64,000 nt of DNA, from the NCBI RefSeq assembly GCF_009932475.1, contig NZ_BJOV01000003.1:1-64000 (forward strand), read 5' to 3'. Each line of letters opens with the position of its first letter. Position 1 is the stretch's first letter. Made by a program: the position numbers and the translations under genes. Of the stretch, positions 1 to 64,000 are shown piece after piece. The notes beneath the pieces are model-generated. The model worked only from the letters and a program-made list of their open reading frames with translations. It was not told the origin of the DNA and did no database searches. The DNA comes from Gordonia spumicola (GTDB lineage: Bacteria > Actinomycetota > Actinomycetes > Mycobacteriales > Mycobacteriaceae).

Positions 1-1219
1 ATCACGGACAAGAACGGTCCATGGGTGTCCGGACGGCTCGCCGACCTCGGGGTGGACGTCGCTCACCTCACGATCTGCGGCGACCGCCCGGCCGACCTCC
101 TCGCCCAATTGCGGTTCCTCGCGGCCGACGGCGTGGACCTGATCGTGACGACGGGCGGCCTCGGCCCCACCGCCGACGATCTCACCGTCGCGACCGTCGC
201 CGAGTTCGCGGGGCTGCCGCTGCGGCAGGACCCTCAGATCCGACAGACCATCGACACCGTGATCCGCACGTGGCGGCAGGTCCCGGCCGATGCGACGCTG
301 CCCGACGCCCTGGTCGCCGCCATCGACAAGCAGGCACTGGTCCCCGTCGGCGCGCGGGCGATTCCACCGACCGGCACCGCGCCGGGTGTGGCCGTGCCCG
401 CCGCGGACGGTCGGCCCGCGGTGCTCGTCCTGCCCGGTCCGCCGCACGAATTGCAGGCGATGTGGCCCACCGCGGTCCGCACCGACGCCGTCGTCGAGGC
501 GATCAGCGGCCGTGTGATCGGCGAGCAGCGCACCATCCGCGCGTACGGCTTGTCCGAGCCCGATCTCGCCGTCACCCTGCGTGAGGCCGACGATGCCGTC
601 CCCGGCCTCTGCGGATGTAGAGGTCACCACGTGCATGCGCGGAGGCGAGCTGGAGATCGTCAGTCGATTCGACGGCACGGCGTCCCGCCACGTACGACGC
701 TCTCGCTGATCTTCTCATCGCACGCCACGGCGACAAGGTGTTCTCCACCGACGCCTCGACATCGACGATCTTCTGGTGTCCCGTCTGAACGGGCGGACCG
801 TCGCGACGGCGGAGTCGTGCACGGGCGGGATGGTGGCGGCGCGTCTCACCGACCGCGCGGGCTCATCCGCCTACCTGCTCGGCGTCGTCGTCTCCTACTC
901 GAACGAGGTGAAGACCGGTGTGCTCGGCGTGCCCGCCGAGTTGATCGCCGAGCTCGGTGCGGTCAGCGAACCCGTGTGCCGCGGCGATGGCCGAGGGCGC
1001 CCGTCGGGTGACGGGCGCCGACATCTGCGTGTGTCGACCACCGGCATCGCGGGACCGACGGCGCCCGGCCCGCAAACCCGTCGGCACCGTGTGCTTCGGC
1101 GTCAGCGGGTCGCGGGCCGGGAGACGGTCACCGTGACCCGGCTGTTCCCCGGTGACCGCGACAGCGTCCGACGTCTGGCGACCACCGCCGCGTTCCACCT
1201 GCTTGCGGCGGCTCTGTAG
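1..1219 (+). pseudogene. cinA: CinA-family nicotinamide-nucleotide amidase, frame-broken, 5' end outside window
   Basis: The reading frame open at base 1 encodes a MoCF-type N-terminal domain with the motif GGLGPTADDLT (near bases 154-186). The C-terminal part carries the CinA amidase motifs AESCTGG (about 808-828) and STTGIAGP (about 1036-1060). Intact CinA deamidates NMN and is paired with this N-terminal pyrophosphatase-like domain. To read the whole family sequence the frame must change about seven times: near 607, 690, 755, 975, 1035, 1065 and 1118. No shift is needed in the first 600 bases or the last 100. This is either a decayed gene or a cluster of base-calling errors; the neighbouring transporter gene is also frame-broken close by. 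The stop at 1217-1219 lies 4 nt from the end of the convergent MFS gene. Confidence 0.85.
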
Positions 1220-1223
1220 GACT

Positions 1224-2650
1224 CTAGTGTGACGGCGCGAGGCTGACGTCGTGCTCCACCGGCTTCGGGGCCCTGACCAGGATCCGAGAGCGACGAGCAC
1301 GATGCTCAGGCAGCCCGCGGTCAGGAACACCGTCCGGACGCCGTCGGTCATGGCGACCGCGGCCGAGTCGCCCGCCTCGGCGCCGCTCTTGGACACCACG
1401 GTGACGATGGTGATGAACAACGCGGTGCCCGCACCGCCCGCCACCTGTTGCAGGGTGCCGAGCGCGGCCGAACCGTGTGAGTACAGGGCAGGCTTCAGCG
1501 AACCGAGAGCCAGCGTCATCAGCGGGGTGAACGTGGCCGCGAGACCGATGCACAGCACCATGTTCGCCGCGGTGAGCAGCCAGAACGACGTCGCCGTGGT
1601 GACCGTCGTCATGAGCCAGACGGCGCACGCGATCAGCAGTGTTCCTCCGATCACGAGGAGCCGGGGACCGCGGGCGTCGTAGATCTTGCCGATCAGCGGC
1701 GACGACACTCCCATCAGGATGCCGCCGGGCAGGGTGATCAGACCGGTCGTCAGCGGGCTCATCCCGAGGACGTTGTGCGCGAACAACGGAACGACGATGA
1801 ACGTGCCCATCATCGTCGCCATGGCGACGACCACCAGGATCACCGACAGCGTGAACGGCTTCGACGCGAACACCCGCAGATCGAGCAGGGCTCGGTCCTC
1901 GCGCTGGAGTTGGAGCTGACGTCCGATGAACGCCGCCAGACCGATCGCACCGACGACGAACGGGATCCAGATCGGCATGGCCGCCTTGCCGTCGGCCGAT
2001 TCGCCGATGGCGACGAGACCGTAGACGAAGCCGCCGAAGCCGAACACCGCGAGCGGGATGGACAGGAAGTCGATGGGCGCCGACGACCGCTCCCCGACCG
2101 GCCGGACGAACTTGGCGCCCACGACCGTCGCGATCACCGCGAACGGCAGCACGACACCGAACACCCAACGCCAGCTGAAGTGGTCGAGGACCAGGCCCGA
2201 CATCGTCGGACCGAGAGCAGGGGCGACGGCGATGACCACCGAGATGTTGCCCATCATCACGCCGCGTCGTTCCTCGGGGACCAGCGTCATGACCGTGGTC
2301 ATCAGCAACGGCAGCATCACCGCCGTGCCGAGTGCCTGCACCACGCGGGCGATCAGCAGCACGGCGAAGCCGGGCGCGATCACGGCGATCGCGGTGCCGA
2401 CGGTGAACAGCGTCATCGCGACGATGAACATGGTCCGCGTCCCGAACATCTGGATCAGGAAGCCGGTCAGCGGGATGACGACCGCCATGGTGAGCATGAA
2501 GATCGTCGTCAGCCATTGGCCCTGGCTCGGCGGGACGCCGAGATCGGACTGCAGGACGGGGAGCGCGACGCTCATCACCGTCTCGTTGAGGATCACGACG
2601 AACGTCGCGACGATCAGCGTTCCGATGATTGTGTAGTCCGTTCGTTTCAC
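1224..2650 (-). CDS. MFS multidrug exporter (DHA2/EmrB-like), one frameshift near the C-terminus
   Basis: A membrane protein of about 475 residues from a GTG start at 2650. It has the hydrophobic pattern of a 14-TM drug:H+ antiporter; the N-terminus contains VILNETVMSVALPVLQSDLG and TM5 has the antiporter-type segment around VAPALGPTMSGLVL. The frame opened by the start runs past the natural end and into cinA. A one-frame change near 1278 gives a short hydrophilic tail (ending SLAPSH) and a stop at 1226-1224, immediately beside the cinA stop. I take that as the real end and the shift as a mutation or sequence error. A near-palindrome of the TetR-operator type lies just upstream (2670-2686), so repression by a TetR protein is likely. 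The substrate is unknown. Confidence 0.8.
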
Positions 2651-2669
2651 CGGACTAGGAAACCCCGAA

Positions 2670-2686
2670 CCTGCACCGAGTGCAAG
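2670..2686. promoter_or_regulatory. Probable TetR-type operator of the MFS gene
   Basis: CCTGCACCGAGTGCAAG contains the perfect core TGCAC-CGA-GTGCA and lies 20-36 nt upstream of the MFS start codon, where it would overlap the promoter. No cognate regulator gene lies directly beside it. Confidence 0.45.
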
Positions 2687-2709
2687 TGAGTTACGTTGGC
2701 ACAGACGAC

Positions 2710-2743
2710 GACTGCCGCACCGGTCGGAACCGATGCGGCAGTC
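2710..2743 (-). terminator. Rho-independent type hairpin downstream of the BI-1 gene
   Basis: Perfect 10-bp arms GACTGCCGCA and TGCGGCAGTC enclose a 14-nt loop. The hairpin starts 15 nt beyond the stop of the leftward BI-1 gene. There is no strong T-run, as is usual in this GC-rich group. Confidence 0.6.
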
Positions 2744-2758
2744 GAGAAGGACGTGAGA

Positions 2759-3652
2759 CTAGTCGCTGTTGAGGTAGCTCAGCAGGCGGAGGATCTCGAC
2801 GTACAGCCACACGAGGGTGACGGTGAGGCCGAGGGCCACGCCCCACGATGCCTTCGCCGGTGCGCCAGCGTGGATCAGCTGATCGGCCGAATCGAAGTCG
2901 ATGAGGAACGAGAACGCCGCGAGGCCGATGCAGACCAGCGAGAAGATGATCGCGATCGGACCGCCGTCACGCAGGCCGAGGCCCGATCCGCCGTTGAAGA
3001 AGCCGATGACCAGGTTGCCGATCACGAGCACGAGGACACCGAAGATGCCCGCGGTGATCATCCGCGTGAAACGCGGGGTGACGCGGATGGCTCCGACCTT
3101 GTAGACGATCAGCATGCCGACGAAGACGCCGAGCGTGCCGAGGACTGCCTGCCCGATCAGGACGCCCGCGTTGACGTCGCTGACCACAAGGTTCCCGAAC
3201 ACGAACGAGATCGCGCCGACGAACAGGCCCTCGAACGCCGCGTACGACAGGACGATCGCCGGGTTGTCCTGCTTGCGACCGAAGCTCGCGATGAGGACGA
3301 GGACGAGGCCGCCGATGGCGCCGACGCCCATGATCGGGCCCGCGATCGCGAGCTGCGACTCCATCGTGCCGCGGCCGCTGATGACGACGTAGGTGGCGAC
3401 GGCGAACAGGATGACCGTGCCGAGCGTCATCGCCGTCTTGGTGACGACGTCGTCGATCGTCATCGGGCGGGTGCCCGCCTGCGGCTGGTACCCGGGTTGT
3501 GTGTACTGCTGGCCGTACTGCTGCTGGCCGTAGGTCATGGCGCCCTGACCGGCGCCTGCCATGCCGGTGCCGAAGGTCGCGTAACCGCCGTTGTTGGCCG
3601 GCTGGTTCTCGCGGACCACGCCTCGCATGATCGGATTACTGCTCTCGCGCAC
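2759..3652 (-). CDS. Bax inhibitor-1/YccA family membrane protein
   Basis: 297 residues from a GTG start at 3652, which is preceded by a good ribosome site AAAGGAG (about 3660). A Gln/Tyr/Gly-rich cytoplasmic N-terminus of about 85 residues (GQQQYGQQYTQPGYQPQ) is followed by seven hydrophobic segments. The UPF0005/BI-1 character shows in the conserved block YAAFEGLFVGAISFVFG and in the C-terminal FLIDFDSADQLIHAGAP, which carries the acidic residues of the family. Bacterial BI-1 proteins are thought to be pH-sensitive calcium leak channels; that role is family knowledge only. The gene lies 48 nt downstream of a TetR gene on the same strand and could be co-transcribed with it. Confidence 0.9.
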   Translation of the reverse strand: MRESSNPIMRGVVRENQPANNGGYATFGTGMAGAGQGAMTYGQQQYGQQYTQPGYQPQAGTRPMTIDDVVTKTAMTLGTVILFAVATYVVISGRGTMESQLAIAGPIMGVGAIGGLVLVLIASFGRKQDNPAIVLSYAAFEGLFVGAISFVFGNLVVSDVNAGVLIGQAVLGTLGVFVGMLIVYKVGAIRVTPRFTRMITAGIFGVLVLVIGNLVIGFFNGGSGLGLRDGGPIAIIFSLVCIGLAAFSFLIDFDSADQLIHAGAPAKASWGVALGLTVTLVWLYVEILRLLSYLNSD

Positions 3653-3700
3653 TGTGGGCTCCTTTAGACGAGTCGTGCGGATGACGTCTGGTTCGATCGT

Positions 3701-4348
3701 TCAACGAACGTCGGACCCGCTGTGTTCCCAGTTTACCGGTACTTGACTCAAACCGGTGCAGACGGCGCGCATCACCCCTTCCGCGGTGGACAGGTCATCG
3801 CCCCACGGCAGCCCCGGCTTCGTGACCATCAGGCAGGCGACGCCGTGCGCGACCGACCACACCTGCATGACGACGGGCACCGGATCGCCGGGCGCGATCA
3901 GACCCGTCGCCATCCCCTCTTCGATGGTCTCCCGGATGTGTCCGAACGCCGACGACAGCAGCACCTCGTCGGTGAGCGTCGGCTCCCCGGCCTCGGTGAC
4001 GCGAGCGAACGTCGTCCGGAAGACCACCTCGTTCTCGATCGCGAAACGGACATAGGCGATCCCCTGTGCGACGGCCCTTTCCCACAGGTAGTCGATGCCC
4101 TCGCCCGCGGCCATCATGACGTCGTCGAACCGCTCGTAGTAGTGCGCGCAGACCGCGTCGAGCAATGCGTCCTTGTCCTGGAAGTGGAGGTAGATGGACG
4201 GCGGCGTGACGCCGACCCGCTGTGCGACGGCCCGGATCGACACTGCGTCGCCGCTGCCGAGCTCCATCAGCAGATCGGTGGTCGCGGCGATGATCTCGTC
4301 GGCGAGCTGCTCGCCCGAACCACGCGGGGAGCGGGGACGGGGAGCCAT
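3701..4348 (-). CDS. TetR-family regulator coupled to the MmpL exporter
   Basis: 215 residues. The helix-turn-helix lies at about residues 32-60 (SIRAVAQRVGVTPPSIYLHF), followed by an all-helical ligand domain. The start codon at 4348 overlaps the stop of the upstream mmpL gene by one base (TGATG), and that gene's last codons supply a GGAGGAG ribosome site. Translation is therefore coupled. A regulator co-transcribed with its exporter usually represses the shared operon; a 25-bp palindrome upstream of mmpL (6675-6699) is the likely operator. Confidence 0.85.
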   Translation of the reverse strand: MAPRPRSPRGSGEQLADEIIAATTDLLMELGSGDAVSIRAVAQRVGVTPPSIYLHFQDKDALLDAVCAHYYERFDDVMMAAGEGIDYLWERAVAQGIAYVRFAIENEVVFRTTFARVTEAGEPTLTDEVLLSSAFGHIRETIEEGMATGLIAPGDPVPVVMQVWSVAHGVACLMVTKPGLPWGDDLSTAEGVMRAVCTGLSQVPVNWEHSGSDVR

Positions 4349-6636
4349 CACTCCTCCGTCAATCCGACGCGATCGTGCAGCCTGCGCAGCGGCGGCGGAG
4401 CCCACCAGTTCCACAGGCCCGCGAGCCGCATGAACGCCGGGACCAGCAGCATGCGGATGATCGACGCGTCCATCAGGACGGCGAGCGTGAGGCCGACGCC
4501 GAACATCCGCATGAACGACACCTCCGACGCCGCGATGCCCGCGAAGACGATCGCCATCAGCAGGGCGGCAGCCGTGACCACGCGACCTGTCCGGGCGAGG
4601 CCGACCGCGACGGCGTGGTCGTTCGCCGCCTTGGTGCGGTCGGACTTGAGCCACTCCTCCCGAATGCGCCCGAGCAGGAACACCTCGTAGTCCATCGACA
4701 GTCCGAACGCGATGCAGAACATGAGGATCGGCATCGTCGCCACGAGATAGCCCTGCGGGGTGGTGTCGAATCCACCGAGGTGTCCCTCCTGGAAGATCCA
4801 CACCATCGCACCGAACGTCGCCGACAACGACAGGACGTTCAACACCAGCGCCTTGAGCGGCAGGAACACGCTGCCGGTGAACAGGAACAGCAGCACGTAG
4901 GTGGCGACCGCGATGATGATCAGGACCCACGGCAGGTACCGGAACATCGCGTCGACCACGTCGTGGTTCATCGCCGCGAAGCCGGTGAACGAGACCGTCG
5001 CGCCGTCGGGCTTGCGCACCGCGCGCAACGCGACCACCTGATCCTGTCCCGCGTCGCCCATCGGTTCCAGGCTCGACGAGACGTTCAGCAGCGCCACCCC
5101 GTTCCGGCTGTCCCGCGGGTCGCTCGGGGCCACCTGCCTGCCGTGGACGAACGTCCCGACCGGCGAGGTGACGGCGGTGACGTCGTCGACCTTCGACAGA
5201 TCGGCCGCGTACCGCGCGATCTGGTCGGCCCGCACCCCGCCTTCGACGACGGCGACCGCAGTCCCACCCGGCGTCTGCGTGTACTCGGCGCGCGTCTCGT
5301 CGGCCATCGAGTGGACGGCCGCGTCCTTCGGGAGCACCCGCTCGTCGGGGAAGCCGAACTTCAGGGACAGGAACGGGGCACCGAGGACGAGCAGGAACAC
5401 GGGGACGACGATCGCGACCGGCACCGCGCGCCGCAGCACGGCCTGCGCCATGCGGTACCACCCGGTGTCCTCGATCGCGGGCGTCGTCTCGACTCCGCTC
5501 GACGAGCCGGAGGGGCTGTTCGACGAGCCGGAGGGGTCACCCGACGGCCGGGAACCGCGGGAACGCAGGCGGCGGAACGCCTTGCGGACGTCGAGGGAGT
5601 CGATGCGGTCGCCGAGCAGGACGAGGAGCGCGGGAGTGATGACGAGCGCCGCGATGAGGGCGACGATCACCACGCCGACGCCCGCGTAGGCGAACGAACG
5701 GAGGAAGTACATGGGGAAGATCGCGAGCGCGGCCAGCGACAACGCGACGGTGACCGCCGAGAACGCCACCGTGCGCCCCGCGGTGTCGAGCGTACGGACG
5801 ATCGCCGCACGACGGTCCAGACCGCCGTCCACCTCTTCCCGATATCGGGTCACGATGAGCAGCGTGTAGTCGATCGCCAGGGCCAGGCCCATCGCCGTCG
5901 TCAGGTTCAGCGCGAAGATCGACACATCGGCGAAACCCGCGATCAGGCGCAGGAGAGCCAGGGTGCCGACGATCGCCGCGCCGCCGACGAGGACCGGGAG
6001 CGCGGCCGCCACGACCCCGCCGAACACCACGATGAGCAGGAGGAAGCTGATCGGGATGGCGATCGCTTCGGCGATGGCGAGGTCTTTCGTGGTCTGCGCG
6101 TTGATGTCGCCGTAGACCAGCGCCATGCCGCCCGTCTGGATCCGCACGCCGTGCCGCTCGGAGCCGATGAGATCTGCCAGTTCCTTCGCGTTGGCCGGCG
6201 CGTGCTCGTCGCCGCCGGAGATCGCCGTGACGATCTGGGTGGACGAGCGGTCCGTGCTCAGCAGTTCGCCCGCCAGGTTCGGCGAGTTCCAGACGGTCAG
6301 GATCGGCTGCTCGACATAGCCACCCGTCGCCGTGGCCTTCCCGTCGAGGATCGCCAGGATCTCGTCGCGGGCGGCGATCACCTGCGGGTCGGTGGTCGCG
6401 TCTGTGCCGGGGCGAGCGTCCAGCTTGATGACGAATTGCATGCCGCCCTGCGCGAACTCATCGGCCAGCACGTCGCGCGCGTGACTCGATTCGGCTCCCG
6501 GGTCCTCGTATCCGCCCGCGAGCATCTTGTCGGCCGCACCGAGGCCGTAGGCGCCGCAGAGTGCCAGGACCACCACGGTCAATGTCAGGACGAGCTTGGG
6601 CGCGGCGATGATCCGCTGCGTCATTCGAGTGAGCAC
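4348..6636 (-). CDS. MMPL/RND-family transporter
   Basis: About 762 residues with two RND halves. Each half has one N-terminal TM, a large extracytoplasmic loop, and a five-TM bundle; the Asp-Tyr relay motifs are GLALAIDYTLLIVTRYREEV (half 1) and GLSMDYEVFLLGRIREEW (half 2). A Ser/Pro-rich insert (about residues 345-375) lies between the halves. MMPL proteins export lipids, siderophores or drugs by proton motive force; the substrate here is unknown. A longer form starting at TTG 6651 is open, but GGAGG sits 5 nt before GTG 6636 and decides the start. The gene is first in a two-gene operon with the TetR gene at 3701-4348. Confidence 0.88.
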   Translation of the reverse strand: MLTRMTQRIIAAPKLVLTLTVVVLALCGAYGLGAADKMLAGGYEDPGAESSHARDVLADEFAQGGMQFVIKLDARPGTDATTDPQVIAARDEILAILDGKATATGGYVEQPILTVWNSPNLAGELLSTDRSSTQIVTAISGGDEHAPANAKELADLIGSERHGVRIQTGGMALVYGDINAQTTKDLAIAEAIAIPISFLLLIVVFGGVVAAALPVLVGGAAIVGTLALLRLIAGFADVSIFALNLTTAMGLALAIDYTLLIVTRYREEVDGGLDRRAAIVRTLDTAGRTVAFSAVTVALSLAALAIFPMYFLRSFAYAGVGVVIVALIAALVITPALLVLLGDRIDSLDVRKAFRRLRSRGSRPSGDPSGSSNSPSGSSSGVETTPAIEDTGWYRMAQAVLRRAVPVAIVVPVFLLVLGAPFLSLKFGFPDERVLPKDAAVHSMADETRAEYTQTPGGTAVAVVEGGVRADQIARYAADLSKVDDVTAVTSPVGTFVHGRQVAPSDPRDSRNGVALLNVSSSLEPMGDAGQDQVVALRAVRKPDGATVSFTGFAAMNHDVVDAMFRYLPWVLIIIAVATYVLLFLFTGSVFLPLKALVLNVLSLSATFGAMVWIFQEGHLGGFDTTPQGYLVATMPILMFCIAFGLSMDYEVFLLGRIREEWLKSDRTKAANDHAVAVGLARTGRVVTAAALLMAIVFAGIAASEVSFMRMFGVGLTLAVLMDASIIRMLLVPAFMRLAGLWNWWAPPPLRRLHDRVGLTEE

Positions 6637-6674
6637 GACGACCTCCGTCAATCGAAGAGAACTCGGTTATCGCA

Positions 6675-6699
6675 GTTAAGTTATCACTCGAAACTTAAC
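6675..6699. promoter_or_regulatory. Palindromic operator upstream of mmpL-tetR
   Basis: GTTAAGTT at 6675-6682 and AACTTAAC at 6692-6699 are perfect 8-bp inverted arms separated by 9 nt. The site lies about 40-60 nt before the mmpL start. Its AT-richness contrasts with the flanks. The best candidate ligand is the TetR protein encoded at 3701-4348. Confidence 0.6.
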
Positions 6700-6745
6700 G
6701 ACGGAAGGGTTGAATTCGTGCCACGTGAACCTCGACAACTTGGCA

Positions 6746-6759
6746 TGGAACCTGTTCTA
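6746..6759 (+). promoter_or_regulatory. KstR-like operator motif over the promoter of the phosphotransferase gene
   Basis: TGGAACCTGTTCTA fits the published KstR-type pattern TNNAACNNGTTNNA exactly. It overlaps the probable -10 box (TCTAAT, 6756-6761), and a GTG start follows 6 nt later. The core AACCTGTTCTA recurs in front of the TetR gene at 9766. Confidence 0.55.
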
Positions 6760-6767
6760 ATCTCGAT

Positions 6768-7910
6768 GTGTCACCGATCACAGACAACGAGAGTGCGCAG
6801 GTAGCGCGCCCAAGCGAATCCCAGCGCGATCCCGAATGGCTCCGCGAGAGGCTCGACTCCTGGCTCAAGAGCCACGAGGGCGCCGACGCGGCCGTCCTGA
6901 GCGTCGACCTGCCCTCGGCCAACGGGATGTCGAGTGAGACCCTCCTCGCCACCGCACGCCTACGCGGAGCCGACCACGACCTCGTCGTGCGAGTCGCACC
7001 GATGCCCGACAGCGACCCGGTGTTCCCGTCGTACGACCTCGACGGGCAGTTCCAGCTGATCCGCCACGTCGCCGAGCACACCGACGTCCCCCTTCCGCCG
7101 CTGTGGTGGTCCGAACCGGATCCCGAAGCACTCGGCGCTCCGTTCTTCGTGATGGGCCGGGTCGACGGCATCGTCCCGCCGGACGTGATGCCGTACACCT
7201 TCGGATCGTGGGTGTCCGAAGCCGCTCCGGACGACCGCGGGGCGCTCACCGCGGCATCCGTCGGCGTGCTCGCTGCGGTGCACGCCGCGCCACTGCCGAC
7301 CGTCGGAGTCGCCCTCCCGAACGACGGGGAGAGCCCCCTGCGCGCACACATCCGCAGGTTGCGCGAGTTCTACGACTGGGCCGCGCAGGGCCGCGCGGGC
7401 GCGCCGCTCATCGAGCGCGCCTTCGCGTGGGTCGACGAGAATTTCCCGAAAGACGAGCCCGAACCCGTCCTCACCTGGGGCGACGCCCGCATCGGCAACA
7501 TCATGTACCGAGACTTCGCGCCCGTCGCCGTCCTCGACTGGGAGATGGCGACCGTCGGTCCCCGTGAACTCGACATCGCGTGGATGATCTTCATCCACCG
7601 CTTCTTCCAGGATCTCGCCGAACTCGCGACCCTCGAAGGCCTGCCCGACTTCCTCACCCGCGACGACGTGACGGCCGAGTACGAGCGCCTCACCGGCTAC
7701 GCCCCACGCGACCTGGACTTCTACATCACCTACTCGGCGCTCGTCCACGCGGTGATCATGTTCCGGATCAACTGCCGCGCCATCCACTTCGGCCAGGCCG
7801 CCGAACCCGCCGACCCCGACGACATGATCCTGCACCGCGCCACCGTCGAGGCGATGATGGCGGGCACCTACTGGCCTCTCGACTCCGCTCGAGGAACGGA
7901 AGAAGCATGA
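6768..7910 (+). CDS. APH/ACAD10-type phosphotransferase family protein
   Basis: 380 residues from GTG 6768. It has a protein-kinase-like fold of the aminoglycoside phosphotransferase superfamily. The catalytic loop reads LTWGDARIGNIMY (about residues 237-249) and the metal loop is VAVLDWEMATVGPRELDIAW. The usual catalytic-loop HGD is WGD here; the Asp and the following Asn are kept. Actinobacterial members of this subfamily lie in lipid and steroid catabolic regulons and may phosphorylate hydroxyacyl or other alcohol substrates rather than antibiotics (family inference). The last bases overlap the start of the next gene (ATGA), so the two are translationally coupled. The C-terminus is encoded by a fragment resembling the dispersed CTCGACTGCGCTCG repeat. 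Confidence 0.82.
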   Translation: MSPITDNESAQVARPSESQRDPEWLRERLDSWLKSHEGADAAVLSVDLPSANGMSSETLLATARLRGADHDLVVRVAPMPDSDPVFPSYDLDGQFQLIRHVAEHTDVPLPPLWWSEPDPEALGAPFFVMGRVDGIVPPDVMPYTFGSWVSEAAPDDRGALTAASVGVLAAVHAAPLPTVGVALPNDGESPLRAHIRRLREFYDWAAQGRAGAPLIERAFAWVDENFPKDEPEPVLTWGDARIGNIMYRDFAPVAVLDWEMATVGPRELDIAWMIFIHRFFQDLAELATLEGLPDFLTRDDVTAEYERLTGYAPRDLDFYITYSALVHAVIMFRINCRAIHFGQAAEPADPDDMILHRATVEAMMAGTYWPLDSARGTEEA

Positions 7911-9052
7911 GCCGCTCCGCACTGTCCGAGATGGACGACTACCCGATCCACCAGGTCGCCGAGGTGGTGCGGCACGTCGGGACGTCGGACCGGAACTTCT
8001 ACGACCGCTACTACTTCAACTGCCACGGCGACATGCGCGGCGACAGCCCCGAGCCGTGGCTGATCGTCGGACTCGGCGTGTACCCGAACCTCGGCGTCGT
8101 CGACGGCTTCGCGGTGGTCAGACACGGTGACGATCACATCGTCGTCCGGGCATCGAAAGCGTTGGGCGACAACCGGAACGACCTCACTGTCGGACCGCTG
8201 ACGGTGAAGGTCCTCGACGGCCTGCAGCGACTGCAGGTGTCGCTTGAGCCCGGCCACGGCGACGTGTCGTTCGACCTGGTCTTCGACGCCGACGGCCCGG
8301 CCGTCCTCGAACCCCGGCACTATCAGCGGCAGTTGGAGCGGGTCACCTTCGACACCATGCGGTTCGTGCAGACCGGCGGCTGGACCGGTTCGTTGACGGT
8401 CGACGGCGAGGACTTCGACGTCCAGCCCGACACGTGGCGCGGCAACCGCGACCGCTCGTGGGGCGTGCGGCCCGTCGGCGAGGCGGAGCCGCCCGGTCGT
8501 CGCGCCGCCGAGACCGACGCCGCGTCGTTCTTCTGGATCTACTCGGTGATGCGGTTCGAGGACTACGTCATCACGGTCATCGTGCAGGAGCTGCGGACCG
8601 GCGAGCGGATCATGGGCGACGCTCGGCGCGTGTGGAACGATCCGGCACGCGATCCGGAATGGCTCGGCCGGGTGGAGCACGAGGTGGAGTTCGTCTCCGG
8701 TGGGCGTGAACCGTCCGGAGCCACGCTGCGTTTCGTGAAGCCGTCCGGTGAGACGATCTCGGTGCGCTGCGCGCCGAAGGTCGCGAACTTCATCGGCTTC
8801 GGCACCGGATACGGGCTCGAGCAGGACTGGCGTCACGGCATGTGGCAGGGCGACGAGAAGGTCCAGGCGCTGCGCAACAAGGTCTCCGAGCTGGATCCGA
8901 CCATGAAGATGTTCTGCCCCGTGGACCACTACGCGAACTTCACCCTCGTCGAGGGCGACGCCGAGTCGCACGGCGACGGGTTGTTCGAGTTCGCGGTCAT
9001 CGGACCGCACGATCAGTACGGGTTCGCCGAGTACGTCGACGTCGCGCCATGA
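7907..9052 (+). CDS. Conserved protein of unknown function, partner of the phosphotransferase
   Basis: 381 residues; the start ATG overlaps the upstream stop by 4 nt. I do not recognise a named enzyme. There is no signal peptide or TM segment. The protein looks beta-rich, with many charged, Trp- and Tyr-containing strands, for example SDRNFYDRYYFNCHGDMR near the N-terminus, DTWRGNRDRSWGVRP about residues 175-189, and FFWIYSVMRFEDYVITVIV in the middle. Such an alternation suggests a lipocalin- or CrtC-like barrel, but that is only an impression. Its constant coupling here to an APH-type kinase under a KstR-like site suggests a role in metabolism of a hydrophobic substrate. Confidence 0.75.
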   Translation: MSRSALSEMDDYPIHQVAEVVRHVGTSDRNFYDRYYFNCHGDMRGDSPEPWLIVGLGVYPNLGVVDGFAVVRHGDDHIVVRASKALGDNRNDLTVGPLTVKVLDGLQRLQVSLEPGHGDVSFDLVFDADGPAVLEPRHYQRQLERVTFDTMRFVQTGGWTGSLTVDGEDFDVQPDTWRGNRDRSWGVRPVGEAEPPGRRAAETDAASFFWIYSVMRFEDYVITVIVQELRTGERIMGDARRVWNDPARDPEWLGRVEHEVEFVSGGREPSGATLRFVKPSGETISVRCAPKVANFIGFGTGYGLEQDWRHGMWQGDEKVQALRNKVSELDPTMKMFCPVDHYANFTLVEGDAESHGDGLFEFAVIGPHDQYGFAEYVDVAP

Positions 9053-9055
9053 CCG

Positions 9056-9114
9056 TCGAGAACTTCGGCACTCGCGGCCGCGCTGAGCGCGGCTGCGAGT
9101 GCCGAAGTTCTCGA
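9056..9114. terminator. Long perfect hairpin, bidirectional terminator
   Basis: Arms TCGAGAACTTCGGCACTCGC and GCGAGTGCCGAAGTTCTCGA are fully complementary. The stem continues inward through a GC-rich segment with a short TGA loop. It starts 3 nt after the stop of the rightward gene and ends 1 nt before the stop of the leftward tetR, so it serves both. Confidence 0.85.
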
Positions 9115-9115
9115 G

Positions 9116-9766
9116 TCAGCGCATTCCGCGCCCGGCGGCGAGGACGAACTCGGCCATGTGATCGACGAGTCGGTCGACGGTCCGCGGATCCGGGCTGTAG
9201 TCGACGCGGTCGAGTTCGTCTCCGATGAGCCCGAAGAGGCCGCCGATGACGGCCAGCGCTATCGAGTCCACCGCTTCAGGGAGGTCGTCGTTGTACATCT
9301 CCCAGACGCTGATGACCAGCTTGGACGCCGCGCGCCGGTTCTCGCGGCGCTGCTTGTCCACCTGCACCGTCAGGCCGCCCGCCACCCCGAACGTGACGAT
9401 CGAGACGCGCGGGTCGTCGATCAGCGCGTGCGCGAGGGCCCCGACGAGCGCGCGCACCATCGCGTCCTCGGACTGGTCGCCGGTCGGCATCGCCGCGACG
9501 ACCCTGGAAAAGGTCCGATCGGTGCACCGCCGGAGAAGCGCGACGTAACACTCCTGCTTCGACCGGAAGTGCTCGTAGAACGCCTTGTTGCCGACGAGAG
9601 CCCGCTGGCAGAGCGCTTCGATCGAGGTCTTGGCGACACCGTCGGTCGCGAACATCTCGAGCGCGGTGTCGAGGATGACCTCGCGGCGTCGCTCCGCGCG
9701 TTCGGCGGCGTCCAGACCGAGGATCACTCGTCCGCTGTCGTCAGAGGTATCGGTCATGCGTGCCAC
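9116..9766 (-). CDS. TetR-family regulator, probable controller of the 6.8-9.8 kb genes
   Basis: 216 residues from GTG 9766 (an in-frame ATG follows at 9757). The helix-turn-helix is about residues 44-64 (KTSIEALCQRALVGNKAFYEHF). A TACTGT -10 box lies 7 nt before the GTG, so the mRNA is probably leaderless. The operator-like motif at 9776-9789 overlaps that box and is shared with the phosphotransferase promoter at 6746. The simplest reading is an autorepressor that also represses the convergent phosphotransferase/unknown pair. It is not obviously KstR itself. Confidence 0.82.
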   Translation of the reverse strand: MARMTDTSDDSGRVILGLDAAERAERRREVILDTALEMFATDGVAKTSIEALCQRALVGNKAFYEHFRSKQECYVALLRRCTDRTFSRVVAAMPTGDQSEDAMVRALVGALAHALIDDPRVSIVTFGVAGGLTVQVDKQRRENRRAASKLVISVWEMYNDDLPEAVDSIALAVIGGLFGLIGDELDRVDYSPDPRTVDRLVDHMAEFVLAAGRGMR

Positions 9767-9775
9767 GCATCCGAC

Positions 9776-9789
9776 AGTAACCTGTTCTA
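9776..9789 (-). promoter_or_regulatory. Second KstR-like operator motif, tetR promoter
   Basis: AGTAACCTGTTCTA differs from the TNNAACNNGTTNNA pattern only in its first base. It shares AACCTGTTCTA with the site at 6746-6759 and overlaps the -10 box of the tetR gene. Confidence 0.5.
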
Positions 9790-9835
9790 GTTCGGCGATC
9801 GCAGCGGTTCGTCCGACCCGTCACAACTTCGATGG

Positions 9836-10543
9836 TCAGGCGTCGGGAACGGCGCATCCGTCGGGTCCGCAGGCGTGGCCGTCGGCGAGGAGCGTCGGCC
9901 CCCGACGGCCGGCCCACGCCTTCTCCAGGGCCTGGGCGAACACCTCCGTCGGCTGTGCTCCGGACACCGCGTACGTGCGATCGAAGACGTAGAACGGCAC
10001 ACCACCGACGCCGAACTCCTGCGCCTGGGCCTCGTCGCGCCGCACGTCGTCGGCGTATCGGGTCTCGTCCGCGAGCACCTCGCGAACTGCGGCCTCGGTG
10101 AAACCGGCGTCGACGGCGACCTGGACGAGGCGATCCGTGTCGCCGAACAGCGGGGCCTGCTCGGCGAAGTTCGCGACATACAGCGCGTCGAGCATCTGCT
10201 CCTGACGACCGAGTTCCTTGGCCCAGTGGAGGAGTCGGTGCATGTCGAACGAGTTGCCGTAGTCGCGGCCCGACGTCACGTACTCCAACCCCGCCTCGGC
10301 CGCGGCCGCGCCGAGCTGGCGTTCGCCCTGGGCCGCCTGCTCGAGCGTTCGACCGTACTTCTCCGCCAGGTGCTCGACGACGCTGCCGGACGTGCCCGCG
10401 GGAACGGTCGGGTCGAGCTCGAAGGAGCGGTGGACTACCGACACCTGGTCGCGGGCGTCGAACTCGTCGAGCGCGTCGGCGAACCGCTTCTTCCCGAGAT
10501 AGCAGAACGGGCAGTTGACGTCGGTCCAGATCTCGACCTGCAT
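9836..10543 (-). CDS. DsbA-family oxidoreductase (FrnE-like)
   Basis: 235 residues; ATG 10543 has GGAGG at a good distance. The thioredoxin-fold active site CPFC is at about residues 11-14 (WTDVNCPFCYLGKKRF), and a helical insertion and the cis-Pro loop GVGGVPFYVFD (about residues 178-188) follow. FrnE-type proteins are cytoplasmic dithiol oxidoreductases or isomerases linked to polyketide biosynthesis and oxidative stress. An extra Cys pair occurs at the C-terminus (HACGPDGCAVPDA), which could act as a second redox or metal site. The gene lies 25 nt downstream of the leftward MFS gene and may be its operon partner. Confidence 0.88.
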   Translation of the reverse strand: MQVEIWTDVNCPFCYLGKKRFADALDEFDARDQVSVVHRSFELDPTVPAGTSGSVVEHLAEKYGRTLEQAAQGERQLGAAAAEAGLEYVTSGRDYGNSFDMHRLLHWAKELGRQEQMLDALYVANFAEQAPLFGDTDRLVQVAVDAGFTEAAVREVLADETRYADDVRRDEAQAQEFGVGGVPFYVFDRTYAVSGAQPTEVFAQALEKAWAGRRGPTLLADGHACGPDGCAVPDA

Positions 10544-10568
10544 GAGTGAGTCGCCTCCATACGGTTGT

Positions 10569-11960
10569 TCAGTGCGTGGGCTTCAACGCGGGCGCGGTCT
10601 CCGTTGTTCCCGGCAGCCGCACCGCGAGCATCGCGCCGAGGGCGGTCAGGGCCACGGTCCACCAGAACGCGTCGCGGAAGCCGCCGACTCCGGCCGAGCC
10701 CGCCGTCAGGACCACGGCGACGACGGCCGTGCCGACCGAGCCGCCGACCTGCTGGAAGGTCCGCGTGAGGATCGACGCGTCGTGCTTGTACGCGGCGGGC
10801 AGGCCGACGAAAGCCGCGGACATGACGGGACTGATGAGCACGCCGAGCCCGAGGCCGCGCACGAACAGGGCCGCCATCAGCCAGATCAGGCCGGTGGACT
10901 CGTCGGCCAGGGCGAACGGAACGGTCGCGGCGGCGACCACCGCGAACCCGGCGACCGCCACCCAACGCGCGCCGATCGCGTCGGTGAGACGTCCGCCGAC
11001 GGTCCGGCTGACGAGCGCACCGATCCCCTGCGGCACGAGCACGAACGCCGCGGCGAGAACCGTCTCCCCGCGGACCTGCTGCAGGTACAGCGGAAGGGCG
11101 AGCATCGCGCCGAACGACGTGACGCCGAAGAAGAACAGTCCGACCGACGACGACCACACCGACTGCCGTGCGAAGACCCGCACGTCGACGAGGGTGGGAC
11201 CGGCGGCCCGGGCTCCTCGGACGACGAACGCGGCGAGCAGGGCGACGCCGATCGCGGCGGGGACGAGGACGTCGGCGCGGGCGATTCCGGCGTGCATGTT
11301 CGACAGGCCGAGCAGCACCCCGACGAGCCCGGGCGCCAGGAGCGCCAGTCCGAGCCAATCCAGGCGCGTCCGGCCCGGCGACCGGTCGTCGGGGATCCGG
11401 CCGGACAGGGCGAGCGCGATCAGGCACACGGGGACGTTGACGAGGAACAGCCAGCGCCAGTCGAGCCAGTGCAGGATGACGCCGCCGACGACCGGTCCGA
11501 GGATCGGGCCGAGCGCCGTCGGCACACTGACCAGGGCGACGAGGCGACCGAGCGCGCGGCCGCCGCTCGCGGCGACGAGAACCGACGTCATCAACGGGAA
11601 CAGCAGCCCCGCGCCGAGTCCCTGCAGCACACGAAAGGCGATGAGCGCCTGGATGTTCCACGCCGCGGCGCAGAGGATCGAGCCGAGGAAGAAGGCGGAC
11701 AGTCCGGTGCGCCAGACGGCCCGGGAGCCGAAGCGCAGCGCCGACCATCCGGCGAGCGGCACGGCGACCGCCAACGCCAGGAGGTAGCCGGTGTTGGTCC
11801 ATTGGACGGTGCCGACGGGCGCCGACATCGCCGTCGTCAGGTTGTCGAAGCCGATGGTCACGATGGTCGTGTCGAGGATCGGCGCGATGAGGCCCGCGAT
11901 CACGGCGATCGCGACGCGCTTGGCTTCGGCGGGGATGGCATCGAGCGTCTGAGTCTTCAC
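10569..11960 (-). CDS. MFS multidrug exporter (DHA2-like)
   Basis: 463 residues, GTG start at 11960 with AAGGAG 7 nt upstream. It has the predicted 14-TM architecture; the N-terminal signature is LIAPILDTTIVTIGFDNL and the antiporter motif C region is VPTALGPILGPVVGGVIL. The protein belongs to the EmrB/QacA branch of proton-coupled drug exporters. It is divergent from a TetR gene at 12031, and the short intergenic region carries a long inverted repeat, the classical arrangement of a repressor controlling an efflux pump. Confidence 0.9.
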   Translation of the reverse strand: MKTQTLDAIPAEAKRVAIAVIAGLIAPILDTTIVTIGFDNLTTAMSAPVGTVQWTNTGYLLALAVAVPLAGWSALRFGSRAVWRTGLSAFFLGSILCAAAWNIQALIAFRVLQGLGAGLLFPLMTSVLVAASGGRALGRLVALVSVPTALGPILGPVVGGVILHWLDWRWLFLVNVPVCLIALALSGRIPDDRSPGRTRLDWLGLALLAPGLVGVLLGLSNMHAGIARADVLVPAAIGVALLAAFVVRGARAAGPTLVDVRVFARQSVWSSSVGLFFFGVTSFGAMLALPLYLQQVRGETVLAAAFVLVPQGIGALVSRTVGGRLTDAIGARWVAVAGFAVVAAATVPFALADESTGLIWLMAALFVRGLGLGVLISPVMSAAFVGLPAAYKHDASILTRTFQQVGGSVGTAVVAVVLTAGSAGVGGFRDAFWWTVALTALGAMLAVRLPGTTETAPALKPTH

Positions 11961-11978
11961 AACACTCCTTAGATTCAG

Positions 11979-12030
11979 TTGCGTATCTTATTTCCCGACC
12001 GACGATAGCCTCGTGCGATAAGATGCGCAA
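11979..12030. promoter_or_regulatory. Shared MFS/tetR operator region with long inverted repeat
   Basis: TTGCGTATCTTAT (11979-11991) and ATAAGATGCGCAA (12018-12030) are inverted with one mismatch, 26 nt apart. The right arm contains a TAAGAT -10 box 6 nt before the tetR GTG; the left arm lies 19-31 nt before the MFS start. A repressor bound here would silence both genes. Confidence 0.65.
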
Positions 12031-12618
12031 GTGGGTCTTAACGAGAAGGCGACGCGACGACGCGGCGCGGAACTGGAAGCGGCGATCCTCGACGCCGCGT
12101 GGGAACAGCTGACCGAACGCGGATACGCGGGCTTCACGTTCGAAGCCGTCGCCGAACGCGCGGAGACGTCCCGCCCCGTGCTGTACCGTCGCTGGCCCAC
12201 GCGTTCGGACCTGCTCCAGGCGACGATCCGCCATCACGGCGCGGGCCAGGACGTGTCGGCCCCGGACACGGGGAGTCTCCGAGGTGATCTCTTGACGGCC
12301 CTGCGCCGCTCGAACGACAGGCGGTCGAACTTCCTCGTCCTGCTCAGCGCCAGCCTCGGCGAGTACTACAGCGAGTCGGGCGCGACGCCGAGCGACGTCC
12401 GCGACCTCCTGTTCGGCGCACAACGCATGGGGATCGACGACATCCTCGACCGCGCCGTCGCCCGCGGCGAAGCGGACCCGGCACGCCTGACCCCGACAGT
12501 CCGAACCGTCCCGTACAACCTCTACCGCCACGAGGTGCTCATGACCCTCCGGCCGGTTCCCGACGAGAAGCTCACCGCGATCGTCGACGAGGTGTTCCTG
12601 CCGCTCGTCACGCCATAG
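12031..12618 (+). CDS. TetR-family regulator of the adjacent MFS pump
   Basis: 195 residues from GTG 12031. The helix-turn-helix is about residues 33-53 (FTFEAVAERAETSRPVLYRR). It lacks a ribosome site and follows a -10 box by 6 nt, so it is probably read from a leaderless mRNA. The C-terminal helical domain is of the AcrR/TetR_C type with several Arg and Tyr residues near the dimer helices. The ligand is unknown. Divergent placement and the shared palindrome make it the likely repressor of the MFS gene at 10569-11960. Confidence 0.87.
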   Translation: MGLNEKATRRRGAELEAAILDAAWEQLTERGYAGFTFEAVAERAETSRPVLYRRWPTRSDLLQATIRHHGAGQDVSAPDTGSLRGDLLTALRRSNDRRSNFLVLLSASLGEYYSESGATPSDVRDLLFGAQRMGIDDILDRAVARGEADPARLTPTVRTVPYNLYRHEVLMTLRPVPDEKLTAIVDEVFLPLVTP

Positions 12619-12645
12619 GACGCCACCTGGCATGCTTGTCACCGC

Positions 12646-12719
12646 GCCCCCTTAGCCCAATTGGCAGAGGCAGCGGACTTAAAATCCGCGCAGTGTCGGT
12701 TCGAGCCCGACAGGGGGCA
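12646..12719 (+). tRNA. tRNA with UAA anticodon (tRNA-Leu), short variable arm
   Basis: A full cloverleaf can be drawn. The acceptor stem is GCCCCCT/AGGGGGC, the anticodon stem GCGGA/TCCGC with loop CTTAAAA, and the T stem GTCGG/CCGAC with loop TTCGAGC. The discriminator is A and no CCA is encoded. The anticodon (12680-12682) is TAA, which reads Leu UUA. The variable region is only 5 nt (12690-12694), a class I shape, whereas bacterial tRNA-Leu normally has a long arm. The leucine identity rests on the anticodon alone. Confidence 0.85.
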
Positions 12720-12729
12720 CTGACTCCTT

Positions 12730-12744
12730 CTCGACTGCGCTCGA
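12730..12744. repeat. Dispersed CTCGACTGCGCTCGA repeat
   Basis: Short intergenic repeat between the tRNA and the methyltransferase gene. The same core occurs at 31999-32012, a CTCGACTCCGCTCGA variant ends the gene at 6768-7910, and a related inverted form lies at 46664-46692. Confidence 0.55.
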
Positions 12745-12776
12745 AGAACCGGGGCCGAGCGCGGTCGATACGCAGA

Positions 12777-13289
12777 TCAGAACAGGCGGCCTGCGTCTTC
12801 AGCGGGCGGTTCCTCCAAGGCCAGGAGTGCCCGTTTGCGGGGCAGCCCACCCGCGTAGCCGGTGAGCGAACCGTCCGACCCGACCACTCGATGGCACGGG
12901 ATGATCACGCCGATCGGATTCGACCCGACGGCCTGACCGACGGCCGTCGCCATCCCCTTGCCGCCGACCCGTTCGGCGATCCAGCCGTAGGTGACGGTCT
13001 CGCCGAACGGGATGTGCATCAGCAGGTCCCACACGCGAGTCTGGAAGTCGGTGCCGACAGGCCGCAACGGCAGGTCGAACACCCTCCTGTGTCCGGCCAG
13101 GTACTCGCGGAGCTGGTCCGACGCGTCGACGAGCAACGGATCGGGGGTCACCGTCATGTCCGTCCCGAACGACGACTCCGCCGGCAGCCGGGCTTGCGCG
13201 TCGAAGTACACGCCGACGACGGCGTCGCCGTCGGCGACGATCGTCACCGGCCCGAGGTCGGTTGTGATCACCGCATGACGACGACTCAT
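12777..13289 (-). CDS. ogt: Methylated-DNA--protein-cysteine methyltransferase
   Basis: 170 residues. The suicide Cys lies in IIPCHRVVG (about residues 128-136), the helix-turn-helix in TVTYGWIAERVGGKGMATAV, and the flipping Arg/Asn-hinge region in GQAVGSNPIGV. It repairs O6-alkylguanine by irreversible transfer of the alkyl group to the Cys. The start ATG 13289 overlaps the stop of the DUF3500 gene (ATGA), making it the last gene of the catabolic operon that begins at 19767. That is an unusual place for a DNA-repair gene and may mean that the pathway makes alkylating intermediates. Confidence 0.92.
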   Translation of the reverse strand: MSRRHAVITTDLGPVTIVADGDAVVGVYFDAQARLPAESSFGTDMTVTPDPLLVDASDQLREYLAGHRRVFDLPLRPVGTDFQTRVWDLLMHIPFGETVTYGWIAERVGGKGMATAVGQAVGSNPIGVIIPCHRVVGSDGSLTGYAGGLPRKRALLALEEPPAEDAGRLF

Positions 13290-14410
13290 CCCTCCATCAT
13301 GCCGGTGACCGAACTCGAGACCGAACGGCTCACGAGGTGCGATCGTCCCCACCGCGTGTCCGTGCCCGCGTGCTCGGCGAGGATTCCGGCGGCGAAGTCG
13401 TTGTCGAGGTCGCGGATCACGCTGTGCAGGTGATTGCCTCCACCGACAGCGTTGACGGCCTCGATCAGGTAGCGGTCGGTCTGCACGCGGAAGTAGTGCG
13501 GCTCGCCGCGGACCTGCGCTCCCGCCCACGCGAAATGGATCGGGCCTCCCTCGCGGACGGCGGCGCGGTGCCGCTCCCCCGCCTCCGGCGGCAGCCGATC
13601 GAGGTAGCAGTCGACGATCGCCAGGAGCCCGGCCTGCTGGTCCGGGGTCAGATCGTCCGACGCGATCCCCGACGGGGCGTCGCGCCGGAACGTCAGCGCC
13701 GCCCGGTCCGCGTCGGCGATCCGGTAGTCGGGCATGCCGAGGTCGTAGTGATCGGGGTACTCGTACGCACCGATCTTCGGAACCTGGCGAGTGACGAAGT
13801 CTGCGGGTGCGACGTCGTGGATCACGGCGGTCGCACGCTGATCGTCGGTCAACGACGCCAGCAGATCGAAGCCCAGCCCCTCGTCGTCGGCGAGCGGCTT
13901 GAGGACACCGTCGTACTCGGTGGGCTGCGCGCCCAATGCCATCGGCGTCGCGGCCACCCACCGTTCGTCGACGACTGTCACGTTGACGCACACGTGATGG
14001 CCGAGGAAGCGGAGCGTCCACGTGTCCTCGAATCCGGGCCTGCCGAAGAGCGTCAGGTAGTAGCTGTCCGAACTTCGCCACGACGGCAGCGCCGGACCGA
14101 GGAAGTCGCCCTCGTAGTCGCGCAAGACGTGCTCCAGTTGGGTGATGCCGAGGATCTTGGTGAACGTGCGCAGCGGGACGGTCATCCGGATCATGTCCCA
14201 GACGAGGACCCGCTGGTGCCTGTCGAGGTCGTGCAGCGGGATCCCCGTGCGGTCGGGCTTCGGGATGATGTCCCAGTCGAGGCGACGCGCGTCGTCGAAG
14301 TCGGCGATCACCGCCTGCTCCCGCTGCTGCGGGCTGAACGTGCCGATCAGCCCCATCGCGGTGACAACGAGCCGCTGGGCGGTCTGCGGGGCTTCGTACA
14401 GGTCAGACAT
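13286..14410 (-). CDS. DUF3500 family protein
   Basis: 374 residues. It matches the DUF3500 layout: N-terminal FSPQQREQA, central SYYLTLFGRPG with WTLRFLGHHVCVNVTVVD, and C-terminal PHYFRVQTDRYLIEAVNAVG followed by NHLHSVIRDLDNDFA. The many conserved His, Asp and Arg residues suggest an enzyme, but no activity is established to my knowledge. There is no signal peptide. It lies 32 nt after the acyl-CoA synthetase gene and is coupled to the methyltransferase gene by a 4-nt overlap, so it is part of the catabolic operon. Confidence 0.85.
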   Translation of the reverse strand: MSDLYEAPQTAQRLVVTAMGLIGTFSPQQREQAVIADFDDARRLDWDIIPKPDRTGIPLHDLDRHQRVLVWDMIRMTVPLRTFTKILGITQLEHVLRDYEGDFLGPALPSWRSSDSYYLTLFGRPGFEDTWTLRFLGHHVCVNVTVVDERWVAATPMALGAQPTEYDGVLKPLADDEGLGFDLLASLTDDQRATAVIHDVAPADFVTRQVPKIGAYEYPDHYDLGMPDYRIADADRAALTFRRDAPSGIASDDLTPDQQAGLLAIVDCYLDRLPPEAGERHRAAVREGGPIHFAWAGAQVRGEPHYFRVQTDRYLIEAVNAVGGGNHLHSVIRDLDNDFAAGILAEHAGTDTRWGRSHLVSRSVSSSVTGMMEG

Positions 14411-14442
14411 GTCTCTGGTTCCTCTCTGGCGCGGATGTCGTG

Positions 14443-15840
14443 TCAGTCATCGGCGAGCAGTTCCTTCTTGCGGACCTTGCCCATCGCGTTGCGAGGCAGC
14501 GCGTCGATCCGGCGGATCTCCCGCGGGCGTTTGTGGATCGACAGGGTGGACGCGACGAACTCCGACAGCACATCGCCGTCCACGTCGTCGCCGACCACAT
14601 AGGCGACTATCCGCTGTCCGAGATCGACGTCCGGGACACCGACGACGGCGACCTCGGACACCGACGGATGCGACAGCAGTGCGTGCTCCACTTCGCCCGC
14701 ACCGATGCGGTACCCGCCCGACTTGATGAGGTCGACCGACTCCCGTCCGACGATGCGGTGGAAGCCGCCGCGATCGATGACGGCCATGTCGCCGGTCATG
14801 AACCAGCTGTCGGAGGTGAATTCCGCTGCGGTCTTCTCCGGATTGCGGAGGTAGCCGTCGAACAGTGTCGGGCCCGCGATCTGCAGGCGGCCCAACGTCT
14901 CACCGTCGTGCGGCACCGGGTTGCCCGCGTCGTCCCACAGACGCGTCCGGACTCCCGAGATCGGCAGTCCCACCCAGCCGGGACGACGTTCGCCGTCGGC
15001 CCTGGTGCTGATGGTGATGACGGTCTCGCTCATCCCGTAGCGCTCGATCGGATCGTGACCGGTCAGCTCGCGCATAGCGGCGAACACCGGGGTGGGCAGC
15101 GGTGCGCTGCCCGACACCAGCAGTCGGGCCGACGACAGGGCACGGGCCGACTCCGGATCGGCGCACACCCGCGACCACACCGTGGGCACGCCGAAGTACA
15201 GCGACCCGCCGGCCGCGGCGTACGCCTGAGCCTTCGGGCGAACCGTGTGGACCAGGGGCGAACCGTGCCGCAGCGCGCCGATGACGCCAAGGACCAGTCC
15301 GTGGACGTGGAACAGCGGCAACCCGTGGACGAGCGTGTCGTCGGCGTTCCACTGCCACGCGTCGGCCAGGCCGTCCAGACTCGCGGCGATCGCCCGCCTC
15401 GACAGCACCACGCCCTTGGGCAGGCCGGTGGTGCCCGAGGTGTACATGATCAGCGCCGTCGACTCCGGGCCCGGTTCGACTGCCGGCGCGTCCGCGCGCT
15501 CATCGAGGTCGACCGGCACGGTCGGCAGGTCGACGCCGTCGATCGGGTTGCCGAGCAGCAGCTGTGCGCCCGAGTCGGTCAGGATGTGCCGGCGCTCGGC
15601 GGGTCCGGAGTCCGGAGGCAGCGGCACCGCGGGCACCCCGGCCAGCAGGCAGCCGACCACCCCGATCACCGTGTCCATCGTGGCGTTCGCGACCATCGCG
15701 ACCGACGACGCACCGCCGACCCTGCGAGCCACGGCCGACGCCGCGCCGACGAGCTCGCTCCGGGTCATCGACTCGTCGCCCACCGTCACCGCAAGGGCGT
15801 CCGGACCGTCAGTCAGCGAAGGAAGCAGCACTGCGGTCAT
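14443..15840 (-). CDS. AMP-forming acyl-CoA synthetase
   Basis: 465 residues, ANL superfamily. Adenylation motifs are in order: YTSGTTGLPKG (about 134-144), YGMSETV, TGDMAVIDRGGFHRIVGR, and the C-terminal catalytic Lys in NAMGKVRKKEL. It is short for the family, close to malonyl-CoA synthetase or short aryl/acyl ligases. It would convert a carboxylic acid released by the upstream enzymes into its CoA thioester. The start overlaps the cupin stop by 4 nt. Confidence 0.88.
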   Translation of the reverse strand: MTAVLLPSLTDGPDALAVTVGDESMTRSELVGAASAVARRVGGASSVAMVANATMDTVIGVVGCLLAGVPAVPLPPDSGPAERRHILTDSGAQLLLGNPIDGVDLPTVPVDLDERADAPAVEPGPESTALIMYTSGTTGLPKGVVLSRRAIAASLDGLADAWQWNADDTLVHGLPLFHVHGLVLGVIGALRHGSPLVHTVRPKAQAYAAAGGSLYFGVPTVWSRVCADPESARALSSARLLVSGSAPLPTPVFAAMRELTGHDPIERYGMSETVITISTRADGERRPGWVGLPISGVRTRLWDDAGNPVPHDGETLGRLQIAGPTLFDGYLRNPEKTAAEFTSDSWFMTGDMAVIDRGGFHRIVGRESVDLIKSGGYRIGAGEVEHALLSHPSVSEVAVVGVPDVDLGQRIVAYVVGDDVDGDVLSEFVASTLSIHKRPREIRRIDALPRNAMGKVRKKELLADD

Positions 15841-16184
15841 CGGGGGCCCTCCGTCGACGGCGCGGGACGGACGACGAGCATCCGTGCGACGACGGCGCCG
15901 GCATTGTGGACCGATCGCTCATCGCCCACTGCGACGTTCACCGAATCGAGCGGACCTGCGGTCACACTGACGCCGCCGCCTGCGAACGTCAGCTCGCCCT
16001 CGAGCACGACGTAGATCGTCTCGGCGGTCTGCACCGCGGAGGCTGCAGTCGCGCCGGGCTCGTACTCGGACAGGACCACGCTCATCCCGCCGTCGCCGCC
16101 CTGCAGTCGCACGGGCGACACACCGTGGTGTCCGACGGGCGCGAACGGCTCGCCGTCGGCGACGCGGGTCAGTCGAATCGTCAT
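15837..16184 (-). CDS. Small cupin-domain protein
   Basis: 115 residues, a single beta-barrel cupin. Motif-like segments are AETIYVVLEGELTFAGGG and SVNVAVGDERSVHNAGAV. Several of the usual metal-binding His residues are missing or replaced, so metal binding is uncertain. It could be a small isomerase, a sensing subunit or a degenerate dioxygenase of the pathway. Translation is coupled to the next gene (ATGA), and the preceding gene ends 1 nt before the start. Confidence 0.8.
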   Translation of the reverse strand: MTIRLTRVADGEPFAPVGHHGVSPVRLQGGDGGMSVVLSEYEPGATAASAVQTAETIYVVLEGELTFAGGGVSVTAGPLDSVNVAVGDERSVHNAGAVVARMLVVRPAPSTEGPR

Positions 16185-16185
16185 G

Positions 16186-17019
16186 TCACAGGACCCCCGC
16201 GTCGACGCGGACGCCGATCGGCGTGGTCACCGAACCGATGCCGTCGATCGTCACCGTCACCTCATCGCCCGGATGCAGGAACCTCGGGGGCGTCCGTGCG
16301 TAGCCGACGCCCGACGGGGTGCCGGTGGCGATCAGGTCGCCGGGCTGCAGGGTGAACGTGCGGCTCACGAACGACAGGATGTCGGCGATCGAGAAGATCA
16401 TCATGTCGGTGGTCGACTCCTGCATCACCTCGCCGTCGACGAGACAGCGCACCCGCCGGCTGCCGAGCTCGCCGACCTCGTCGGCGGTCACCAGATCGGA
16501 CATCGGCCCGCTCCGGTCGGCGTTCTTGCCGATGGTCCACTGCGTCGTCAGCTTCTGCGCCCGACGTGCGGTGATGTCGTTGAACGCGGCGTACGCGAAC
16601 ACCGCGGCTTCGGCCTGCTCCGGAGTGGCGACCGACAGCGGTGCGCCGACGGCCACCAACAGCTCGGCCTCCCAGTCCAGTCCCTGCTCGTCGACGGGCA
16701 CGTCCACCGGGACGCCGCCGACCGTCAACGACTGCGTCCACCGACCGAAGATCGTGGGATGATCGGGCACCTCGAACGGGCCTTCTGCCACATGTTCGCG
16801 GTAGTTGAGTCCCACGCACAGGACCCGCGCACCCGGGCGCACGGGCGGCACGATCTCCACGTCGGCCGCGTGGAGACGGTCCACGACACCCGCAGCCGCG
16901 GCGACGGCGGCGGACGGGTCGTCCCAGAACCGCTCGACCGAGCCCAGCGGGATCAGCGCGTCGCCGTCCCTGGCCGCCACCTGCACTCCGTGCGCGTCGC
17001 GATATCCGATGATCTTCAC
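16186..17019 (-). CDS. Fumarylacetoacetate hydrolase family protein
   Basis: 277 residues from GTG 17019, preceded by GGGGA; a longer upstream reading is open but lacks a ribosome site. The FAH fold shows in LCVGLNYREHVAE, the metal-binding acidic residues in DWEAELLVAVG, and the C-terminal FTLQPGDLIATGTPSGVGYA. Enzymes of this family hydrate or hydrolyse C-C bonds of ring-cleavage products (2-hydroxyhepta-2,4-diene-1,7-dioate type, acylpyruvases). It fits a step after ring oxidation by the monooxygenase of the same operon. Confidence 0.88.
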   Translation of the reverse strand: MKIIGYRDAHGVQVAARDGDALIPLGSVERFWDDPSAAVAAAAGVVDRLHAADVEIVPPVRPGARVLCVGLNYREHVAEGPFEVPDHPTIFGRWTQSLTVGGVPVDVPVDEQGLDWEAELLVAVGAPLSVATPEQAEAAVFAYAAFNDITARRAQKLTTQWTIGKNADRSGPMSDLVTADEVGELGSRRVRCLVDGEVMQESTTDMMIFSIADILSFVSRTFTLQPGDLIATGTPSGVGYARTPPRFLHPGDEVTVTIDGIGSVTTPIGVRVDAGVL

Positions 17020-17030
17020 ACTGTTCCCCT

Positions 17031-17471
17031 TCAGCTTCCGTAGACGGCTGCGCACCAACCGGCAGGCGCCGCACCGTCGACACAGATGACGCGGCGGTCG
17101 ATGAGCCAGCGTCCGTCCGCCTGTTTGACGAAGTGGTCGCGCCATTCGCCCCAGTGGTCGGGTGCGGCCTGATCGGTGATCGCGATGTACATCGTGACCA
17201 CATCGGCCGCGTCGGCGCCGCGGAACACGATGTCGAGCGTGGTCGCGTGATGGCGGATGAACGTCGGACCGCCGCCCTTGACCACCTCGGCCATCTCGAC
17301 GGCGCCGACCTCGGTGCCGTCGGGCAGGGTGATGCGGGCGTCGTCGGTGTAGATCACCGACATGCCGGCGAAGTCGGCGTTCTCGCGCGCCATGTTGCAG
17401 TAGCGGTGCATCACCGCGGTGATCAGTGCACGATCGTCGGCACGGGCCTGGTCGAGGCTGTCTGCGGTCAT
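17031..17471 (-). CDS. NTF2/SnoaL-like protein
   Basis: 146 residues. The cone-shaped alpha+beta fold is indicated by the N-terminal helix RALITAVMHRYCNMARENAD, then YTDDARITLPDGTEV and the C-terminal strands WGEWRDHFVKQADGRWLIDR. Relatives act as isomerases, cyclases or small subunits of ring-hydroxylating systems. The start overlaps the stop of the hydrolase gene (ATGA), so it belongs to the operon. No catalytic assignment is possible from sequence. Confidence 0.8.
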   Translation of the reverse strand: MTADSLDQARADDRALITAVMHRYCNMARENADFAGMSVIYTDDARITLPDGTEVGAVEMAEVVKGGGPTFIRHHATTLDIVFRGADAADVVTMYIAITDQAAPDHWGEWRDHFVKQADGRWLIDRRVICVDGAAPAGWCAAVYGS

Positions 17472-18229
17472 GATGTCTCCTCTTGACGGATGAAGTGGGT
17501 GGTGAAGAAGGCTGCCGTCATCGCGATGGACGTCGGCTCGTCGAAGGCGGGGTCCTCGTGGCCCGCACCACCGAGTACGACGAAGGTGGAGCGCGCTCCG
17601 ACGGCTGTCAGCGCGTCGTGGAGTCGGCGTCCCTCGCGTTCGTCGACCATGCGGTCGCGGTCGCCGTGCGCGATGAGGAACGGCGGGGCGTCGGCGCGGA
17701 CCTGGTGGACGGGGCTGGCGGCCCGCATCAGGTCGGGGTGCGCCCGGACGTCGTCGACGCCGAGCAGCGCGTTCTCCGGACCGGGCGGCAGGAGTGCCTC
17801 TTCCAGTGGACTCCTCGCCGCAACGGTGGTGATGTCGCCGAATCCGAACCAGGAGACGACGGCGTCCACCGTGCCGCGCAGACCGGCGAGCCCGGCGAGG
17901 ACCGCTCCGGCCGATGCGCCCCACAGGCCGATCCGAGTGGATCCGACCTCGTCGGGGTGATCGCCGATCCAGGCCAACGCCTCGAGAACATCGTCGACCG
18001 GATCGGGGAACGCGGCGGGCGCGAGTCGGTAGTCGGGGACGACGACGGTCAGTCCGTGCCGGACCATGGCTTCGACGCGCGGGCGGTCCATCGCGCGGTC
18101 GCCTGCGGCGAACCCGCCGCCGTGCAGGTAGACGACGACGCCCGCAGACGGCCGATCCGGCCGGTGCACGTCGAGGAGCAGGGACCCGGAGGCCCGCTCG
18201 ACGTAGGCGTGGGTGGTGACAGTCGTCAT
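17468..18229 (-). CDS. Alpha/beta hydrolase, HSL/esterase type
   Basis: 253 residues from ATG 18229, which overlaps the monooxygenase stop by 4 nt. It has the HGGG oxyanion motif (YLHGGGFAAGDR, about 33-44), nucleophile elbow GASAG (about 108-112), acid in HGDRDRMVDE and His in GGAGHEDPAFDEP. It belongs to the hormone-sensitive-lipase-like carboxylesterases. In the operon it may hydrolyse an ester or lactone formed by the oxygenase. Confidence 0.87.
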   Translation of the reverse strand: MTTVTTHAYVERASGSLLLDVHRPDRPSAGVVVYLHGGGFAAGDRAMDRPRVEAMVRHGLTVVVPDYRLAPAAFPDPVDDVLEALAWIGDHPDEVGSTRIGLWGASAGAVLAGLAGLRGTVDAVVSWFGFGDITTVAARSPLEEALLPPGPENALLGVDDVRAHPDLMRAASPVHQVRADAPPFLIAHGDRDRMVDEREGRRLHDALTAVGARSTFVVLGGAGHEDPAFDEPTSIAMTAAFFTTHFIRQEETS

Positions 18230-19767
18230 GCCAGGACCGGGATCTGGTCGAGGAGGTGATCGACGAGTGCCCGCAGGTCGTCGGCCGAATCGGCCAGACC
18301 GAACACGTAGCCGTCGGGCCGCGAGATCAGCGATGTCGCCGACCACTTCTCGAAGTAGTCGCGGTACGTGCCGTCGGCGTCGACGACGTCGCCGAGCTTC
18401 ACCTCGATCACGCCGAGCTCAGCGAGCCGCGCCGACTGCTCCGCGGTGAGGACCTCGTCGATCGGGAGGGTCGACACGAGGTGGAAGCCGTACCCGACGA
18501 CGTCGTCGAGGAGTTCGGTGCGGCCGTCGATCGTCACGACGCCCTGCGGCGCCACCTCGCCGGCCTGCGGTGCGGCGTCTCCGTCCACGGTGCGCAGTCC
18601 GACGCCGCCGCCGATCGGCGGGATCGGCGGGGTCACGTCGCCGCCGGTCGCCTCGAGGTAGGCGTCGCGTTCGGCGGCCTCTGCTTCGGTCGCCGGGTTG
18701 ATCATCTTGAACGCCGCGTACGACCCTTCGACGAAGAACCGGCCCTGGCCGAGACGTTCGGGCTCGTACGAGTCGAGCAGGCCGGCGTCGGCGCGCCCGG
18801 ACAGGACGAGATCGAGCTTCCACGCGAGGTTCGCGGCGTCGCGCATCGCGGTGCAGGCGCCCTGCCCCATGTACGGCGTCATCGCGTGCGCGGCGTCGCC
18901 GCCGATGAACACCCGCCCCTTGCGCATCGACGTCGCGATCTGGCTGCGGAAGCGGTACAGCTTGCGGCGGGTCTGCCGGATGCTCGTCCGGGGCACCCCG
19001 ACGTGCTCCTCCATGAACTGCAATCCGCGCTCCTCCGTCAGTTCGTCGTCGATGTCGGTGCCGGGGATCACGCGCACGTCGGTGCGGACCCGGCCGACGC
19101 CGTTCGGCGCGTAGAAGTAGGGCTGGGTGAACTCGAGGTCGAAGTAGACGCGTTCCTCGAGGTTGTTCGGGAGCGGTTCGAGGACGTCGTAGTCGGTGAG
19201 GATCCACTGGTCGTCGTGTACGTGCAGGACCTCGAGATCGATGCCGAGCTTCTCGCGGACGAAGCTCGACGCACCGTCCATGCCGATGACGTACGTCGCG
19301 CGCACTTCCTCGGTCGTCCCGTCCTCGGTGGTCGCGACGACGGTCGCGCCGCCGTCGGTGATGTCGACGAGGTCGACCGCGGTGCGACCCCAGCGGACGT
19401 CGACGTTGGGGTGCTGCGCGATCCGGTGCGCCATCGCGGCCTCGATGTTCGGCTGGTGCAGCGACAGGTGCGACATGTGGCCTGCGCGCTTGTAGTCCCA
19501 GTCGAAGTGGCCCTTGCGCTCGCCGTCGGCGCCCCAGAGCTCGACGAGCCGTTCCGGCAGCGACTCGGCGAGCGCTTCCTTCGGGTCTGCGGCGTGCTGG
19601 AGGAGTCGCGCGACCTCGCCGTCGAGGGTGCTCATGCGAGGGAGTTCGTAGGGCTTGGGGAACTTGTCCATTGCGACGACGGTGTGGCCTCGCTGTCCGA
19701 GCAGTGACGCCAGCATCGCCCCCGCGGGCCCGAACCCGACGATCGCTACATCCGCGTTGGTCCTCAT
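18226..19767 (-). CDS. Group A flavin-dependent aromatic hydroxylase (MhpA-like)
   Basis: 513 residues. The N-terminal FAD motif is VGFGPAGAMLASLLGQRG, the DG motif VIGMDGASSFVR, and the GD motif GGDAAHAMTPYMGQGACTAM (about 285-304). The C-terminal thioredoxin-like extension ends in DGYVFGLADSADDLRALVDH. The sequence resembles 3-(3-hydroxyphenyl)propionate and resorcinol-type hydroxylases that use NAD(P)H and O2. It is the first gene of the operon and has a GAGAGGGA ribosome site. The exact substrate cannot be told. Confidence 0.88.
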   Translation of the reverse strand: MRTNADVAIVGFGPAGAMLASLLGQRGHTVVAMDKFPKPYELPRMSTLDGEVARLLQHAADPKEALAESLPERLVELWGADGERKGHFDWDYKRAGHMSHLSLHQPNIEAAMAHRIAQHPNVDVRWGRTAVDLVDITDGGATVVATTEDGTTEEVRATYVIGMDGASSFVREKLGIDLEVLHVHDDQWILTDYDVLEPLPNNLEERVYFDLEFTQPYFYAPNGVGRVRTDVRVIPGTDIDDELTEERGLQFMEEHVGVPRTSIRQTRRKLYRFRSQIATSMRKGRVFIGGDAAHAMTPYMGQGACTAMRDAANLAWKLDLVLSGRADAGLLDSYEPERLGQGRFFVEGSYAAFKMINPATEAEAAERDAYLEATGGDVTPPIPPIGGGVGLRTVDGDAAPQAGEVAPQGVVTIDGRTELLDDVVGYGFHLVSTLPIDEVLTAEQSARLAELGVIEVKLGDVVDADGTYRDYFEKWSATSLISRPDGYVFGLADSADDLRALVDHLLDQIPVLA

Positions 19768-19812
19768 CTGATCCCTCTCGCTAAACCACCCGAACCTTTC
19801 GAGTTGTTATGA

Positions 19813-19825
19813 ACGTAATCTACGT
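19813..19825. promoter_or_regulatory. Palindrome in the monooxygenase/gntR divergent region
   Basis: ACGTA-ATC-TACGT, about 45 nt upstream of the monooxygenase start. It is a candidate GntR half-site pair. The rest of 19768-19939 is AT-richer than the flanks and holds both promoters. Confidence 0.4.
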
Positions 19826-19934
19826 CACCACCCCGGGCCGATGTCAAGGGAATCACCATAAATATTCGGGTGTTTTCTCGTCGGCGGCGCTCCGACGGCC
19901 CTCGGATCTGCCCCACCCCACCGATGGTGGCCTA

Positions 19935-19952
19935 AAATCATGCGGGTGATTT
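19935..19952. promoter_or_regulatory. AAATCA-N6-TGATTT palindrome over the gntR start
   Basis: Perfect 6-bp arms. The site overlaps the TAAAAT -10 box (19933-19938) and the start of gntR, so it is well placed for autoregulation. Confidence 0.4.
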
Positions 19953-20638
19953 CCGTTCCGTTGACCCGCGCCCAGTCCCTCGCCAAGGAGATCGAGGGCT
20001 GGATCGTCGACCGCGGATTGTCCGCAGGCGACCGGATCGCGACGATGGACGAACTGCGTGAGACGACCCGACTCGGGCGGGCCACCATCAGCGAAGCCGC
20101 ACGACTGCTCGCCGAACGCGGCGCCGTCGACGTCCGGCCCGGACGCGGCGGCGGATTGTTCGTCGCACAGGCCGGTACCGTGGTCCAACTACGTCACACG
20201 CTGCTCTCCGTGGCCGCGGACCCGGCGAGCGTCGCCGACGCGGTCGCCGTCCGCGACGCGCTGGAGGAACTCATCGACATCGACGCGGCCCAGCACTGCA
20301 CGGCGCGCGACGCCACCGACCTGCGCGCGATCATCGATCGCATGCGGGAGAACTCGACCGACCGCGAGAGCTTCATGCGCCACAACTGGGAACTGCACCG
20401 ACGCCTCGCCGAGACCGCCGCGAACACGTTCGCCACCGGCGTCTACCTGAGTGCGATGGCGCACGTCGAGGACCTGCCGACACAGCCCGACTCGGAGACC
20501 GCCGACGACGACACCGGATACCTGGCTGAGCGCGTCGCCGTGCACGCCGAACTCGTCGAGGCCGTCGTGTCGGGCGACACGGAGCGGACGACCCGCGCCG
20601 TCGCCGCGCACCGATCGGTCAGCGCGCGTCCGCGCTGA
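19946..20638 (+). CDS. GntR-family regulator (FadR/FCD type)
   Basis: About 230 residues. The winged helix is at about residues 8-68 ([20 protein letters not shown] and [10 protein letters not shown]). An all-helical FCD-type ligand domain follows, with acidic and His residues such as [15 protein letters not shown] 19946 is chosen because a TAAAAT box precedes it by 7 nt, the spacing seen at many starts in this window; ATG 19940 is an in-frame alternative. It is divergent from the catabolic operon and is its likely repressor. The last 20 nt overlap the end of the convergent CoA-transferase gene. Confidence 0.85.
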
Positions 20639-21269
20639 GCATCACCCGAACGGGCGCCGCCGTCGCCGCGATCACCCGATCGACGTCGACGCCGGGCGCC
20701 ACTTCGACGAGCGTGAATCCGTCGACGCCGACGTCGAGCACGCCCAGGTCGGTGATGACCCGATCGACGACGCCCGCACCGGTCAACGGCAGCGTGCATG
20801 TGTCGACGACCTTCGGGTCGCCGTCGCGGGTCGTGTGCTCCATCAGCACGATCACCCGACCCGCGCCGTGGACCAGGTCCATCGCTCCGCCCATGCCTTT
20901 CACCGTCGCGCCCGGCACCATCCAGTTCGCGAGGTCGCCCGCGGTGGAGACCTGCATACCGCCGAGCACGGCGGTGTCGATGTGTCCGCCGCGGATCATC
21001 GCGAACGACGACGCGGAGTCGAAGAACGCCGCGCCCGGCTGGACGGTGACCGTCTCCTTACCCGCGTTGATGAGGTCGGCATCCACGGCGTCGTCCGCCG
21101 GGTAGGGGCCGGTCCCGAGGATCCCGTTCTCCGAATGCAGGACCACCCGCACCCCGTCGGGCACGTAGGACGGGATGAGCGTGGGCAGGCCGATGCCGAG
21201 GTTCACGTACTCGCCGTCGGCGAGTTCGGCTGCTGCTCGGGCCGCCATCTGATCGCGCGTCCAGCTCAT
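20619..21269 (-). CDS. 3-oxoacid CoA-transferase, subunit B
   Basis: 216 residues. The catalytic Glu lies in LHSENGILG (about 44-52); other family blocks are [15 protein letters not shown] and [18 protein letters not shown]. With subunit A it moves CoA from succinyl-CoA to a 3-oxoacid such as 3-oxoadipate or acetoacetate. The start overlaps the subunit A stop (ATGA). It may complete the pathway encoded at 12.8-19.8 kb, but that link is inference from position. Confidence 0.9.
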
Positions 21270-22009
21270 GCCGCAACCGTCCGCTTCTCGATCCGCTTGG
21301 CCTGCGGGCCGGTGCAGACCACCCGCTGAACGAACACTCCCGGCAGGTGCACCGCCGCCGGCCCGATGTCCCCCGGTTCCACCAGCTTCTCGACCTGGGC
21401 GATCGTGACCCGCCCGGCCATGGCGACGAGCGGGTTGAAGTTCATCGCCGACTTCGCGAAGACGAGATTGCCGTCGGTGTCGCCGACCTCCGCGTGGACG
21501 AGTGCGACGTCGGTGACGATCGACTCCTCCATGACATACGTCCGATCACCGAACACTCGGGTCTCCTTCGGCTCGGACGCCAGCGCGACGCCGCCGTCCG
21601 GCCCGTACCTCAGCGGCAGACCACCGTCGGCGACCGGGGTGCCGACGCCCGCGGGCGTGTAGAACGCGGGCAGTCCGGCCCCTCCCGCTCGCAGGCGTTC
21701 GGCGAGGGTGCCCTGAGGCGTCAGGTGCACTTCGAGGTCCCCGGCGAGATAGGCGCGCGCGAACTCGCGGTTCTCACCGACATACGACGCCGTGATCCTG
21801 GCTATCCGACCAGCGGAGAGCAGCAGTCCGAGACCGTAGCCGTCCACGCCGCAGTTGTTGGAGTAGACGTCGAGATCGCCGACCCCGGCGTCGACGAGCG
21901 CCTCGATGAGCGTGTCCGGCACACCGCACACCCCGAATCCGCCGACCGCGATCGATGCTCCGTCGCCGATTCCCGCTACCGCCTCGATGGCTGTTGTGAA
22001 GAGTTTCAT
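21266..22009 (-). CDS. 3-oxoacid CoA-transferase, subunit A
   Basis: 247 residues with the signature [16 protein letters not shown] (about 23-38), then [20 protein letters not shown] and [12 protein letters not shown]. It forms the CoA-binding half of the transferase encoded with 20619-21269. It is similar in layout to PcaI, CatI and ScoA; sequence alone does not separate 3-oxoadipate from acetoacetate specificity. An IclR regulator is divergent, as with many pcaIJ genes. Confidence 0.9.
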
Positions 22010-22091
22010 GCGGCGATTACACGCCGAGCCGAGCCGTGGACGCCAAGCCCCCGGCGAGATTGCTCGCTCGGCGAACGTGAACTCCCATGCT

Positions 22092-22106
22092 GTTCACTCA
22101 GTGAAC
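22092..22106. promoter_or_regulatory. IclR-type operator between CoA-transferase and iclR
   Basis: GTTCACT-C-AGTGAAC is a perfect 15-bp palindrome ending one base before the TATATT -10 box (22108-22113) of iclR. It also lies about 85 nt upstream of the CoA-transferase start, so it can serve both genes. Confidence 0.65.
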
Positions 22107-22119
22107 GTATATTGAAACG

Positions 22120-22887
22120 ATGTCGACAGCCCCGGGTCCGGACATGATCGGTCGCGTCGCCGCACTCCTGCGCTCAATCGCCGACAGCGACGGACAGTCG
22201 ACGTCGACGCTGGCCCGGCGCACCGGACTGGCGCGCCCAACCGTCCACCGACTGCTGGGTTCCCTTGCCGACGAGGGCTTCGTCGATCGCTCCCGCACCA
22301 CGGGCGGGTGGTCGCTCGGGCCCGAGCTGTATCTGCTCGGCGCGACCGCCTCGGTCCGCTACGACATCACCTCGGCGGCGTCGGACATCCTCCGCGACCT
22401 CGCTCGCCAGACCGGCGAGAGCGCGTACCTCTCCGCCCGACGCGGCGACGAGACCGTCTGCATCGCCGAGGAGGAGGGCAGCTTTCCACTGCGCTCGCAC
22501 GTGCTGCATCCAGGAATCCGATTCCCGCTCGGCGTGGCGTCCGCCGGGCTGGTGATCCTGGCGACGATGCCCGACCGCGACGTCGCCGAGTACGTCGAAC
22601 GCACCGACCTGGTGCCCGTCTGGGGAGCACACCACTCGACCTCGGAGCTGATGCGGCGGGTCGCCGCCACCCGGATCGACGGCTACGCGACGAACCCCGC
22701 CCTGCTCGTCGACGGCAGCTGGGGCATGGCCGCCGCCGTGTTCGACAGTCGCGGAGAACCGGCGTGGGCCGTCAGCCTTACCGGAGTCGAGACCCGATTC
22801 GCCGACGATCGACGGGCCGAGCTCGGCGCGGCGCTGCTCGTCCACGCCCACCGCCTGACGCTGCGCCTGTCCGGACGGCGCGGCTGA
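22120..22887 (+). CDS. IclR-family regulator
   Basis: 255 residues. The N-terminal winged helix is at about residues 8-65 (STSTLARRTGLARPTVHRLL), and the effector domain from about 80 contains GESAYLSARRGDETVCIAEE. The ATG follows a TATATT box by 6 nt (leaderless type). IclR/PcaR proteins respond to aromatic-pathway intermediates. It is divergent from the CoA-transferase genes and probably controls them. Confidence 0.88.
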   Translation: MSTAPGPDMIGRVAALLRSIADSDGQSTSTLARRTGLARPTVHRLLGSLADEGFVDRSRTTGGWSLGPELYLLGATASVRYDITSAASDILRDLARQTGESAYLSARRGDETVCIAEEEGSFPLRSHVLHPGIRFPLGVASAGLVILATMPDRDVAEYVERTDLVPVWGAHHSTSELMRRVAATRIDGYATNPALLVDGSWGMAAAVFDSRGEPAWAVSLTGVETRFADDRRAELGAALLVHAHRLTLRLSGRRG

Positions 22888-22938
22888 CGATCTGTGCCGA
22901 CCCCTGCGCGTCCGATTCTTCCGGGATAGGCTGCGCAC

Positions 22939-23739
22939 GTGAGAACCCTCGGTGACTTCGGCACGCGCGCTTTCGCGATCGTGCTTGTCGTGCTCGCGTC
23001 CATCGCACTCGCACCCGGCACGGCCCAGGCCGCACCGCGGCTGCAGAGCGCGTCCAACTTCCGCGACATCGGCGGTTATCCGGCCGCCGACGGCAAGACG
23101 GTCCGCACCGGGCAGCTCTTCCGTTCCAACAAGCTGAGCAACCTCACCGACACCGACAAACAGACGCTCGTCGACCTCGGGATCACGCTCGACGTGGACC
23201 TGCGCAACGCCTCCGAACGCGACGAGGACCCCGATCAGATGCCGGCGGGCATCCGGTACCAGGTGGCCGACGTCGTGAGCCTGAACAGCGGACTGTGGTT
23301 CCACGAGTTCGTCCCCGTCACCCTCGGCAGGGCCTTGATCGACGCCTACACCACGAAGTCGTCGAACGTCGGCCAGAGCATCGGCTACCCGTTCATGGTG
23401 AGCTTCGTCGGCTCGGACGCCGCCTTCCGCGATCTCGTGAAGGCCGCGGCGACCAATCCCGGCGGCGTGGTCTACCACTGCAGCGCGGGCAAGGACCGCA
23501 CCGGCTGGGGAACGGCGATCATCCTGTCGATCCTGGGTGTCTCACGCGCCGACATCGAGGCCGACTTCATGAAGTCGAACACCTACCTTGGTCGCGACGA
23601 CGCCGTCGAACTGTCCTGGCTTAACGCCGCATACGACCAGGTGAAGCGGCTCTACGGCAGCATGGACCGCTACGTCCGCAAGGGCCTGGGCATCGATCAG
23701 GCGACGATCGACAAACTCCGCACCCGGATGCTCGTCTGA
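22939..23739 (+). CDS. Exported PtpB-class tyrosine/lipid phosphatase
   Basis: 266 residues from a GTG 6 nt after a TAGGCT box. A Sec-type signal peptide spans about residues 1-32, with cleavage after AQA. The mature part begins SASNFRDIGGYP, typical of the family, and has the P-loop HCSAGKDRTGW (about 180-190), the CX5R motif with the Lys/Asp pair of PtpB-like triple-specificity phosphatases. It should act outside the membrane on phosphoproteins or phosphoinositides. M. tuberculosis PtpB has a similar catalytic core but no Sec signal, as far as I recall. Four Ser/Thr kinases are encoded in the same window. Confidence 0.88.
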   Translation: MRTLGDFGTRAFAIVLVVLASIALAPGTAQAAPRLQSASNFRDIGGYPAADGKTVRTGQLFRSNKLSNLTDTDKQTLVDLGITLDVDLRNASERDEDPDQMPAGIRYQVADVVSLNSGLWFHEFVPVTLGRALIDAYTTKSSNVGQSIGYPFMVSFVGSDAAFRDLVKAAATNPGGVVYHCSAGKDRTGWGTAIILSILGVSRADIEADFMKSNTYLGRDDAVELSWLNAAYDQVKRLYGSMDRYVRKGLGIDQATIDKLRTRMLV

Positions 23740-23749
23740 CACCACCCGA

Positions 23750-24661
23750 CTACCGCTGGACGGCCTTCGCGACGGCGATCGCCCGCGTGATCGCGTCGCG
23801 TTCGGAAGCGTCGAGGTCGCGGTTCATCCGCTTGGCGTCGTCGACGGCCCAGTGTGCGTCGAGGATCATCCGGACGATCACCCAGTCCCTGGCCCGGTCC
23901 TCGTCGAACCCGGCCGCCTCGACGACCGTGAAGAACCGTCGTTGGATCGACTCCCGGAGGTACCCGTCCATCTCGGACCATCGGTTGATCAACAGCGGAG
24001 CGACCTCGAAATGCGGGTCGCCCGACATCGGCTGCGGATCGATGACGAGCCACGGTTCCCGATCGGCTGCGAGGACGTTCTCGTAGTGAAGGTCGCCGTG
24101 GATGATCCGGCCGACCGAATCGGGGTCGGACACCAGGTCCCGCCCCTTCGACAACGCTCGATCGATCAGCCTGCGCGGCACCGGAATGTCCCGCGCGTCC
24201 GCCGCGAGCGCGTCGAGCCACGCGTCGACGAACCCGGTGAGCGGGCGCAGCCTGCCGGGCGCGGGCCGGTGCAGTCGCGGATACAGACCGGCGACGATCT
24301 CGCACGCGTGCAGGTCCCACTCCCCCGTCAGATCGCGGTCGTGCAGTCGTTCCAACAGCATCGCTCGGCGCGCCGGATCGGCGCGGAACATCCGGACCGT
24401 GCCGTCTCCCGCCCAGTACTGCAGGGCCAAATGCTCGTGTTCGGTCTCGGGCGAACCGTCGAACCCGATCTTGAGCATCGTGTCGCCGTCCTCGCCGCGG
24501 ACCGGGATCACGATCGACGCGAACCCGTTGGTCGGCTCGCCCGTCACCCGCAGACTCCATTCGGCGACGAGGCCGTCGCACAACTTCGGAAGCCTGTCCA
24601 ACCAGTCGGTCCACTCCGGTCCCAGGGCCCGTCGGGCCGCCAACTCGTCGGGTACACGCAC
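23750..24661 (-). CDS. APH(6)-type antibiotic kinase homologue
   Basis: About 303 residues. The catalytic loop is IIHGDLHYENVL (about 189-200) and the metal loop LVIDPQPMSGDPHFEVAPLL, as in streptomycin 6-phosphotransferases and hydroxyurea kinases. GTG 24661 is chosen because a TACGCT box lies exactly 6 nt upstream; a further GTG at 24691 is open. Chromosomal relatives are common in actinobacteria, and most have no proven resistance role. Its promoter faces the palindromic repeat at 24748-24825. Confidence 0.83.
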   Translation of the reverse strand: MRVPDELAARRALGPEWTDWLDRLPKLCDGLVAEWSLRVTGEPTNGFASIVIPVRGEDGDTMLKIGFDGSPETEHEHLALQYWAGDGTVRMFRADPARRAMLLERLHDRDLTGEWDLHACEIVAGLYPRLHRPAPGRLRPLTGFVDAWLDALAADARDIPVPRRLIDRALSKGRDLVSDPDSVGRIIHGDLHYENVLAADREPWLVIDPQPMSGDPHFEVAPLLINRWSEMDGYLRESIQRRFFTVVEAAGFDEDRARDWVIVRMILDAHWAVDDAKRMNRDLDASERDAITRAIAVAKAVQR

Positions 24662-24747
24662 TGTTCCAGCGTACGGACGGCCCGACCCCACCGCGCATCG
24701 CGGAACATGCGGCGGTCGGGATCAGGACGTCGCCGGATCGTCCGCCC

Positions 24748-24825
24748 TAGGGTGTGTTGCCAAACTCTCTTCGCCTGTCTCGACGGCCCGATGATCCGAG
24801 GCGGAAGAGTTTGCAACACACCCTA
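24748..24825. repeat. MITE-like palindromic repeat, short form
   Basis: A 78-bp imperfect palindrome. The outer arms TAGGGTGTGTTGC and GCAACACACCCTA are perfect, and the inner arms around AAACTCT/AGAGTTT continue with single-base bulges. The central part CGACGGCCCGATGA is shared with the long form at 35716-35875 (there on the opposite strand). It looks like an internal-deletion derivative. The right end supplies the first bases of the TAAACT -10 box of the patatin gene. Confidence 0.8.
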
Positions 24826-24835
24826 AACTGAAGGC

Positions 24836-25693
24836 ATGGCGACGACAACCGCCTTCGTCCTCGCGGGCGGCGCCAATCTGGGCGCCGTCCAGGTCGGGAT
24901 GATGCAGGCCCTGCGCGAACGAGGCGTGGTGCCCGACATGCTGATCGGAACCTCCGCGGGCGCACTGAACGCGTCGTTCATCTCCGGTCACGGCTTCACC
25001 GGGCAGGCCCTGGACGACCTCGGCGACGTCTGGCGCGGGCTCACGGCATGGGAGCTGTTCCCGCCGAGCGTCCGGCAGGTCGTCAACGCGCTGCGCGGCC
25101 GCAAGCCGTCGATGTTCGACGACAGTGGCATGCGGGCCCTCGTCGAACGTCACCTCACCTTCGACAGACTCGAGAACGCGCCCATCGATCTCACGGTGAT
25201 CGCGACCGACCTGCTGACCGGTGACGAAGCGGCGCTCTCGGCCGGACCCGCGATCGACGCCGTGCTCGCCAGCAGTGCGATACCGGGACTGCTGCCTCCC
25301 GTCTCGTGGAACGGCAGGTCGCTCGTCGACGGCGGCGTCTCCGACAACACCGCGCTCGCGCCCGCGGTGGAACGCGGCGCCGACATCGTCTACGTGTTGC
25401 CGTGCGGCCAACCATGCTCCGCCGAGACGACGCCCGACAACGTCGCCGAGATCCTGCTGCACACGATGGCGCTCCTCATCCACCGGCGGCTCGTCTCCGA
25501 CATCCGGGAGTACTCCGACGACGCCGAGCTGATCGTCGTCCCGCCGCCCTGCCCGATCGCTGTCGGCGCCCTCGACTTCGGCCGGGCCGACGACCTCATC
25601 GTGGAGGCGTACCGGACAGCGGGGCCGTTCCTCGACGTCGACGGTGGGCGGCGAAAGGCGCCTGCCGACTACGTGGACGTCCCGTCCTCGTGA
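24836..25693 (+). CDS. Patatin-like phospholipase
   Basis: 285 residues. The oxyanion loop is GGANLGAVQ (about 11-19), the nucleophile elbow GTSAG (about 39-43), and the catalytic Asp lies in DGGVSDN (about 164-170), giving the Ser-Asp dyad of RssA/patatin enzymes. It has no signal peptide and is probably a cytosolic acyl hydrolase. The ATG follows the TAAACT box by 6 nt. The last 98 nt overlap the 3' end of the convergent AbrB-family gene. Confidence 0.9.
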   Translation: MATTTAFVLAGGANLGAVQVGMMQALRERGVVPDMLIGTSAGALNASFISGHGFTGQALDDLGDVWRGLTAWELFPPSVRQVVNALRGRKPSMFDDSGMRALVERHLTFDRLENAPIDLTVIATDLLTGDEAALSAGPAIDAVLASSAIPGLLPPVSWNGRSLVDGGVSDNTALAPAVERGADIVYVLPCGQPCSAETTPDNVAEILLHTMALLIHRRLVSDIREYSDDAELIVVPPPCPIAVGALDFGRADDLIVEAYRTAGPFLDVDGGRRKAPADYVDVPSS

Positions 25694-26705
25694 TCAGCGA
25701 GACGACGAGCGGCAACGCGAGGACGACCACGATCAGCCGGAGACTCTGAGTGGTCGCGATCAACGCCATGTTCGAGTCGGCCGAACTCGACGCGCTCGCG
25801 ACCACCGCGTTGATCCCGCCCGGCGTCGTCGCGAGGTAGGCGTCGGCGAACGGGACTCCCGTCAGCTCGCCGATGCCGAACGCCAGTCCGGCCACGACGC
25901 CGCACATGACGCCGATCGCGCCGACGATCATCGGCACGGCCCGAACGAGCGCACGGATGACCTTCCTGTCGAACATGAGCCCGACCTCGAGCCCGACGAC
26001 CACCATCAGCAGTTCTTTGAACGGCCCCTGGGGCGCGAATCCTCGACTGAGCGCGGTGCCGCCGATCACGGCCGCGACGACCATCGGCCCGATGAGTCCT
26101 CCGCCCGGCAGTCGGAGGCGCCGCCCCAGCCACATGCCGACGAAGGCGAGGACGATCGCCGTCGACAGTCCCGCGACCTGATCGCCGCGCCCGACGATCC
26201 ACAGGGCGTGCTCGACGGCGGGCGTCTCGGCCGATCCGGCGACGCCGATCATCACGAACGGCGCCGTCAGACTGACGAGCAGCACCCGGCTGTACTGCAT
26301 GAAGCCGACGATGTCCTTGCGGGCGCCGAAGTCGTCGCACATGGTGACGACGGCAGACGATCCGCCCGCCATCAGCCCGAGGGTGGCGGTACGTCGGTCG
26401 ATGATCGGCGACCACCGTGCGACGGCCCACGCGAACACCAGGGTCAGGAAGATCGTCAGCACCGACACCGTCAGGAACGGCACCAACGCCGGGCCGACGG
26501 CGCGGATCGCGTCCGCGTGCAGGTAGCCGCCGAGCATGACGCCGATGAACGCCTGCGTCCACTTGGAGACGTCGGACGGGACGTCGACCTCTCGCACTCC
26601 GGACAGGCGGAGGGCGACACCGAGGGCGAGCGCCGCGAGGAGTGCCGGCGCGGGCACGCCGAGCCGTTCCGCCCCCTCGGACAGCGCCCACGCGCAGAGG
26701 ATCAC
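25596..26705 (-). CDS. AbrB-family membrane protein
   Basis: 369 residues from GTG 26705, the only start after an upstream in-frame stop. It has about 10-11 TM segments in two related halves, each with a Gly-rich block such as GLMAGGSSAVVTMCDDFGA and ATTPGGINAVVASASSSADS. This is the duplicated AbrB/AitB family, once called ammonia-monooxygenase-like and thought to include transporters. The last 30 residues are basic and Pro-rich and are encoded in the overlap with the patatin gene, so the C-terminus may be a recent read-through extension. Confidence 0.82.
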   Translation of the reverse strand: MILCAWALSEGAERLGVPAPALLAALALGVALRLSGVREVDVPSDVSKWTQAFIGVMLGGYLHADAIRAVGPALVPFLTVSVLTIFLTLVFAWAVARWSPIIDRRTATLGLMAGGSSAVVTMCDDFGARKDIVGFMQYSRVLLVSLTAPFVMIGVAGSAETPAVEHALWIVGRGDQVAGLSTAIVLAFVGMWLGRRLRLPGGGLIGPMVVAAVIGGTALSRGFAPQGPFKELLMVVVGLEVGLMFDRKVIRALVRAVPMIVGAIGVMCGVVAGLAFGIGELTGVPFADAYLATTPGGINAVVASASSSADSNMALIATTQSLRLIVVVLALPLVVSLITRTGRPRSRQAPFAAHRRRRGTAPLSGTPPR

Positions 26706-26745
26706 GACGAGATATCGCCCGCGTCGAGCTCAAGTCGGCCTCTCA

Positions 26746-26805
26746 TGAATCCCGGCCTCACCCGTGCTGACGGTGAGCGGCGGCAGTACTGCGGGGCGGG
26801 ATTCA
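26746..26805. other. Structured inverted repeat upstream of the AbrB-family gene
   Basis: Outer arms TGAATCCCG and CGGGATTCA, with inner pairs TCACC/GGTGA and a self-complementary GCAGTACTGC. It lies about 41 nt before the leftward AbrB-family start. The remaining intergenic stretch to 27000 holds the fumarase promoter (TAGCAT at 26988-26993) and no gene that I can see. Confidence 0.4.
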
Positions 26806-27000
26806 GTGGTTGTCACATGACTCTGTATAACAGCGGTCCGGACCGTTCGCTCGGCGCGGACGACAATCTTCACGAGATCTTCACACCCCTGCTCACCTGC
26901 TGTTTTTTCGATCATCGCGCGTGAAATCCCCGCACGCCGACGCCGAAGATAGGGCATCCTTACTCTGACCTCGTCGTATGCGGGCGATAGCATGCGAGCT

Positions 27001-28701
<1,701 letters not shown>

Positions 28702-28704
28702 CCT

Positions 28705-28721
28705 ACCTCCCCGGGAGGGGT
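28705..28721. terminator. Short GC hairpin between the two fumarase genes
   Basis: ACCTCCCCGGGAGGGGT folds on itself with one mismatch and begins 3 nt after the class I fumarase stop. It could stop transcription from both convergent genes. Confidence 0.5.
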
Positions 28722-28773
28722 CGCCAACGCGTTCCCCGAGCACGTTTCTCTCCCGTTCCTTGAGCGGAGAGCC

Positions 28774-30180
28774 TCAGCGCTGCCGCTCGACGTTCGCCAT
28801 CTTGAGGACGTCGAGACGGGCGTCGAGTTCGTCCAGGGACAGCTTCTCGCCGATCAGCCCGCGGTCGATGACGGTCTGGCGGATCGTCTTCCCCTCACGG
28901 AGTGCCTGCTTGGCGACGGCGGCGGCCTCCTCGTAGCCGATGGCCGAGTTGAGCGGTGTCACGATCGACGGCGACGACTCCGCCAGCGTCCGCAGCCTGT
29001 CCTCGTGTGCGACGAGGCCGGTGATGCAGCGGTCGGCGAACAGGCGCGACACGTTGGCGAGGAGCTGAATCGACTCCAGGACGTTGCGCGCCATCATCGG
29101 GATGTAGACGTTCAGTTCGAAGGCGCCGTTGCCGCCGCCCCAGGTGACCGCGGCGTCGTTGCCGATCACCTGCGCCGCGACCTGCGTGACCGCTTCCGGG
29201 AGCACCGGATTCACCTTGCCCGGCATGATCGAGCTGCCCGGCTGCAGGTCCGGGAGGGCGATCTCGCCGAGGCCGGTGAGCGGCCCCGAACCCATCCAGC
29301 GGACGTCGTTGGCGATCTTCGTCAGGGAGACCGCGATGGTCTTGAGCTGCCCGGATAGTTCCACCAGGCCGTCCCGCGCGGCCTGCGCCTCGAAGTTGTC
29401 CGATGCGAGACGGAGGTCGTCGACGCCGGTCAGTTCGACGAGCTTGCGCACCACGCGCGTGCCGAAGCCGTCCGGTGCGTTGAGCCCCGTGCCGACGGCG
29501 GTGCCGCCGATCGGGAGTTCACCGACGCGCGGGAGCGTGGCGCGGAGACGTTCGACGCCCGCCTCGACCTGCCGTGCGTAGCCGCCGAACTCCTGCCCGA
29601 GGGTCACCGGCACCGCGTCCATCAGGTGTGTGCGGCCCGACTTCACGACGGTCCGCCACTCCGCGGACTTCCCGGCCAGCGCGGTGTGCAGATGTTCCAG
29701 TGCCGGGATCAGATCGCGGACCACGGCCTCGGTTGCCGCGACGTGAGTCGCCGTCGGGAAGGTGTCGTTGGAGCTCTGCGACATGTTGACGTCGTCGTTC
29801 GGGTGGACGCTGACGCCGCCGCGCGCAGCGATCGACGCGATCACCTCATTGGCGTTCATGTTCGAGCTGGTTCCCGAGCCGGTCTGGAACACGTCGATCG
29901 GGAACTGGTCGTCGTGGGCTCCGTCGGCGATCTCGCGGGCGGCGGCGACGATGGCGTCGGCCTTCGCCGGGTCGAGGAGCCCGAGATCGCTGTTGACCTG
30001 TGCGGTCGCCGCCTTCAGGAGGCCGAGCGCCCTGATCTGGGTGCGTTCGAGCGGGCGGAAACTGATCGGGAAGTTCTCGACGGCGCGCTGCGTCTGCGCC
30101 CGCCACAGCGCGGCCGCGGGAACCCGCACCTCGCCCATCGTGTCGTGTTCGATCCGGTACTCGGTGTCTTCAGCAGCCAT
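28774..30180 (-). CDS. fumC: Fumarate hydratase, class II
   Basis: 468 residues. The family signature [15 protein letters not shown] is at about 321-335; other substrate-site blocks are [14 protein letters not shown] and [11 protein letters not shown]. It is a cofactor-free homotetramer catalysing the same fumarate/malate reaction as the class I enzyme, but stable to oxygen. It is convergent with the class I gene and divergent from the Uma2 array. Intergenic 30181-30217 shows nothing distinctive. Confidence 0.95.
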
Positions 30181-30217
30181 GATCGGTTCAACGACGACGC
30201 CCCTGCCGATGTTCCGA

Positions 30218-30269
30218 CCTGTGGACGACGCTCTGGTCCGGGCCGACAGCCAAGCCTAGAATCGGGCTC
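30218..30269 (+). promoter_or_regulatory. Promoter of Uma2 copy 1 (repeat unit)
   Basis: A 52-nt block starting CCTGTGGACGACGCTCTGG with TAGAAT at 30257-30262, 7 nt before the ATG. The block recurs almost unchanged before copies 2 and 3. Confidence 0.6.
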
Positions 30270-30806
30270 ATGACCCTGGCTTCACGACAGAACGAGTTGA
30301 TGTCCCTGGAGCAGTGGCGTGCCTTGGGGGAGGACACGTCGACGCGGTCGGAACTTCAGGAGGGGGTCCTGATCGTGTCACCGAGTCCGTCGCCGAGGCA
30401 TCAGCGCGCGATCATGCGGCTCGGTGTCGACCTGCATGCGGTCCTTCCAGCCGAATACGACCTGATACCCGAAGTGGACGTCGTCCTCGACTCCGCGTTT
30501 CCGTCCACCGTCCGTCGACCGGACCTTGTCCTCACACGGCGGGCGACCGGGCCGCTCGTCGCGCGTGACGTGGTTCTCGTCGTCGAGATCCTGTCCCCCG
30601 GCACTCGACGCGTCGACCTCGTCCTCAAACGGCATGAGTACGCGGAGGCCGGGATCACGAACTACTGGATCGTCGATGTCGACGACCGCCCCCGGCTGCT
30701 CCCGCTGACCCTCGTCGACGGCGAGTACATCGGCGATTGGGTGACTGGAACCTACACTTCCAACGTCCCGTTCCCGGTGACGATAGACCTCGACGCCCTC
30801 GCCTGA
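30270..30806 (+). CDS. Uma2-family (DUF820) putative endonuclease, copy 1
   Basis: 178 residues of the PD-(D/E)XK-like Uma2 fold. It has an N-terminal helix MSLEQWRALGEDT, a strand EGVLIVSPSP, Asp in RRPDLVLTR, Glu in VLVVEILSPGTR, Lys in LVLKRHEYAEAG, and C-terminal YWIVDVDDRP. The family is very abundant in cyanobacteria and has no firmly known target. It is translated from a probable leaderless mRNA. The first ~35 residues and the last ~75 are nearly the same in copies 2 and 3; the middle differs. Confidence 0.85.
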   Translation: MTLASRQNELMSLEQWRALGEDTSTRSELQEGVLIVSPSPSPRHQRAIMRLGVDLHAVLPAEYDLIPEVDVVLDSAFPSTVRRPDLVLTRRATGPLVARDVVLVVEILSPGTRRVDLVLKRHEYAEAGITNYWIVDVDDRPRLLPLTLVDGEYIGDWVTGTYTSNVPFPVTIDLDALA

Positions 30807-30807
30807 C

Positions 30808-30859
30808 CCTGTGGACGACGCTCTGGTCCGGGCCGACAGCCGAGCCTAGAATCGGCCTC
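30808..30859 (+). promoter_or_regulatory. Promoter of Uma2 copy 2 (repeat unit)
   Basis: Same block as at 30218-30269; TAGAAT at 30847-30852, 7 nt before the ATG. It begins just after the stop of copy 1. Confidence 0.6.
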
Positions 30860-31402
30860 ATGCCCCTGGCTTCGCGACAGAACGAGTTGATGTCCCTGGA
30901 GCAGTGGTGTGCCTTGGGGGAGGACACGTCGACGCGGTCGGAACTTCAGGAGGGGGTCCTGATCGTGTCGCCGAGACCGCGGTTGATCCATCAGAAGGTG
31001 CTGACGAAGCTCGGTGCAGGCCTCCTCGTCCAAGCCCCTCCCGGGTTCACCGCGGTGACCGAGCCCGACGTAGTCATCGACTCTCGGACACCGGCCACCG
31101 TCCGGGTGCCTGATGTCGTCGTCATCAGGGAGAACGATGACGAATCGATGCTCACGGCAGCCGACGTGCTTCTCGCGGTAGAGATCCTCTCCCCCGGTAC
31201 TCGACGCGTCGACCTCGTCCTCAAGCGCTTCGAGTACGCGGAGGCCGGGATCGCGAACTACTGGATCGTCGACTTCGAAGGGACACCTCGCCTGGAAGCG
31301 CTCACCCTGGTCGACGGCAGCTACGTCGGCGACTGGGTGACCGGAACCCACACCTCCAACGCCCCGTTCCCGCTGACGATAGACCTCGACGCCTTCGCCT
31401 GA
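30860..31402 (+). CDS. Uma2-family (DUF820) putative endonuclease, copy 2
   Basis: 180 residues. A longer upstream reading is open through the promoter repeat, but ATG 30860 aligns with the starts of copies 1 and 3. Active-site residues correspond to Asp in RVPDVVVIR, Glu in LLAVEILSPGTR and Lys in LVLKRFEYAEAG. The central segment (about residues 40-95, LVQAPPGFTAVTEPDVVIDS) has diverged strongly from its neighbours while both ends are conserved. That pattern is expected if a specificity region changes or if gene conversion homogenises the ends. Confidence 0.84.
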   Translation: MPLASRQNELMSLEQWCALGEDTSTRSELQEGVLIVSPRPRLIHQKVLTKLGAGLLVQAPPGFTAVTEPDVVIDSRTPATVRVPDVVVIRENDDESMLTAADVLLAVEILSPGTRRVDLVLKRFEYAEAGIANYWIVDFEGTPRLEALTLVDGSYVGDWVTGTHTSNAPFPLTIDLDAFA

Positions 31403-31403
31403 C

Positions 31404-31455
31404 CCTGTGGACAACGCTCTGGTCCGGGCGGACAGCCGAGCCTAGAATCGGGCTC
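31404..31455 (+). promoter_or_regulatory. Promoter of Uma2 copy 3 (repeat unit)
   Basis: Third copy of the 52-nt block, with TAGAAT at 31443-31448 and the same 7-nt spacing to ATG 31456. Confidence 0.6.
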
Positions 31456-31992
31456 ATGACCCTGGCTTCGCGACACCTCGAACGGATGTCCCTGGAGCAG
31501 TGGCGTGCCTTGGGGGAGGACACATCGGTGCGGTCAGAGCTCGTCGAGGGGGTCCTGATCGTGTCGCCGAAACCGCGGAGAGCCCATCAGCGCGCGGCAG
31601 GACGAATCTTCAGTCGACTCGTGCAATCCTGTCCGCCCGGCCTGGAAGTCCTCGGGGAGGTCGATGTCACCATCGACGTCCGGCGCCGGGCGACCGTGCG
31701 GGCACCGGACATCGTCGTAGCCGTTGAGGGCGATGCGGAGCTTCGGGCAGGCGATGTCCTCCTCGTCGTCGAGATCCTCTCCCCCGGCAGCCGGACCACG
31801 GACCTGGTCGCCAAACGGCATGAGTACGCGAAGGCCGGGATCGCGAACTACTGGATCGTCGACCTCGAGGGGACACCTCGCCTGGAGGCGCTCGCCCTGG
31901 TCGACGGCAGCTACGTCGGCGACTGGGTGACCGGAACCTACACTTCCAACGTCCCGTTCCCGGTGACGATAGACCTCGACGCCCTCGTCTGA
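31456..31992 (+). CDS. Uma2-family (DUF820) putative endonuclease, copy 3
   Basis: 178 residues. Asp lies in RAPDIVVAV, Glu in LLVVEILSPGSR and Lys in LVAKRHEYAKAG. The C-terminal stretch DGSYVGDWVTGTYTSNVPF is shared with the other copies. It is the most divergent of the three in the central part. It is followed by a dispersed repeat (31999-32012) that can form a small GC hairpin. Confidence 0.84.
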   Translation: MTLASRHLERMSLEQWRALGEDTSVRSELVEGVLIVSPKPRRAHQRAAGRIFSRLVQSCPPGLEVLGEVDVTIDVRRRATVRAPDIVVAVEGDAELRAGDVLLVVEILSPGSRTTDLVAKRHEYAKAGIANYWIVDLEGTPRLEALALVDGSYVGDWVTGTYTSNVPFPVTIDLDALV

Positions 31993-31998
31993 CGGCCC

Positions 31999-32012
31999 CT
32001 CGACTGCGCTCG
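31999..32012. repeat. Dispersed CTCGACTGCGCTCG repeat
   Basis: Second intergenic copy of the core seen at 12730-12744. Here CCCC and GGGGG flank it, making a possible terminator hairpin between convergent genes. Nothing else is evident in 31993-32064. Confidence 0.5.
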
Positions 32013-32064
32013 GGGGACGGGAGAACGCTCGGAGAGCCGGAATGCTCGGGGAACGGCGGTGCGC

Positions 32065-32997
32065 TCAGCCCTTCATCGCGACGCCGTGCCGCCAGTACCC
32101 CATGAACGCGACCTGGGAGCGTTCGACGCCGAGGTCCTTCACCAGATGCCTGCGGAGCCCGGTGACCACCTTGCTCTCCCCCGCGATCCAGAAGTAGCGG
32201 TCGACGGGCGCCGCGGTGGAGTCGATCTCCTCGCCGAGACCCGAGTACTCCGGCGTCTCCCAGACGAGGACGTCACCGTCGGGCGCGTCGACGGAGTCGG
32301 CCCCGACCGCCGTCACACCCGCATCGAGGTGAGCGAGGACAGCCGGACGCAGAAGGTCGCCGTGGGCGGCGCCGTCGCGCGGCAGCCAGTGCACCGCGAC
32401 ACCGTCCGGCGCGGCGAACGGCAGCACGTCGGCCTCGGTCGGCACCTCGATGAACGCGACACCGCGCAGGTCCGTCGGCGAGTCCTCGAGGATCCGGGCG
32501 ATCGCCGGGGCCGCCGTCTCGTCGCCCGCGAGCAACACCGACTCGGCGTCGCCCGGTGCGTACTCGACACCGCCGCCGTCCAGGCGACCGCGCCGCGGAC
32601 CGACGAACAACACCTCGTCGCCGACCTCGGCACGCGACGCCCACGTGGCCGCGGGACCGGTGAAACCGGGAGCCATGTGCAGCACGAAGTCGATGACGAC
32701 GCGCGTGCCGTCGTCGTCGACCGACACGTCGCGGATGGAGTAGGTCCGCATCGCGCCGCGATCGCCCTCCGGCAGGGCGGTCCACGCCGCGTACCAGTCG
32801 TCGGAGTCCGTCAGAGGCGGCAGAACGCCGGACTCCGGCGGGAAGACGACCTTCATCCGCTGGTCGAAGGTGCTCCCCGGCGTCCCGTAGTCGTCGAGCC
32901 CCGGGCCGCCGAATGTGATGCGCGCGAAGTTCGGCGACACCGGCTCCACTGTGTGGACGCGGGCGCGGACGACGGCGTATGGACTGTCAACGGACAT
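32065..32997 (-). CDS. Siderophore-interacting protein (ferric-siderophore reductase)
   Basis: 310 residues, ViuB/SIP family. The FAD-binding motif is RTYSIRDV (about 83-90), and the C-terminal part has YFWIAGESKVVTGLRRHLVKDLG, the NAD(P)H side. It releases iron by reducing the ferric-siderophore in the cytoplasm. It is the last gene of the uptake operon. Its ATG lies 11 nt inside the 3' end of the ATPase gene, so translation is coupled. Confidence 0.92.
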   Translation of the reverse strand: MSVDSPYAVVRARVHTVEPVSPNFARITFGGPGLDDYGTPGSTFDQRMKVVFPPESGVLPPLTDSDDWYAAWTALPEGDRGAMRTYSIRDVSVDDDGTRVVIDFVLHMAPGFTGPAATWASRAEVGDEVLFVGPRRGRLDGGGVEYAPGDAESVLLAGDETAAPAIARILEDSPTDLRGVAFIEVPTEADVLPFAAPDGVAVHWLPRDGAAHGDLLRPAVLAHLDAGVTAVGADSVDAPDGDVLVWETPEYSGLGEEIDSTAAPVDRYFWIAGESKVVTGLRRHLVKDLGVERSQVAFMGYWRHGVAMKG

Positions 32998-33787
32998 GAT
33001 GCCTCCCTATCGGCATGACGGCGGGTTTCCCCGAGACCGGGTCTGTCAGGATCTGACTCTTGAGACCGAAGACGTCGGCGACCATGTCGGCCGTCACGAC
33101 CTCCTCGGGTGTGCCGTGCGCGTGGATGCTCCCCGACCGCATCGCGATCAGCCGGTCCGAGTAGCGGGCGGCGAGGTTCAGGTCGTGCAGCACCATCACG
33201 ATGGTCGTGCCGCGCGCCTCGCGCAGGTCGGTCAGGAGATCGAGCACCTCCACCTGGTGCGCGACGTCGAGGAACGTCGTCGGCTCGTCGAGCAACAGGA
33301 TGTCGGTCTCCTGCGCGAGCGCCATCGCGATCCACACACGTTGCCGCTGGCCGCCGGACAGTTCGTCGACGCTGCGGTCGGCGAGATCGGCGATGCCGGT
33401 CGCGTCGAGCGCGCCCGCGACGGCCGCGTAGTCGTGCGCGGTCCAGCGGGCCATCGCCCGTTGATGAGGATGACGGCCGCGGCCGACGAGGTCGGACACC
33501 GTGATGCCCTCCGGAGCGACGGGGCTCTGCGGCAGCAGTCCCAACACCCGAGCGACGTCGCGCGATCGCTTCGCCGAGATGTCCTCGCCGTCCAGGAGCA
33601 CCCGGCCCGACTCCGGTTTCAACAGCCGAGACAGGGCGCGGAGCAGCGTCGACTTGCCGCAGCCGTTGGCCCCGACGATCGAGGTGATCACGCCCGCGGG
33701 CACGTCGAGGTCGAGACCGTCGACGATGACACGGTCGCCGTACGACAGACGGATGTCGTCGGCGCTGAGGGTGTGGTGAACGGTCAC
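32987..33787 (-). CDS. Iron-siderophore ABC transporter, ATPase
   Basis: 266 residues from GTG 33787, which overlaps the permease stop (GTGA). Walker A is GANGCGKST (about 39-47), the signature LSGGQRQR (about 144-151), Walker B DILLLDEPTTFLD (about 164-176), and the H-loop VLHDLN. It is of the FepC/FhuC type and energises import of ferric siderophores through the FecCD-type permeases encoded upstream. Confidence 0.93.
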   Translation of the reverse strand: MTVHHTLSADDIRLSYGDRVIVDGLDLDVPAGVITSIVGANGCGKSTLLRALSRLLKPESGRVLLDGEDISAKRSRDVARVLGLLPQSPVAPEGITVSDLVGRGRHPHQRAMARWTAHDYAAVAGALDATGIADLADRSVDELSGGQRQRVWIAMALAQETDILLLDEPTTFLDVAHQVEVLDLLTDLREARGTTIVMVLHDLNLAARYSDRLIAMRSGSIHAHGTPEEVVTADMVADVFGLKSQILTDPVSGKPAVMPIGRHHVR

Positions 33788-34857
33788 AGAGTTCCTCCCG
33801 ACCGGTTGACGCGGATGAGCAGATAGATCAGGAACGGTGCGCCGAGCACGCCGGTGACGACGCCGACGGGATAGCGATGCGGCAGCGCGAACTGTCCGAC
33901 GAGGTCGGCCGACATCACCAGGATCGCGCCGACCAGACCTGCCGGGAGCAGCGGGGATCCACCCGCTCGGGAGGTGAGACGCGCGGCGATGGGGCCCGAC
34001 ATGAACGCGACGAACGAGATCGGACCGGCGCCTGCCGTCGCGAACGCCAACAGCAGCACGGCGCCGAGGATGAACAGCAGACGTGTCCGCTCCACCCGCA
34101 CACCCATGCCCGCCGCGGTGTCGTCGCCGAGCGCGAGCATCCCCATGTCGCGGCCGAACCACATCATCACCGGGACGACGAGGACCACCATGACGGCCAC
34201 CGGCCCCACTCGGTCCCACGACGCGTCGCCGAGGCTGCCGGTGATCCACCGGAGTGCGGCGGCGATGTCCCATTCCGCGGCGCGGGCCAACGTGTACGAC
34301 ACGATGCTGCTGAGCATCGCGGCCATGCCGATGCCGATCAGGATCAATCGGGTCGCGGCGAATCCGCCGTTCATCGACAGTCCGTACACGGCGCACGCCG
34401 CGGCGAGCGCACCGACGAGCGCGAGCACCGACACCGTCGGACCGGTCAGTCCGAGGATCACGATGCCGATGACGGCGGCCGCCGACGCGCCCCACGAGAT
34501 CCCGATGATGTCGGGCGACGCCAGCGGATTCCGCAGCAACGTCTGGAACGTCACCCCGGCGAACCCGAACGCGAACCCGGTCAGCACGGCGAGACACGCG
34601 CGGGGAAGGCGCAACTCACCGATCGTGAACATCTCGCGGCTGCCCGCCTCGCCGACCACGGTCCGCAGCCAGCCTGCTCCGGGGTAGTCGAAGCCCGCGA
34701 TCACCCGCATCACCGCGTCAAGCGGATAGAACTTGAGTCCGACCATCAGCGATGCCGCGAAGAGCCCGATGGTCAGTGCGCCGAGGACGGCGAGGACGAC
34801 GGCACGCCTGCGTCGTCGGGTCGCGCGTCCGGCCGCGACTGCCTGCACGGTGGTCAC
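33784..34857 (-). CDS. FecCD-family siderophore permease (FepG-like)
   Basis: 357 residues, GTG start at 34857 overlapping the stop of the preceding permease gene (GTGA). About ten TM segments. The family signature is intact: RLPRACLAVLTGFAFGFAG, then TFQTLLRNPLASPDIIGISW. It forms one half of the membrane channel; the usual partner is the damaged gene at 34854-35700. Confidence 0.92.
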   Translation of the reverse strand: MTTVQAVAAGRATRRRRRAVVLAVLGALTIGLFAASLMVGLKFYPLDAVMRVIAGFDYPGAGWLRTVVGEAGSREMFTIGELRLPRACLAVLTGFAFGFAGVTFQTLLRNPLASPDIIGISWGASAAAVIGIVILGLTGPTVSVLALVGALAAACAVYGLSMNGGFAATRLILIGIGMAAMLSSIVSYTLARAAEWDIAAALRWITGSLGDASWDRVGPVAVMVVLVVPVMMWFGRDMGMLALGDDTAAGMGVRVERTRLLFILGAVLLLAFATAGAGPISFVAFMSGPIAARLTSRAGGSPLLPAGLVGAILVMSADLVGQFALPHRYPVGVVTGVLGAPFLIYLLIRVNRSGGTL

Positions 34858-35700
34858 AGTTCACGCACCTTCTGCCTGCGAACGATCCAGATGAAGAACG
34901 GCGCGCCGATGATCGCCGTCACGACGCCGACGTCCACCTCTTCGGGGCGCGCGACGATCCGGCCGACGACGTCGGACAGCACGAGCAGCGACGCGCCGAC
35001 GAGTGCGGTGAACGGCAGCAGCCACCGGTGATCGGTGCCGATCAGGGCGCGGCAGGCGTGCGGGACGAGGAGTCCGACGAATCCGATCGGGCCGGCGATC
35101 GCGGTGGCCGCGCCCGCCAGGATCACCGCGGCGACGCCGGTCAACAGCCGGGTGCGGGCCACGTTCTCCCCGAGCCCGGTCGCGACGTCGTCGCCGAGCG
35201 CCAACGAGTTCATGCCCCGCGCGCAGGCGAAGGTGATGAGCGCGCCGACGCCGAGGACGGGAGCCAGGACTGCGATGCGGTCCCATTCGGCCCCGCCGAC
35301 GCCGCCGACCTCCCAGCGTTGGAACTTCGACATCACGTCGACGCGCGGCAGCAGCAACGCGCTGATCAGGCAGGTGATGGCCGCGGCCGTCGCCGCACCC
35401 GACAGGGCGAGCTTCAACGGCGTCGCGCCGCCGCGGCCCATCGACCCGACGGCGTACACGAACACCGCGGTGACCGCGGCGCCGACGATCGCGACGCCGA
35501 TGTACGAGGACGGTCCGCGGCACCCGCTTGACGATGGCGGCCTCGCCGAACGTGTCGGCCGATGAGAACAGCGCGTCACCGATCTCGGACATCGACACCA
35601 CGCGGTTGCCGAACGCGATCGACACGCAGAACAGGACCACGAGGACGACGACGGCGACGATGAGCCACCCGACGCGCTTCGCGACCGGCGACCGGCTCAC
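34854..35700 (-). pseudogene. FecCD-family siderophore permease (FepD-like) with internal deletion and frameshift
   Basis: From GTG 35700 the reading gives a first TM (VGWLIVAVVVLVVLFCVSIA) and the conserved AIVKRVPRTVL. Near 35510 the sequence jumps in another frame to SSYIGVAIVGAAVTAVFVYA, and the rest of the permease to 34854 is normal. The block that should lie between, about 50-55 residues including the MQ..RNPLA..LG signature (present in the FepG partner), is missing. The deletion is not a multiple of three. The gene as written cannot make a full permease. Either it is a true mutation or an assembly collapse. Confidence 0.8.
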
Positions 35701-35715
35701 TTGGCCGATGCCGCT

Positions 35716-35875
35716 GGGCGTGTTGCGAAACTCTTCCGCCTCGGATCGGCGGATCCGATGGACGGCTGGCAAGGCGGAGGAGGGAGGGATACCGATAGGT
35801 ATCTCGACCGACGACAACGCAGCCAGGCGTTCATCGGGCCGTCGAGACAGGCGAAGAGAGTTTCGCAACACGCCC
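35716..35875. repeat. MITE-like palindromic repeat, long form
   Basis: 160 bp with perfect 19-bp terminal inverted repeats GGGCGTGTTGCGAAACTCT (35716-35734) and AGAGTTTCGCAACACGCCC (35857-35875). Internally it holds a second palindrome, GATACCTATCGGTATC (35788-35803). There is no coding capacity for a transposase. The ends and about 25 bp next to them match the short form at 24748-24825. It lies between the binding-protein and FepD-like genes and contributes the last codons of the former. I see no clear target-site duplication. Confidence 0.82.
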
Positions 35876-36859
35876 GAGCAGGTCGAAGTACTTCGCGGCA
35901 CCCCACGGGATCGACAGCGGCGACGGGTTCGACGCGGCGGCGAGCGGAGTGGAGTCTTGCAGGACGGCGACGTGTCCGGCCTTGATCGCGGGGATCTTGC
36001 CGAGCAGCGGATCGGCCTGCAGACGGGCCAGGGTCGAACCGTCACCGTAGGTGACGATGAGTCCGACGTCGTTGAACTGGTCGGCCTGTTCGGCGCTGAC
36101 CTGCACGTAGAAGTCCTTCGACGTCGCCGACGACGACTCGACGGCCGACGGCACGGGCAGACCCGCGGTCTTGAGGAAGTTCGCTCGCGGGTCGTTGAGC
36201 GTGTAGTAGCCGATCTTGCTCATGTCGTTCGGCTCGAGGTACGCGAACAGCGTCTTCGTGCTCTTCAGCTCAGGATGGGCCGACACCGCCGTGTTCACCT
36301 GTCCGGTCAGGTCGGCGATCAGCTTCTTGCCGTCGGCCTCGCGACCCATCGCCTTCGAGTTCAGCGCGATCGTCTCCTCCCACGTGGTGCCCCACGGGAT
36401 CGACGGGTAGGCGACGACCGGCGCGATCTTGCTCAGCTTGGTGTACTGCTCCTCCGTGAGACCCGAGTACGCGGCCAGGATCACGTCGGGCTCGGTCGCC
36501 GCGACGGCCTCGTAGTCGGGGCCGTCGGTCTCGTCGTACATGGCCGGGGTCTGCGCGCCGAGAGCCTTCAACTTGTCTTCGACCCACGGCATGACGCCGT
36601 TGCCGTTGTCGTCGCCCCAGGTGGCCTTCGCCATGCCGACCGGCACCACCCCGAGGGCGAGCGGAACCTCCTGATTCGACCAGCCGACGGTCGCGATGCG
36701 CTCGGCGGACGTGACGGTGGTCGTCCCGAGCGCATGCGTGACGGTGATCGGGAAGCCGGTTCCGCCGGACGACGACGTCGCCCCGTCCGGGGTGCTCGAG
36801 CACCCGGTCGCGGTCGCCGCGAGTACCGCGGTTGTCAGTAGGACGGCGAGTCGTTTCAT
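35831..36859 (-). CDS. Ferric-siderophore-binding lipoprotein (FecB/FepB-like)
   Basis: About 342 residues from ATG 36859 (a GTG at 36865 is in frame). The lipoprotein signal MKRLAVLLTTAVLAATATGC puts the lipidated Cys at residue 20. Two lobes of the class III binding-protein fold follow, with YEAVAATEPDVILAAYSG (about 113-130) and DVGLIVTYGDGSTLARLQAD. It captures the ferric siderophore outside the membrane. The last ~15 residues (after KYFDLLG, ending SSPVSTAR) and the stop codon come from the repeat at 35716-35875, so the native C-terminus was replaced by the insertion. Expression is probably iron-repressed. Confidence 0.88.
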   Translation of the reverse strand: MKRLAVLLTTAVLAATATGCSSTPDGATSSSGGTGFPITVTHALGTTTVTSAERIATVGWSNQEVPLALGVVPVGMAKATWGDDNGNGVMPWVEDKLKALGAQTPAMYDETDGPDYEAVAATEPDVILAAYSGLTEEQYTKLSKIAPVVAYPSIPWGTTWEETIALNSKAMGREADGKKLIADLTGQVNTAVSAHPELKSTKTLFAYLEPNDMSKIGYYTLNDPRANFLKTAGLPVPSAVESSSATSKDFYVQVSAEQADQFNDVGLIVTYGDGSTLARLQADPLLGKIPAIKAGHVAVLQDSTPLAAASNPSPLSIPWGAAKYFDLLGRVAKLSSPVSTAR

Positions 36860-36902
36860 GCGCACGGGAGGAGCCTTTCGAGATCGGACGAGCCATCAGA
36901 AC

Positions 36903-36921
36903 TATAGATAGCCTGCCCTAA
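36903..36921 (-). promoter_or_regulatory. IdeR/DtxR-type iron box
   Basis: On the minus strand TTAGGGCAGGCTATCTATA matches the consensus TTAGGTTAGGCTAACCTAA at about 14 of 19 positions. It overlaps a TATAGT -10 box and lies about 45-60 nt before the binding-protein start. Iron repression of the operon is expected. Confidence 0.75.
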
Positions 36922-37040
36922 TCTAACATCGCGGCCATCCGGTTCCGAATCGGCTTCTCGAACACTCCTTCCGTTGTATCGTCTAGCCGAACACACACCG
37001 AGTGTTCCCCACGTCACACCGAGGAACGGGCGAGATCCGC

Positions 37041-39071
37041 ATGATGAAATTCCTTCAGAACCTCGGCAAATCGATCATGCTGCCAGTGGCAGTACTACCG
37101 GTTGCCGCGATCCTGGTCGGCATATCCAACTGGATAATCGGCGCGAACGGCGGTGAAGCCAATGTCGTCACAGCGTTCCTGCAGACCGCGGGACTGGCGA
37201 TCATCGCCAACATGCCGATCCTGTTCGCCGTCGGCGTCTCGATCGGCATGGCGAAGAAGTCCGACGGAACGTCTGCCCTCGCGGGCCTCGTGTCGTGGCT
37301 GATCATCACGAGCTTGCTGGCGCCCGCCTCGGTCATGACTCTGCTCAGCTCCGGGTTCGCGAACTCCGAACTGAAAGCCGACACGAAGATCAGCGCGGGC
37401 CAGCAGGTCGCCGAGGTCGGCGGCAAGCTGATGCTGCAATCGCCGGACGTCAACGCCGCATTCTCCCCCGGCGCGTTCCAGAACGCGTTCATCGGCATCC
37501 TCTGCGGCGTGATCGGCGCGCTCTGCTACAACCGGTTCAAAGACACCAAGCTGCCGGACGCGCTGTCGTTCTTCTCCGGCCGCCGCTCGGTCGCCATCGT
37601 CACCGCGGGCGTCTCGCTGATCGTCGGACTGATCCTGCTGTTCCTGTGGCCGCTCATCTACACCGGCCTGGTGAACTTCGGTGAATGGATCGTCGGACTC
37701 GGCGCCTTCGGCGCGGGCATCTACGGCTTCTTCAACCGTCTGCTCATCCCGTTCGGCCTGCATCACGCACTGAACTCGGTGTTCTGGTTCGACGTCGCCG
37801 GCATCAACGACCTCTCCAACTTCGCTGCAGGCAATGACGGCCACGGCGTCCACGGCGTCACCGGCCAGTACATGACCGGCTTCTTCCCGATCATGATGTT
37901 CGGCCTCCCCGGAGCCGCGCTCGCCATGTACGTGACCGCCAAGACCAAGCGCAAGAAGATCGCCTACGGCATCCTGCTGTCCGGCGCGGTCGCGTCGTTC
38001 TTCGTCGGCGTCACCGAGCCGCTCGAGTTCGCATTCATGTTCCTCGCGCCGTTCCTGTTCGTCATCCACGCCCTGTTCATGGGCATCTCGATGGCGATCA
38101 GCCAACTGCTCCCCGTCCGGATGGGCTTCGGCTTCTCCGGCGGCTTCGTCGACCTGGTCCTCAACTGGACCAACCCGATGGCCGAGAACCCGTGGATCAT
38201 CCTGATCATGGGCCCGATCTGGTTCGCGATCTACTTCTTCGTCTTCCGCTGGGTGATCCTGAAGTTCCAGCTCAAGACGCCGGGACGCGAGGACGACGAC
38301 GAAGTCGACGAGGAGGACGGCGACTCGTCAGCCGGCTTCGTCGGCACCGCCGCGAAGTTCATCGACGCACTCGGCGGCAAGGCCAACATCACCGAGCTCG
38401 ACAACTGCGCCACCCGACTGCGCATGGAGATCGCCGACACGTCGAAGGTCGACGAACCGGCGCTCAAGCGGGCGGGCGCCGCGGGCACCATCAAGCCGGG
38501 CGGCAACTCCGTGCAGGTGATCTACGGCCTCAACGTCCAGTTCGTGAAGGACGCGATGGAGAAGCTCATGTCGGGCCAGATCGAGGCGCCGACCGCCGAT
38601 GACACCGCAACCGCGATCATCGAGACCGAGGCTCCGACCGCGGCCGTCGCGACCCTGGAGAAGACCGCGACCGTCGCATTGAAGCGCCCCCTGCAGGGCT
38701 ACGCGATCGCGCTGTCGGAGGTGCCGGACAAGACGTTCTCGTCGGGGATGATGGGTCCGGGCGCCGCGATCCTCCCGTCCGCGGGCGAGGTGACCGCGCC
38801 CGCGGACGCCACCGTCGTCACCGTCTTCCCGACCGGTCATGCCATCGGTCTGAAGCTGACGGACGGCACCGAGGTCCTGATCCACGTCGGCCTCGACACC
38901 GTCAAGATGAAGGGCGACGGCTTCGAACCGCTGGTCAAGGCGGGCGACACCGTCACCGAAGGCCAGCCGATCCTGAACGTCGACCTCGCCAAGATCGAGG
39001 CCGCGGGCTACAAGACCGTGACGCCCGTCGTGGTGATGAACAACAAGGAGGCGGTCGTCGAACTCACCTGA
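37041..39071 (+). CDS. PTS permease EIICBA, glucose/N-acetylglucosamine type
   Basis: 676 residues from ATG 37041 (a second ATG follows). Domains in order: a glucose-family EIIC with about 10 TM and the blocks PFGLHHALNSVFWF and GVTEPLEFAFMFLAP (1-400); EIIB (about 430-505) with the phosphorylated Cys in NCATRLRME; and EIIA (about 545-676) with the active His in LIHVGLDTVKM. The order IIC-IIB-IIA is that of NagE-like fused permeases. It imports and phosphorylates a hexose or amino sugar using HPr, which is not encoded here. The short 36922-37040 region holds its promoter. Confidence 0.92.
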   Translation: MMKFLQNLGKSIMLPVAVLPVAAILVGISNWIIGANGGEANVVTAFLQTAGLAIIANMPILFAVGVSIGMAKKSDGTSALAGLVSWLIITSLLAPASVMTLLSSGFANSELKADTKISAGQQVAEVGGKLMLQSPDVNAAFSPGAFQNAFIGILCGVIGALCYNRFKDTKLPDALSFFSGRRSVAIVTAGVSLIVGLILLFLWPLIYTGLVNFGEWIVGLGAFGAGIYGFFNRLLIPFGLHHALNSVFWFDVAGINDLSNFAAGNDGHGVHGVTGQYMTGFFPIMMFGLPGAALAMYVTAKTKRKKIAYGILLSGAVASFFVGVTEPLEFAFMFLAPFLFVIHALFMGISMAISQLLPVRMGFGFSGGFVDLVLNWTNPMAENPWIILIMGPIWFAIYFFVFRWVILKFQLKTPGREDDDEVDEEDGDSSAGFVGTAAKFIDALGGKANITELDNCATRLRMEIADTSKVDEPALKRAGAAGTIKPGGNSVQVIYGLNVQFVKDAMEKLMSGQIEAPTADDTATAIIETEAPTAAVATLEKTATVALKRPLQGYAIALSEVPDKTFSSGMMGPGAAILPSAGEVTAPADATVVTVFPTGHAIGLKLTDGTEVLIHVGLDTVKMKGDGFEPLVKAGDTVTEGQPILNVDLAKIEAAGYKTVTPVVVMNNKEAVVELT

Positions 39072-39085
39072 GTACCGTTGACCGC

Positions 39086-39697
39086 ATGTATGTGAAGGTC
39101 TGCGGACTCACCGATCCCGACACCGTCGACGTGGCCGTCGACGCCGGAGCCGACGCCGTCGGGGTCGTGATGAACCGGACCAGTCCGCGAGCCGTGGACG
39201 CCGACACCGCCCGCTCGATCGTCGATCGAGCGGGCGGTCGCGTCGACACTGTCCTCGTGGTGAACGACATGTCCGCCGCGGACGCCGCACGGATCGCCGC
39301 GGGCCTCGGTTTCTCGGTGCTTCAGTTGCACGGCGGGTACACCGAGGCCGACTTCGCCGATGCGGCCGCGATCTTCCCCCGACTGTGGCGGGCCACATCG
39401 CTGGCCGTCGACCCACCGCTGGAGGTCGGCGCGTACGGCGAAGTCGCACTCCTGTTGGACGCCCCGCGTCCCGGCTCCGGCGAGACGTGGGACCTCTCGG
39501 TCCTCGCCGACCGCGGCGTGCACGGCGCCTGGCTGCTCGCAGGCGGCCTGACCTCCGACAACGTCGCCGACGCCATCGCCGCGGCCAGGCCCTGGGGCGT
39601 CGACACCTCGAGCGGAGTCGAGGCCTCCCCCGGCGTGAAGGACCACGCGAAGGTCCGCGCGTTCATCAAGGCCGCGCGCGAGGCCCAGACGCCCTAG
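39086..39697 (+). CDS. trpF: Phosphoribosylanthranilate isomerase
   Basis: 203 residues, a TIM barrel of the TrpF family. The catalytic Cys lies in KVCGLTD (about 4-10), the catalytic Asp in VALLLDAPRPGSG, and the phosphate-binding loops are LLAGGLTSDNV and VDTSSGVEASPGVKD. It converts N-(5-phosphoribosyl)anthranilate to CdRP in tryptophan synthesis. A TACCGT box lies 7 nt before the ATG. Many Mycobacteriales lack trpF and use the bifunctional PriA, so a separate TrpF beside a PTS gene is noteworthy. Confidence 0.9.
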   Translation: MYVKVCGLTDPDTVDVAVDAGADAVGVVMNRTSPRAVDADTARSIVDRAGGRVDTVLVVNDMSAADAARIAAGLGFSVLQLHGGYTEADFADAAAIFPRLWRATSLAVDPPLEVGAYGEVALLLDAPRPGSGETWDLSVLADRGVHGAWLLAGGLTSDNVADAIAAARPWGVDTSSGVEASPGVKDHAKVRAFIKAAREAQTP

Positions 39698-40233
39698 ACC
39701 AGCGCAGCCACCTCGTCGACCGCGGCCTGCCCGGTCGAGGCGATCGTGTGCGCGACGATCCCCGACTCCGAGTGCGAGTCGGTGATCCAGCGCGTGAACG
39801 CGGCCGCCGCACCCGCGGCGACATCGGCAGGCACGCCGCCGACCGGCGGGATCACGACGAGCGTTCCGCCTCCCGCGGTGGTCCACTGCGCGACGAGGTC
39901 GGCGGCGACGCCGACGTGGGCCATGACGGCGCCGGTCCACATGTCGCCCCAGTCGTCATCCGAGGCGTCGAGCCCCCGGTCGGCCACCGACTCGGACGTT
40001 CCGATCCAGACGTCTACGCCGCCGAGCCACTCGTTCGCCAACGCGACGACGTCGTCGTCGCCGGGTGCGGCGATCGCCCCGATCTCGTGCGCGAGTTCGT
40101 GGAGTGCCACCGGGTCGAGATCGTTGACCAGCACTCGGTGCCCGTCGGCCGCGAGCCGCGCGGCGACGTCCCGTCCGACGCCCGCGTTGGCCCCGGTCAC
40201 CACGATCCGACGCGCCTGTCGTTGTCCAGTCAT
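39694..40233 (-). CDS. Degenerate SDR-family protein
   Basis: 179 residues, shorter than a normal SDR (about 250). The nucleotide-binding motif is VVTGANAGVGRDVAARL (about 11-27), with an NDLD pocket for the adenosine ribose. The catalytic YxxxK is not present: the region after TLVVIPPVGGVPADVAAGA goes straight on. It may bind a nucleotide without redox activity. The stop overlaps the trpF stop by 4 nt. It is divergent from a TetR gene with a shared operator. Confidence 0.78.
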   Translation of the reverse strand: MTGQRQARRIVVTGANAGVGRDVAARLAADGHRVLVNDLDPVALHELAHEIGAIAAPGDDDVVALANEWLGGVDVWIGTSESVADRGLDASDDDWGDMWTGAVMAHVGVAADLVAQWTTAGGGTLVVIPPVGGVPADVAAGAAAAFTRWITDSHSESGIVAHTIASTGQAAVDEVAALV

Positions 40234-40262
40234 GTCTGTCCCCTCTATCGGCTCGAATCAAA

Positions 40263-40282
40263 AATAAGCAGTCGCTTATTTC
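40263..40282. promoter_or_regulatory. TetR operator, site 1
   Basis: AAATAAGC-AGTC-GCTTATTT, perfect 8-bp arms, about 30 nt upstream of the SDR-like gene. Confidence 0.65.
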
Positions 40283-40376
40283 TGAGCATGACAGACGCTC
40301 GATCGACTGCCAAGGGCATTTCGCGAAATCGCGGCCGATCGCGCGATCGGAGCCGAGTGGGGTATGGTCACCCGCG

Positions 40377-40398
40377 AAAGTAAGCGATCGCTCTTTTT
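40377..40398. promoter_or_regulatory. TetR operator, site 2
   Basis: AAAGTAAGCGATCGCTCTTT contains the self-complementary AGCGATCGCT and matches site 1 in TAAGC..TCGCT. It lies just before the ribosome site of the tetR gene, so autoregulation is expected. Confidence 0.6.
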
Positions 40399-40414
40399 TG
40401 TGGAAGGAGACTCC

Positions 40415-41011
40415 GTGGCGACGAAGGCAGAGCTGACGCGCGCGCGTCTTCTGAACGGCGCGATGGCGTCGTTCGCCGAACACGGCTTCCACGGCACCGG
40501 GACCCGGCACATCGCGGCGGCCGCAGGCATGAGCCCGGCCGCGGTGTACGTGCACTACTCGTCGAAAGAGGAACTCCTCTACGAGATCACCAGGGCCGGA
40601 CACCGGGAACTGCTCACGATCGTCGAGGCCGCCGCCGCCGACGACGACGCCGACGCGCCGAGCCGCCTGAAGACCCTGGTCTGCGACTTCGTCGTCTACC
40701 ACGCACAGCATCGAGAAAGTGCGAGCGTGGTGAACTACGAGCTCACCAAGCTCACCCCCGAACACCTCGCCGAGGTCGTCGGACTGCGGCACGGGATCGA
40801 CGCCGCCATCCGACGAGTCCTCACCGACGGCGTCCGCGACGGCGTGTTCCACATCGGCGACATCGCCATGACCACCACCGCGGTCGCCTCCCTCGCGGTC
40901 GACGTCTCGCGGTGGTTCCGCGACGGCCGATCCAGGAGCCCCCACGAGGTCGGCGACTACTTCGCCTCCCTCGCCCTGCGCATGGTGGGCGCACCCCAAG
41001 ACCCGAACTGA
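40415..41011 (+). CDS. TetR-family regulator upstream of acyl-CoA dehydrogenase
   Basis: 198 residues from GTG 40415, which has GGAAGGAGA at the right distance; a longer reading from 40364 would run through the operator. The helix-turn-helix is about residues 28-48 (GTRHIAAAAGMSPAAVYVHY). The C-terminal domain resembles TetR_C_7/fatty-acid type regulators. It probably responds to an acyl-CoA and controls itself, the following dehydrogenase and the divergent SDR-like gene. Confidence 0.86.
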   Translation: MATKAELTRARLLNGAMASFAEHGFHGTGTRHIAAAAGMSPAAVYVHYSSKEELLYEITRAGHRELLTIVEAAAADDDADAPSRLKTLVCDFVVYHAQHRESASVVNYELTKLTPEHLAEVVGLRHGIDAAIRRVLTDGVRDGVFHIGDIAMTTTAVASLAVDVSRWFRDGRSRSPHEVGDYFASLALRMVGAPQDPN

Positions 41012-41041
41012 AACAGCAGTCGACAAGTGAAGGAGGCGGCG

Positions 41042-42199
41042 ATGCGCCGCGAGATCTACAACGAAGACCACGAAGCGTTCCGGGAGACCGTTCGCGCGTT
41101 CATCGAGACCCAGATCGTGCCCGTGTACGACGAGTGGCTCGAGAACGGCATCGTGCCGCGCGACTTCTACCTCAAGGTCGGCGAGCTCGGCCTGTTCGGC
41201 ATCGAAGTGCCCGAGGAGTACGGCGGCGCGGGCATCGACTCGTACAAGTTCGAGGCCGTCGTCACCGAGGAGATGGCCCGCGCGGGCGTCAGCCTCGGCG
41301 GCAGCGCAGCGCACATCCCGCTCTGCCTGCCCTACCTGCTCAAGCACGCCAACGAGGAGCAGAAGCAGCGCTGGCTGCCCGGCATGGCGTCCGGCGAGAC
41401 GATGTTCGCGATCGCGATGACCGAGCCGGGCACCGGTTCGGACCTCGCGGGCATGCGCACCACCGCCAAGCTCACCGAGGACGGCACCCACTACGTCCTC
41501 AACGGTGCGAAGACCTTCATCACCGGCGGTGTCAACGCCGACCGCGTGATCGTCTGCGCTCGCACCTCCGCGCCGAGCGAGTCGGATCGTCGCTTCGGCA
41601 TCACCCTGCTCGTGGTCGACACCAAGACCGAGGGCTTCGCCATCGGCCGCAAGCTCGACAAGCTGGGCCTGCGCACCTCGGACACCGCCGAGCTGTCGTT
41701 CACCGACGTGCTGGTTCCGGTCGAGGACCTGCTCGGCGAGGAGAACCAGGGCTTCTACTACCTGGGCCAGCATCTCCCCCGCGAGCGCCTCTCGATCGCC
41801 GTCGGCGCATACGCGCAGGCGGTGGCCGCGATCCGTTTCGCGAAGGACTACACGCTCGAGCGCAACGTGTTCGGCAAGCCGGTCGCCGCTTTCCAGAACA
41901 CCAAGTTCGAGCTCGCCGCATGCCAGGCGCAGGCCGACGCGATGGAGGCCGTCGTCGACCGCGCTCTCGAGGCGTACGACCGCAAGGAGCTGTCCGCAGC
42001 GGACGCCGCTTCGGCCAAGCTGTTCTGCACCGAGGCCGCGGCCGACATCATCGACCGCTGCCTCCAGCTGCACGGCGGCTACGGCTACATGAACGAGTAC
42101 CCGATCGCTCGCCTGTACGCGGACAACCGCGTCAACCGCATCTACGGCGGCACCAGCGAAGTGATGCGCTCGATCATCGCCAAGAACATGGGTCTGTAG
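41042..42199 (+). CDS. Acyl-CoA dehydrogenase
   Basis: 385 residues from ATG 41042, with AAGGAGG 8 nt upstream; a GTG at 41027 lies before that ribosome site and is rejected. FAD/substrate motifs are FAIAMTEPGTGSDLAGMRTT and LQLHGGYGYMNEYPIARLYA, and the catalytic Glu candidate lies in IYGGTSEVMR near the C-terminus. It introduces a 2,3-double bond in an acyl-CoA and passes electrons to ETF. The gene is followed by a strong terminator, so the TetR-FadE pair forms one unit. Confidence 0.93.
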   Translation: MRREIYNEDHEAFRETVRAFIETQIVPVYDEWLENGIVPRDFYLKVGELGLFGIEVPEEYGGAGIDSYKFEAVVTEEMARAGVSLGGSAAHIPLCLPYLLKHANEEQKQRWLPGMASGETMFAIAMTEPGTGSDLAGMRTTAKLTEDGTHYVLNGAKTFITGGVNADRVIVCARTSAPSESDRRFGITLLVVDTKTEGFAIGRKLDKLGLRTSDTAELSFTDVLVPVEDLLGEENQGFYYLGQHLPRERLSIAVGAYAQAVAAIRFAKDYTLERNVFGKPVAAFQNTKFELAACQAQADAMEAVVDRALEAYDRKELSAADAASAKLFCTEAAADIIDRCLQLHGGYGYMNEYPIARLYADNRVNRIYGGTSEVMRSIIAKNMGL

Positions 42200-42217
42200 A
42201 CACCAGCACGCACACCA

Positions 42218-42259
42218 CGACGGCCCCGGAAGTGACATCGTTCACGTCCGGGGCCGTCG
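42218..42259 (+). terminator. Strong hairpin after acyl-CoA dehydrogenase
   Basis: Perfect 13-bp arms CGACGGCCCCGGA and TCCGGGGCCGTCG with a 16-nt loop, 18 nt after the stop codon. Confidence 0.8.
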
Positions 42260-42297
42260 CGCGTCAGATGTCACGCCGCCAGCAGTTGCGAGCAAAC

Positions 42298-42312
42298 TGT
42301 TAGTGACTAACA
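42298..42312. promoter_or_regulatory. Operator of the second mmpL-tetR module
   Basis: TGTTAGT-G-ACTAACA is a perfect 15-bp palindrome ending 9 nt before the mmpL start. A further half-site CGTTAGC follows. Likely target of the TetR encoded at 44562. Confidence 0.65.
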
Positions 42313-42321
42313 ATCGTTAGC

Positions 42322-44559
42322 ATGTCATCGATTCTCTTTCGCCTCGGGCGATTCTCCTTCCGACACAAGTGGTGGGTGATCGCCGCCTGGATCGGAGCCC
42401 TCGCCGCGGTCCTCGTCGGCGTCGGCGCGCTGCAGCCGAAGTTCTCGCAGGACTTCGAGCTGCCGGGCACCGACGGCGGCACCGCCATGACCCAGATGCA
42501 GGACTACTTCCCTGCCATCAATGAGCAGCAGTCCCAGTCGAACACCACCGTGTTCGTCGCGGCGGACGACGGCCTGGCGAAGCACAGCAGCCAGATCGAC
42601 GCCCTCGTCGCCGATCTGGCGAAGCTGCCCGACGTGGTGAACACGCCGGAGGCTCCGCTCGCGAACCCGCTCACCATCGCCGAGAAGGCGCCTGCCGCGG
42701 CGTCCCAGGTGATCGGCGATCAGGGCCGCGTCGGCCGCATCTCCGTCCACCAGACCATCAACATCCAGGACCTGACCGCCGACGACAAGAAGGAGCTCAA
42801 GGACATCCTCGAGCGCCACCGCGTCGACGGCCTGCAGGTCGAGGCGCAGGGCGGCGCGATGAACGCCCAAGAGCAGGGCGGGACCGCCGAGATCGCCAGC
42901 CTCGGCCTGGCGTTCGTCATCATGATCGTCGCGTTCGGCGTGCTCGTCGCCGCGTTCATCCCGCTGATCACCGCCATCGTCGGCGTCGGCATCACCTTCA
43001 TGCTCGTCACGCTCGCCGCCGACTTCATCTCGATCAACGTCTCCGCCACCGGCATCATCATGATGCTCGGCATCGCCGTCTCCATCGACTACGCGCTGTT
43101 CATCGTCTCCCGCTACCGGTCGGAGGTGCATCGAGGCGGTGACCGCGCCGACGCCGCCGGTCGTGCCGTCGGAACAGCGGGCAGTGCCGTCGTCTTCGCG
43201 GGCCTGACGGTGATGATCGCCGTCGCGGCGCTCGCCGTGATCGGCCTGCCCTTCATCACCCAGATGGGTCTGGGCGCGGCACTCGCCGTGTTCGTCGCCG
43301 TGTTCTCCGCACTGACGTTCATCCCGGCCCTGCTCGGCGCGTTCGGACGCTTCGCGTTCGCCGGCCGCATCCCGTGGATCAAGAACGCCGAGGAGAACGA
43401 GGCGTCCAACCCGATGGGCGTCCGGTTCGGTCGCACCATCGTCAAGCGTCCACTGCCGTTCATCGTCGCAGGTCTGGCCGTCCTGGCCCTCGCCGCGATC
43501 CCGATCAAGGGCCTGCAGCTGGGCCTGAGCATGGACTCCGACGACCAGGTCGCGGCGCACGAGCTCGCGACCAAGGGCTTCGGTGCGGGCATCGGCGGCG
43601 AACTGTTCGTCGTCGTCCACACCGACAAGGGCACCGTCGACACAGCGGCCGCGACCGCGATCAGCGAGATCAAGACCCTGCCGAACGTCGTCCTGCCCGA
43701 GCAGATCTCGTGGATGGGCAACGGCGGCGACCCGAAGAACCCGAACGCGAACGCGAACACCGCGCTCATCGTCGTGACGCCGAACAGCTCGCCGTCGTCC
43801 ACCGAGACGCACGATCTGGTGGAGAAGATCCGCGACCTCTCGCCGTCGATCGAGGCCAAGGGCGCCGAGATCCATGTCGGCGGTCAGACCGCGATCATGT
43901 CCGACCTGTCCGCCAAGCTCGACAAGGCCTTCATCCCGTACCTGCTGGTGGTCGTCGGGCTCGCGTTCCTGATCATGATCGGCGTGTTCCGATCGATCTG
44001 GGTTCCGCTCATCGGCACACTCGGGTTCGTGTTCTCGGTGCTCGCGACCTTCGGCATCACGTCGTGGATCTTCACCGACGGCGCGTTCGGCCTCATCGCG
44101 CACCCGAAGCCGCTGCTCTCGTTCCTGCCGATCTTCCTGGTCGGCGTGGTGTTCGGCCTCGCGATGGACTACCAGGTGTTCCTGGTGACCCGCATGCGTG
44201 AGGAGTTCATGCACGGCATGAACGCCAAGGACGCGATCATCGCAGGTTACCGCCACGGCGCACGCGTCGTGACGACCGCCGCGATCATCATGATCTGCGT
44301 GTTCGCGTCGTTCATGCTCGGCCCGGACACGACGACCAAGATGATGGGCTTCGCACTCGCGATCGCCGTGTTCTTCGACGCCTTCATCATCCGCATGATG
44401 GTCGTCCCCGCCGTGATCGCCATGCTCGGCGACCGCGCCTGGGGTCTGCCGAAGTGGCTCGACAAGGTCGTCATCGACTTCGACATCGAAGGCAGCAAGG
44501 TCCGCGACCTCGGCGTCCCGGCCGAGCCCGCCCCGGTGAGCGTCGGCAAGGCCGACTGA
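42322..44559 (+). CDS. MMPL/RND-family transporter
   Basis: 745 residues with two RND halves. The relay motifs are GIAVSIDYALFIVSRYRSEV (half 1) and GLAMDYQVFLVTRMREEF (half 2). The extracytoplasmic loops are about residues 40-190 and 390-520. It differs from the 4348-6636 exporter in its loops, so the substrate probably differs. The tetR gene begins 2 nt after its stop codon, giving the same transporter-then-repressor order as the first module. Confidence 0.9.
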   Translation: MSSILFRLGRFSFRHKWWVIAAWIGALAAVLVGVGALQPKFSQDFELPGTDGGTAMTQMQDYFPAINEQQSQSNTTVFVAADDGLAKHSSQIDALVADLAKLPDVVNTPEAPLANPLTIAEKAPAAASQVIGDQGRVGRISVHQTINIQDLTADDKKELKDILERHRVDGLQVEAQGGAMNAQEQGGTAEIASLGLAFVIMIVAFGVLVAAFIPLITAIVGVGITFMLVTLAADFISINVSATGIIMMLGIAVSIDYALFIVSRYRSEVHRGGDRADAAGRAVGTAGSAVVFAGLTVMIAVAALAVIGLPFITQMGLGAALAVFVAVFSALTFIPALLGAFGRFAFAGRIPWIKNAEENEASNPMGVRFGRTIVKRPLPFIVAGLAVLALAAIPIKGLQLGLSMDSDDQVAAHELATKGFGAGIGGELFVVVHTDKGTVDTAAATAISEIKTLPNVVLPEQISWMGNGGDPKNPNANANTALIVVTPNSSPSSTETHDLVEKIRDLSPSIEAKGAEIHVGGQTAIMSDLSAKLDKAFIPYLLVVVGLAFLIMIGVFRSIWVPLIGTLGFVFSVLATFGITSWIFTDGAFGLIAHPKPLLSFLPIFLVGVVFGLAMDYQVFLVTRMREEFMHGMNAKDAIIAGYRHGARVVTTAAIIMICVFASFMLGPDTTTKMMGFALAIAVFFDAFIIRMMVVPAVIAMLGDRAWGLPKWLDKVVIDFDIEGSKVRDLGVPAEPAPVSVGKAD

Positions 44560-44561
44560 CC

Positions 44562-45194
44562 ATGCCGACCGACAGCTCCACCCAGACCGCGGCCCCGGGG
44601 ACTACCTCGGGGCCGCGGCCCGGTCTGCGGGAACGCAACAAGGCCCGCACCCGCAAGGCGATCCGCACGGCCGCGATGGACCTCTTCGAACAGCAGGGAT
44701 ACACCGCGACGACGGTCGCACAGATCGCCGACGCCGCGGACGTCTCGCACACCACGTTCTTCCGCTACTTCCAGAGCAAGGAACAGGTGGTCTTGCAGGA
44801 CGACATCGAGGACGCCGAACGTCTGGCGCTTCTCGAAGCGATCGAACCGGGCCTGGACCGGTTCGCCCTGATCAGGCGGATCATCAGCGACCTGTACTGC
44901 CTCGGCGAGAACGACGAGTGGGCGTCGAACCCCGCCCGTTTCCGGCTGATCAAGACCGAACCGGGCCTGCTCATGGCCCAGCAGGCCGAGTCGGACACGA
45001 TCATCGCGACGACCATCGGATTCATCTCCGACTACCTCGGCGTCCCGAGCGACGACCTCCGACTCCGGGTGTTCATGGCCGCGGTCACCGGGGTCATGTT
45101 CCACGTGGTCGACCAGTCCGGCATCACCGAAGTTCCGACCCTCGAGGAGTGCCTCGAGGCGATCGGTCTCCTCGAGGCCGGCCTGCCCGTGTAG
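44562..45194 (+). CDS. TetR-family regulator coupled to the second MmpL
   Basis: 210 residues. A Pro/Thr-rich N-terminal tail of about 22 residues precedes the helix-turn-helix (about 44-64, TTVAQIADAADVSHTTFFRY). The FFRYFQSKEQVV segment is typical of TetR proteins of the AcrR/MftR type. The gene starts 2 nt after mmpL, so it is co-transcribed, and it probably binds the palindrome at 42298-42312. Confidence 0.88.
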   Translation: MPTDSSTQTAAPGTTSGPRPGLRERNKARTRKAIRTAAMDLFEQQGYTATTVAQIADAADVSHTTFFRYFQSKEQVVLQDDIEDAERLALLEAIEPGLDRFALIRRIISDLYCLGENDEWASNPARFRLIKTEPGLLMAQQAESDTIIATTIGFISDYLGVPSDDLRLRVFMAAVTGVMFHVVDQSGITEVPTLEECLEAIGLLEAGLPV

Positions 45195-45218
45195 AGACAC
45201 TGTCGTACGCTTGTTCGC

Positions 45219-46643
45219 ATGACGAACCAGTCCGACAGATCGGGCACCAGCCTCGGCCCGTACCGCCTCGTTCGACTCCTCGGACGAGGCGGGATGGGCG
45301 AGGTGTACGAAGCCGTCGACACGTCCAAGGACAGGACTGTCGCCCTCAAACTCCTTCCTCCCCACCTGGCCGACGACGCCGAGTTCCGGGCACGCTTCAT
45401 GCGCGAGTCCCAGACGGTCGCCCGCCTCAACGATCCTCACGTGATCCCGATCCACGACTTCGGCGAGATCGACGGACTGCTGTTCCTGGACATGCGGATA
45501 GTGCACGGCCGCGACCTGCGCAGCATGCTCTCCGCCGGGGCGCTGCCCGCGGATCGGGCCGTCGCCCTGATCACCCAGATCGCCGGAGCACTCGACTCCG
45601 CGCACGCATCCGGACTCCTGCATCGCGACGTGAAACCCGAGAACATCCTCGTCGACGCGAACGACTTCGCGTACCTCGTCGACTTCGGCATCGCTCAGTC
45701 CGTGGGCGCCACGCGGCTCACCGCGACCGGCGCGGCGATCGGATCGTTCGTCTACATGGCACCCGAGCGATTCGGCGAGACCGTCGATCTCACTCCGGCG
45801 AGCGACGTGTACTCGCTGGCCTGCGTGCTTTTCGAAGCCGTCACGGGTGTTCCGCCGTTCAGCTCGACGAGCTATGAGCAACTCATCACCGGGCACCTGA
45901 CGCGCCCGGTCCCGCCGACGGGCACCGTCCTGGATCCCGTCATCGCCGCGGGCACAGTCAAAGACCCCGCGGGGCGCACCTCATCGTGCAGGGAGTTCGC
46001 GGCCGCCGCGAACGCGATGCTCACCGGCGGCAGGCCTCCGACGCCGATCCCCGTCGCCCATCCCGCGCCCACCGTCCCCGCCACGTCGCATCGAGGCCGG
46101 ACCTCGATGATCGCCGCCGCGGTCGCGATCGCCGCGCTCCTGGCGGGCGCGGGTGCCGTCTGGTTCGCGGTACAGGCCTCCTCGCCCGACCCGACGCCGA
46201 CCGCCGCGTCATCCGCTCCGCCGACGACCACGACGCCGCCCCCGACCCAGGCGACGACGACGGTCACCCAGACCCAGGTGCTCACCCCCGACCCGACGGT
46301 CACCGCCGTGACGCCCGCCTCGGCCGATCTCGGCTTGAGCACGCCGATCAGCCGTCCCCCATGCGACGGCCGGACGATCCTCATCGTCGCGAGCGTGACG
46401 ACGCCGGGCGAGTACGCCCAGGGTGTCGCGCGGGCCCTTGCCGACAATCCCGGAGCGGAGTACCTCCGGACCGACGAATCGTGCTCATCGCTTCGGCAGT
46501 CGTTGAACGGCAACCCGATCTACGCCGTGTACTTCGAGGGGGACTCACTCGCCGACACCTGCGCACTCCACGCGCGGATGGGAAGCTCGACCAATGCGCG
46601 TCGGCTGGACGACTCCACGCCGCCGAACACGAACATCTGCTGA
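45219..46643 (+). CDS. Transmembrane Ser/Thr protein kinase, sensor type A
   Basis: 474 residues, probably leaderless (TACGCT, 7 nt, ATG). The kinase domain at about 14-275 has the Gly loop GRGGMGEVYEA, VALK, catalytic HRDVKPEN, DFG and APE, so it should be active. A single TM is at about 297-318, followed by a Thr/Pro-rich linker. The extracellular domain of about 95 residues starts CDGRTILIVASVTTPGEYAQ and ends with four spread Cys residues (CDG, ESCSS, DTCAL, final C). This domain is shared only with the next gene. The ligand is unknown. Confidence 0.92.
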   Translation: MTNQSDRSGTSLGPYRLVRLLGRGGMGEVYEAVDTSKDRTVALKLLPPHLADDAEFRARFMRESQTVARLNDPHVIPIHDFGEIDGLLFLDMRIVHGRDLRSMLSAGALPADRAVALITQIAGALDSAHASGLLHRDVKPENILVDANDFAYLVDFGIAQSVGATRLTATGAAIGSFVYMAPERFGETVDLTPASDVYSLACVLFEAVTGVPPFSSTSYEQLITGHLTRPVPPTGTVLDPVIAAGTVKDPAGRTSSCREFAAAANAMLTGGRPPTPIPVAHPAPTVPATSHRGRTSMIAAAVAIAALLAGAGAVWFAVQASSPDPTPTAASSAPPTTTTPPPTQATTTVTQTQVLTPDPTVTAVTPASADLGLSTPISRPPCDGRTILIVASVTTPGEYAQGVARALADNPGAEYLRTDESCSSLRQSLNGNPIYAVYFEGDSLADTCALHARMGSSTNARRLDDSTPPNTNIC

Positions 46644-46663
46644 GCGGGTGAAGTCGGCTCCCG

Positions 46664-46692
46664 TTCGTTGAGCGAGCGAAGCGAGTCGACGC
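46664..46692. repeat. Dispersed GAGCGAGCGAAGCGAGTCGA repeat
   Basis: Intergenic copy of a short repeat related in inverted form to 12730-12744 and 31999-32012. It lies between the two tandem kinase genes; the remainder of 46644-46773 holds the second kinase promoter. Confidence 0.5.
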
Positions 46693-46773
46693 GTCGTACC
46701 AGGTCATCGTGCCGTGTCGAACGGGGTGTGCACGTTCGTTCACACCGGGAATCACTCATCTAGGCTGTTCGGC

Positions 46774-48288
46774 ATGACTGTCGCAGCCGATCGTTCCGGC
46801 GCCGCACTCGGCCCGTACCGCCTTCTCCGACTGCTCGGCAAGGGCGGCATGGGCGAGGTGTACGAGGCGCACGACACGGTCAAGGATCGGAACGTCGCGC
46901 TGAAGCTGCTGCCGCCGCACCTCGCGGGCGACGAGCAGTTCCGCGCCCGGTTCCTCCGGGAGTCGCAGACCGTCGCGCGCCTCAACGATCCGCACGTCAT
47001 CCCGATCCACGATTTCGGCGAGATCGACGGCCTCCTGTACCTGGACATGCGGATCGTCCACGGCCGTGACCTGCGGAGCCTCATCGACGAGGGGCGGATC
47101 GACCCCGAGCGCGCGGTGTCGTTGATCGCGCAGGTCGCCGGAGCCCTGGACGCCGCACACAGATCGGGCCTCCTGCACCGCGATGTGAAGCCGGAGAACA
47201 TCCTCGTCGACGCCAACGACTTCGCGTACCTCGTCGACTTCGGGATCGCCCAGTCGGCGGGGGCCACCCGCTTCACCGCGACCGGCGCCGCGATCGGCTC
47301 GTTCGCGTACATGGCTCCGGAACGGTTCGGCGACGACGCCGCGCTCACTCCGGCAAGCGACGTCTACTCGCTGGCCTGCGTGTTGTTCGAGGCGGTCACC
47401 GGCGCTCCCCCGTATCCGTCGACGAGCTACGAGCGGATCATCTCCAGCCACCTGACCCGGCCGATCCCGCCGACCGGAACCGTCCTCGACCCGGTGATCG
47501 CGGCGGGGACCACGAAGGATCCGGCGCAGCGCATCGCATCGTGCGGGGCGTTCGCCGACGCCGCGAAGGACGCACTCGCGGGGCGGCACACGCCGACGCT
47601 CGTGGCCCCGATCCCGCAGCCCGCGCCGATGCAGAGCCCGTATCCCCAACCCGTCGGCTATCCGGTGCCGTATCCGACGGGGCCGCAGCCGACCCGATCG
47701 TCAGGCGGGAAGACGGCGCTCATCGCAGCGGCGGTCGCGGCGGTCACGCTGCTGGCGGCGGGCGGCGCGTTCTGGCTGCTGACGGACGGCTCCGACGACG
47801 ACACCGCGACCACCGCGGCCGCCGTCACCTCCACCGGGGCGTCGCAGACTCCCGGCGAACTGCCGACCGTCACCCAGACCGTTCCCGGCGAGCCCGAGCA
47901 GACGCAGACCGTCCAGACCACGGCGACGCGCACCACGCCGGACGCCGCGCCCGCACGTGCCCGCGGCGACCTCGGCCTGCCGACGCCGATGACCGTGCCC
48001 TCGTGCGACGGTCGGACGATCGTCATCGTCTACAACGCGACGACACCCGGTCAGTACTCGCAGGAGATCTCGTCGGCGCTCGCGTCGAATCCCGGCGCGA
48101 AGTACCTGCGGACCGACAACTCCTGCTCGTCGATGCGCCAGGCGTACGACGACGGCAGCGCCATCTACGCCGTCTACTACGAGGGTTCGTCGCTCGCCGA
48201 CACCTGCGCGACCAAGGCCCGCATCGGCGGAGCCGTCTACGCGCGACGCCTCGACGACTCGACACCCGTCGGAACGGAGATCTGCTAG
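46774..48288 (+). CDS. Transmembrane Ser/Thr protein kinase, sensor type A, tandem paralogue
   Basis: 504 residues from ATG 46774, 7 nt after a TAGGCT box. The kinase domain is about 80 percent alike to the preceding gene by eye (GKGGMGEVYEA, HRDVKPEN, DFGIAQS). The juxtamembrane region is Pro/Tyr-rich (QSPYPQPVGYPVPYPTGPQP), the TM lies at about 316-336, and the extracellular domain (about 410-504) starts CDGRTIVIVYNATTPGQYSQ with the same Cys pattern. The pair arose by tandem duplication; the sensor domains have kept their cysteines but differ at the surface. Confidence 0.92.
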   Translation: MTVAADRSGAALGPYRLLRLLGKGGMGEVYEAHDTVKDRNVALKLLPPHLAGDEQFRARFLRESQTVARLNDPHVIPIHDFGEIDGLLYLDMRIVHGRDLRSLIDEGRIDPERAVSLIAQVAGALDAAHRSGLLHRDVKPENILVDANDFAYLVDFGIAQSAGATRFTATGAAIGSFAYMAPERFGDDAALTPASDVYSLACVLFEAVTGAPPYPSTSYERIISSHLTRPIPPTGTVLDPVIAAGTTKDPAQRIASCGAFADAAKDALAGRHTPTLVAPIPQPAPMQSPYPQPVGYPVPYPTGPQPTRSSGGKTALIAAAVAAVTLLAAGGAFWLLTDGSDDDTATTAAAVTSTGASQTPGELPTVTQTVPGEPEQTQTVQTTATRTTPDAAPARARGDLGLPTPMTVPSCDGRTIVIVYNATTPGQYSQEISSALASNPGAKYLRTDNSCSSMRQAYDDGSAIYAVYYEGSSLADTCATKARIGGAVYARRLDDSTPVGTEIC

Positions 48289-48310
48289 TCCCACCCGGCA
48301 CAATGGAGCC

Positions 48311-49009
48311 ATGTGGGGCTTCATCGGCGACTATTGGTGGCTCGTCTTCGTGTTCGGCGGCTCGATCGGAGGTGCGGCCCGGGCCATCGGGGCGTGGAAC
48401 GAGCGCCGTGAGCAGCGCAGTCTCGAGCGATATCGGATCAAGCACGAGTCGTCGGTGGCACGCGCCGAAGCAGAGAGCCGCGGGCGGATCGACGCCGCGT
48501 CCGTGCAGCGCGAGCTCGACGCCGCCGTCGCCGAGCACAACGGCGTCGACGAACGCTGGTTCGCGCACGAGACCGATCTCGCGACGCTGTTGGACTATCC
48601 GATGCTCGTCGACCTTCGTGAACCGATGACGGAGAAGTTCCACCGCGATCGCAGTCGGGCCGAGTTGTTGCGCCCGTCGGCCGACGCCGCATCCGACCCA
48701 GTCGCGGTCCGTGCCTACCGCGACGCCGTCCACGACTACGCTGTGTCGCTCGGCGTGGCCGAACAGGAGGCCAGACGGCGGCGGCGGTCCGATTTCAGTC
48801 CGGTCGAGCAGGAGCGGCTCGCCCGGGCACAACGACTGTTGGCGCTCGCGATGGACGACGGCGCGTCGCCGCAGGAACGGCGTCAAGCGTACGAGAGGGC
48901 CAGGGCCGAGCTGGACGGTCTGATCGATCTGCCGACGTCGGGCGCCACGGCGTTGGAGTCGACGATGCGGGCGGCACTCGAGCGGGGAGAGGGTCCACAA
49001 CCCGCCTGA
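48311..49009 (+). CDS. Membrane-anchored coiled-coil protein of unknown function
   Basis: 232 residues. One N-terminal TM (FIGDYWWLVFVFGGSIGGAA, about 4-23) is followed by a long, highly charged helical part (NERREQRSLERYRIK, ARRRRRSDFSPVEQERLARA). The soluble part should face the cytoplasm. I do not recognise a family. It lies 22 nt after the second kinase on the same strand and could be a kinase substrate or scaffold; that is inference from position only. Confidence 0.72.
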   Translation: MWGFIGDYWWLVFVFGGSIGGAARAIGAWNERREQRSLERYRIKHESSVARAEAESRGRIDAASVQRELDAAVAEHNGVDERWFAHETDLATLLDYPMLVDLREPMTEKFHRDRSRAELLRPSADAASDPVAVRAYRDAVHDYAVSLGVAEQEARRRRRSDFSPVEQERLARAQRLLALAMDDGASPQERRQAYERARAELDGLIDLPTSGATALESTMRAALERGEGPQPA

Positions 49010-49119
49010 GGGGTGAACGAAGCCGGAATGGCATGGAAACACGCCTTCCTGAGAGGATTCTGTGACGTCTGCCGTTCGGAACCGCGACTGTGAACTGACT
49101 CACCAGTAACATTCCGGGC

Positions 49120-50523
49120 ATGTCTCTGCCCCGCAGTATCGCCGCCGTCGTCGTCACGATCGGCGCGGTCGTCTCCACCGCCCTCCTTCCCGCCCCCGCC
49201 GCGATCGCCGCGCCCGACGACTCCCTCGTGAGCGCCCTGCACACACGCGGGACGTCGATCATCGACTCGTCCGGACGCGTCGTGCTCAACCACGGCGTGA
49301 ACAACGTCGACAAGAGTGCGCCGTACATGACGGCGAACGACGGATTCACCGTCACCGACGCCGACGCGACCAAGCTCGCGAACCTCGGCTTCAACTCGGT
49401 CCGTCTCGGCGTCTCGTTCGACGCCCTCATGCCCACGAAGGGCGACGTCGACGAGGCCTACATCGCGCGCGTCGTCGGAGTCGTCGACATGCTGGCGTCG
49501 CACGGCATCCGCACGCTCCTGGACAACCATCAGGACGGCCTGTCGTCGCCGTGGGACGGCAACGGATTCCCCGCGTGGTCGATCAAGTCCCGGCCCGCCC
49601 AGGGCGAGCCCAACCCCGGATTCCCGCTGTTCTACCTGATGCCGTCGATGAACAAGGCCTGGGACGAGGTCTGGACCAACAGCAACGGAGTCATCGACTA
49701 CCTCGGCACCGCGCTGAAGTCGCTCGCGGCGGGCCTCAAGGGCCACGCGGGCGTCATGGGCATCGAACTCCTCAACGAGCCGTGGCCCGGCACCGCGGCC
49801 CTCACATGCTTCCCGGTCGGCTGCCCCCTGTTCGACCTCCAGTACCAGAACACGATGTCCAAGCTGACCCGCTACGTCCGCCAGGGCGACCCGAGCGTGC
49901 CCGTCTACTGGGAGCCCAACGTCACGTGGAACCAGATGATGCCGTCGTACATGGGTCTGAAGAACATCCGTGACCGCAACATCGTCATCGCGCCGCACGA
50001 CTACTGCATCCCGTCGCAGCTCGCGATCTACCTCGGACTGCCCGAGCAGCTCCGCGCACTGTGCTCGGCTCAGCAGGGCCTCACCTGGACGCACGTCGAC
50101 GAGGTGACCCGTCGCACCGGCAAGCCGGTCGTCATCACGGAGTTCGGCGACGTCGACGCATCCGTGCTCAGTCAGACCCTCGACCGCGCCGACAAGCGCT
50201 TCATGGGCTGGATGTACTGGCACTACTCGAGCGGACAGTCCCTGGCGGGCGTCTCGCGCGAGCTCGTCCGCACGTACCCGCAGGCCACCGCGGGTCGACC
50301 GGGCAAGATGACCTTCAACACCGCGACCGGCGCGTTCTCGTTCACCTACGTGCCCAACCAGTCGATCAGCGCGCCGACAGTCATCTACCCGTCGAGCGTG
50401 CACTACCCGAACGGCTACACGGTTCAGGTGACCGGCGGGCACTACGAGACCACCTCGAACGGTCGCCTCCACGTGTTCGCCGACGGTTCGGCTCCGGTCA
50501 CCGTCACCGTGAACTCGAAGTGA
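49120..50523 (+). CDS. Secreted GH5 glycosidase, endoglycoceramidase-like
   Basis: 467 residues. A Sec signal peptide spans about 1-30 (cleavage after AIA). The GH5 TIM barrel has acid/base Glu in GIELLNEPWPG (about 225-235) and nucleophile Glu in PVVITEFGDVD (about 341-351). The N-terminal block VLNHGVNNVDKSAPYM resembles endoglycoceramidases of rhodococci, and a beta-sandwich at the C-terminus (from about 395) fits the same enzymes. It would cleave the glycan from a glycolipid outside the cell. A TAACAT box lies 7 nt before the ATG. Confidence 0.85.
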   Translation: MSLPRSIAAVVVTIGAVVSTALLPAPAAIAAPDDSLVSALHTRGTSIIDSSGRVVLNHGVNNVDKSAPYMTANDGFTVTDADATKLANLGFNSVRLGVSFDALMPTKGDVDEAYIARVVGVVDMLASHGIRTLLDNHQDGLSSPWDGNGFPAWSIKSRPAQGEPNPGFPLFYLMPSMNKAWDEVWTNSNGVIDYLGTALKSLAAGLKGHAGVMGIELLNEPWPGTAALTCFPVGCPLFDLQYQNTMSKLTRYVRQGDPSVPVYWEPNVTWNQMMPSYMGLKNIRDRNIVIAPHDYCIPSQLAIYLGLPEQLRALCSAQQGLTWTHVDEVTRRTGKPVVITEFGDVDASVLSQTLDRADKRFMGWMYWHYSSGQSLAGVSRELVRTYPQATAGRPGKMTFNTATGAFSFTYVPNQSISAPTVIYPSSVHYPNGYTVQVTGGHYETTSNGRLHVFADGSAPVTVTVNSK

Positions 50524-50535
50524 CGAAAGTCCCTT

Positions 50536-50556
50536 CGTGCCTCCGTGTTCGGCACG
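50536..50556 (+). terminator. Weak hairpin after the GH5 gene
   Basis: CGTGCC and GGCACG arms with a 9-nt loop, 12 nt after the stop codon. Confidence 0.4.
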
Positions 50557-50605
50557 TCCGCGGTACCGTGCGCGATCGTTCACCTTCACCGGTTACCATC
50601 CACTC

Positions 50606-50767
50606 GTGCTGGAAGATCTGAACAAGAAGGCCAAGAAGGCCGGACTGCATGTCGCGGTCTCGAAGAAGGCTGACCTGTACAGCATCCGCAAGATGAAGAA
50701 CGGGAAGCTGGTCGCCAAGAACATCGACATCGACGATGTCCTGGCCCTGATCAAGAAGTACAAGTAG
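50606..50767 (+). CDS. Lys-rich 53-residue protein of unknown function
   Basis: From GTG 50606, which a TACCAT box precedes by 6 nt; a longer upstream start has no such support. The sequence runs MLEDLNKKAKKAGLHVAV, then SKKADLYSIRKMKNGKLVAK and NIDIDDVLALIKKYK. The pattern of short amphipathic helix, two strands and C-terminal helix with 14 Lys residues suggests a small nucleic-acid- or membrane-binding protein. I know no family. The next gene starts directly after its stop codon. Confidence 0.7.
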   Translation: MLEDLNKKAKKAGLHVAVSKKADLYSIRKMKNGKLVAKNIDIDDVLALIKKYK

Positions 50768-51640
50768 GTGTCGATGACCCGCATGGCCTCGACCGTGGTG
50801 CACACCGCGGTCGAGGCCATGCTCCGTCCACCGCGGACCGTCGCCGAAATGCTGCGGATGCTCGACGGCCCCGTCGACCTGACCGGCCGGACGATCCTGC
50901 TGACCGGGGCGTCGTCGGGCATCGGCGAGGCCGCCGCGCATCTGCTCGCGCGGCGCGGCGCGACGGTCATCGCCGTCGCCCGCACACCCGAGACACTGCG
51001 GGCCACGTGCGACGCGATCACCGAGGCGGGCGGGATCGCTCACCCGTTGACGGCCGATCTGTCCGACCCGGACGACGCACGGCGTCTCGCGGCCGAAGTG
51101 CTCGACAGATTCGGCCCGCCGGACGTCCTCATCAACAACGCGGGCCGGTCCATCCGGCGGTCGGCCGTCGACACCGTCGACCGGTTCCACGACTACGAAC
51201 GCACGATGGCGCTCAACTACTTCGGGCCGGTCGCCCTCATCCTCGGCCTGCTGCCCGCGATGATCGACGCCGGACGCGGCCACATCGTCAACGTCGTCAC
51301 CTGGGGCGTCACGGCGGGAGCGATGCCGAAGTTCGCCGCGTACCACGCCTCGAAGGCCGCGCTGGCCGCGTTCGGGCGGTCGTTGGACGGCGAATGCGAG
51401 GGCACCGGCGTCACCGTGACCAATGCGGGTTTCCCGCTGGTGCGGACGCCGATGATCGCGCCGACGTCGTCGTACGACGACGCGCCCGCCCTCACCTCGG
51501 AGCAGGCGGCGCAGTGGCTGCTGCAGGCCGTCGTCGACCGGCCTGCCGAACTGTATCCGCGGTACGCGGTCGCGCTGCGCGCCGTCGGCGCGTTCTCGCC
51601 GCGGGCCGTCCACCGACTCGTCGCGCGCGTCGGCATCTGA
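50768..51640 (+). CDS. SDR-family oxidoreductase
   Basis: 290 residues if started at GTG 50768, directly after the small gene; ATG 50819 would give 273 residues and still keep the whole fold. The cofactor motif is LLTGASSGIGEAAA (about 46-59), NNAG follows, and the catalytic pair is YHASKAALAAF. The C-terminal part resembles mycobacterial acyl or lipid-modifying SDRs. A 20-bp-stem hairpin (50781-50822) spans the first codons, which favours the downstream start or a regulated one. Confidence 0.85.
   Translation: MSMTRMASTVVHTAVEAMLRPPRTVAEMLRMLDGPVDLTGRTILLTGASSGIGEAAAHLLARRGATVIAVARTPETLRATCDAITEAGGIAHPLTADLSDPDDARRLAAEVLDRFGPPDVLINNAGRSIRRSAVDTVDRFHDYERTMALNYFGPVALILGLLPAMIDAGRGHIVNVVTWGVTAGAMPKFAAYHASKAALAAFGRSLDGECEGTGVTVTNAGFPLVRTPMIAPTSSYDDAPALTSEQAAQWLLQAVVDRPAELYPRYAVALRAVGAFSPRAVHRLVARVGI
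50781..50822. other. Perfect long hairpin at the 5' end of the SDR gene
   Basis: GCATGGCCTCGACCG (50781-50795) and CGGTCGAGGCCATGC (50808-50822) are perfectly complementary. The stem continues by one G-T pair and GGTG/CACC to a tight loop. It lies 14 nt after the stop of the 53-residue gene, so it could be that gene's terminator or an attenuator of the SDR gene. Confidence 0.7.
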
Positions 51641-51658
51641 CCCGCCCGCGGCGCCGCG

Positions 51659-52486
51659 TCAGCTGCGGGCGACGATCCAGTCGACGACGGTGCCGATCAC
51701 CTCGTCCTGCTCCGGTTCGTTGAAGATCTCGTGGTACAGGCCGGGCAGGATGGTGACGGTGAGGTCGTCGCTGCCCGCGAGACGCTCGACGATCCGGCTG
51801 CCCTCCGGATTGGCGAGGACGTCGCCGCCGCCGTGCAGGACCAGGGTCGGCATGGTCAGGCTTCCGAGTCGCTTCGGGAAGTCGCCCATGGCTCCGATGA
51901 GCGCGCCGCCCAGACCCGCGGGGATCTTGCCGTGCCAGACCATCGGGTCGGCCTCGTAGGCCGCGACGACCTTCGGGTCGCGGCTGACACCCGATGCCGG
52001 AAGAGCGGCCGCGGGCAGCCACGGCGCGACTTTGCCGAGGATCGGCGCGAGCTTGACCATCAGCGGCGGCAGGTCGGCGCCGGGCACGATGGCCGGCCCG
52101 GACAGGACGAGGCCGTCGAGCATGTCGGGGTGATCGAGCGCGTACGCCAGTGCGATCGCGCCGCCCATGCTGTGGCCGATCAAGAAACGCGGCCTGCGGT
52201 CGGATGCGGCGACACCGATCACGCTGTGCAGGTCTGCGACGAAGTCGCCGAAGTCGGTGACGCCGAGCCGCTTCCCCGACGACCGGCCGTGACCGGCATG
52301 GTCGGGGACGACGACGAGGTAGCCGCGATCGGCGATCGCACGGGCCACGTGATGGTAGCGACCGCCGTGTTCGCCGAGACCGTGCGCGACGACGACGACG
52401 CCCACCGGCTCCCCCTCGGGGCGGTGGACGTCGTAGACGATGGTGTTGCCGTTGCGACCGGTTACCGACGCTGTGGAAGTCTGCAT
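51659..52486 (-). CDS. Monoacylglycerol lipase-like alpha/beta hydrolase
   Basis: 275 residues. The oxyanion region is VVVAHGLGEHGGRY (about 32-45), the nucleophile elbow GHSMGGA (about 108-114), the acid lies in LVLHGGGDVLANP and the His in LPGLYHEIFNEP. It belongs to the hydrolase_4/MGL family that includes M. tuberculosis Rv0183. A TACTCT box is 6 nt before the ATG. It is convergent with the SDR gene. Confidence 0.88.
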   Translation of the reverse strand: MQTSTASVTGRNGNTIVYDVHRPEGEPVGVVVVAHGLGEHGGRYHHVARAIADRGYLVVVPDHAGHGRSSGKRLGVTDFGDFVADLHSVIGVAASDRRPRFLIGHSMGGAIALAYALDHPDMLDGLVLSGPAIVPGADLPPLMVKLAPILGKVAPWLPAAALPASGVSRDPKVVAAYEADPMVWHGKIPAGLGGALIGAMGDFPKRLGSLTMPTLVLHGGGDVLANPEGSRIVERLAGSDDLTVTILPGLYHEIFNEPEQDEVIGTVVDWIVARS

Positions 52487-52513
52487 GCAGGCAGAGTAGC
52501 GCCGATCACACCG

Positions 52514-53278
52514 TCAGTCGGACTGGGCCCTGATCGCGAGCCTTCCATTCTCGAACATCAGCGGGTACAGCAGTCCGCCGATGAGACCGCCGATGAGCGG
52601 CGCGACCCAGAAGACCCACAGCTGACCGGGCGCCCCGTTGCCGTTGAAGAAGGCGACGGCCGTCGACCTGGCCGGGTTGACCGACGTGTTGGAGATCGGG
52701 ATCGAGATGAGGTGGATCAGGGTCAGCGACAGGCCGATCGCCAACGGGCCGAAACCCTTCGGCGCACGCCCGTCGGTGGCACCGAGGATGACGATGAGGA
52801 AGAACGCGGTGAGGATCACCTCGGCGAGGATCACCGCGGCCAGGCTGTAGCCGTTGGGCGAGTGGTCGCCGTACCCGTTGGCCGCCATGTTGCCTTCGGC
52901 CGACCAGCCGCTCTGACCTCGGGCGATCGTGTAGAGCGCCAGACCGGCGAGCAGGCCGCCGATCACCTGGGACATCCAGTAGCCCGGCAGGTCGCGCCAG
53001 CTGAGGCGGCCGCTGACGGCAGCGCCGAGCGTCACGGCCGGATTGAAGTGGCCGCCGGAGATGTGTCCGACCGCGTACGCCATCGTCACGACGGTCAGGC
53101 CGAACGCCAGAGCGACGCCGAGGAAGCCGATGCCGAGTTGGACGCTCGTCGCGGTCCCCGCGTCCTCGGCGACGACTTTCGCCGCGAATATCGCGCTGCC
53201 GCAGCCGCCGAAGACCAGCCAGAACGTTCCGAACGCTTCGGCCAGCCACTTCGCTGGTGTCGATACGGTGTCGGTCAT
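52514..53278 (-). CDS. aqpZ: Aquaporin Z
   Basis: 254 residues, six TM segments and two half-helices with NPA boxes: [11 protein letters not shown] (about 77-87) and [13 protein letters not shown] (about 203-215). The Arg after the second NPA is that of the selectivity filter. The residue pattern fits a water channel rather than a glycerol facilitator. The ribosome site is GGGGGAG. Intergenic 52487-52513 and 53279-53313 hold no gene. Confidence 0.92.
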
Positions 53279-53313
53279 TGCTCACTCCCCCTGTGGTGCC
53301 GACCGATCGTCGC

Positions 53314-53718
53314 TCAGTCGGCGTCGATGATCCCCAGCCGCCCGGCGACCGCTCGCCCGACAGACTCGATCGCCCCGATCGGCCGCAGTGCGGTTTCGGC
53401 GATCACGACGATGCTCTCGACCCTACTGACAACGGCCTCGAGTCGCGCGACGACGCTCGCCATCCGGGTCACCGTCTCGTCCACCCGGACCAGGGTGGTG
53501 CTGAACGTCTCGAGGGTCACCTCGAGGTTCTCCAGGGTGCCGTCGAGGTCGGACGTCGTCTTCGCGAGCCCGGCCAGGACCGGCCCCATCTCGCCGATGA
53601 TGTCTTCGACCTGGTTGACGGTCTGGTCGGCGTTGAGTGCCGCCTGCGCCAGCTTGCGCAGACGCTGACGTTCCGGTCCCGAGCGTGCGCGATCCTCGGG
53701 CGTCGACATGATTGCCAT
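53314..53718 (-). CDS. Small coiled-coil protein of unknown function
   Basis: 134 residues; ATG 53718 or 53709. Heptad-like runs of Val, Leu, Thr and Glu occur (TVNQVEDIIGEMGPVLAGLA, TLENLEVTLETFSTTLVRVD), followed by VARLEAVVSRVESIVVIAET. It has no signal peptide or clear TM. Similar short proteins occur in mycobacteria without assigned function. It is divergent from the pirin operon. Confidence 0.72.
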   Translation of the reverse strand: MAIMSTPEDRARSGPERQRLRKLAQAALNADQTVNQVEDIIGEMGPVLAGLAKTTSDLDGTLENLEVTLETFSTTLVRVDETVTRMASVVARLEAVVSRVESIVVIAETALRPIGAIESVGRAVAGRLGIIDAD

Positions 53719-53791
53719 AAGTCCAAGTATGACCGGTGCGGAGCGGTTCCGGGAATGGATTGGGCGCGGGTACGGTTGAGGACGGCAGATC

Positions 53792-53808
53792 GTTCAAATT
53801 TTAAGAAC
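53792..53808. promoter_or_regulatory. AT-rich MarR-type operator candidate
   Basis: GTTCAAATTTTAAGAAC has GTTC/GAAC arms and an AT-only centre, and it ends 11 nt before the pirin start, beside its GGAGG site. It is the only AT-rich patch in the region. The MarR protein encoded in the operon is the likely ligand. Confidence 0.5.
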
Positions 53809-53819
53809 TGGAGGACGTC

Positions 53820-54788
53820 ATGCCCGCCGTCAGCGCAGACACCCTGACCCTGCCCCGCATCTCCGGCGCGACCATCGATCAGACCGACCGCCCCGTCCGC
53901 TCCGTGACGACCGGCCCCCGCGGCCACGAAGGCGAGGGCTTCCCCGTCGTCCGCGCGTTCGCGGGCGTCTCCCAACGTGCGCTCGACCCGTTCATCCACA
54001 TGGACCAGATGGGTGAGGTCGAGTACCAGCCGGGCGAGCCCCGCGGCACCGACTGGCACCCGCATCGCGGCTTCGAGACCGTCACCTACATGATCGACGG
54101 CCGCTTCCAGCACCAGGACTCGACCGGCGGGGGCGGCCTCATCGAGAACGGGGCCACACAATGGATGACCGCCGGATCCGGCATCCTTCACATCGAGACG
54201 CCGCCGGTGGAACTCGTCGAGTCGGGCGGCACGTTCCACGGCGTCCAGCTGTGGGTCAACCTGCCCGCCGTCGACAAGTTCATCACCCCCAAGTACCAGA
54301 ACCTCGAGGGCAAGCAGGTCACCCTGCTGACGTCGCAGGACGGCGGTGCACTCGTCCGCCTGATCGCGGGCGACCTCGACGGACACGTCGGTCCCGGAGC
54401 CACCCACACGCCGATCACCTTCGCGCACGCGACGATCGCGCCCGGCGCCGAGCTGTCGACGCCCTGGCGCACCGACTTCAACGCGCTCGTCTACGTCCTG
54501 TCCGGGCGCGGCAGCGTCGGCGGCCGGGCCGTCGAGGGCGGCCAGCTCGTCGTCCTCGGCGCGGGCGACCGGATCACCGTGTCGGCCGACGGCAGCCAGG
54601 ACTCGAACCGTCCCGCGCTCGAGGTCCTGCTGCTGGGCGGACTCCCCATCCGGGAGCCGATCGCACAGTACGGCCCGTTCGTCATGAACACGAAGGCCGA
54701 GGTCATCGAGGCCATGGAGGATTTCCAGGCCGGTCGCCTCGGCATCGTCCCGCCGGACGCCCTGCGCCCGCACCGCGTCCGCAGGTGA
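53820..54788 (+). CDS. Pirin-family protein (first)
   Basis: 322 residues, a bicupin. The metal ligands are in the N-terminal cupin: WHPHRGFETVTYM (about 79-91) and SGILHIETPP (about 120-129). Pirins bind Fe or other metals; some have quercetinase activity and others act as redox-dependent transcription cofactors. The stop overlaps the MarR start (GTGA). Confidence 0.9.
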   Translation: MPAVSADTLTLPRISGATIDQTDRPVRSVTTGPRGHEGEGFPVVRAFAGVSQRALDPFIHMDQMGEVEYQPGEPRGTDWHPHRGFETVTYMIDGRFQHQDSTGGGGLIENGATQWMTAGSGILHIETPPVELVESGGTFHGVQLWVNLPAVDKFITPKYQNLEGKQVTLLTSQDGGALVRLIAGDLDGHVGPGATHTPITFAHATIAPGAELSTPWRTDFNALVYVLSGRGSVGGRAVEGGQLVVLGAGDRITVSADGSQDSNRPALEVLLLGGLPIREPIAQYGPFVMNTKAEVIEAMEDFQAGRLGIVPPDALRPHRVRR

Positions 54789-55216
54789 GCGACGCCTGGC
54801 GCCTGTTCATCGAGAACAGCGCACGCATGCAGACCGCGCTCGACGAACGGCTGCGCGCCTCCGACGGCATGAGCCTGAGCGACTACCACGTCCTGCTCCT
54901 GCTGTCGGAGGCCCCGGACCGCAGACTCCGCATGCGCGAACTGTCCGAACGCATGGTGTTCTCGGCGTCGCGCCTCACCTACCAGGTCGACGTCCTCGCC
55001 AAACGCGGGTGGCTGTGCCGCGAACCCGTCCCCGGCGACCGACGCGGCGCGTACGCGTGCCTCACCGACGACGGGCTCGCCGCGTTCGACGTCGCCGCCC
55101 GCCACCACGGGTCCGACGTCGACGCACTGTTCCACTCCGCGATCTCCCCCGACGACGAAGCCGCACTCGGCGCCGTCATGCGGCGCATCGCGACCAACCT
55201 CGAGGAGCATCGGTGA
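54785..55216 (+). CDS. MarR-family regulator between two pirins
   Basis: 143 residues from GTG 54785. The winged helix spans about residues 45-100 (RMRELSERMVFSASRLTYQV and the wing EPVPGDRRGAYACLT). A Cys in the wing region (WLCREP) could sense oxidation. The gene overlaps the pirin genes on both sides by GTGA junctions, so the three are one translational unit. It probably represses the operon. Confidence 0.9.
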   Translation: MSDAWRLFIENSARMQTALDERLRASDGMSLSDYHVLLLLSEAPDRRLRMRELSERMVFSASRLTYQVDVLAKRGWLCREPVPGDRRGAYACLTDDGLAAFDVAARHHGSDVDALFHSAISPDDEAALGAVMRRIATNLEEHR

Positions 55217-55965
55217 TCACCGTCGTCCCGGCCGCCGACCGCCTGCATTGGGCGAACGAATGGCTCACATCCCGGCAGTCGTTCCCCGGCACCGGCAACT
55301 ACGACCTGTTCGGGAACGCACACGGCGTCCTCGTGATGAACAACGACGACGTCGTCGACCCCGGCGAAGGCCTCGACGCGCATCATCACCAGAACATGGA
55401 GATCCTGACGTGGGTCCTCGACGGCGCGGTCACCCACCGCGACTCGCTCGGCCACGAGGTGACGCTCGGCGAGGGAGTGCTCGGCCGGATGACGGCAGGC
55501 ACGGGCATCACGCATTCGGAGCGGAACGCGTCGTCGCGCGCCGACCGGAAGGCTCTGCGCGTGATCCAGATGTGGGTGGCGCCGGACACCGACGGTCTGC
55601 CGCCGAGCCATTCCGAGCACGACGTCGCCGCGGCCCTGGCGACCGGCGAGCCCGTGCTGGTCGCGTCCGGACGGCCGGAGCACGCCGGCCTCGACGTCGC
55701 GCACATCCACAACGAGTACGCGGCGCTGCACATCGCGAAACCCGTCCCCGCGGCCGCGATCAGCCTGCCCGGAGCCCCGTACGGGCACCTGTTCGTCGCG
55801 CGCGGGTCGGTCACCGTGGACGTCGACGGCGAGACCCGCGAGCTGTCCGAGGGGGACGCCGCACGGTTGACGGACGCCGGCGGGATCGTCGTCCGCGGGA
55901 CGAGCGACGACGCCGAGATCCTGTACTGGGAGATGCACGCGACGTTCGATATCGTGCGACCCTAG
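55213..55965 (+). CDS. Pirin-family protein (second, YhaK-like)
   Basis: 250 residues from GTG 55213. Ligand regions are GLDAHHHQNMEILTWV (about 54-69) and GTGITHSERN (about 97-106). It is closer to short YhaK/YhhW pirins than to the first pirin, so the two are not a recent duplication. It may sense redox state or degrade flavonoid-like compounds. It is followed after 4 nt by the peptidase gene. Confidence 0.88.
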   Translation: MITVVPAADRLHWANEWLTSRQSFPGTGNYDLFGNAHGVLVMNNDDVVDPGEGLDAHHHQNMEILTWVLDGAVTHRDSLGHEVTLGEGVLGRMTAGTGITHSERNASSRADRKALRVIQMWVAPDTDGLPPSHSEHDVAAALATGEPVLVASGRPEHAGLDVAHIHNEYAALHIAKPVPAAAISLPGAPYGHLFVARGSVTVDVDGETRELSEGDAARLTDAGGIVVRGTSDDAEILYWEMHATFDIVRP

Positions 55966-55969
55966 AGGC

Positions 55970-57310
55970 ATGAACGCCCCCGATCTGAACGCCTCTGTCA
56001 CCGACCTGATGGGCCGCGCCCGCGACGACCTCGCCGCACTCGTCGGATTCCCGTCCGTGCACCTCGACGCGTCGAAGGCCGAGGCGAGCCGCGCGAGCGC
56101 CGACTGGGTGGCCGCCGCGTTCGACGACCTCGGCTTCGCCACCGAGGTGATCGTCACCAGCGACGGTTCGCCTGCCGTCGTCGGGTACCGGCCCGGTCCG
56201 GAGGGGTCGCCGACAGTCGCCCTCTACAGCCACCACGACGTGCAGCCCGCGGGCGACGACGCGCTGTGGTCGTCGCCGCCGTTCGAACTGACCGAGCGCG
56301 ACGGCCGCTGGTACGGGCGGGGATCGGCCGACTGCAAGGGCAATCTCGTCTCGCACCTGACCGCGCTGCGCGCGGCGGGCGACGACATCGCCTGCAACGT
56401 CCGCATCATCATCGAAGGCTCCGAGGAGGCCGGCGGCGAAGGCCTCGACGACCTCGTCGCCGAGCGTCCCGACCTGTTCGCCGCAGACCTCATCCTGATC
56501 GGCGACGCAGGCAACGTCGCCGCGGGCGTCCCCACGTTGACGACGAGTCTGCGCGGCGTCGTCAACGTGAAGCTGACCGTGTCCGCGTTGGAGACGGCCG
56601 TCCACTCGGGCGCCGCGGGCGGTCCGACGCCCGATGCGATGGCCGCCCTCATCGCCGGGCTCGCCTCGCTGCGCGACGCGCGCGGCGACACCACCATCGA
56701 CGGGGTCCCCAACGACCAGACGTGGGAGGGCGTCGTGTACTCCGACGAGCAGTTCCGCAAGGACGTGGGCGCGCTCCCCGGCACCGACATCCTCGGCAGC
56801 GGCACCCCCGCCGAGATGGCGTGGGCCCGGCCCGCCGTCACCGTCATCGGGGTGGACGCCCCGTCGACCGCGGACTGCGCCGCCGCCATCATCCCGCGGG
56901 CCTCCGCCATGCTGAACCTGCGGATCCCGCCGGGCCTGGAGCCGCAGCCCGTCTACGACGCCCTCGTCGCCCACCTGACGGCGCACATCCCGTGGGGTGT
57001 GACTGTCGAGGTGGAGCCCGACTCGTTCGGTCGACCGTTCCTCGCGACCACCGACGGGCCCGGATACCGCGCGCTCACCGACGCGATGACGTCCGCGTAC
57101 GGCATCGACGGCGTGTTCTACGCGGGCCAGGGCGGATCGATTCCCCTGTGCACCGTGCTCGCCGAGGCCCATCCCGCCGCGGAGATCGCACTCCTCGGCG
57201 TCGAGGAGCCGCTGTGCCACATCCACGCACCCGACGAATCCGTCGACCCCGAGGAGATCCGCCGGACCGCTCTCACCGAGGCCCTCCTGCTCACCTCGTT
57301 CGGGAGGTGA
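55970..57310 (+). CDS. M20-family metallodipeptidase
   Basis: 446 residues. The dinuclear zinc ligands are in order: SHHDVQP (about 84-90), GSADCKGN (about 118-125), the catalytic EE pair in EGSEEAGGEG (about 148-157), IGDAGN, and the C-terminal His in LCHIHAPDE. The dimerisation lid lies between about 190 and 330. It hydrolyses dipeptides or related amides in the cytoplasm. It starts 4 nt after the second pirin, so it may belong to that operon. Confidence 0.9.
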   Translation: MNAPDLNASVTDLMGRARDDLAALVGFPSVHLDASKAEASRASADWVAAAFDDLGFATEVIVTSDGSPAVVGYRPGPEGSPTVALYSHHDVQPAGDDALWSSPPFELTERDGRWYGRGSADCKGNLVSHLTALRAAGDDIACNVRIIIEGSEEAGGEGLDDLVAERPDLFAADLILIGDAGNVAAGVPTLTTSLRGVVNVKLTVSALETAVHSGAAGGPTPDAMAALIAGLASLRDARGDTTIDGVPNDQTWEGVVYSDEQFRKDVGALPGTDILGSGTPAEMAWARPAVTVIGVDAPSTADCAAAIIPRASAMLNLRIPPGLEPQPVYDALVAHLTAHIPWGVTVEVEPDSFGRPFLATTDGPGYRALTDAMTSAYGIDGVFYAGQGGSIPLCTVLAEAHPAAEIALLGVEEPLCHIHAPDESVDPEEIRRTALTEALLLTSFGR

Positions 57311-57316
57311 GCAGGG

Positions 57317-58210
57317 TCAGCAGCGGCCCTTCGGGAGCTTGGCGATGTTCTTGTCGAGCCAGTCGGCGACCTTGTTGAGGACGGCGACGCCCGTGCCCAT
57401 CGGGTCGCCCGAGTAAGTGCTCATGGCGACGGCCGTCTGACTGCCGTCCTTGTGCGTGATGAGCCCGAGCTGGCGCACTTCGACGCCGCCCTGGTCACCG
57501 GGGCCCCAGCCGCCCTTCACGGACGTCTTCTTCGGCGCGTCCATCGTCCGGATCCCCCACTCCTGGTTGTCCGCTACGCGGCCCATCAGGCGGACGATCT
57601 CCTTGCTGTCGTCGAGACAGGGCAGATTGGAGCCGAATGTCGCGGCGCCCTCCAGCGGCCACGGGGTGAGGCCGAAGGTCTCGTCGTCGGCCTTGATCTC
57701 GACGACCCGCGTCGTGGTGTCACCGCCGTCGCGGAACACGGCCTCCACCTGATTCCGCCCGGAGGACGGCGACCCGAGCGACTTGCGGAGCGCGAGAGCG
57801 GCGTCGTTGTCGGAGTCGACGATCGCGTTCTCGATCTCGGGCATCCACCCGTTCTTCCGCTTGGCGGCCAACGCGAGCGGCACCTTGATCGTCGACCACG
57901 CGACCCGTGGTGTCTGGTCGCCGAACGTGTAGACGTCGCCGCCGCCGACGGGCGCCAGCGCGACACCCACGTCGGCCGGGAATCCCTGCCGAGTGAAGCT
58001 CGCCGCGAGAACCGCTTCCGCACCGGTCGGAACCGTGGACGTGCTCGACGCGGCCGTCGCCGGACTGCTCGCGGCGGTCGTCGCCGCCGGCTGTCCCGAT
58101 TCGGCGGAGTCCCCGCCGTCCGCACAGGCCGCCAGGCCCGCCGTCGAGATCGCCGCGACGACCGCCGTGGCGAAGGCGCGACGGATCGTCGCAGATCGCA
58201 GAGTGTTCAC
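57317..58210 (-). CDS. Serine hydrolase lipoprotein, beta-lactamase fold (first)
   Basis: 297 residues. The lipobox is STAGLAAC, with the Cys at about 28, and a Ser/Thr/Ala-rich spacer follows. Class A beta-lactamase-like motifs are STIK (SxxK, about 107-110), SDN (about 132-134) and KGG in place of KTG (SVKGGWGP). The omega-loop Glu of true beta-lactamases is not evident, so an endopeptidase, esterase or inert cell-wall role is as likely as antibiotic hydrolysis. It begins 10 nt after the kinase gene on the same strand. Confidence 0.82.
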   Translation of the reverse strand: MNTLRSATIRRAFATAVVAAISTAGLAACADGGDSAESGQPAATTAASSPATAASSTSTVPTGAEAVLAASFTRQGFPADVGVALAPVGGGDVYTFGDQTPRVAWSTIKVPLALAAKRKNGWMPEIENAIVDSDNDAALALRKSLGSPSSGRNQVEAVFRDGGDTTTRVVEIKADDETFGLTPWPLEGAATFGSNLPCLDDSKEIVRLMGRVADNQEWGIRTMDAPKKTSVKGGWGPGDQGGVEVRQLGLITHKDGSQTAVAMSTYSGDPMGTGVAVLNKVADWLDKNIAKLPKGRC

Positions 58211-58220
58211 CGGAATCCGC

Positions 58221-59804
58221 TCAGTAGATGTAGACGACGGCCTGATTGCCGCCGCGGCAGGCGACGATGCCCGCGTACGGGCCGCACGTCATCACGTAGT
58301 TCTTCATTTGCTGAGGAGCCCAGGCGTTGATCGTCCGCGACTCGCCGAGCGCCCCGCTCTGGACGTACGAATCGCGCACGTTCCGGGCGAACTCGCAGCC
58401 CGTCCACTGCGGATAGCCGGTGCCGACGCCCGAGTAGCACTCCTGGTTGTCCGACGGCGGGGGCCCCGGCGTGTACGTCGAGGTGGTCGGCGTGGTGACC
58501 GTCTGGCCGGAACCGCTGTCGGCGACGTCTGCCGCGTCCGTCGGCGACTCGCCCGCCTGGGTCGTCGTCGCGTCGTCGGAGCCGAGCTTGTCGGCGGCCA
58601 GCCAGGCTCCGCCGCCGATGAGGGCGGCGACGAGGATGCCGATGAGCACCATCAGTGCGGTGTTGGTGGCATTGCGTCCGGGTGCGGGCACCGGGCCGCT
58701 CCCGTACGGGTACGCCTGTCCGGGGTACATGCCGACCGGCACCGGGCCGCTCTGCAGGTGGACCGGGCCGCTCGCGACCTGGTGCGGCCCGCTGGCGACC
58801 GTTGCGGCGTATCCGGCCGACGCGACCATCGTCTGACTGTGCGGACCACTGTTCACCGGACCGCTCGCGACCGGCGGGCTCGGGACGTCGGGAACCTTCT
58901 TGAGCATGGTGTTCGCGGCGTTGTCGACCGCGACGATCGACGTCTGCGCGACCGCGACGTCCGGCGTCTCGCCGTCCAGTGCTCGGCGGGCCGCGCGGGC
59001 CAGATCGCCCGCCGACTGGCATCGATCGGCCGACTTCTTCGCCAGGCCCCAGGCGACGACGGCGTCCATCGGGCCGGTGACGGACGGATTGACGCCCGAC
59101 GCCGCGGGCACGTCGTCGATCAGGATGCCGCGCATGACCGTCGACACCGAGTCGCCGGGGTACGGCTGACGGCCGGTGAGCAGTTCGAAGAAGAGAGCCG
59201 CGAGCGAGTACACGTCGGACGACGCACCGACCTCGCCGTCCTCGAACTGCTCGGGCGACATGTAGGCGACGGAGCCGATGGCCGTGCCGGTGTGCGTCAG
59301 GTGAGTGTCGTCGGCGGCGTGCGCGACGCCGAAGTCGACGAGGTAGGCGAAGTCGGCACTCGTGACGAGGACGTTCTCCGGCTTCACGTCACGGTGCACG
59401 AGACCGGCGGCGTGGGCCGCGTCGAGAGCCGCCGCCACCTGCTCGATGAGGCCGACCGCCTCATCCATGTCGAGGGCGCCCCGGTCGCGCAGGACGGCAC
59501 GGAGATCGCGGCCGTCGACGATGCGCATGTCGAGGAACAAGGTGGACTCGATCTCGCCGAAGTCGTGGATCGGAATGATGTGCGGTTCCCCGAGGCGGGC
59601 GAGCGTCTGGCATTCGCGACGGAAGCGCTCCTGGAACGTCGGATCCTGCGCCACCTGCGCGTTCAACAGCTTCAACGCCACCTCGCGGTCACGCGACGTG
59701 TCGTGCGCCCGGTACACCTCGCCCATGCCGCCGCGGCCGAGCAGTTCTTCGAGCCGGTACGGCCCGAACGTCTCGCCGACACGGTTCGGCGTGTTGTCAC
59801 CCAT
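58221..59804 (-). CDS. Transmembrane Ser/Thr protein kinase, sensor type B
   Basis: 527 residues with a GGAGA ribosome site. The kinase domain at about 14-270 has GRGGMGEVYRA, HRDVKPEN, DFGVAHA and SPE. An intracellular linker repeats SGPV/SGPH units (about 310-375). The TM is at about 390-410. The extracellular domain (about 450-527) has NQECYSGVGTGYPQW, NVRDSYVQSG, and the ending GIVACRGGNQAVVYIY. This sensor recurs in the kinase at 62334 and, without a kinase, at 60943. It is coupled to the serine hydrolase downstream. Confidence 0.92.
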   Translation of the reverse strand: MGDNTPNRVGETFGPYRLEELLGRGGMGEVYRAHDTSRDREVALKLLNAQVAQDPTFQERFRRECQTLARLGEPHIIPIHDFGEIESTLFLDMRIVDGRDLRAVLRDRGALDMDEAVGLIEQVAAALDAAHAAGLVHRDVKPENVLVTSADFAYLVDFGVAHAADDTHLTHTGTAIGSVAYMSPEQFEDGEVGASSDVYSLAALFFELLTGRQPYPGDSVSTVMRGILIDDVPAASGVNPSVTGPMDAVVAWGLAKKSADRCQSAGDLARAARRALDGETPDVAVAQTSIVAVDNAANTMLKKVPDVPSPPVASGPVNSGPHSQTMVASAGYAATVASGPHQVASGPVHLQSGPVPVGMYPGQAYPYGSGPVPAPGRNATNTALMVLIGILVAALIGGGAWLAADKLGSDDATTTQAGESPTDAADVADSGSGQTVTTPTTSTYTPGPPPSDNQECYSGVGTGYPQWTGCEFARNVRDSYVQSGALGESRTINAWAPQQMKNYVMTCGPYAGIVACRGGNQAVVYIY

Positions 59805-59893
59805 CGAGTGTCTCCTTCTTCACAGCCTTGCAAGGCTAGGCCGTGAAGACGACCGATGTGCAGTCGACATCGCCCCGTTCGGGAAATTCCCCC

Positions 59894-59911
59894 GTTCGAA
59901 TTAATCCGAAC
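59894..59911. other. AT-centred near-palindrome between serine hydrolase and kinase genes
   Basis: GTTCGAATTAATCCGAAC is self-complementary at 16 of 18 positions and begins 4 nt downstream of the hydrolase stop. It may be a terminator or an operator for the kinase gene. Confidence 0.4.
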
Positions 59912-59914
59912 AGA

Positions 59915-60766
59915 TCAGCAGGCTCCGACAGGGAACTTCGACAGATTCGCTCCGATCCATGTGCCGACGCGGTTGAGCATGACGGTGCCGTCGTCGAACG
60001 ATCCGCTGGTCGGCAGGGCGGCCATGCTGACCGCGAACGCTCCGCGCGGAGTGGTCACGACACCGAGCTGACGGACCACGTACTTGCCCGTGGAATCCGA
60101 TGCGGGTCCCCAGCCGCCCTTGACCGCGGTGGTGACGCCGCGCCGCTTGAGCGTCTGGACTCCCCACTGCTGATTCGACTCGACCACCGCCATGTGTCCG
60201 AGAACGCGCCGCGCGTCGGGCATGCACTGCAGGTGCGCGCCGAAGCGGGACTGCCGCGCGAGAGTCCACTGGGTGGCCCCCGGGTAGCTGGCCGGCCTGT
60301 CCGCCTGCGACGCGACGTGCGTGCCCGTGTCGTGGCCTTCGCGGAGGACCGCGGTCACCTCGTCGACGGCACGCCTTTCGGTGCGCATCGAATCCCACAG
60401 TCGTTCGGCCGCGTCGTTGTCGGAACGCCGGATCGCGGCGCGGATGTCGGGAGCCACCCGGGAACCGTTGACGCGCTCGGCCGCGATCGACACCGGAACC
60501 TTCAACGTCGACCACGCCCTGGCCGTCTTGATCGATCCGAACGACATCGTCTGATCACTTCCGACCGGCGTGATCGCGAGGCCGACAGCACCGGGGAGAC
60601 CGCGTGTGGCCTTGGTGAAGCTCGGCGCGAGTTGCGCTCGTGAGGCCGGCGGCGTCGCGCCCAGATTCGGCAGTCCGGGCAGTGCCGCCGCCGTTCCCGC
60701 CCCGATCACCGTCCCGCAGGTCAGGACGAGCGCAGCACATGATGAGACAACCCCGCGACGAATCAC
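59915..60766 (-). CDS. Secreted serine hydrolase, beta-lactamase fold (second)
   Basis: 283 residues. A Sec signal peptide spans about 1-29. Motifs are STLK (SxxK, about 86-89), SDN (about 112-114) and KGG (AVKGGWGP), the same set as in the 57317-58210 protein. The two share KGGWGP, RQLG and a C-terminal Cys, but one is lipid-anchored and this one is soluble. Together they flank the type B kinase on the same strand, so kinase and wall enzymes may be regulated jointly. Confidence 0.84.
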   Translation of the reverse strand: MIRRGVVSSCAALVLTCGTVIGAGTAAALPGLPNLGATPPASRAQLAPSFTKATRGLPGAVGLAITPVGSDQTMSFGSIKTARAWSTLKVPVSIAAERVNGSRVAPDIRAAIRRSDNDAAERLWDSMRTERRAVDEVTAVLREGHDTGTHVASQADRPASYPGATQWTLARQSRFGAHLQCMPDARRVLGHMAVVESNQQWGVQTLKRRGVTTAVKGGWGPASDSTGKYVVRQLGVVTTPRGAFAVSMAALPTSGSFDDGTVMLNRVGTWIGANLSKFPVGAC

Positions 60767-60942
60767 ACAAACCCCTTCAGCAACATCCGTAACAGAGATT
60801 CACGCTAGCCACTCGCTCGTCGGCCACCAACTCGCGTGGCCCACCCGCAACGCCTACGTTGTCGGACTGTTATCTCCCTGGCGAGCCATCCGAACGGCCT
60901 ACGCGAGAGGTCATACGCCCCATCACGGGCTAGTCTGACCTC

Positions 60943-61470
60943 ATGTCCACATCTGGGTACAACGAGTACCAGCACTATCCGCCGACAATGCACGGCGGAC
61001 ACAGGCCCCCAAACCGCCGCACCCCGCTGATCATCGCGTTCACGGTTGCTGGGATCGCGCTCATAATCGCGATCGTCGCGGTAGCGGTCGCAGTTCTCAA
61101 GGCAAACGACAGCAACGAAGCTTCGCCCAGCACACAGGTGACCACGACGACCATCCAACAAACCGCCGCGGACGCACCTCAAACGCAGGCGACGACAGCA
61201 CCACAGCCGACAGTCAGCGACGTCCGCGGTTCCCTGGCAAGCCAGGGCTACGTGTATCCGTGCGGCTCGTCGGTGTTTCGGAACAGCGAGCAGACTCAGT
61301 GCGGCTGGGCTGAGAATGTCCGTCAGGCGACACTCTCACGCGGATCGTTCAGTGGCGTTCCGATCTACAGTCCTTACCTCGGGTACACCGTCTCAACGAC
61401 GTGCTCCGACCGGGGTTCGTACTACATCTGCCAGGGCCAGACGGTGAATACGATCGCAGTGATCAAGTGA
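60943..61470 (+). CDS. Membrane protein carrying the type B sensor domain without a kinase
   Basis: 175 residues, leaderless type (TAGTCT, 6 nt, ATG). There is a short cytoplasmic N-terminus with several Tyr and Pro residues, a TM at about 27-50 (LIIAFTVAGIALIIAIVAVA), a Thr/Gln-rich linker, and an extracellular domain at about 95-175. That domain (TQCGWAENVRQATLSRG, then YYICQGQTVNTIAVIK) lines up with the sensor domains of the kinases at 58221 and 62334, including the Cys positions. It may compete for the same ligand or pair with the kinases. It overlaps the amidase start (GTGA). Confidence 0.85.
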   Translation: MSTSGYNEYQHYPPTMHGGHRPPNRRTPLIIAFTVAGIALIIAIVAVAVAVLKANDSNEASPSTQVTTTTIQQTAADAPQTQATTAPQPTVSDVRGSLASQGYVYPCGSSVFRNSEQTQCGWAENVRQATLSRGSFSGVPIYSPYLGYTVSTTCSDRGSYYICQGQTVNTIAVIK

Positions 61471-62312
61471 CGAGTGTCAACTTCCGAGAGTCTGCCGCAC
61501 TCGCGCTCGTCGTCGGATTCAGCACGCTGCTGGCGGCGTGCACGAGCCCGCAAGACTCGGGGAGCCCCGTAAAGACGGTGACCGTGACGACGACCGCAGC
61601 CTCATCGTCAACGACTGCGGCTCCTCGCAGCAGTGCTGATTCGGGATGCCGCGCGCCCGTCGTGGCACTCGACCCGGGCCACAACGGCCAGTCGATCTCC
61701 GTCTTCGACAAGATCACCGGTGTCGAGATGCGCGACTACCCGAACGGAGCCGAGGACGCCGACGTGTTCGCTGTGGCAACTACTGCGAAGCGTGCCCTCG
61801 AACGTGCTGGCTACACGGTGGTCCTCCTGAAGAAGAACACCAGCGAAAGCGTGACATATCGCCAGCGAGTCGACCGCGCCGAGCGAGCAGAAGCAGATAT
61901 CGGCATCAGCATCCACACATCTCCTGGCGAGCACTCCGTCTTCGACCAGCGTCTCGGCGGGTACCGAGAAGGTACAGGCGCCGACGGCCAAACCCTTCGC
62001 GTCACATTCAAGAACGCAGACCTCGCCCGGAAGAGCGGGCGCCTGTCCTCAAAGTTCGCGACTGCTCGAAGCCAGGTCGAAGGCCGTCAGGTAAACGTCG
62101 TGCAGAACAACTTCGGTGGGCGCGCGCCGCTGTGGGCTGGCGACCTTCCGATGATCTCTCTGATCTCGCAGAAGGTGCCGTGGGTGTACAGCGAATTCGG
62201 AACTGTGGACGGTGGAGGCGGGTCGAACCCTATCGGCCCAACGGGACGATCACTGTACGCACGGTCCATAGTCGCGGCGACAAAGGCTGCGGTCCCGAAC
62301 ACCTGCGAGTGA
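61467..62312 (+). CDS. N-acetylmuramoyl-L-alanine amidase lipoprotein (amidase_3)
   Basis: 281 residues from GTG 61467. The lipobox LLAAC (Cys at about 23) precedes a Ser/Thr-rich spacer. The zinc ligands of amidase_3 are seen in ALDPGHNGQ (His), in the acidic segment after VEMRDYPNGAEDAD, and in GISIHTSPGEH (His); the catalytic Glu lies in VYSEFGTVDG. It cleaves the amide between peptide stem and muramic acid. Translational coupling to the sensor-domain protein suggests regulated wall hydrolysis. Confidence 0.88.
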   Translation: MTSVNFRESAALALVVGFSTLLAACTSPQDSGSPVKTVTVTTTAASSSTTAAPRSSADSGCRAPVVALDPGHNGQSISVFDKITGVEMRDYPNGAEDADVFAVATTAKRALERAGYTVVLLKKNTSESVTYRQRVDRAERAEADIGISIHTSPGEHSVFDQRLGGYREGTGADGQTLRVTFKNADLARKSGRLSSKFATARSQVEGRQVNVVQNNFGGRAPLWAGDLPMISLISQKVPWVYSEFGTVDGGGGSNPIGPTGRSLYARSIVAATKAAVPNTCE

Positions 62313-62333
62313 CACCCCCATCCTCGCACGTCC

Positions 62334-63770
62334 TCAGTAGATATGAACCTCCGCGTTCGTTCCGCCCCGGCAGATCACGATCCCCTGTTCAGGATTGCAG
62401 GCCATCGAATACGTTGTCCCTGTCGTGGGTGATGACGCGTACACCATGCGACTCTGCCCCATCGGCCCGGCCGCGAGATATGCGGCGCGAACATTGATCG
62501 CAAATCCGCAGGTGGTCACGCCTGTCCCGACGCCAACCCCGTCAGCGCACTCGACCGAGCCCGGCGGAGGTGTGGCCGCCGTTGTTTGAGCAGGTTCGAT
62601 CGTGTTCGTGATCGTCGTCGTGGACGATCCTGCGTCGTCGATCGATCCACTGCTTCGAAAGCCGAACCAGTAGACGGCTAGCCCGATAAGAGCCATGATC
62701 AAGACCCCGATTGTCAGCGCCAAGACGAGGTTCGTCATCCGGTTGTCGCGAGTGGGAATGGGTCCGGTGTAGCCAGGATACTGGCCGTAACCCGGCTGCG
62801 GCCCCGTGAATGAATGCGGCCCCGAATACACCTGCGGTCCCGAGTATGAGATGCGCTCGGTCGCGGCGTGTGGACCCGAGTACTGCTGCTTCACCAGCGA
62901 CGGGCCGACCATCGTCCGATTGAACGCGGGGTCCGGCTCCACTCCGTCGAGAGCGGCGCGGGCCGCCTCCGCGAGGCCGCCCGCGGTCGCGAACCTCGCG
63001 GCGGGCTCCTTGGCGAGGCCGCGCCGGACCACGGCGTCGAGCGCGTACGGGACGTTCGGACTGATCGAACTCGGGGCGGGGACCTCATTGAGGACGGTCG
63101 CTTTGACGACGGCGCTCACCGAATCGCCCGGATACGGCTGACGGGCCGTGAGCAGCTCGAAGAGGACCGCGGCCAGCGAGTACACATCGGACGCCGGGCC
63201 GATCGGCACGTTGTCGAGCTGCTCGGGCGCCATGTACGCGATCGAACCGACGGCCGTGCCGGTGCGGGTCAGGTGCGCGTCTCCCTCGTGGTGCGCGATG
63301 CCGAAGTCGACGAGGTAGGCGAAACCCGCGGGCGTGACGAGAACGTTCTCGGGCTTCACGTCGCGGTGCACCAGACCCGCCTCGTGCGCCGCGTCGAGCG
63401 CGGCCGCCACCTGCTCGATGATCGCCACCGCTGCCGCAGGCTCCATCGCACCCTCGGACCGCAGAATCGACCGCAGGTCACGACCGTCGACCAGCCGCAT
63501 GTCGAGGAAGAGGACTCCGTCGATCTCGCCGTAGTCGTGGATCGGGATGATGTGCGGCTCACCGAGCTTCGCGACGGCCTGCGACTCCCGACGGAACCGC
63601 TCCTTGAACGTCTCGTCGTCGGCGAGGTCTGCCTTGAGCAGTTTCAACGCGACCTCGCGATCGCGCGCCGTGTCGAACGCTCGATACACCTGGCCCATGC
63701 CGCCCTTGCCGATGACGCCGTCAAGGCGGTACGGGCCGAAGCTGGAGTCTTCCGTCATGGGGACGATCAT
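62334..63770 (-). CDS. Transmembrane Ser/Thr protein kinase, sensor type B (second)
   Basis: 478 residues from ATG 63770 (ATG 63758 is an alternative). The kinase domain at about 10-265 has GKGGMGQVYRA, HRDVKPEN, DFGIAHH and APE. The linker has repeated SGP units (YSGPHAATERISYSGPQVYS, about 295-335). The TM is at about 350-372. The sensor domain (about 405-478) begins SVECADGVGVGTGVTTCGF and ends GIVICRGGTNAEVHIY. By eye the sensor part is less GC-rich than the kinase part, which hints at domain exchange. It is convergent with the amidase gene, 21 nt apart. Confidence 0.92.
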   Translation of the reverse strand: MIVPMTEDSSFGPYRLDGVIGKGGMGQVYRAFDTARDREVALKLLKADLADDETFKERFRRESQAVAKLGEPHIIPIHDYGEIDGVLFLDMRLVDGRDLRSILRSEGAMEPAAAVAIIEQVAAALDAAHEAGLVHRDVKPENVLVTPAGFAYLVDFGIAHHEGDAHLTRTGTAVGSIAYMAPEQLDNVPIGPASDVYSLAAVLFELLTARQPYPGDSVSAVVKATVLNEVPAPSSISPNVPYALDAVVRRGLAKEPAARFATAGGLAEAARAALDGVEPDPAFNRTMVGPSLVKQQYSGPHAATERISYSGPQVYSGPHSFTGPQPGYGQYPGYTGPIPTRDNRMTNLVLALTIGVLIMALIGLAVYWFGFRSSGSIDDAGSSTTTITNTIEPAQTTAATPPPGSVECADGVGVGTGVTTCGFAINVRAAYLAAGPMGQSRMVYASSPTTGTTYSMACNPEQGIVICRGGTNAEVHIY

Positions 63771-63777
63771 TCCTCAT

Positions 63778-63844
63778 GACTCCGGCACTTTCGACACTCG
63801 ACAAGGGCATTGTCATACGTTCGGAGGGTCCAAGTGCCGGAGTC
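63778..63844 (-). terminator. Inverted repeat at the end of the partial TetR gene
   Basis: GACTCCGGCACTT (63778-63790) and AAGTGCCGGAGTC (63832-63844) are perfect 13-bp arms 41 nt apart. The right arm overlaps the stop codon of the TetR-like gene. The loop contains the promoter region of the leftward kinase gene. Confidence 0.5.
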
Positions 63845-64000
63845 AGGGAGCGGGACGCCACTGGGCCATGCCCAGGAAGACCATGATCAGCTGCTTCTCG
63901 GTCCGAGTGACGAGGGCGCGCTCGGTGGAGTCGCGGCCGTCGCCGTCCAGAAGCTCGGCGACGGCGGTCATCATGATCGTGACGATCAGGTCCGCGGCGA
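63843..64000 (-). CDS. C-terminal end of a probable TetR-family regulator (cut by window edge)
   Basis: The last 51 residues are visible: AADLIVTIMMTAVAELLDGD, GRDSTERALVTRTEKQLIMV, FLGMAQWRPAP, then TGA at 63845-63843. The two amphipathic helices and the LIMVFLGMAQWR ending resemble the C-terminal dimerisation helices of mycobacterial TetR proteins. With no DNA-binding domain in view, the assignment is tentative. Confidence 0.5.
   Translation of the reverse strand, partial: AADLIVTIMMTAVAELLDGDGRDSTERALVTRTEKQLIMVFLGMAQWRPAP

Follow-up and report, generated by a model that had tools for sequence, protein, structure and literature searches.

A four-cysteine domain and its recurrent gene partner, a predicted beta-lactamase-fold lipoprotein, in Gordonia and eight other genera

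A cysteine-rich domain of about 70 residues, located at the C-terminus of two transmembrane Ser/Thr kinases and of one kinase-less protein in Gordonia spumicola, was found to recur across nine genera directly upstream of a gene for a beta-lactamase-like protein. Our preferred reading, to which we give a probability of roughly 0.37, is that the domain and the beta-lactamase-fold lipoprotein constitute a conserved gene pair, in which the domain reads the ligand-bound lipoprotein and relays this state via the kinase where it is fused to one. The two are read as a single receptor because the domain gene usually just precedes the beta-lactamase-fold gene across genera. According to the proposed mechanism, a predicted membrane-anchored protein would end in the four-cysteine domain, usually with the class A-fold lipoprotein gene following, and both proteins would sit at the membrane's outer face. 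The lipoprotein would bind D-Ala-D-Ala wall peptide or a beta-lactam, either as a slow acyl-enzyme or non-covalently, while the four-cysteine domain would touch the lipoprotein and sense its ligand-bound state. A kinase-fused domain, of which the window holds two, would relay that state inward, and the kinase would phosphorylate cytoplasmic targets on Ser/Thr. Such a receptor would monitor the cell wall or antibiotics that target it.

The locus and the recurrence of the gene pair

The window is the 64,000-nt stretch analysed, corresponding to positions 1-64,000 of contig NZ_BJOV01000003.1, and the locus occupies 57317-63770. The six genes proposed by the initial annotation were all found as open reading frames at the positions given there, and are listed below together with the stretch of lowest GC content.

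bla1, 57317-58210, minus strand: lipoprotein of predicted class A beta-lactamase fold, with a lipobox (LAAC, by eye; Cys29); S106xxK109, S133DN135 and K232GG234 are present, with no conserved Glu166 equivalent
kin1, 58221-59804, minus strand: Ser/Thr kinase with a TM helix (by eye) and a C-terminal four-cysteine domain (58224-58439)
bla2, 59915-60766, minus strand: paralogue of bla1; by eye, it has no lipobox Cys
sens, 60943-61470, plus strand: sensor-only protein with a TM helix (by eye) and a divergent four-cysteine domain (61261-61467)
ami, 61467-62312, plus strand: N-acetylmuramoyl-L-alanine amidase (Amidase_3), lipobox LAAC by eye
kin2, 62334-63770, minus strand: Ser/Thr kinase with a TM helix (by eye) and a C-terminal four-cysteine domain (62337-62549)
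Lowest-GC 2.1-kb stretch of the window, 60767-62906, no strand: sens, ami and the C-terminal half of kin2

The initial annotation had described two kinases with the same sensor flanking a TM-plus-sensor gene that lacks a kinase, and one domain is indeed common to kin1, kin2 and sens. Both kinases match Pkinase in Pfam (kin1, E 2.2e-44; kin2, E 6.6e-45) and display the HRDVKPEN and DFG motifs of an active-type Ser/Thr kinase domain. The supposed beta-lactamase-fold paralogues likewise proved to be related, sharing 38.6% identity over 246 aa. As for the claim that sens/ami and kin1/bla1 are translationally coupled, the junctions are real, with a 4-base overlap at the start of ami (GTGA, 61467-61470) and a 10-nt gap between kin1 and bla1 (58211-58220), and coupling is what we infer from them.

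The four-cysteine domain gave no match in Pfam, NCBIfam or PDB sequences and, lacking a Pfam or NCBIfam match, is ready to be described as a new family. Foldseek and VIA returned no clear structural match for the sensor model, which is of middling confidence (pLDDT 79), and the fold may be a known one. A genome scan with a domain profile (E <= 0.01) found three copies only, at 58224-58439 (-), 62337-62549 (-) and 61261-61464 (+), all three of which score high by construction since the profile was built from them. By blastp, sens aligns with kin2 (E 9e-7), the TM region being part of the aligned stretch, and a 30-row profile, in which the three window copies are included, scored the sens copy at E 3.5e-21. 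Profile searches located the domain in 45 of 59 Gordonia genomes and in 247 of 401 genomes sampled across the family.

The neighbourhood of the domain was scanned at the 80 loci most similar to the query, a selection that leans towards close relatives. The partner gene lay within 400 nt downstream on the same strand in 60 of the 79 testable domain copies, spanning Gordonia and eight other genera with otherwise varying neighbours, and wherever it was adjacent it belonged to one family and stood directly downstream. The initial annotation had made its hypothesis depend on the sensor domain recurring beside wall enzymes, and these 60 pairs in nine genera answer that test in its favour. Within the window, kin1-bla1 is the standard pair. 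Eight of the 79 sensors had no partner within 3 kb downstream; for two of these, L174 and L192, a partner lies immediately upstream. A second set comprised 38 non-Gordonia loci and overlaps with the first in genomes, so that the counts are not additive; here, the partner was found beside 12 of 13 kinase-fused and 13 of 23 kinase-less copies (one of them upstream), and over the 13 kb read it was missing from 11 loci, of which 10 are kinase-less. Within Gordonia, larger stretches were read in 38 of the 44 other domain-bearing genomes, leaving out G020, G026, G028, G035, G040 and G055.

The same scan of 80 loci showed that the kinase is optional to the pair. At loci of Dietzia, Rhodococcus, Corynebacterium and Janibacter the domain is kinase-less, with no related kinase in the flanks read, and precedes the same partner where the contig allows. 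Kinase-less forms are common, and the sensor-only layout is therefore rejected as a one-off architecture.

The beta-lactamase-fold partner: receptor or enzyme

Both beta-lactamase-like proteins fell short of the Pfam cut-off (22 bits; scores 19.5 and 15.3) and, by far, of that of the class A model in NCBIfam (200 bits; scores 17.3 and 11.2). Their kinship with beta-lactamases is instead based on a 90-member partner profile and on the AlphaFold model of bla1, which has a predicted class A beta-lactamase fold. Searched against PDB sequences, the profile gave 161 matches at E <= 0.001 (best 1.5e-9), and all 60 listed of these 161 are beta-lactamases or LRA-5. The partner-family alignment (A5, 90 rows) holds bla1, bla2 and 88 of 113 matches, the other 25 having been thinned by hand. 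SxxK, SDN and KxG are kept in 90 of 90 sequences, with bla1 and bla2 carrying K-G-G rather than K-T-G, and the spacing from SxxK to SDN is 29 residues shorter than in the BlaC-type chain that was the first-aligned PDB match.

A conserved equivalent of Glu166 was not found, as at positions 165-188 Glu never exceeds 21 of the 90 rows; opposite the BlaC-type chain's presumed Glu166, at the alignment edge, Arg predominates. Immediately ahead of the omega loop, at position 161, 46 of the 90 rows have Glu and 26 have Asp; we read this position, without residue-level structural superposition, as preceding the Glu166 place. With no conserved Glu166, membership of the partner in the ordinary beta-lactamases is rejected. 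Since SxxK, SDN and KxG are kept and the Glu166 equivalent is absent, the partner looks more like a penicillin or D-Ala-D-Ala binder than like a beta-lactamase.

The same combination of motifs also fits a DD-carboxypeptidase, and the partner may thus act as an enzyme and not as a receptor. The lipoprotein would then be an active DD-carboxypeptidase or endopeptidase, with the domain as its anchor, activator or inhibitor, and the kinase, where one is fused, would control the enzyme instead of answering to it. This explanation is a possible one, albeit on the unlikely side. It would account for the invariance of the SxxK-enzyme catalytic motifs, which a pure binding protein does not need, and the common kinase-less domains, often still paired, fit an enzyme partner better than they fit signalling. 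However, in Gordonia, Williamsia, Nocardia and one Aldersonia a transmembrane kinase terminates in the domain, and this is where known bacterial receptor kinases have their input domain.

The paralogue bla2 is likely secreted, as it is without a lipobox Cys. It belongs to a separate Gordonia bla2 clade in the partner tree, from which 19 of the 80 scan loci were left out by hand as near-copies, and of the 39 other Gordonia loci that were read, 30 have this second paralogue. The seven label changes counted on the tree are somewhat too many, as at least two 'afterSolo' labels (L136 and L156) stem from sensors cut by a contig start.

The amidase, the sensor-only gene and the remaining alternatives

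The ami protein matches Amidase_3 above the Pfam gathering cut-off (35.6 vs 27 bits), and His, Glu, His and Glu are kept in the motif places in five of five amidase copies compared, including the one in the window; these places we take to be the Amidase_3 family motif. It is distant from the AmiC/Rv3717 type, scoring 20.2 bits with the Rv3717 model (cut-off 335) and having AmiC as its best PDB sequence match at E 0.008. The amidase occurs in 12 of 59 Gordonia genomes and adjoins the locus in five of them. The link to wall hydrolases drawn by the initial annotation is thus strongly recurrent for the beta-lactamase-fold gene, and real but loose for the amidase.

Two hydrolase types beside the same domain would fit a shared ligand, and the domain might bind wall fragments directly, in the manner of PASTA domains, with neighbouring hydrolases making or removing the ligand and no protein contact being needed. 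A test of distance correlation over 27 Gordonia loci points the same way: it did not favour co-evolution of the sensor with its adjacent bla1 (r 0.480) over bla2 (r 0.610), the difference being zero or below in 941 of 1000 bootstrap replicates, and specific co-evolution was accordingly not found. The partner is also not nearby in 10 of 23 distant kinase-less copies. Nevertheless, direct binding is distinctly doubtful, since the adjacent partner is always of one family and directly downstream in nine genera, and neither Pfam nor NCBIfam revealed a known wall-binding domain in the four-cysteine domain.

The stretch at 60767-62906 has a GC content of 0.624 vs a window mean of 0.683. The kinase half of kin2 is 89-91% identical to the G. 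malaquae type, while its sensor is only 62% identical. In G. malaquae a lipoprotein gene follows the kin2-type kinase, whereas in the window kin2 is without such a gene and the convergent sens-ami pair occupies its place. The sens-ami genes and the kin2 ectodomain likely represent a recombined low-GC cassette, in which sens and ami likely arrived together with a new ectodomain for kin2.

The gene paired with sens is the amidase gene instead of the usual beta-lactamase-fold gene. Among the profile-search matches sens has, besides itself, one close relative (P0002, 67%). In an alignment of 83 domain copies (A6; 80 sensor stretches, contributed by 76 of the 80 scan loci, and the three window copies) it is the most divergent, keeping 11 of 26 conserved columns, the fewest of all. 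The initial annotation had cast the kinase-less copy as a decoy or co-receptor, which would titrate the ligand of kin1 and kin2. In keeping with this, sens retains the TM-plus-domain layout, and in G. asplenii (L044/L130) the gene right after a kinase encodes a sensor-only lipoprotein, with the partner gene and an amidase coming next. The loss of conserved columns, however, makes shared ligand binding doubtful, and kinase-less forms exist in four genera with no related kinase in the flanks read, so the decoy role has poor prospects and was not upheld. A chance or hitch-hiking neighbourhood with no functional link, though compatible with the correlation test and with the copies whose partner is not nearby (8 of 79 copies in the first scan and 11 of 38 non-Gordonia copies in the second), is made very unlikely, to the verge of negligible, by direct same-strand adjacency in 60 of 79 copies across nine genera with varied other neighbours.

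Returning to the receptor reading, a more specific form of it is a split penicillin receptor: a class A beta-lactamase-fold lipoprotein that has lost deacylation as the antenna for D-Ala-D-Ala peptide or beta-lactam, and a four-cysteine reader that would drive the transmembrane kinase, with kinase-free versions in Dietzia, Rhodococcus, Corynebacterium and Janibacter and with ectodomains that could be exchanged, along with their wall-hydrolase partners, as cassettes. This is speculative and, all told, unlikely.

Comparison with known systems

No described equivalent of the system was found in the literature, as searched in open PMC articles. Wall sensing by actinobacterial Ser/Thr kinases is known mainly for PASTA domains. 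Like the PknB/Stk1 PASTA kinases, kin1 and kin2 combine a cytoplasmic kinase, a single TM helix (by eye) and a C-terminal extracytoplasmic domain. In contrast to them, the ectodomain is of no recognised family and gave no PASTA repeats in Pfam at E <= 1, and the kinases match the PknB/Stk1-type NCBIfam model only in part (311.1 and 313.6 bits vs a cut-off of 450). If the receptor reading is true, a second, PASTA-unrelated kinase input domain would exist with a recurrent penicillin-binding-fold gene partner, a directly testable receptor-ligand pair that could account for the detection of wall damage or beta-lactams in these bacteria.

Among NCBIfam models, StpK7, which is MSMEG_1200 of Mycobacterium smegmatis (PMC13355554), scores best with either kinase domain. 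The likeness is confined to the kinase part and lies far below the equivalog cut-off (354.4 and 358.4 vs 900 bits), and a StpK7-like role in phage defence is not proposed here. LpqB, an actinobacterial lipoprotein whose gene accompanies those of the MtrAB two-component system, resembles the present case in that a lipoprotein is encoded with a sensor kinase. The MtrAB kinase is a histidine kinase, though, and LpqB is not of beta-lactamase fold, both unlike kin1-bla1.

A class A fold without the deacylating Glu166 is found in LRA-5, which was crystallised with ceftazidime and has biologically insignificant activity (PMC12777564). It differs from bla1 in sharing 20% identity over the aligned part, and the abstract names no partner domain for it (PMC12777564). 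LRA-5 is the best Foldseek match of the bla1 model, and Glu166 is absent in both.

The receptor reading resembles BlaR1/MecR1 in that an outer-face penicillin-binding fold is proposed to feed a transmembrane signalling protein. BlaR1 and MecR1 are beta-lactam receptors that unite a penicillin-binding domain and a metalloprotease in one polypeptide. Here, none of the six proteins has a peptidase domain at E <= 1 in Pfam; in contrast to BlaR1/MecR1, the fold is class A-like and encoded by a separate lipoprotein gene, with signalling assigned to a Ser/Thr kinase instead of a metalloprotease.

Domain architecture and distribution

The locus under study is a row of six genes:

Within 57317–63770, − strand: bla1 (beta-lactamase-fold lipoprotein), kin1 (Ser/Thr kinase) and bla2 (beta-lactamase-fold paralogue of bla1)
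Within 57317–63770, + strand: sens (kinase-less, sensor-only protein) and ami (Amidase_3 peptidoglycan amidase)
Within 57317–63770, − strand: kin2 (Ser/Thr kinase)

The host genome, in which the window lies on contig C3, measures 4.9 Mb and contains 25 kinase-domain matches, one of them under Pfam's cut-off; a profile search of this genome found the four-cysteine domain in kin1, kin2 and sens only. In all three proteins the domain comprises approximately 70 residues at the extreme C-terminus. No match was found in Pfam, NCBIfam or PDB sequences, and the AlphaFold model (helix plus strands, pLDDT 79) had no clear relative by Foldseek or VIA. The Gordonia copies carry their cysteines at four conserved places, while the first cysteine of the non-Gordonia copies, read by eye, lies at a different distance. 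The domain was detected in 45 of 59 Gordonia genomes and, family-wide, in at least 247 of 401 genomes and at least 18 of 30 genera, these counts being lower bounds with 14 candidates scored per genome. A phylum-wide sample yielded 16 positive genomes of 396, seven of which came from outside the family.

The sensor gene may be broken at two loci. In genome G020 (contig C6, about 326047–326258) the match is divided between two overlapping frames, and in G. jacobaea (locus L163, near 8001) it covers query residues 24–71 only, with the frame of the partner gene staying open. Separately, the window encodes two more tandem Ser/Thr kinases (45219–48288, + strand) with a different, cysteine-containing C-terminal ectodomain, for which Pfam gave no match at E ≤ 0.01.

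Association of the domain with a beta-lactamase-fold partner

A beta-lactamase-fold gene follows the domain in 38 of the 39 larger Gordonia stretches (38 genomes, window excluded), and the remaining stretch stops at a contig edge. Two kinase-less Gordonia copies differed, with a partner present in L120 and none in the 13 kb read at L119. A single scan of reference genomes provided 80 named loci from Gordonia, Dietzia, Williamsia, Nocardia, Rhodococcus, Rhodococcoides, Aldersonia, Corynebacterium, Janibacter, some MAGs and one record titled Kitasatospora. These held 82 domain ORFs from 78 loci, of which three were too near a contig end; of the 79 left, 60 have the partner on the same strand no more than 400 nt downstream, 11 more have it within 3 kb, five have it farther away and three have none. 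A second set of 38 non-Gordonia stretches contained a same-strand partner in 27, namely for 12 of 13 kinase-fused domains, 13 of 23 kinase-less domains (one upstream) and both contig-cut cases, which indicates a weaker pair link among the more distant kinase-less copies. When 20 adjoining genes at seven loci were surveyed, one was the G. asplenii amidase, 17 came from a range of families, most of them metabolic or housekeeping (an LpqN-type lipoprotein and a histidine kinase included) and two had no Pfam match. With a recurrent partner and varied neighbours, what is conserved is thus the pair, where present, and not the region.

Several arrangements depart from simple adjacency. In Nocardia ignorata (L150) an FdhD/NarQ-type gene (8510–9319, + strand) separates sensor kinase and partner, further Nocardia show gaps of 1.4–2.5 kb, and in two Nocardia species (L174, L192) a single beta-lactamase-fold gene sits between two sensor kinases of the same direction. 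The locus in the record titled Kitasatospora arboriphila NRRL B-24581 (L197) resembles those of Williamsia, and the strain is probably misnamed.

Fusion to a kinase was seen, among the named loci, in Gordonia, Williamsia, Nocardia and one Aldersonia. Domains without a kinase are those of Dietzia, Rhodococcus, Rhodococcoides, Corynebacterium, Janibacter, one Williamsia and, within Gordonia, G. aichiensis, G. sputi and G. otitidis; each of these has the partner no more than 400 nt downstream if the contig extends that far. Two Nocardia loci, L166 (N. rhamnosiphila) and L171 (a MAG), have kinase and domain as separate adjoining ORFs. L173, a close relative of L166, has the two fused, and the split in L166 could reflect a recent break or a sequencing error. 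When the presence or absence of a kinase is mapped on a tree of 76 partner sequences, the label switches several times (seven by least count, a figure somewhat too high as contig-cut loci were included). This reverses the picture in the initial annotation, which took the kinase-less copy for a decoy or co-receptor: kinase-less forms are not in general decoys made from a kinase. What recurs is the pair of domain and hydrolase-fold partner, of which a kinase represents one use.

A probable recombined sens–ami cassette

The G. malaquae locus (L056) reads kin2–bla1'–bla2–kin1–bla1, with all genes pointing the same way; the window keeps this order except that bla1' is missing and the convergent ami–sens pair takes its place. 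No other part of the window of equal length has a lower GC content than the segment 60767–62906, which contains sens, ami and the C-terminal half of kin2; two of 1238 sliding windows are as low, and both overlap it. GC3 in this segment is 0.73–0.74, compared to 0.89–0.91 for bla1, kin1 and the kinase half of kin2, and 0.82 for bla2. Relative to its two nearest relatives, kin2 retains 89.5–90.6% identity in the kinase half and 62.0% in the sensor, a lag of 27.5–28.6 points, while 30 further pairs with comparable kinase identity showed a mean lag of 8.5 and a maximum of 25.5 points; the lag by itself is therefore just barely outside the range of the comparison pairs. The simplest reading is that a new kin2 ectodomain, ami and sens would have arrived jointly on a recombined cassette.

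Of the 59 Gordonia genomes, 12 carry the amidase, which lies next to the locus in five, within about 17–21 kb in three and on another contig in four. G. asplenii has a row of its own (kinase, sensor-only gene, bla, ami). Its sensor-only gene (L044 8911–9381, − strand; L130 8253–8723, + strand), directly between the sensor kinase and its beta-lactamase-fold gene, encodes a lipoprotein, judged from a lipobox seen by eye.

The partner protein and a candidate split receptor

Among named proteins, the nearest homologues of bla1 come from Gordonia, and a class A beta-lactamase fold is predicted for bla1 with high confidence (pLDDT 88.8). Searching PDB sequences with a 90-member partner profile gave 161 matches with E ≤ 0.001, the strongest at 1.5e-9; the best 60 of the 161 are beta-lactamases or LRA-5. 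Invariant in all 90 members are S106, K109, S133, D134, N135, K232 and G234, as well as W105, G180, Q216, W235, G236, R246 and Q247. The SxxK–SDN spacing is 29 residues shorter than in a BlaC-type chain, and no omega-loop Glu is conserved across the 90 members; the column facing the presumed Glu166 of that chain, the last of the alignment, is mostly Arg, and 72 members have an acidic residue at position 161, ahead of the omega loop.

In the partner tree, bla2 falls in a separate Gordonia clade (15 rows, support 100), which implies an old bla1/bla2 duplication, and 30 of 39 other Gordonia loci have a gene closer to bla2 than to bla1. A third paralogue in the window's genome (L201 8475–9389, + strand; contig C5, about 1716543–1717388) shares 47% identity with bla1 and appears by eye to be TM-anchored; no sensor-domain or kinase match was found among the ORFs called in the 18 kb read around it.

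We favour a candidate split receptor, in which the lipoprotein partner would act as the antenna, the four-cysteine domain as the reader and the kinase, where fused to the domain, as the output. The strongest rival holds that the lipoprotein is an enzyme and the four-cysteine protein its regulatory or anchoring partner. Specific co-evolution of sensor and adjacent partner was not favoured across 27 Gordonia loci. This result and the kinase-less copies lacking a nearby partner both weigh mildly against direct contact. No described equivalent was found in a library of mostly open-access papers. Going by established properties of the SxxK superfamily, the partner could form an acyl adduct with penicillin or bind D-Ala-D-Ala, with slow release, or it could be a DD-peptidase. 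The top Foldseek match for bla1 is LRA-5, a naturally occurring protein of class A fold that lacks Glu166, has been crystallised with ceftazidime and gives MICs equal to those of controls (PMC12777564).
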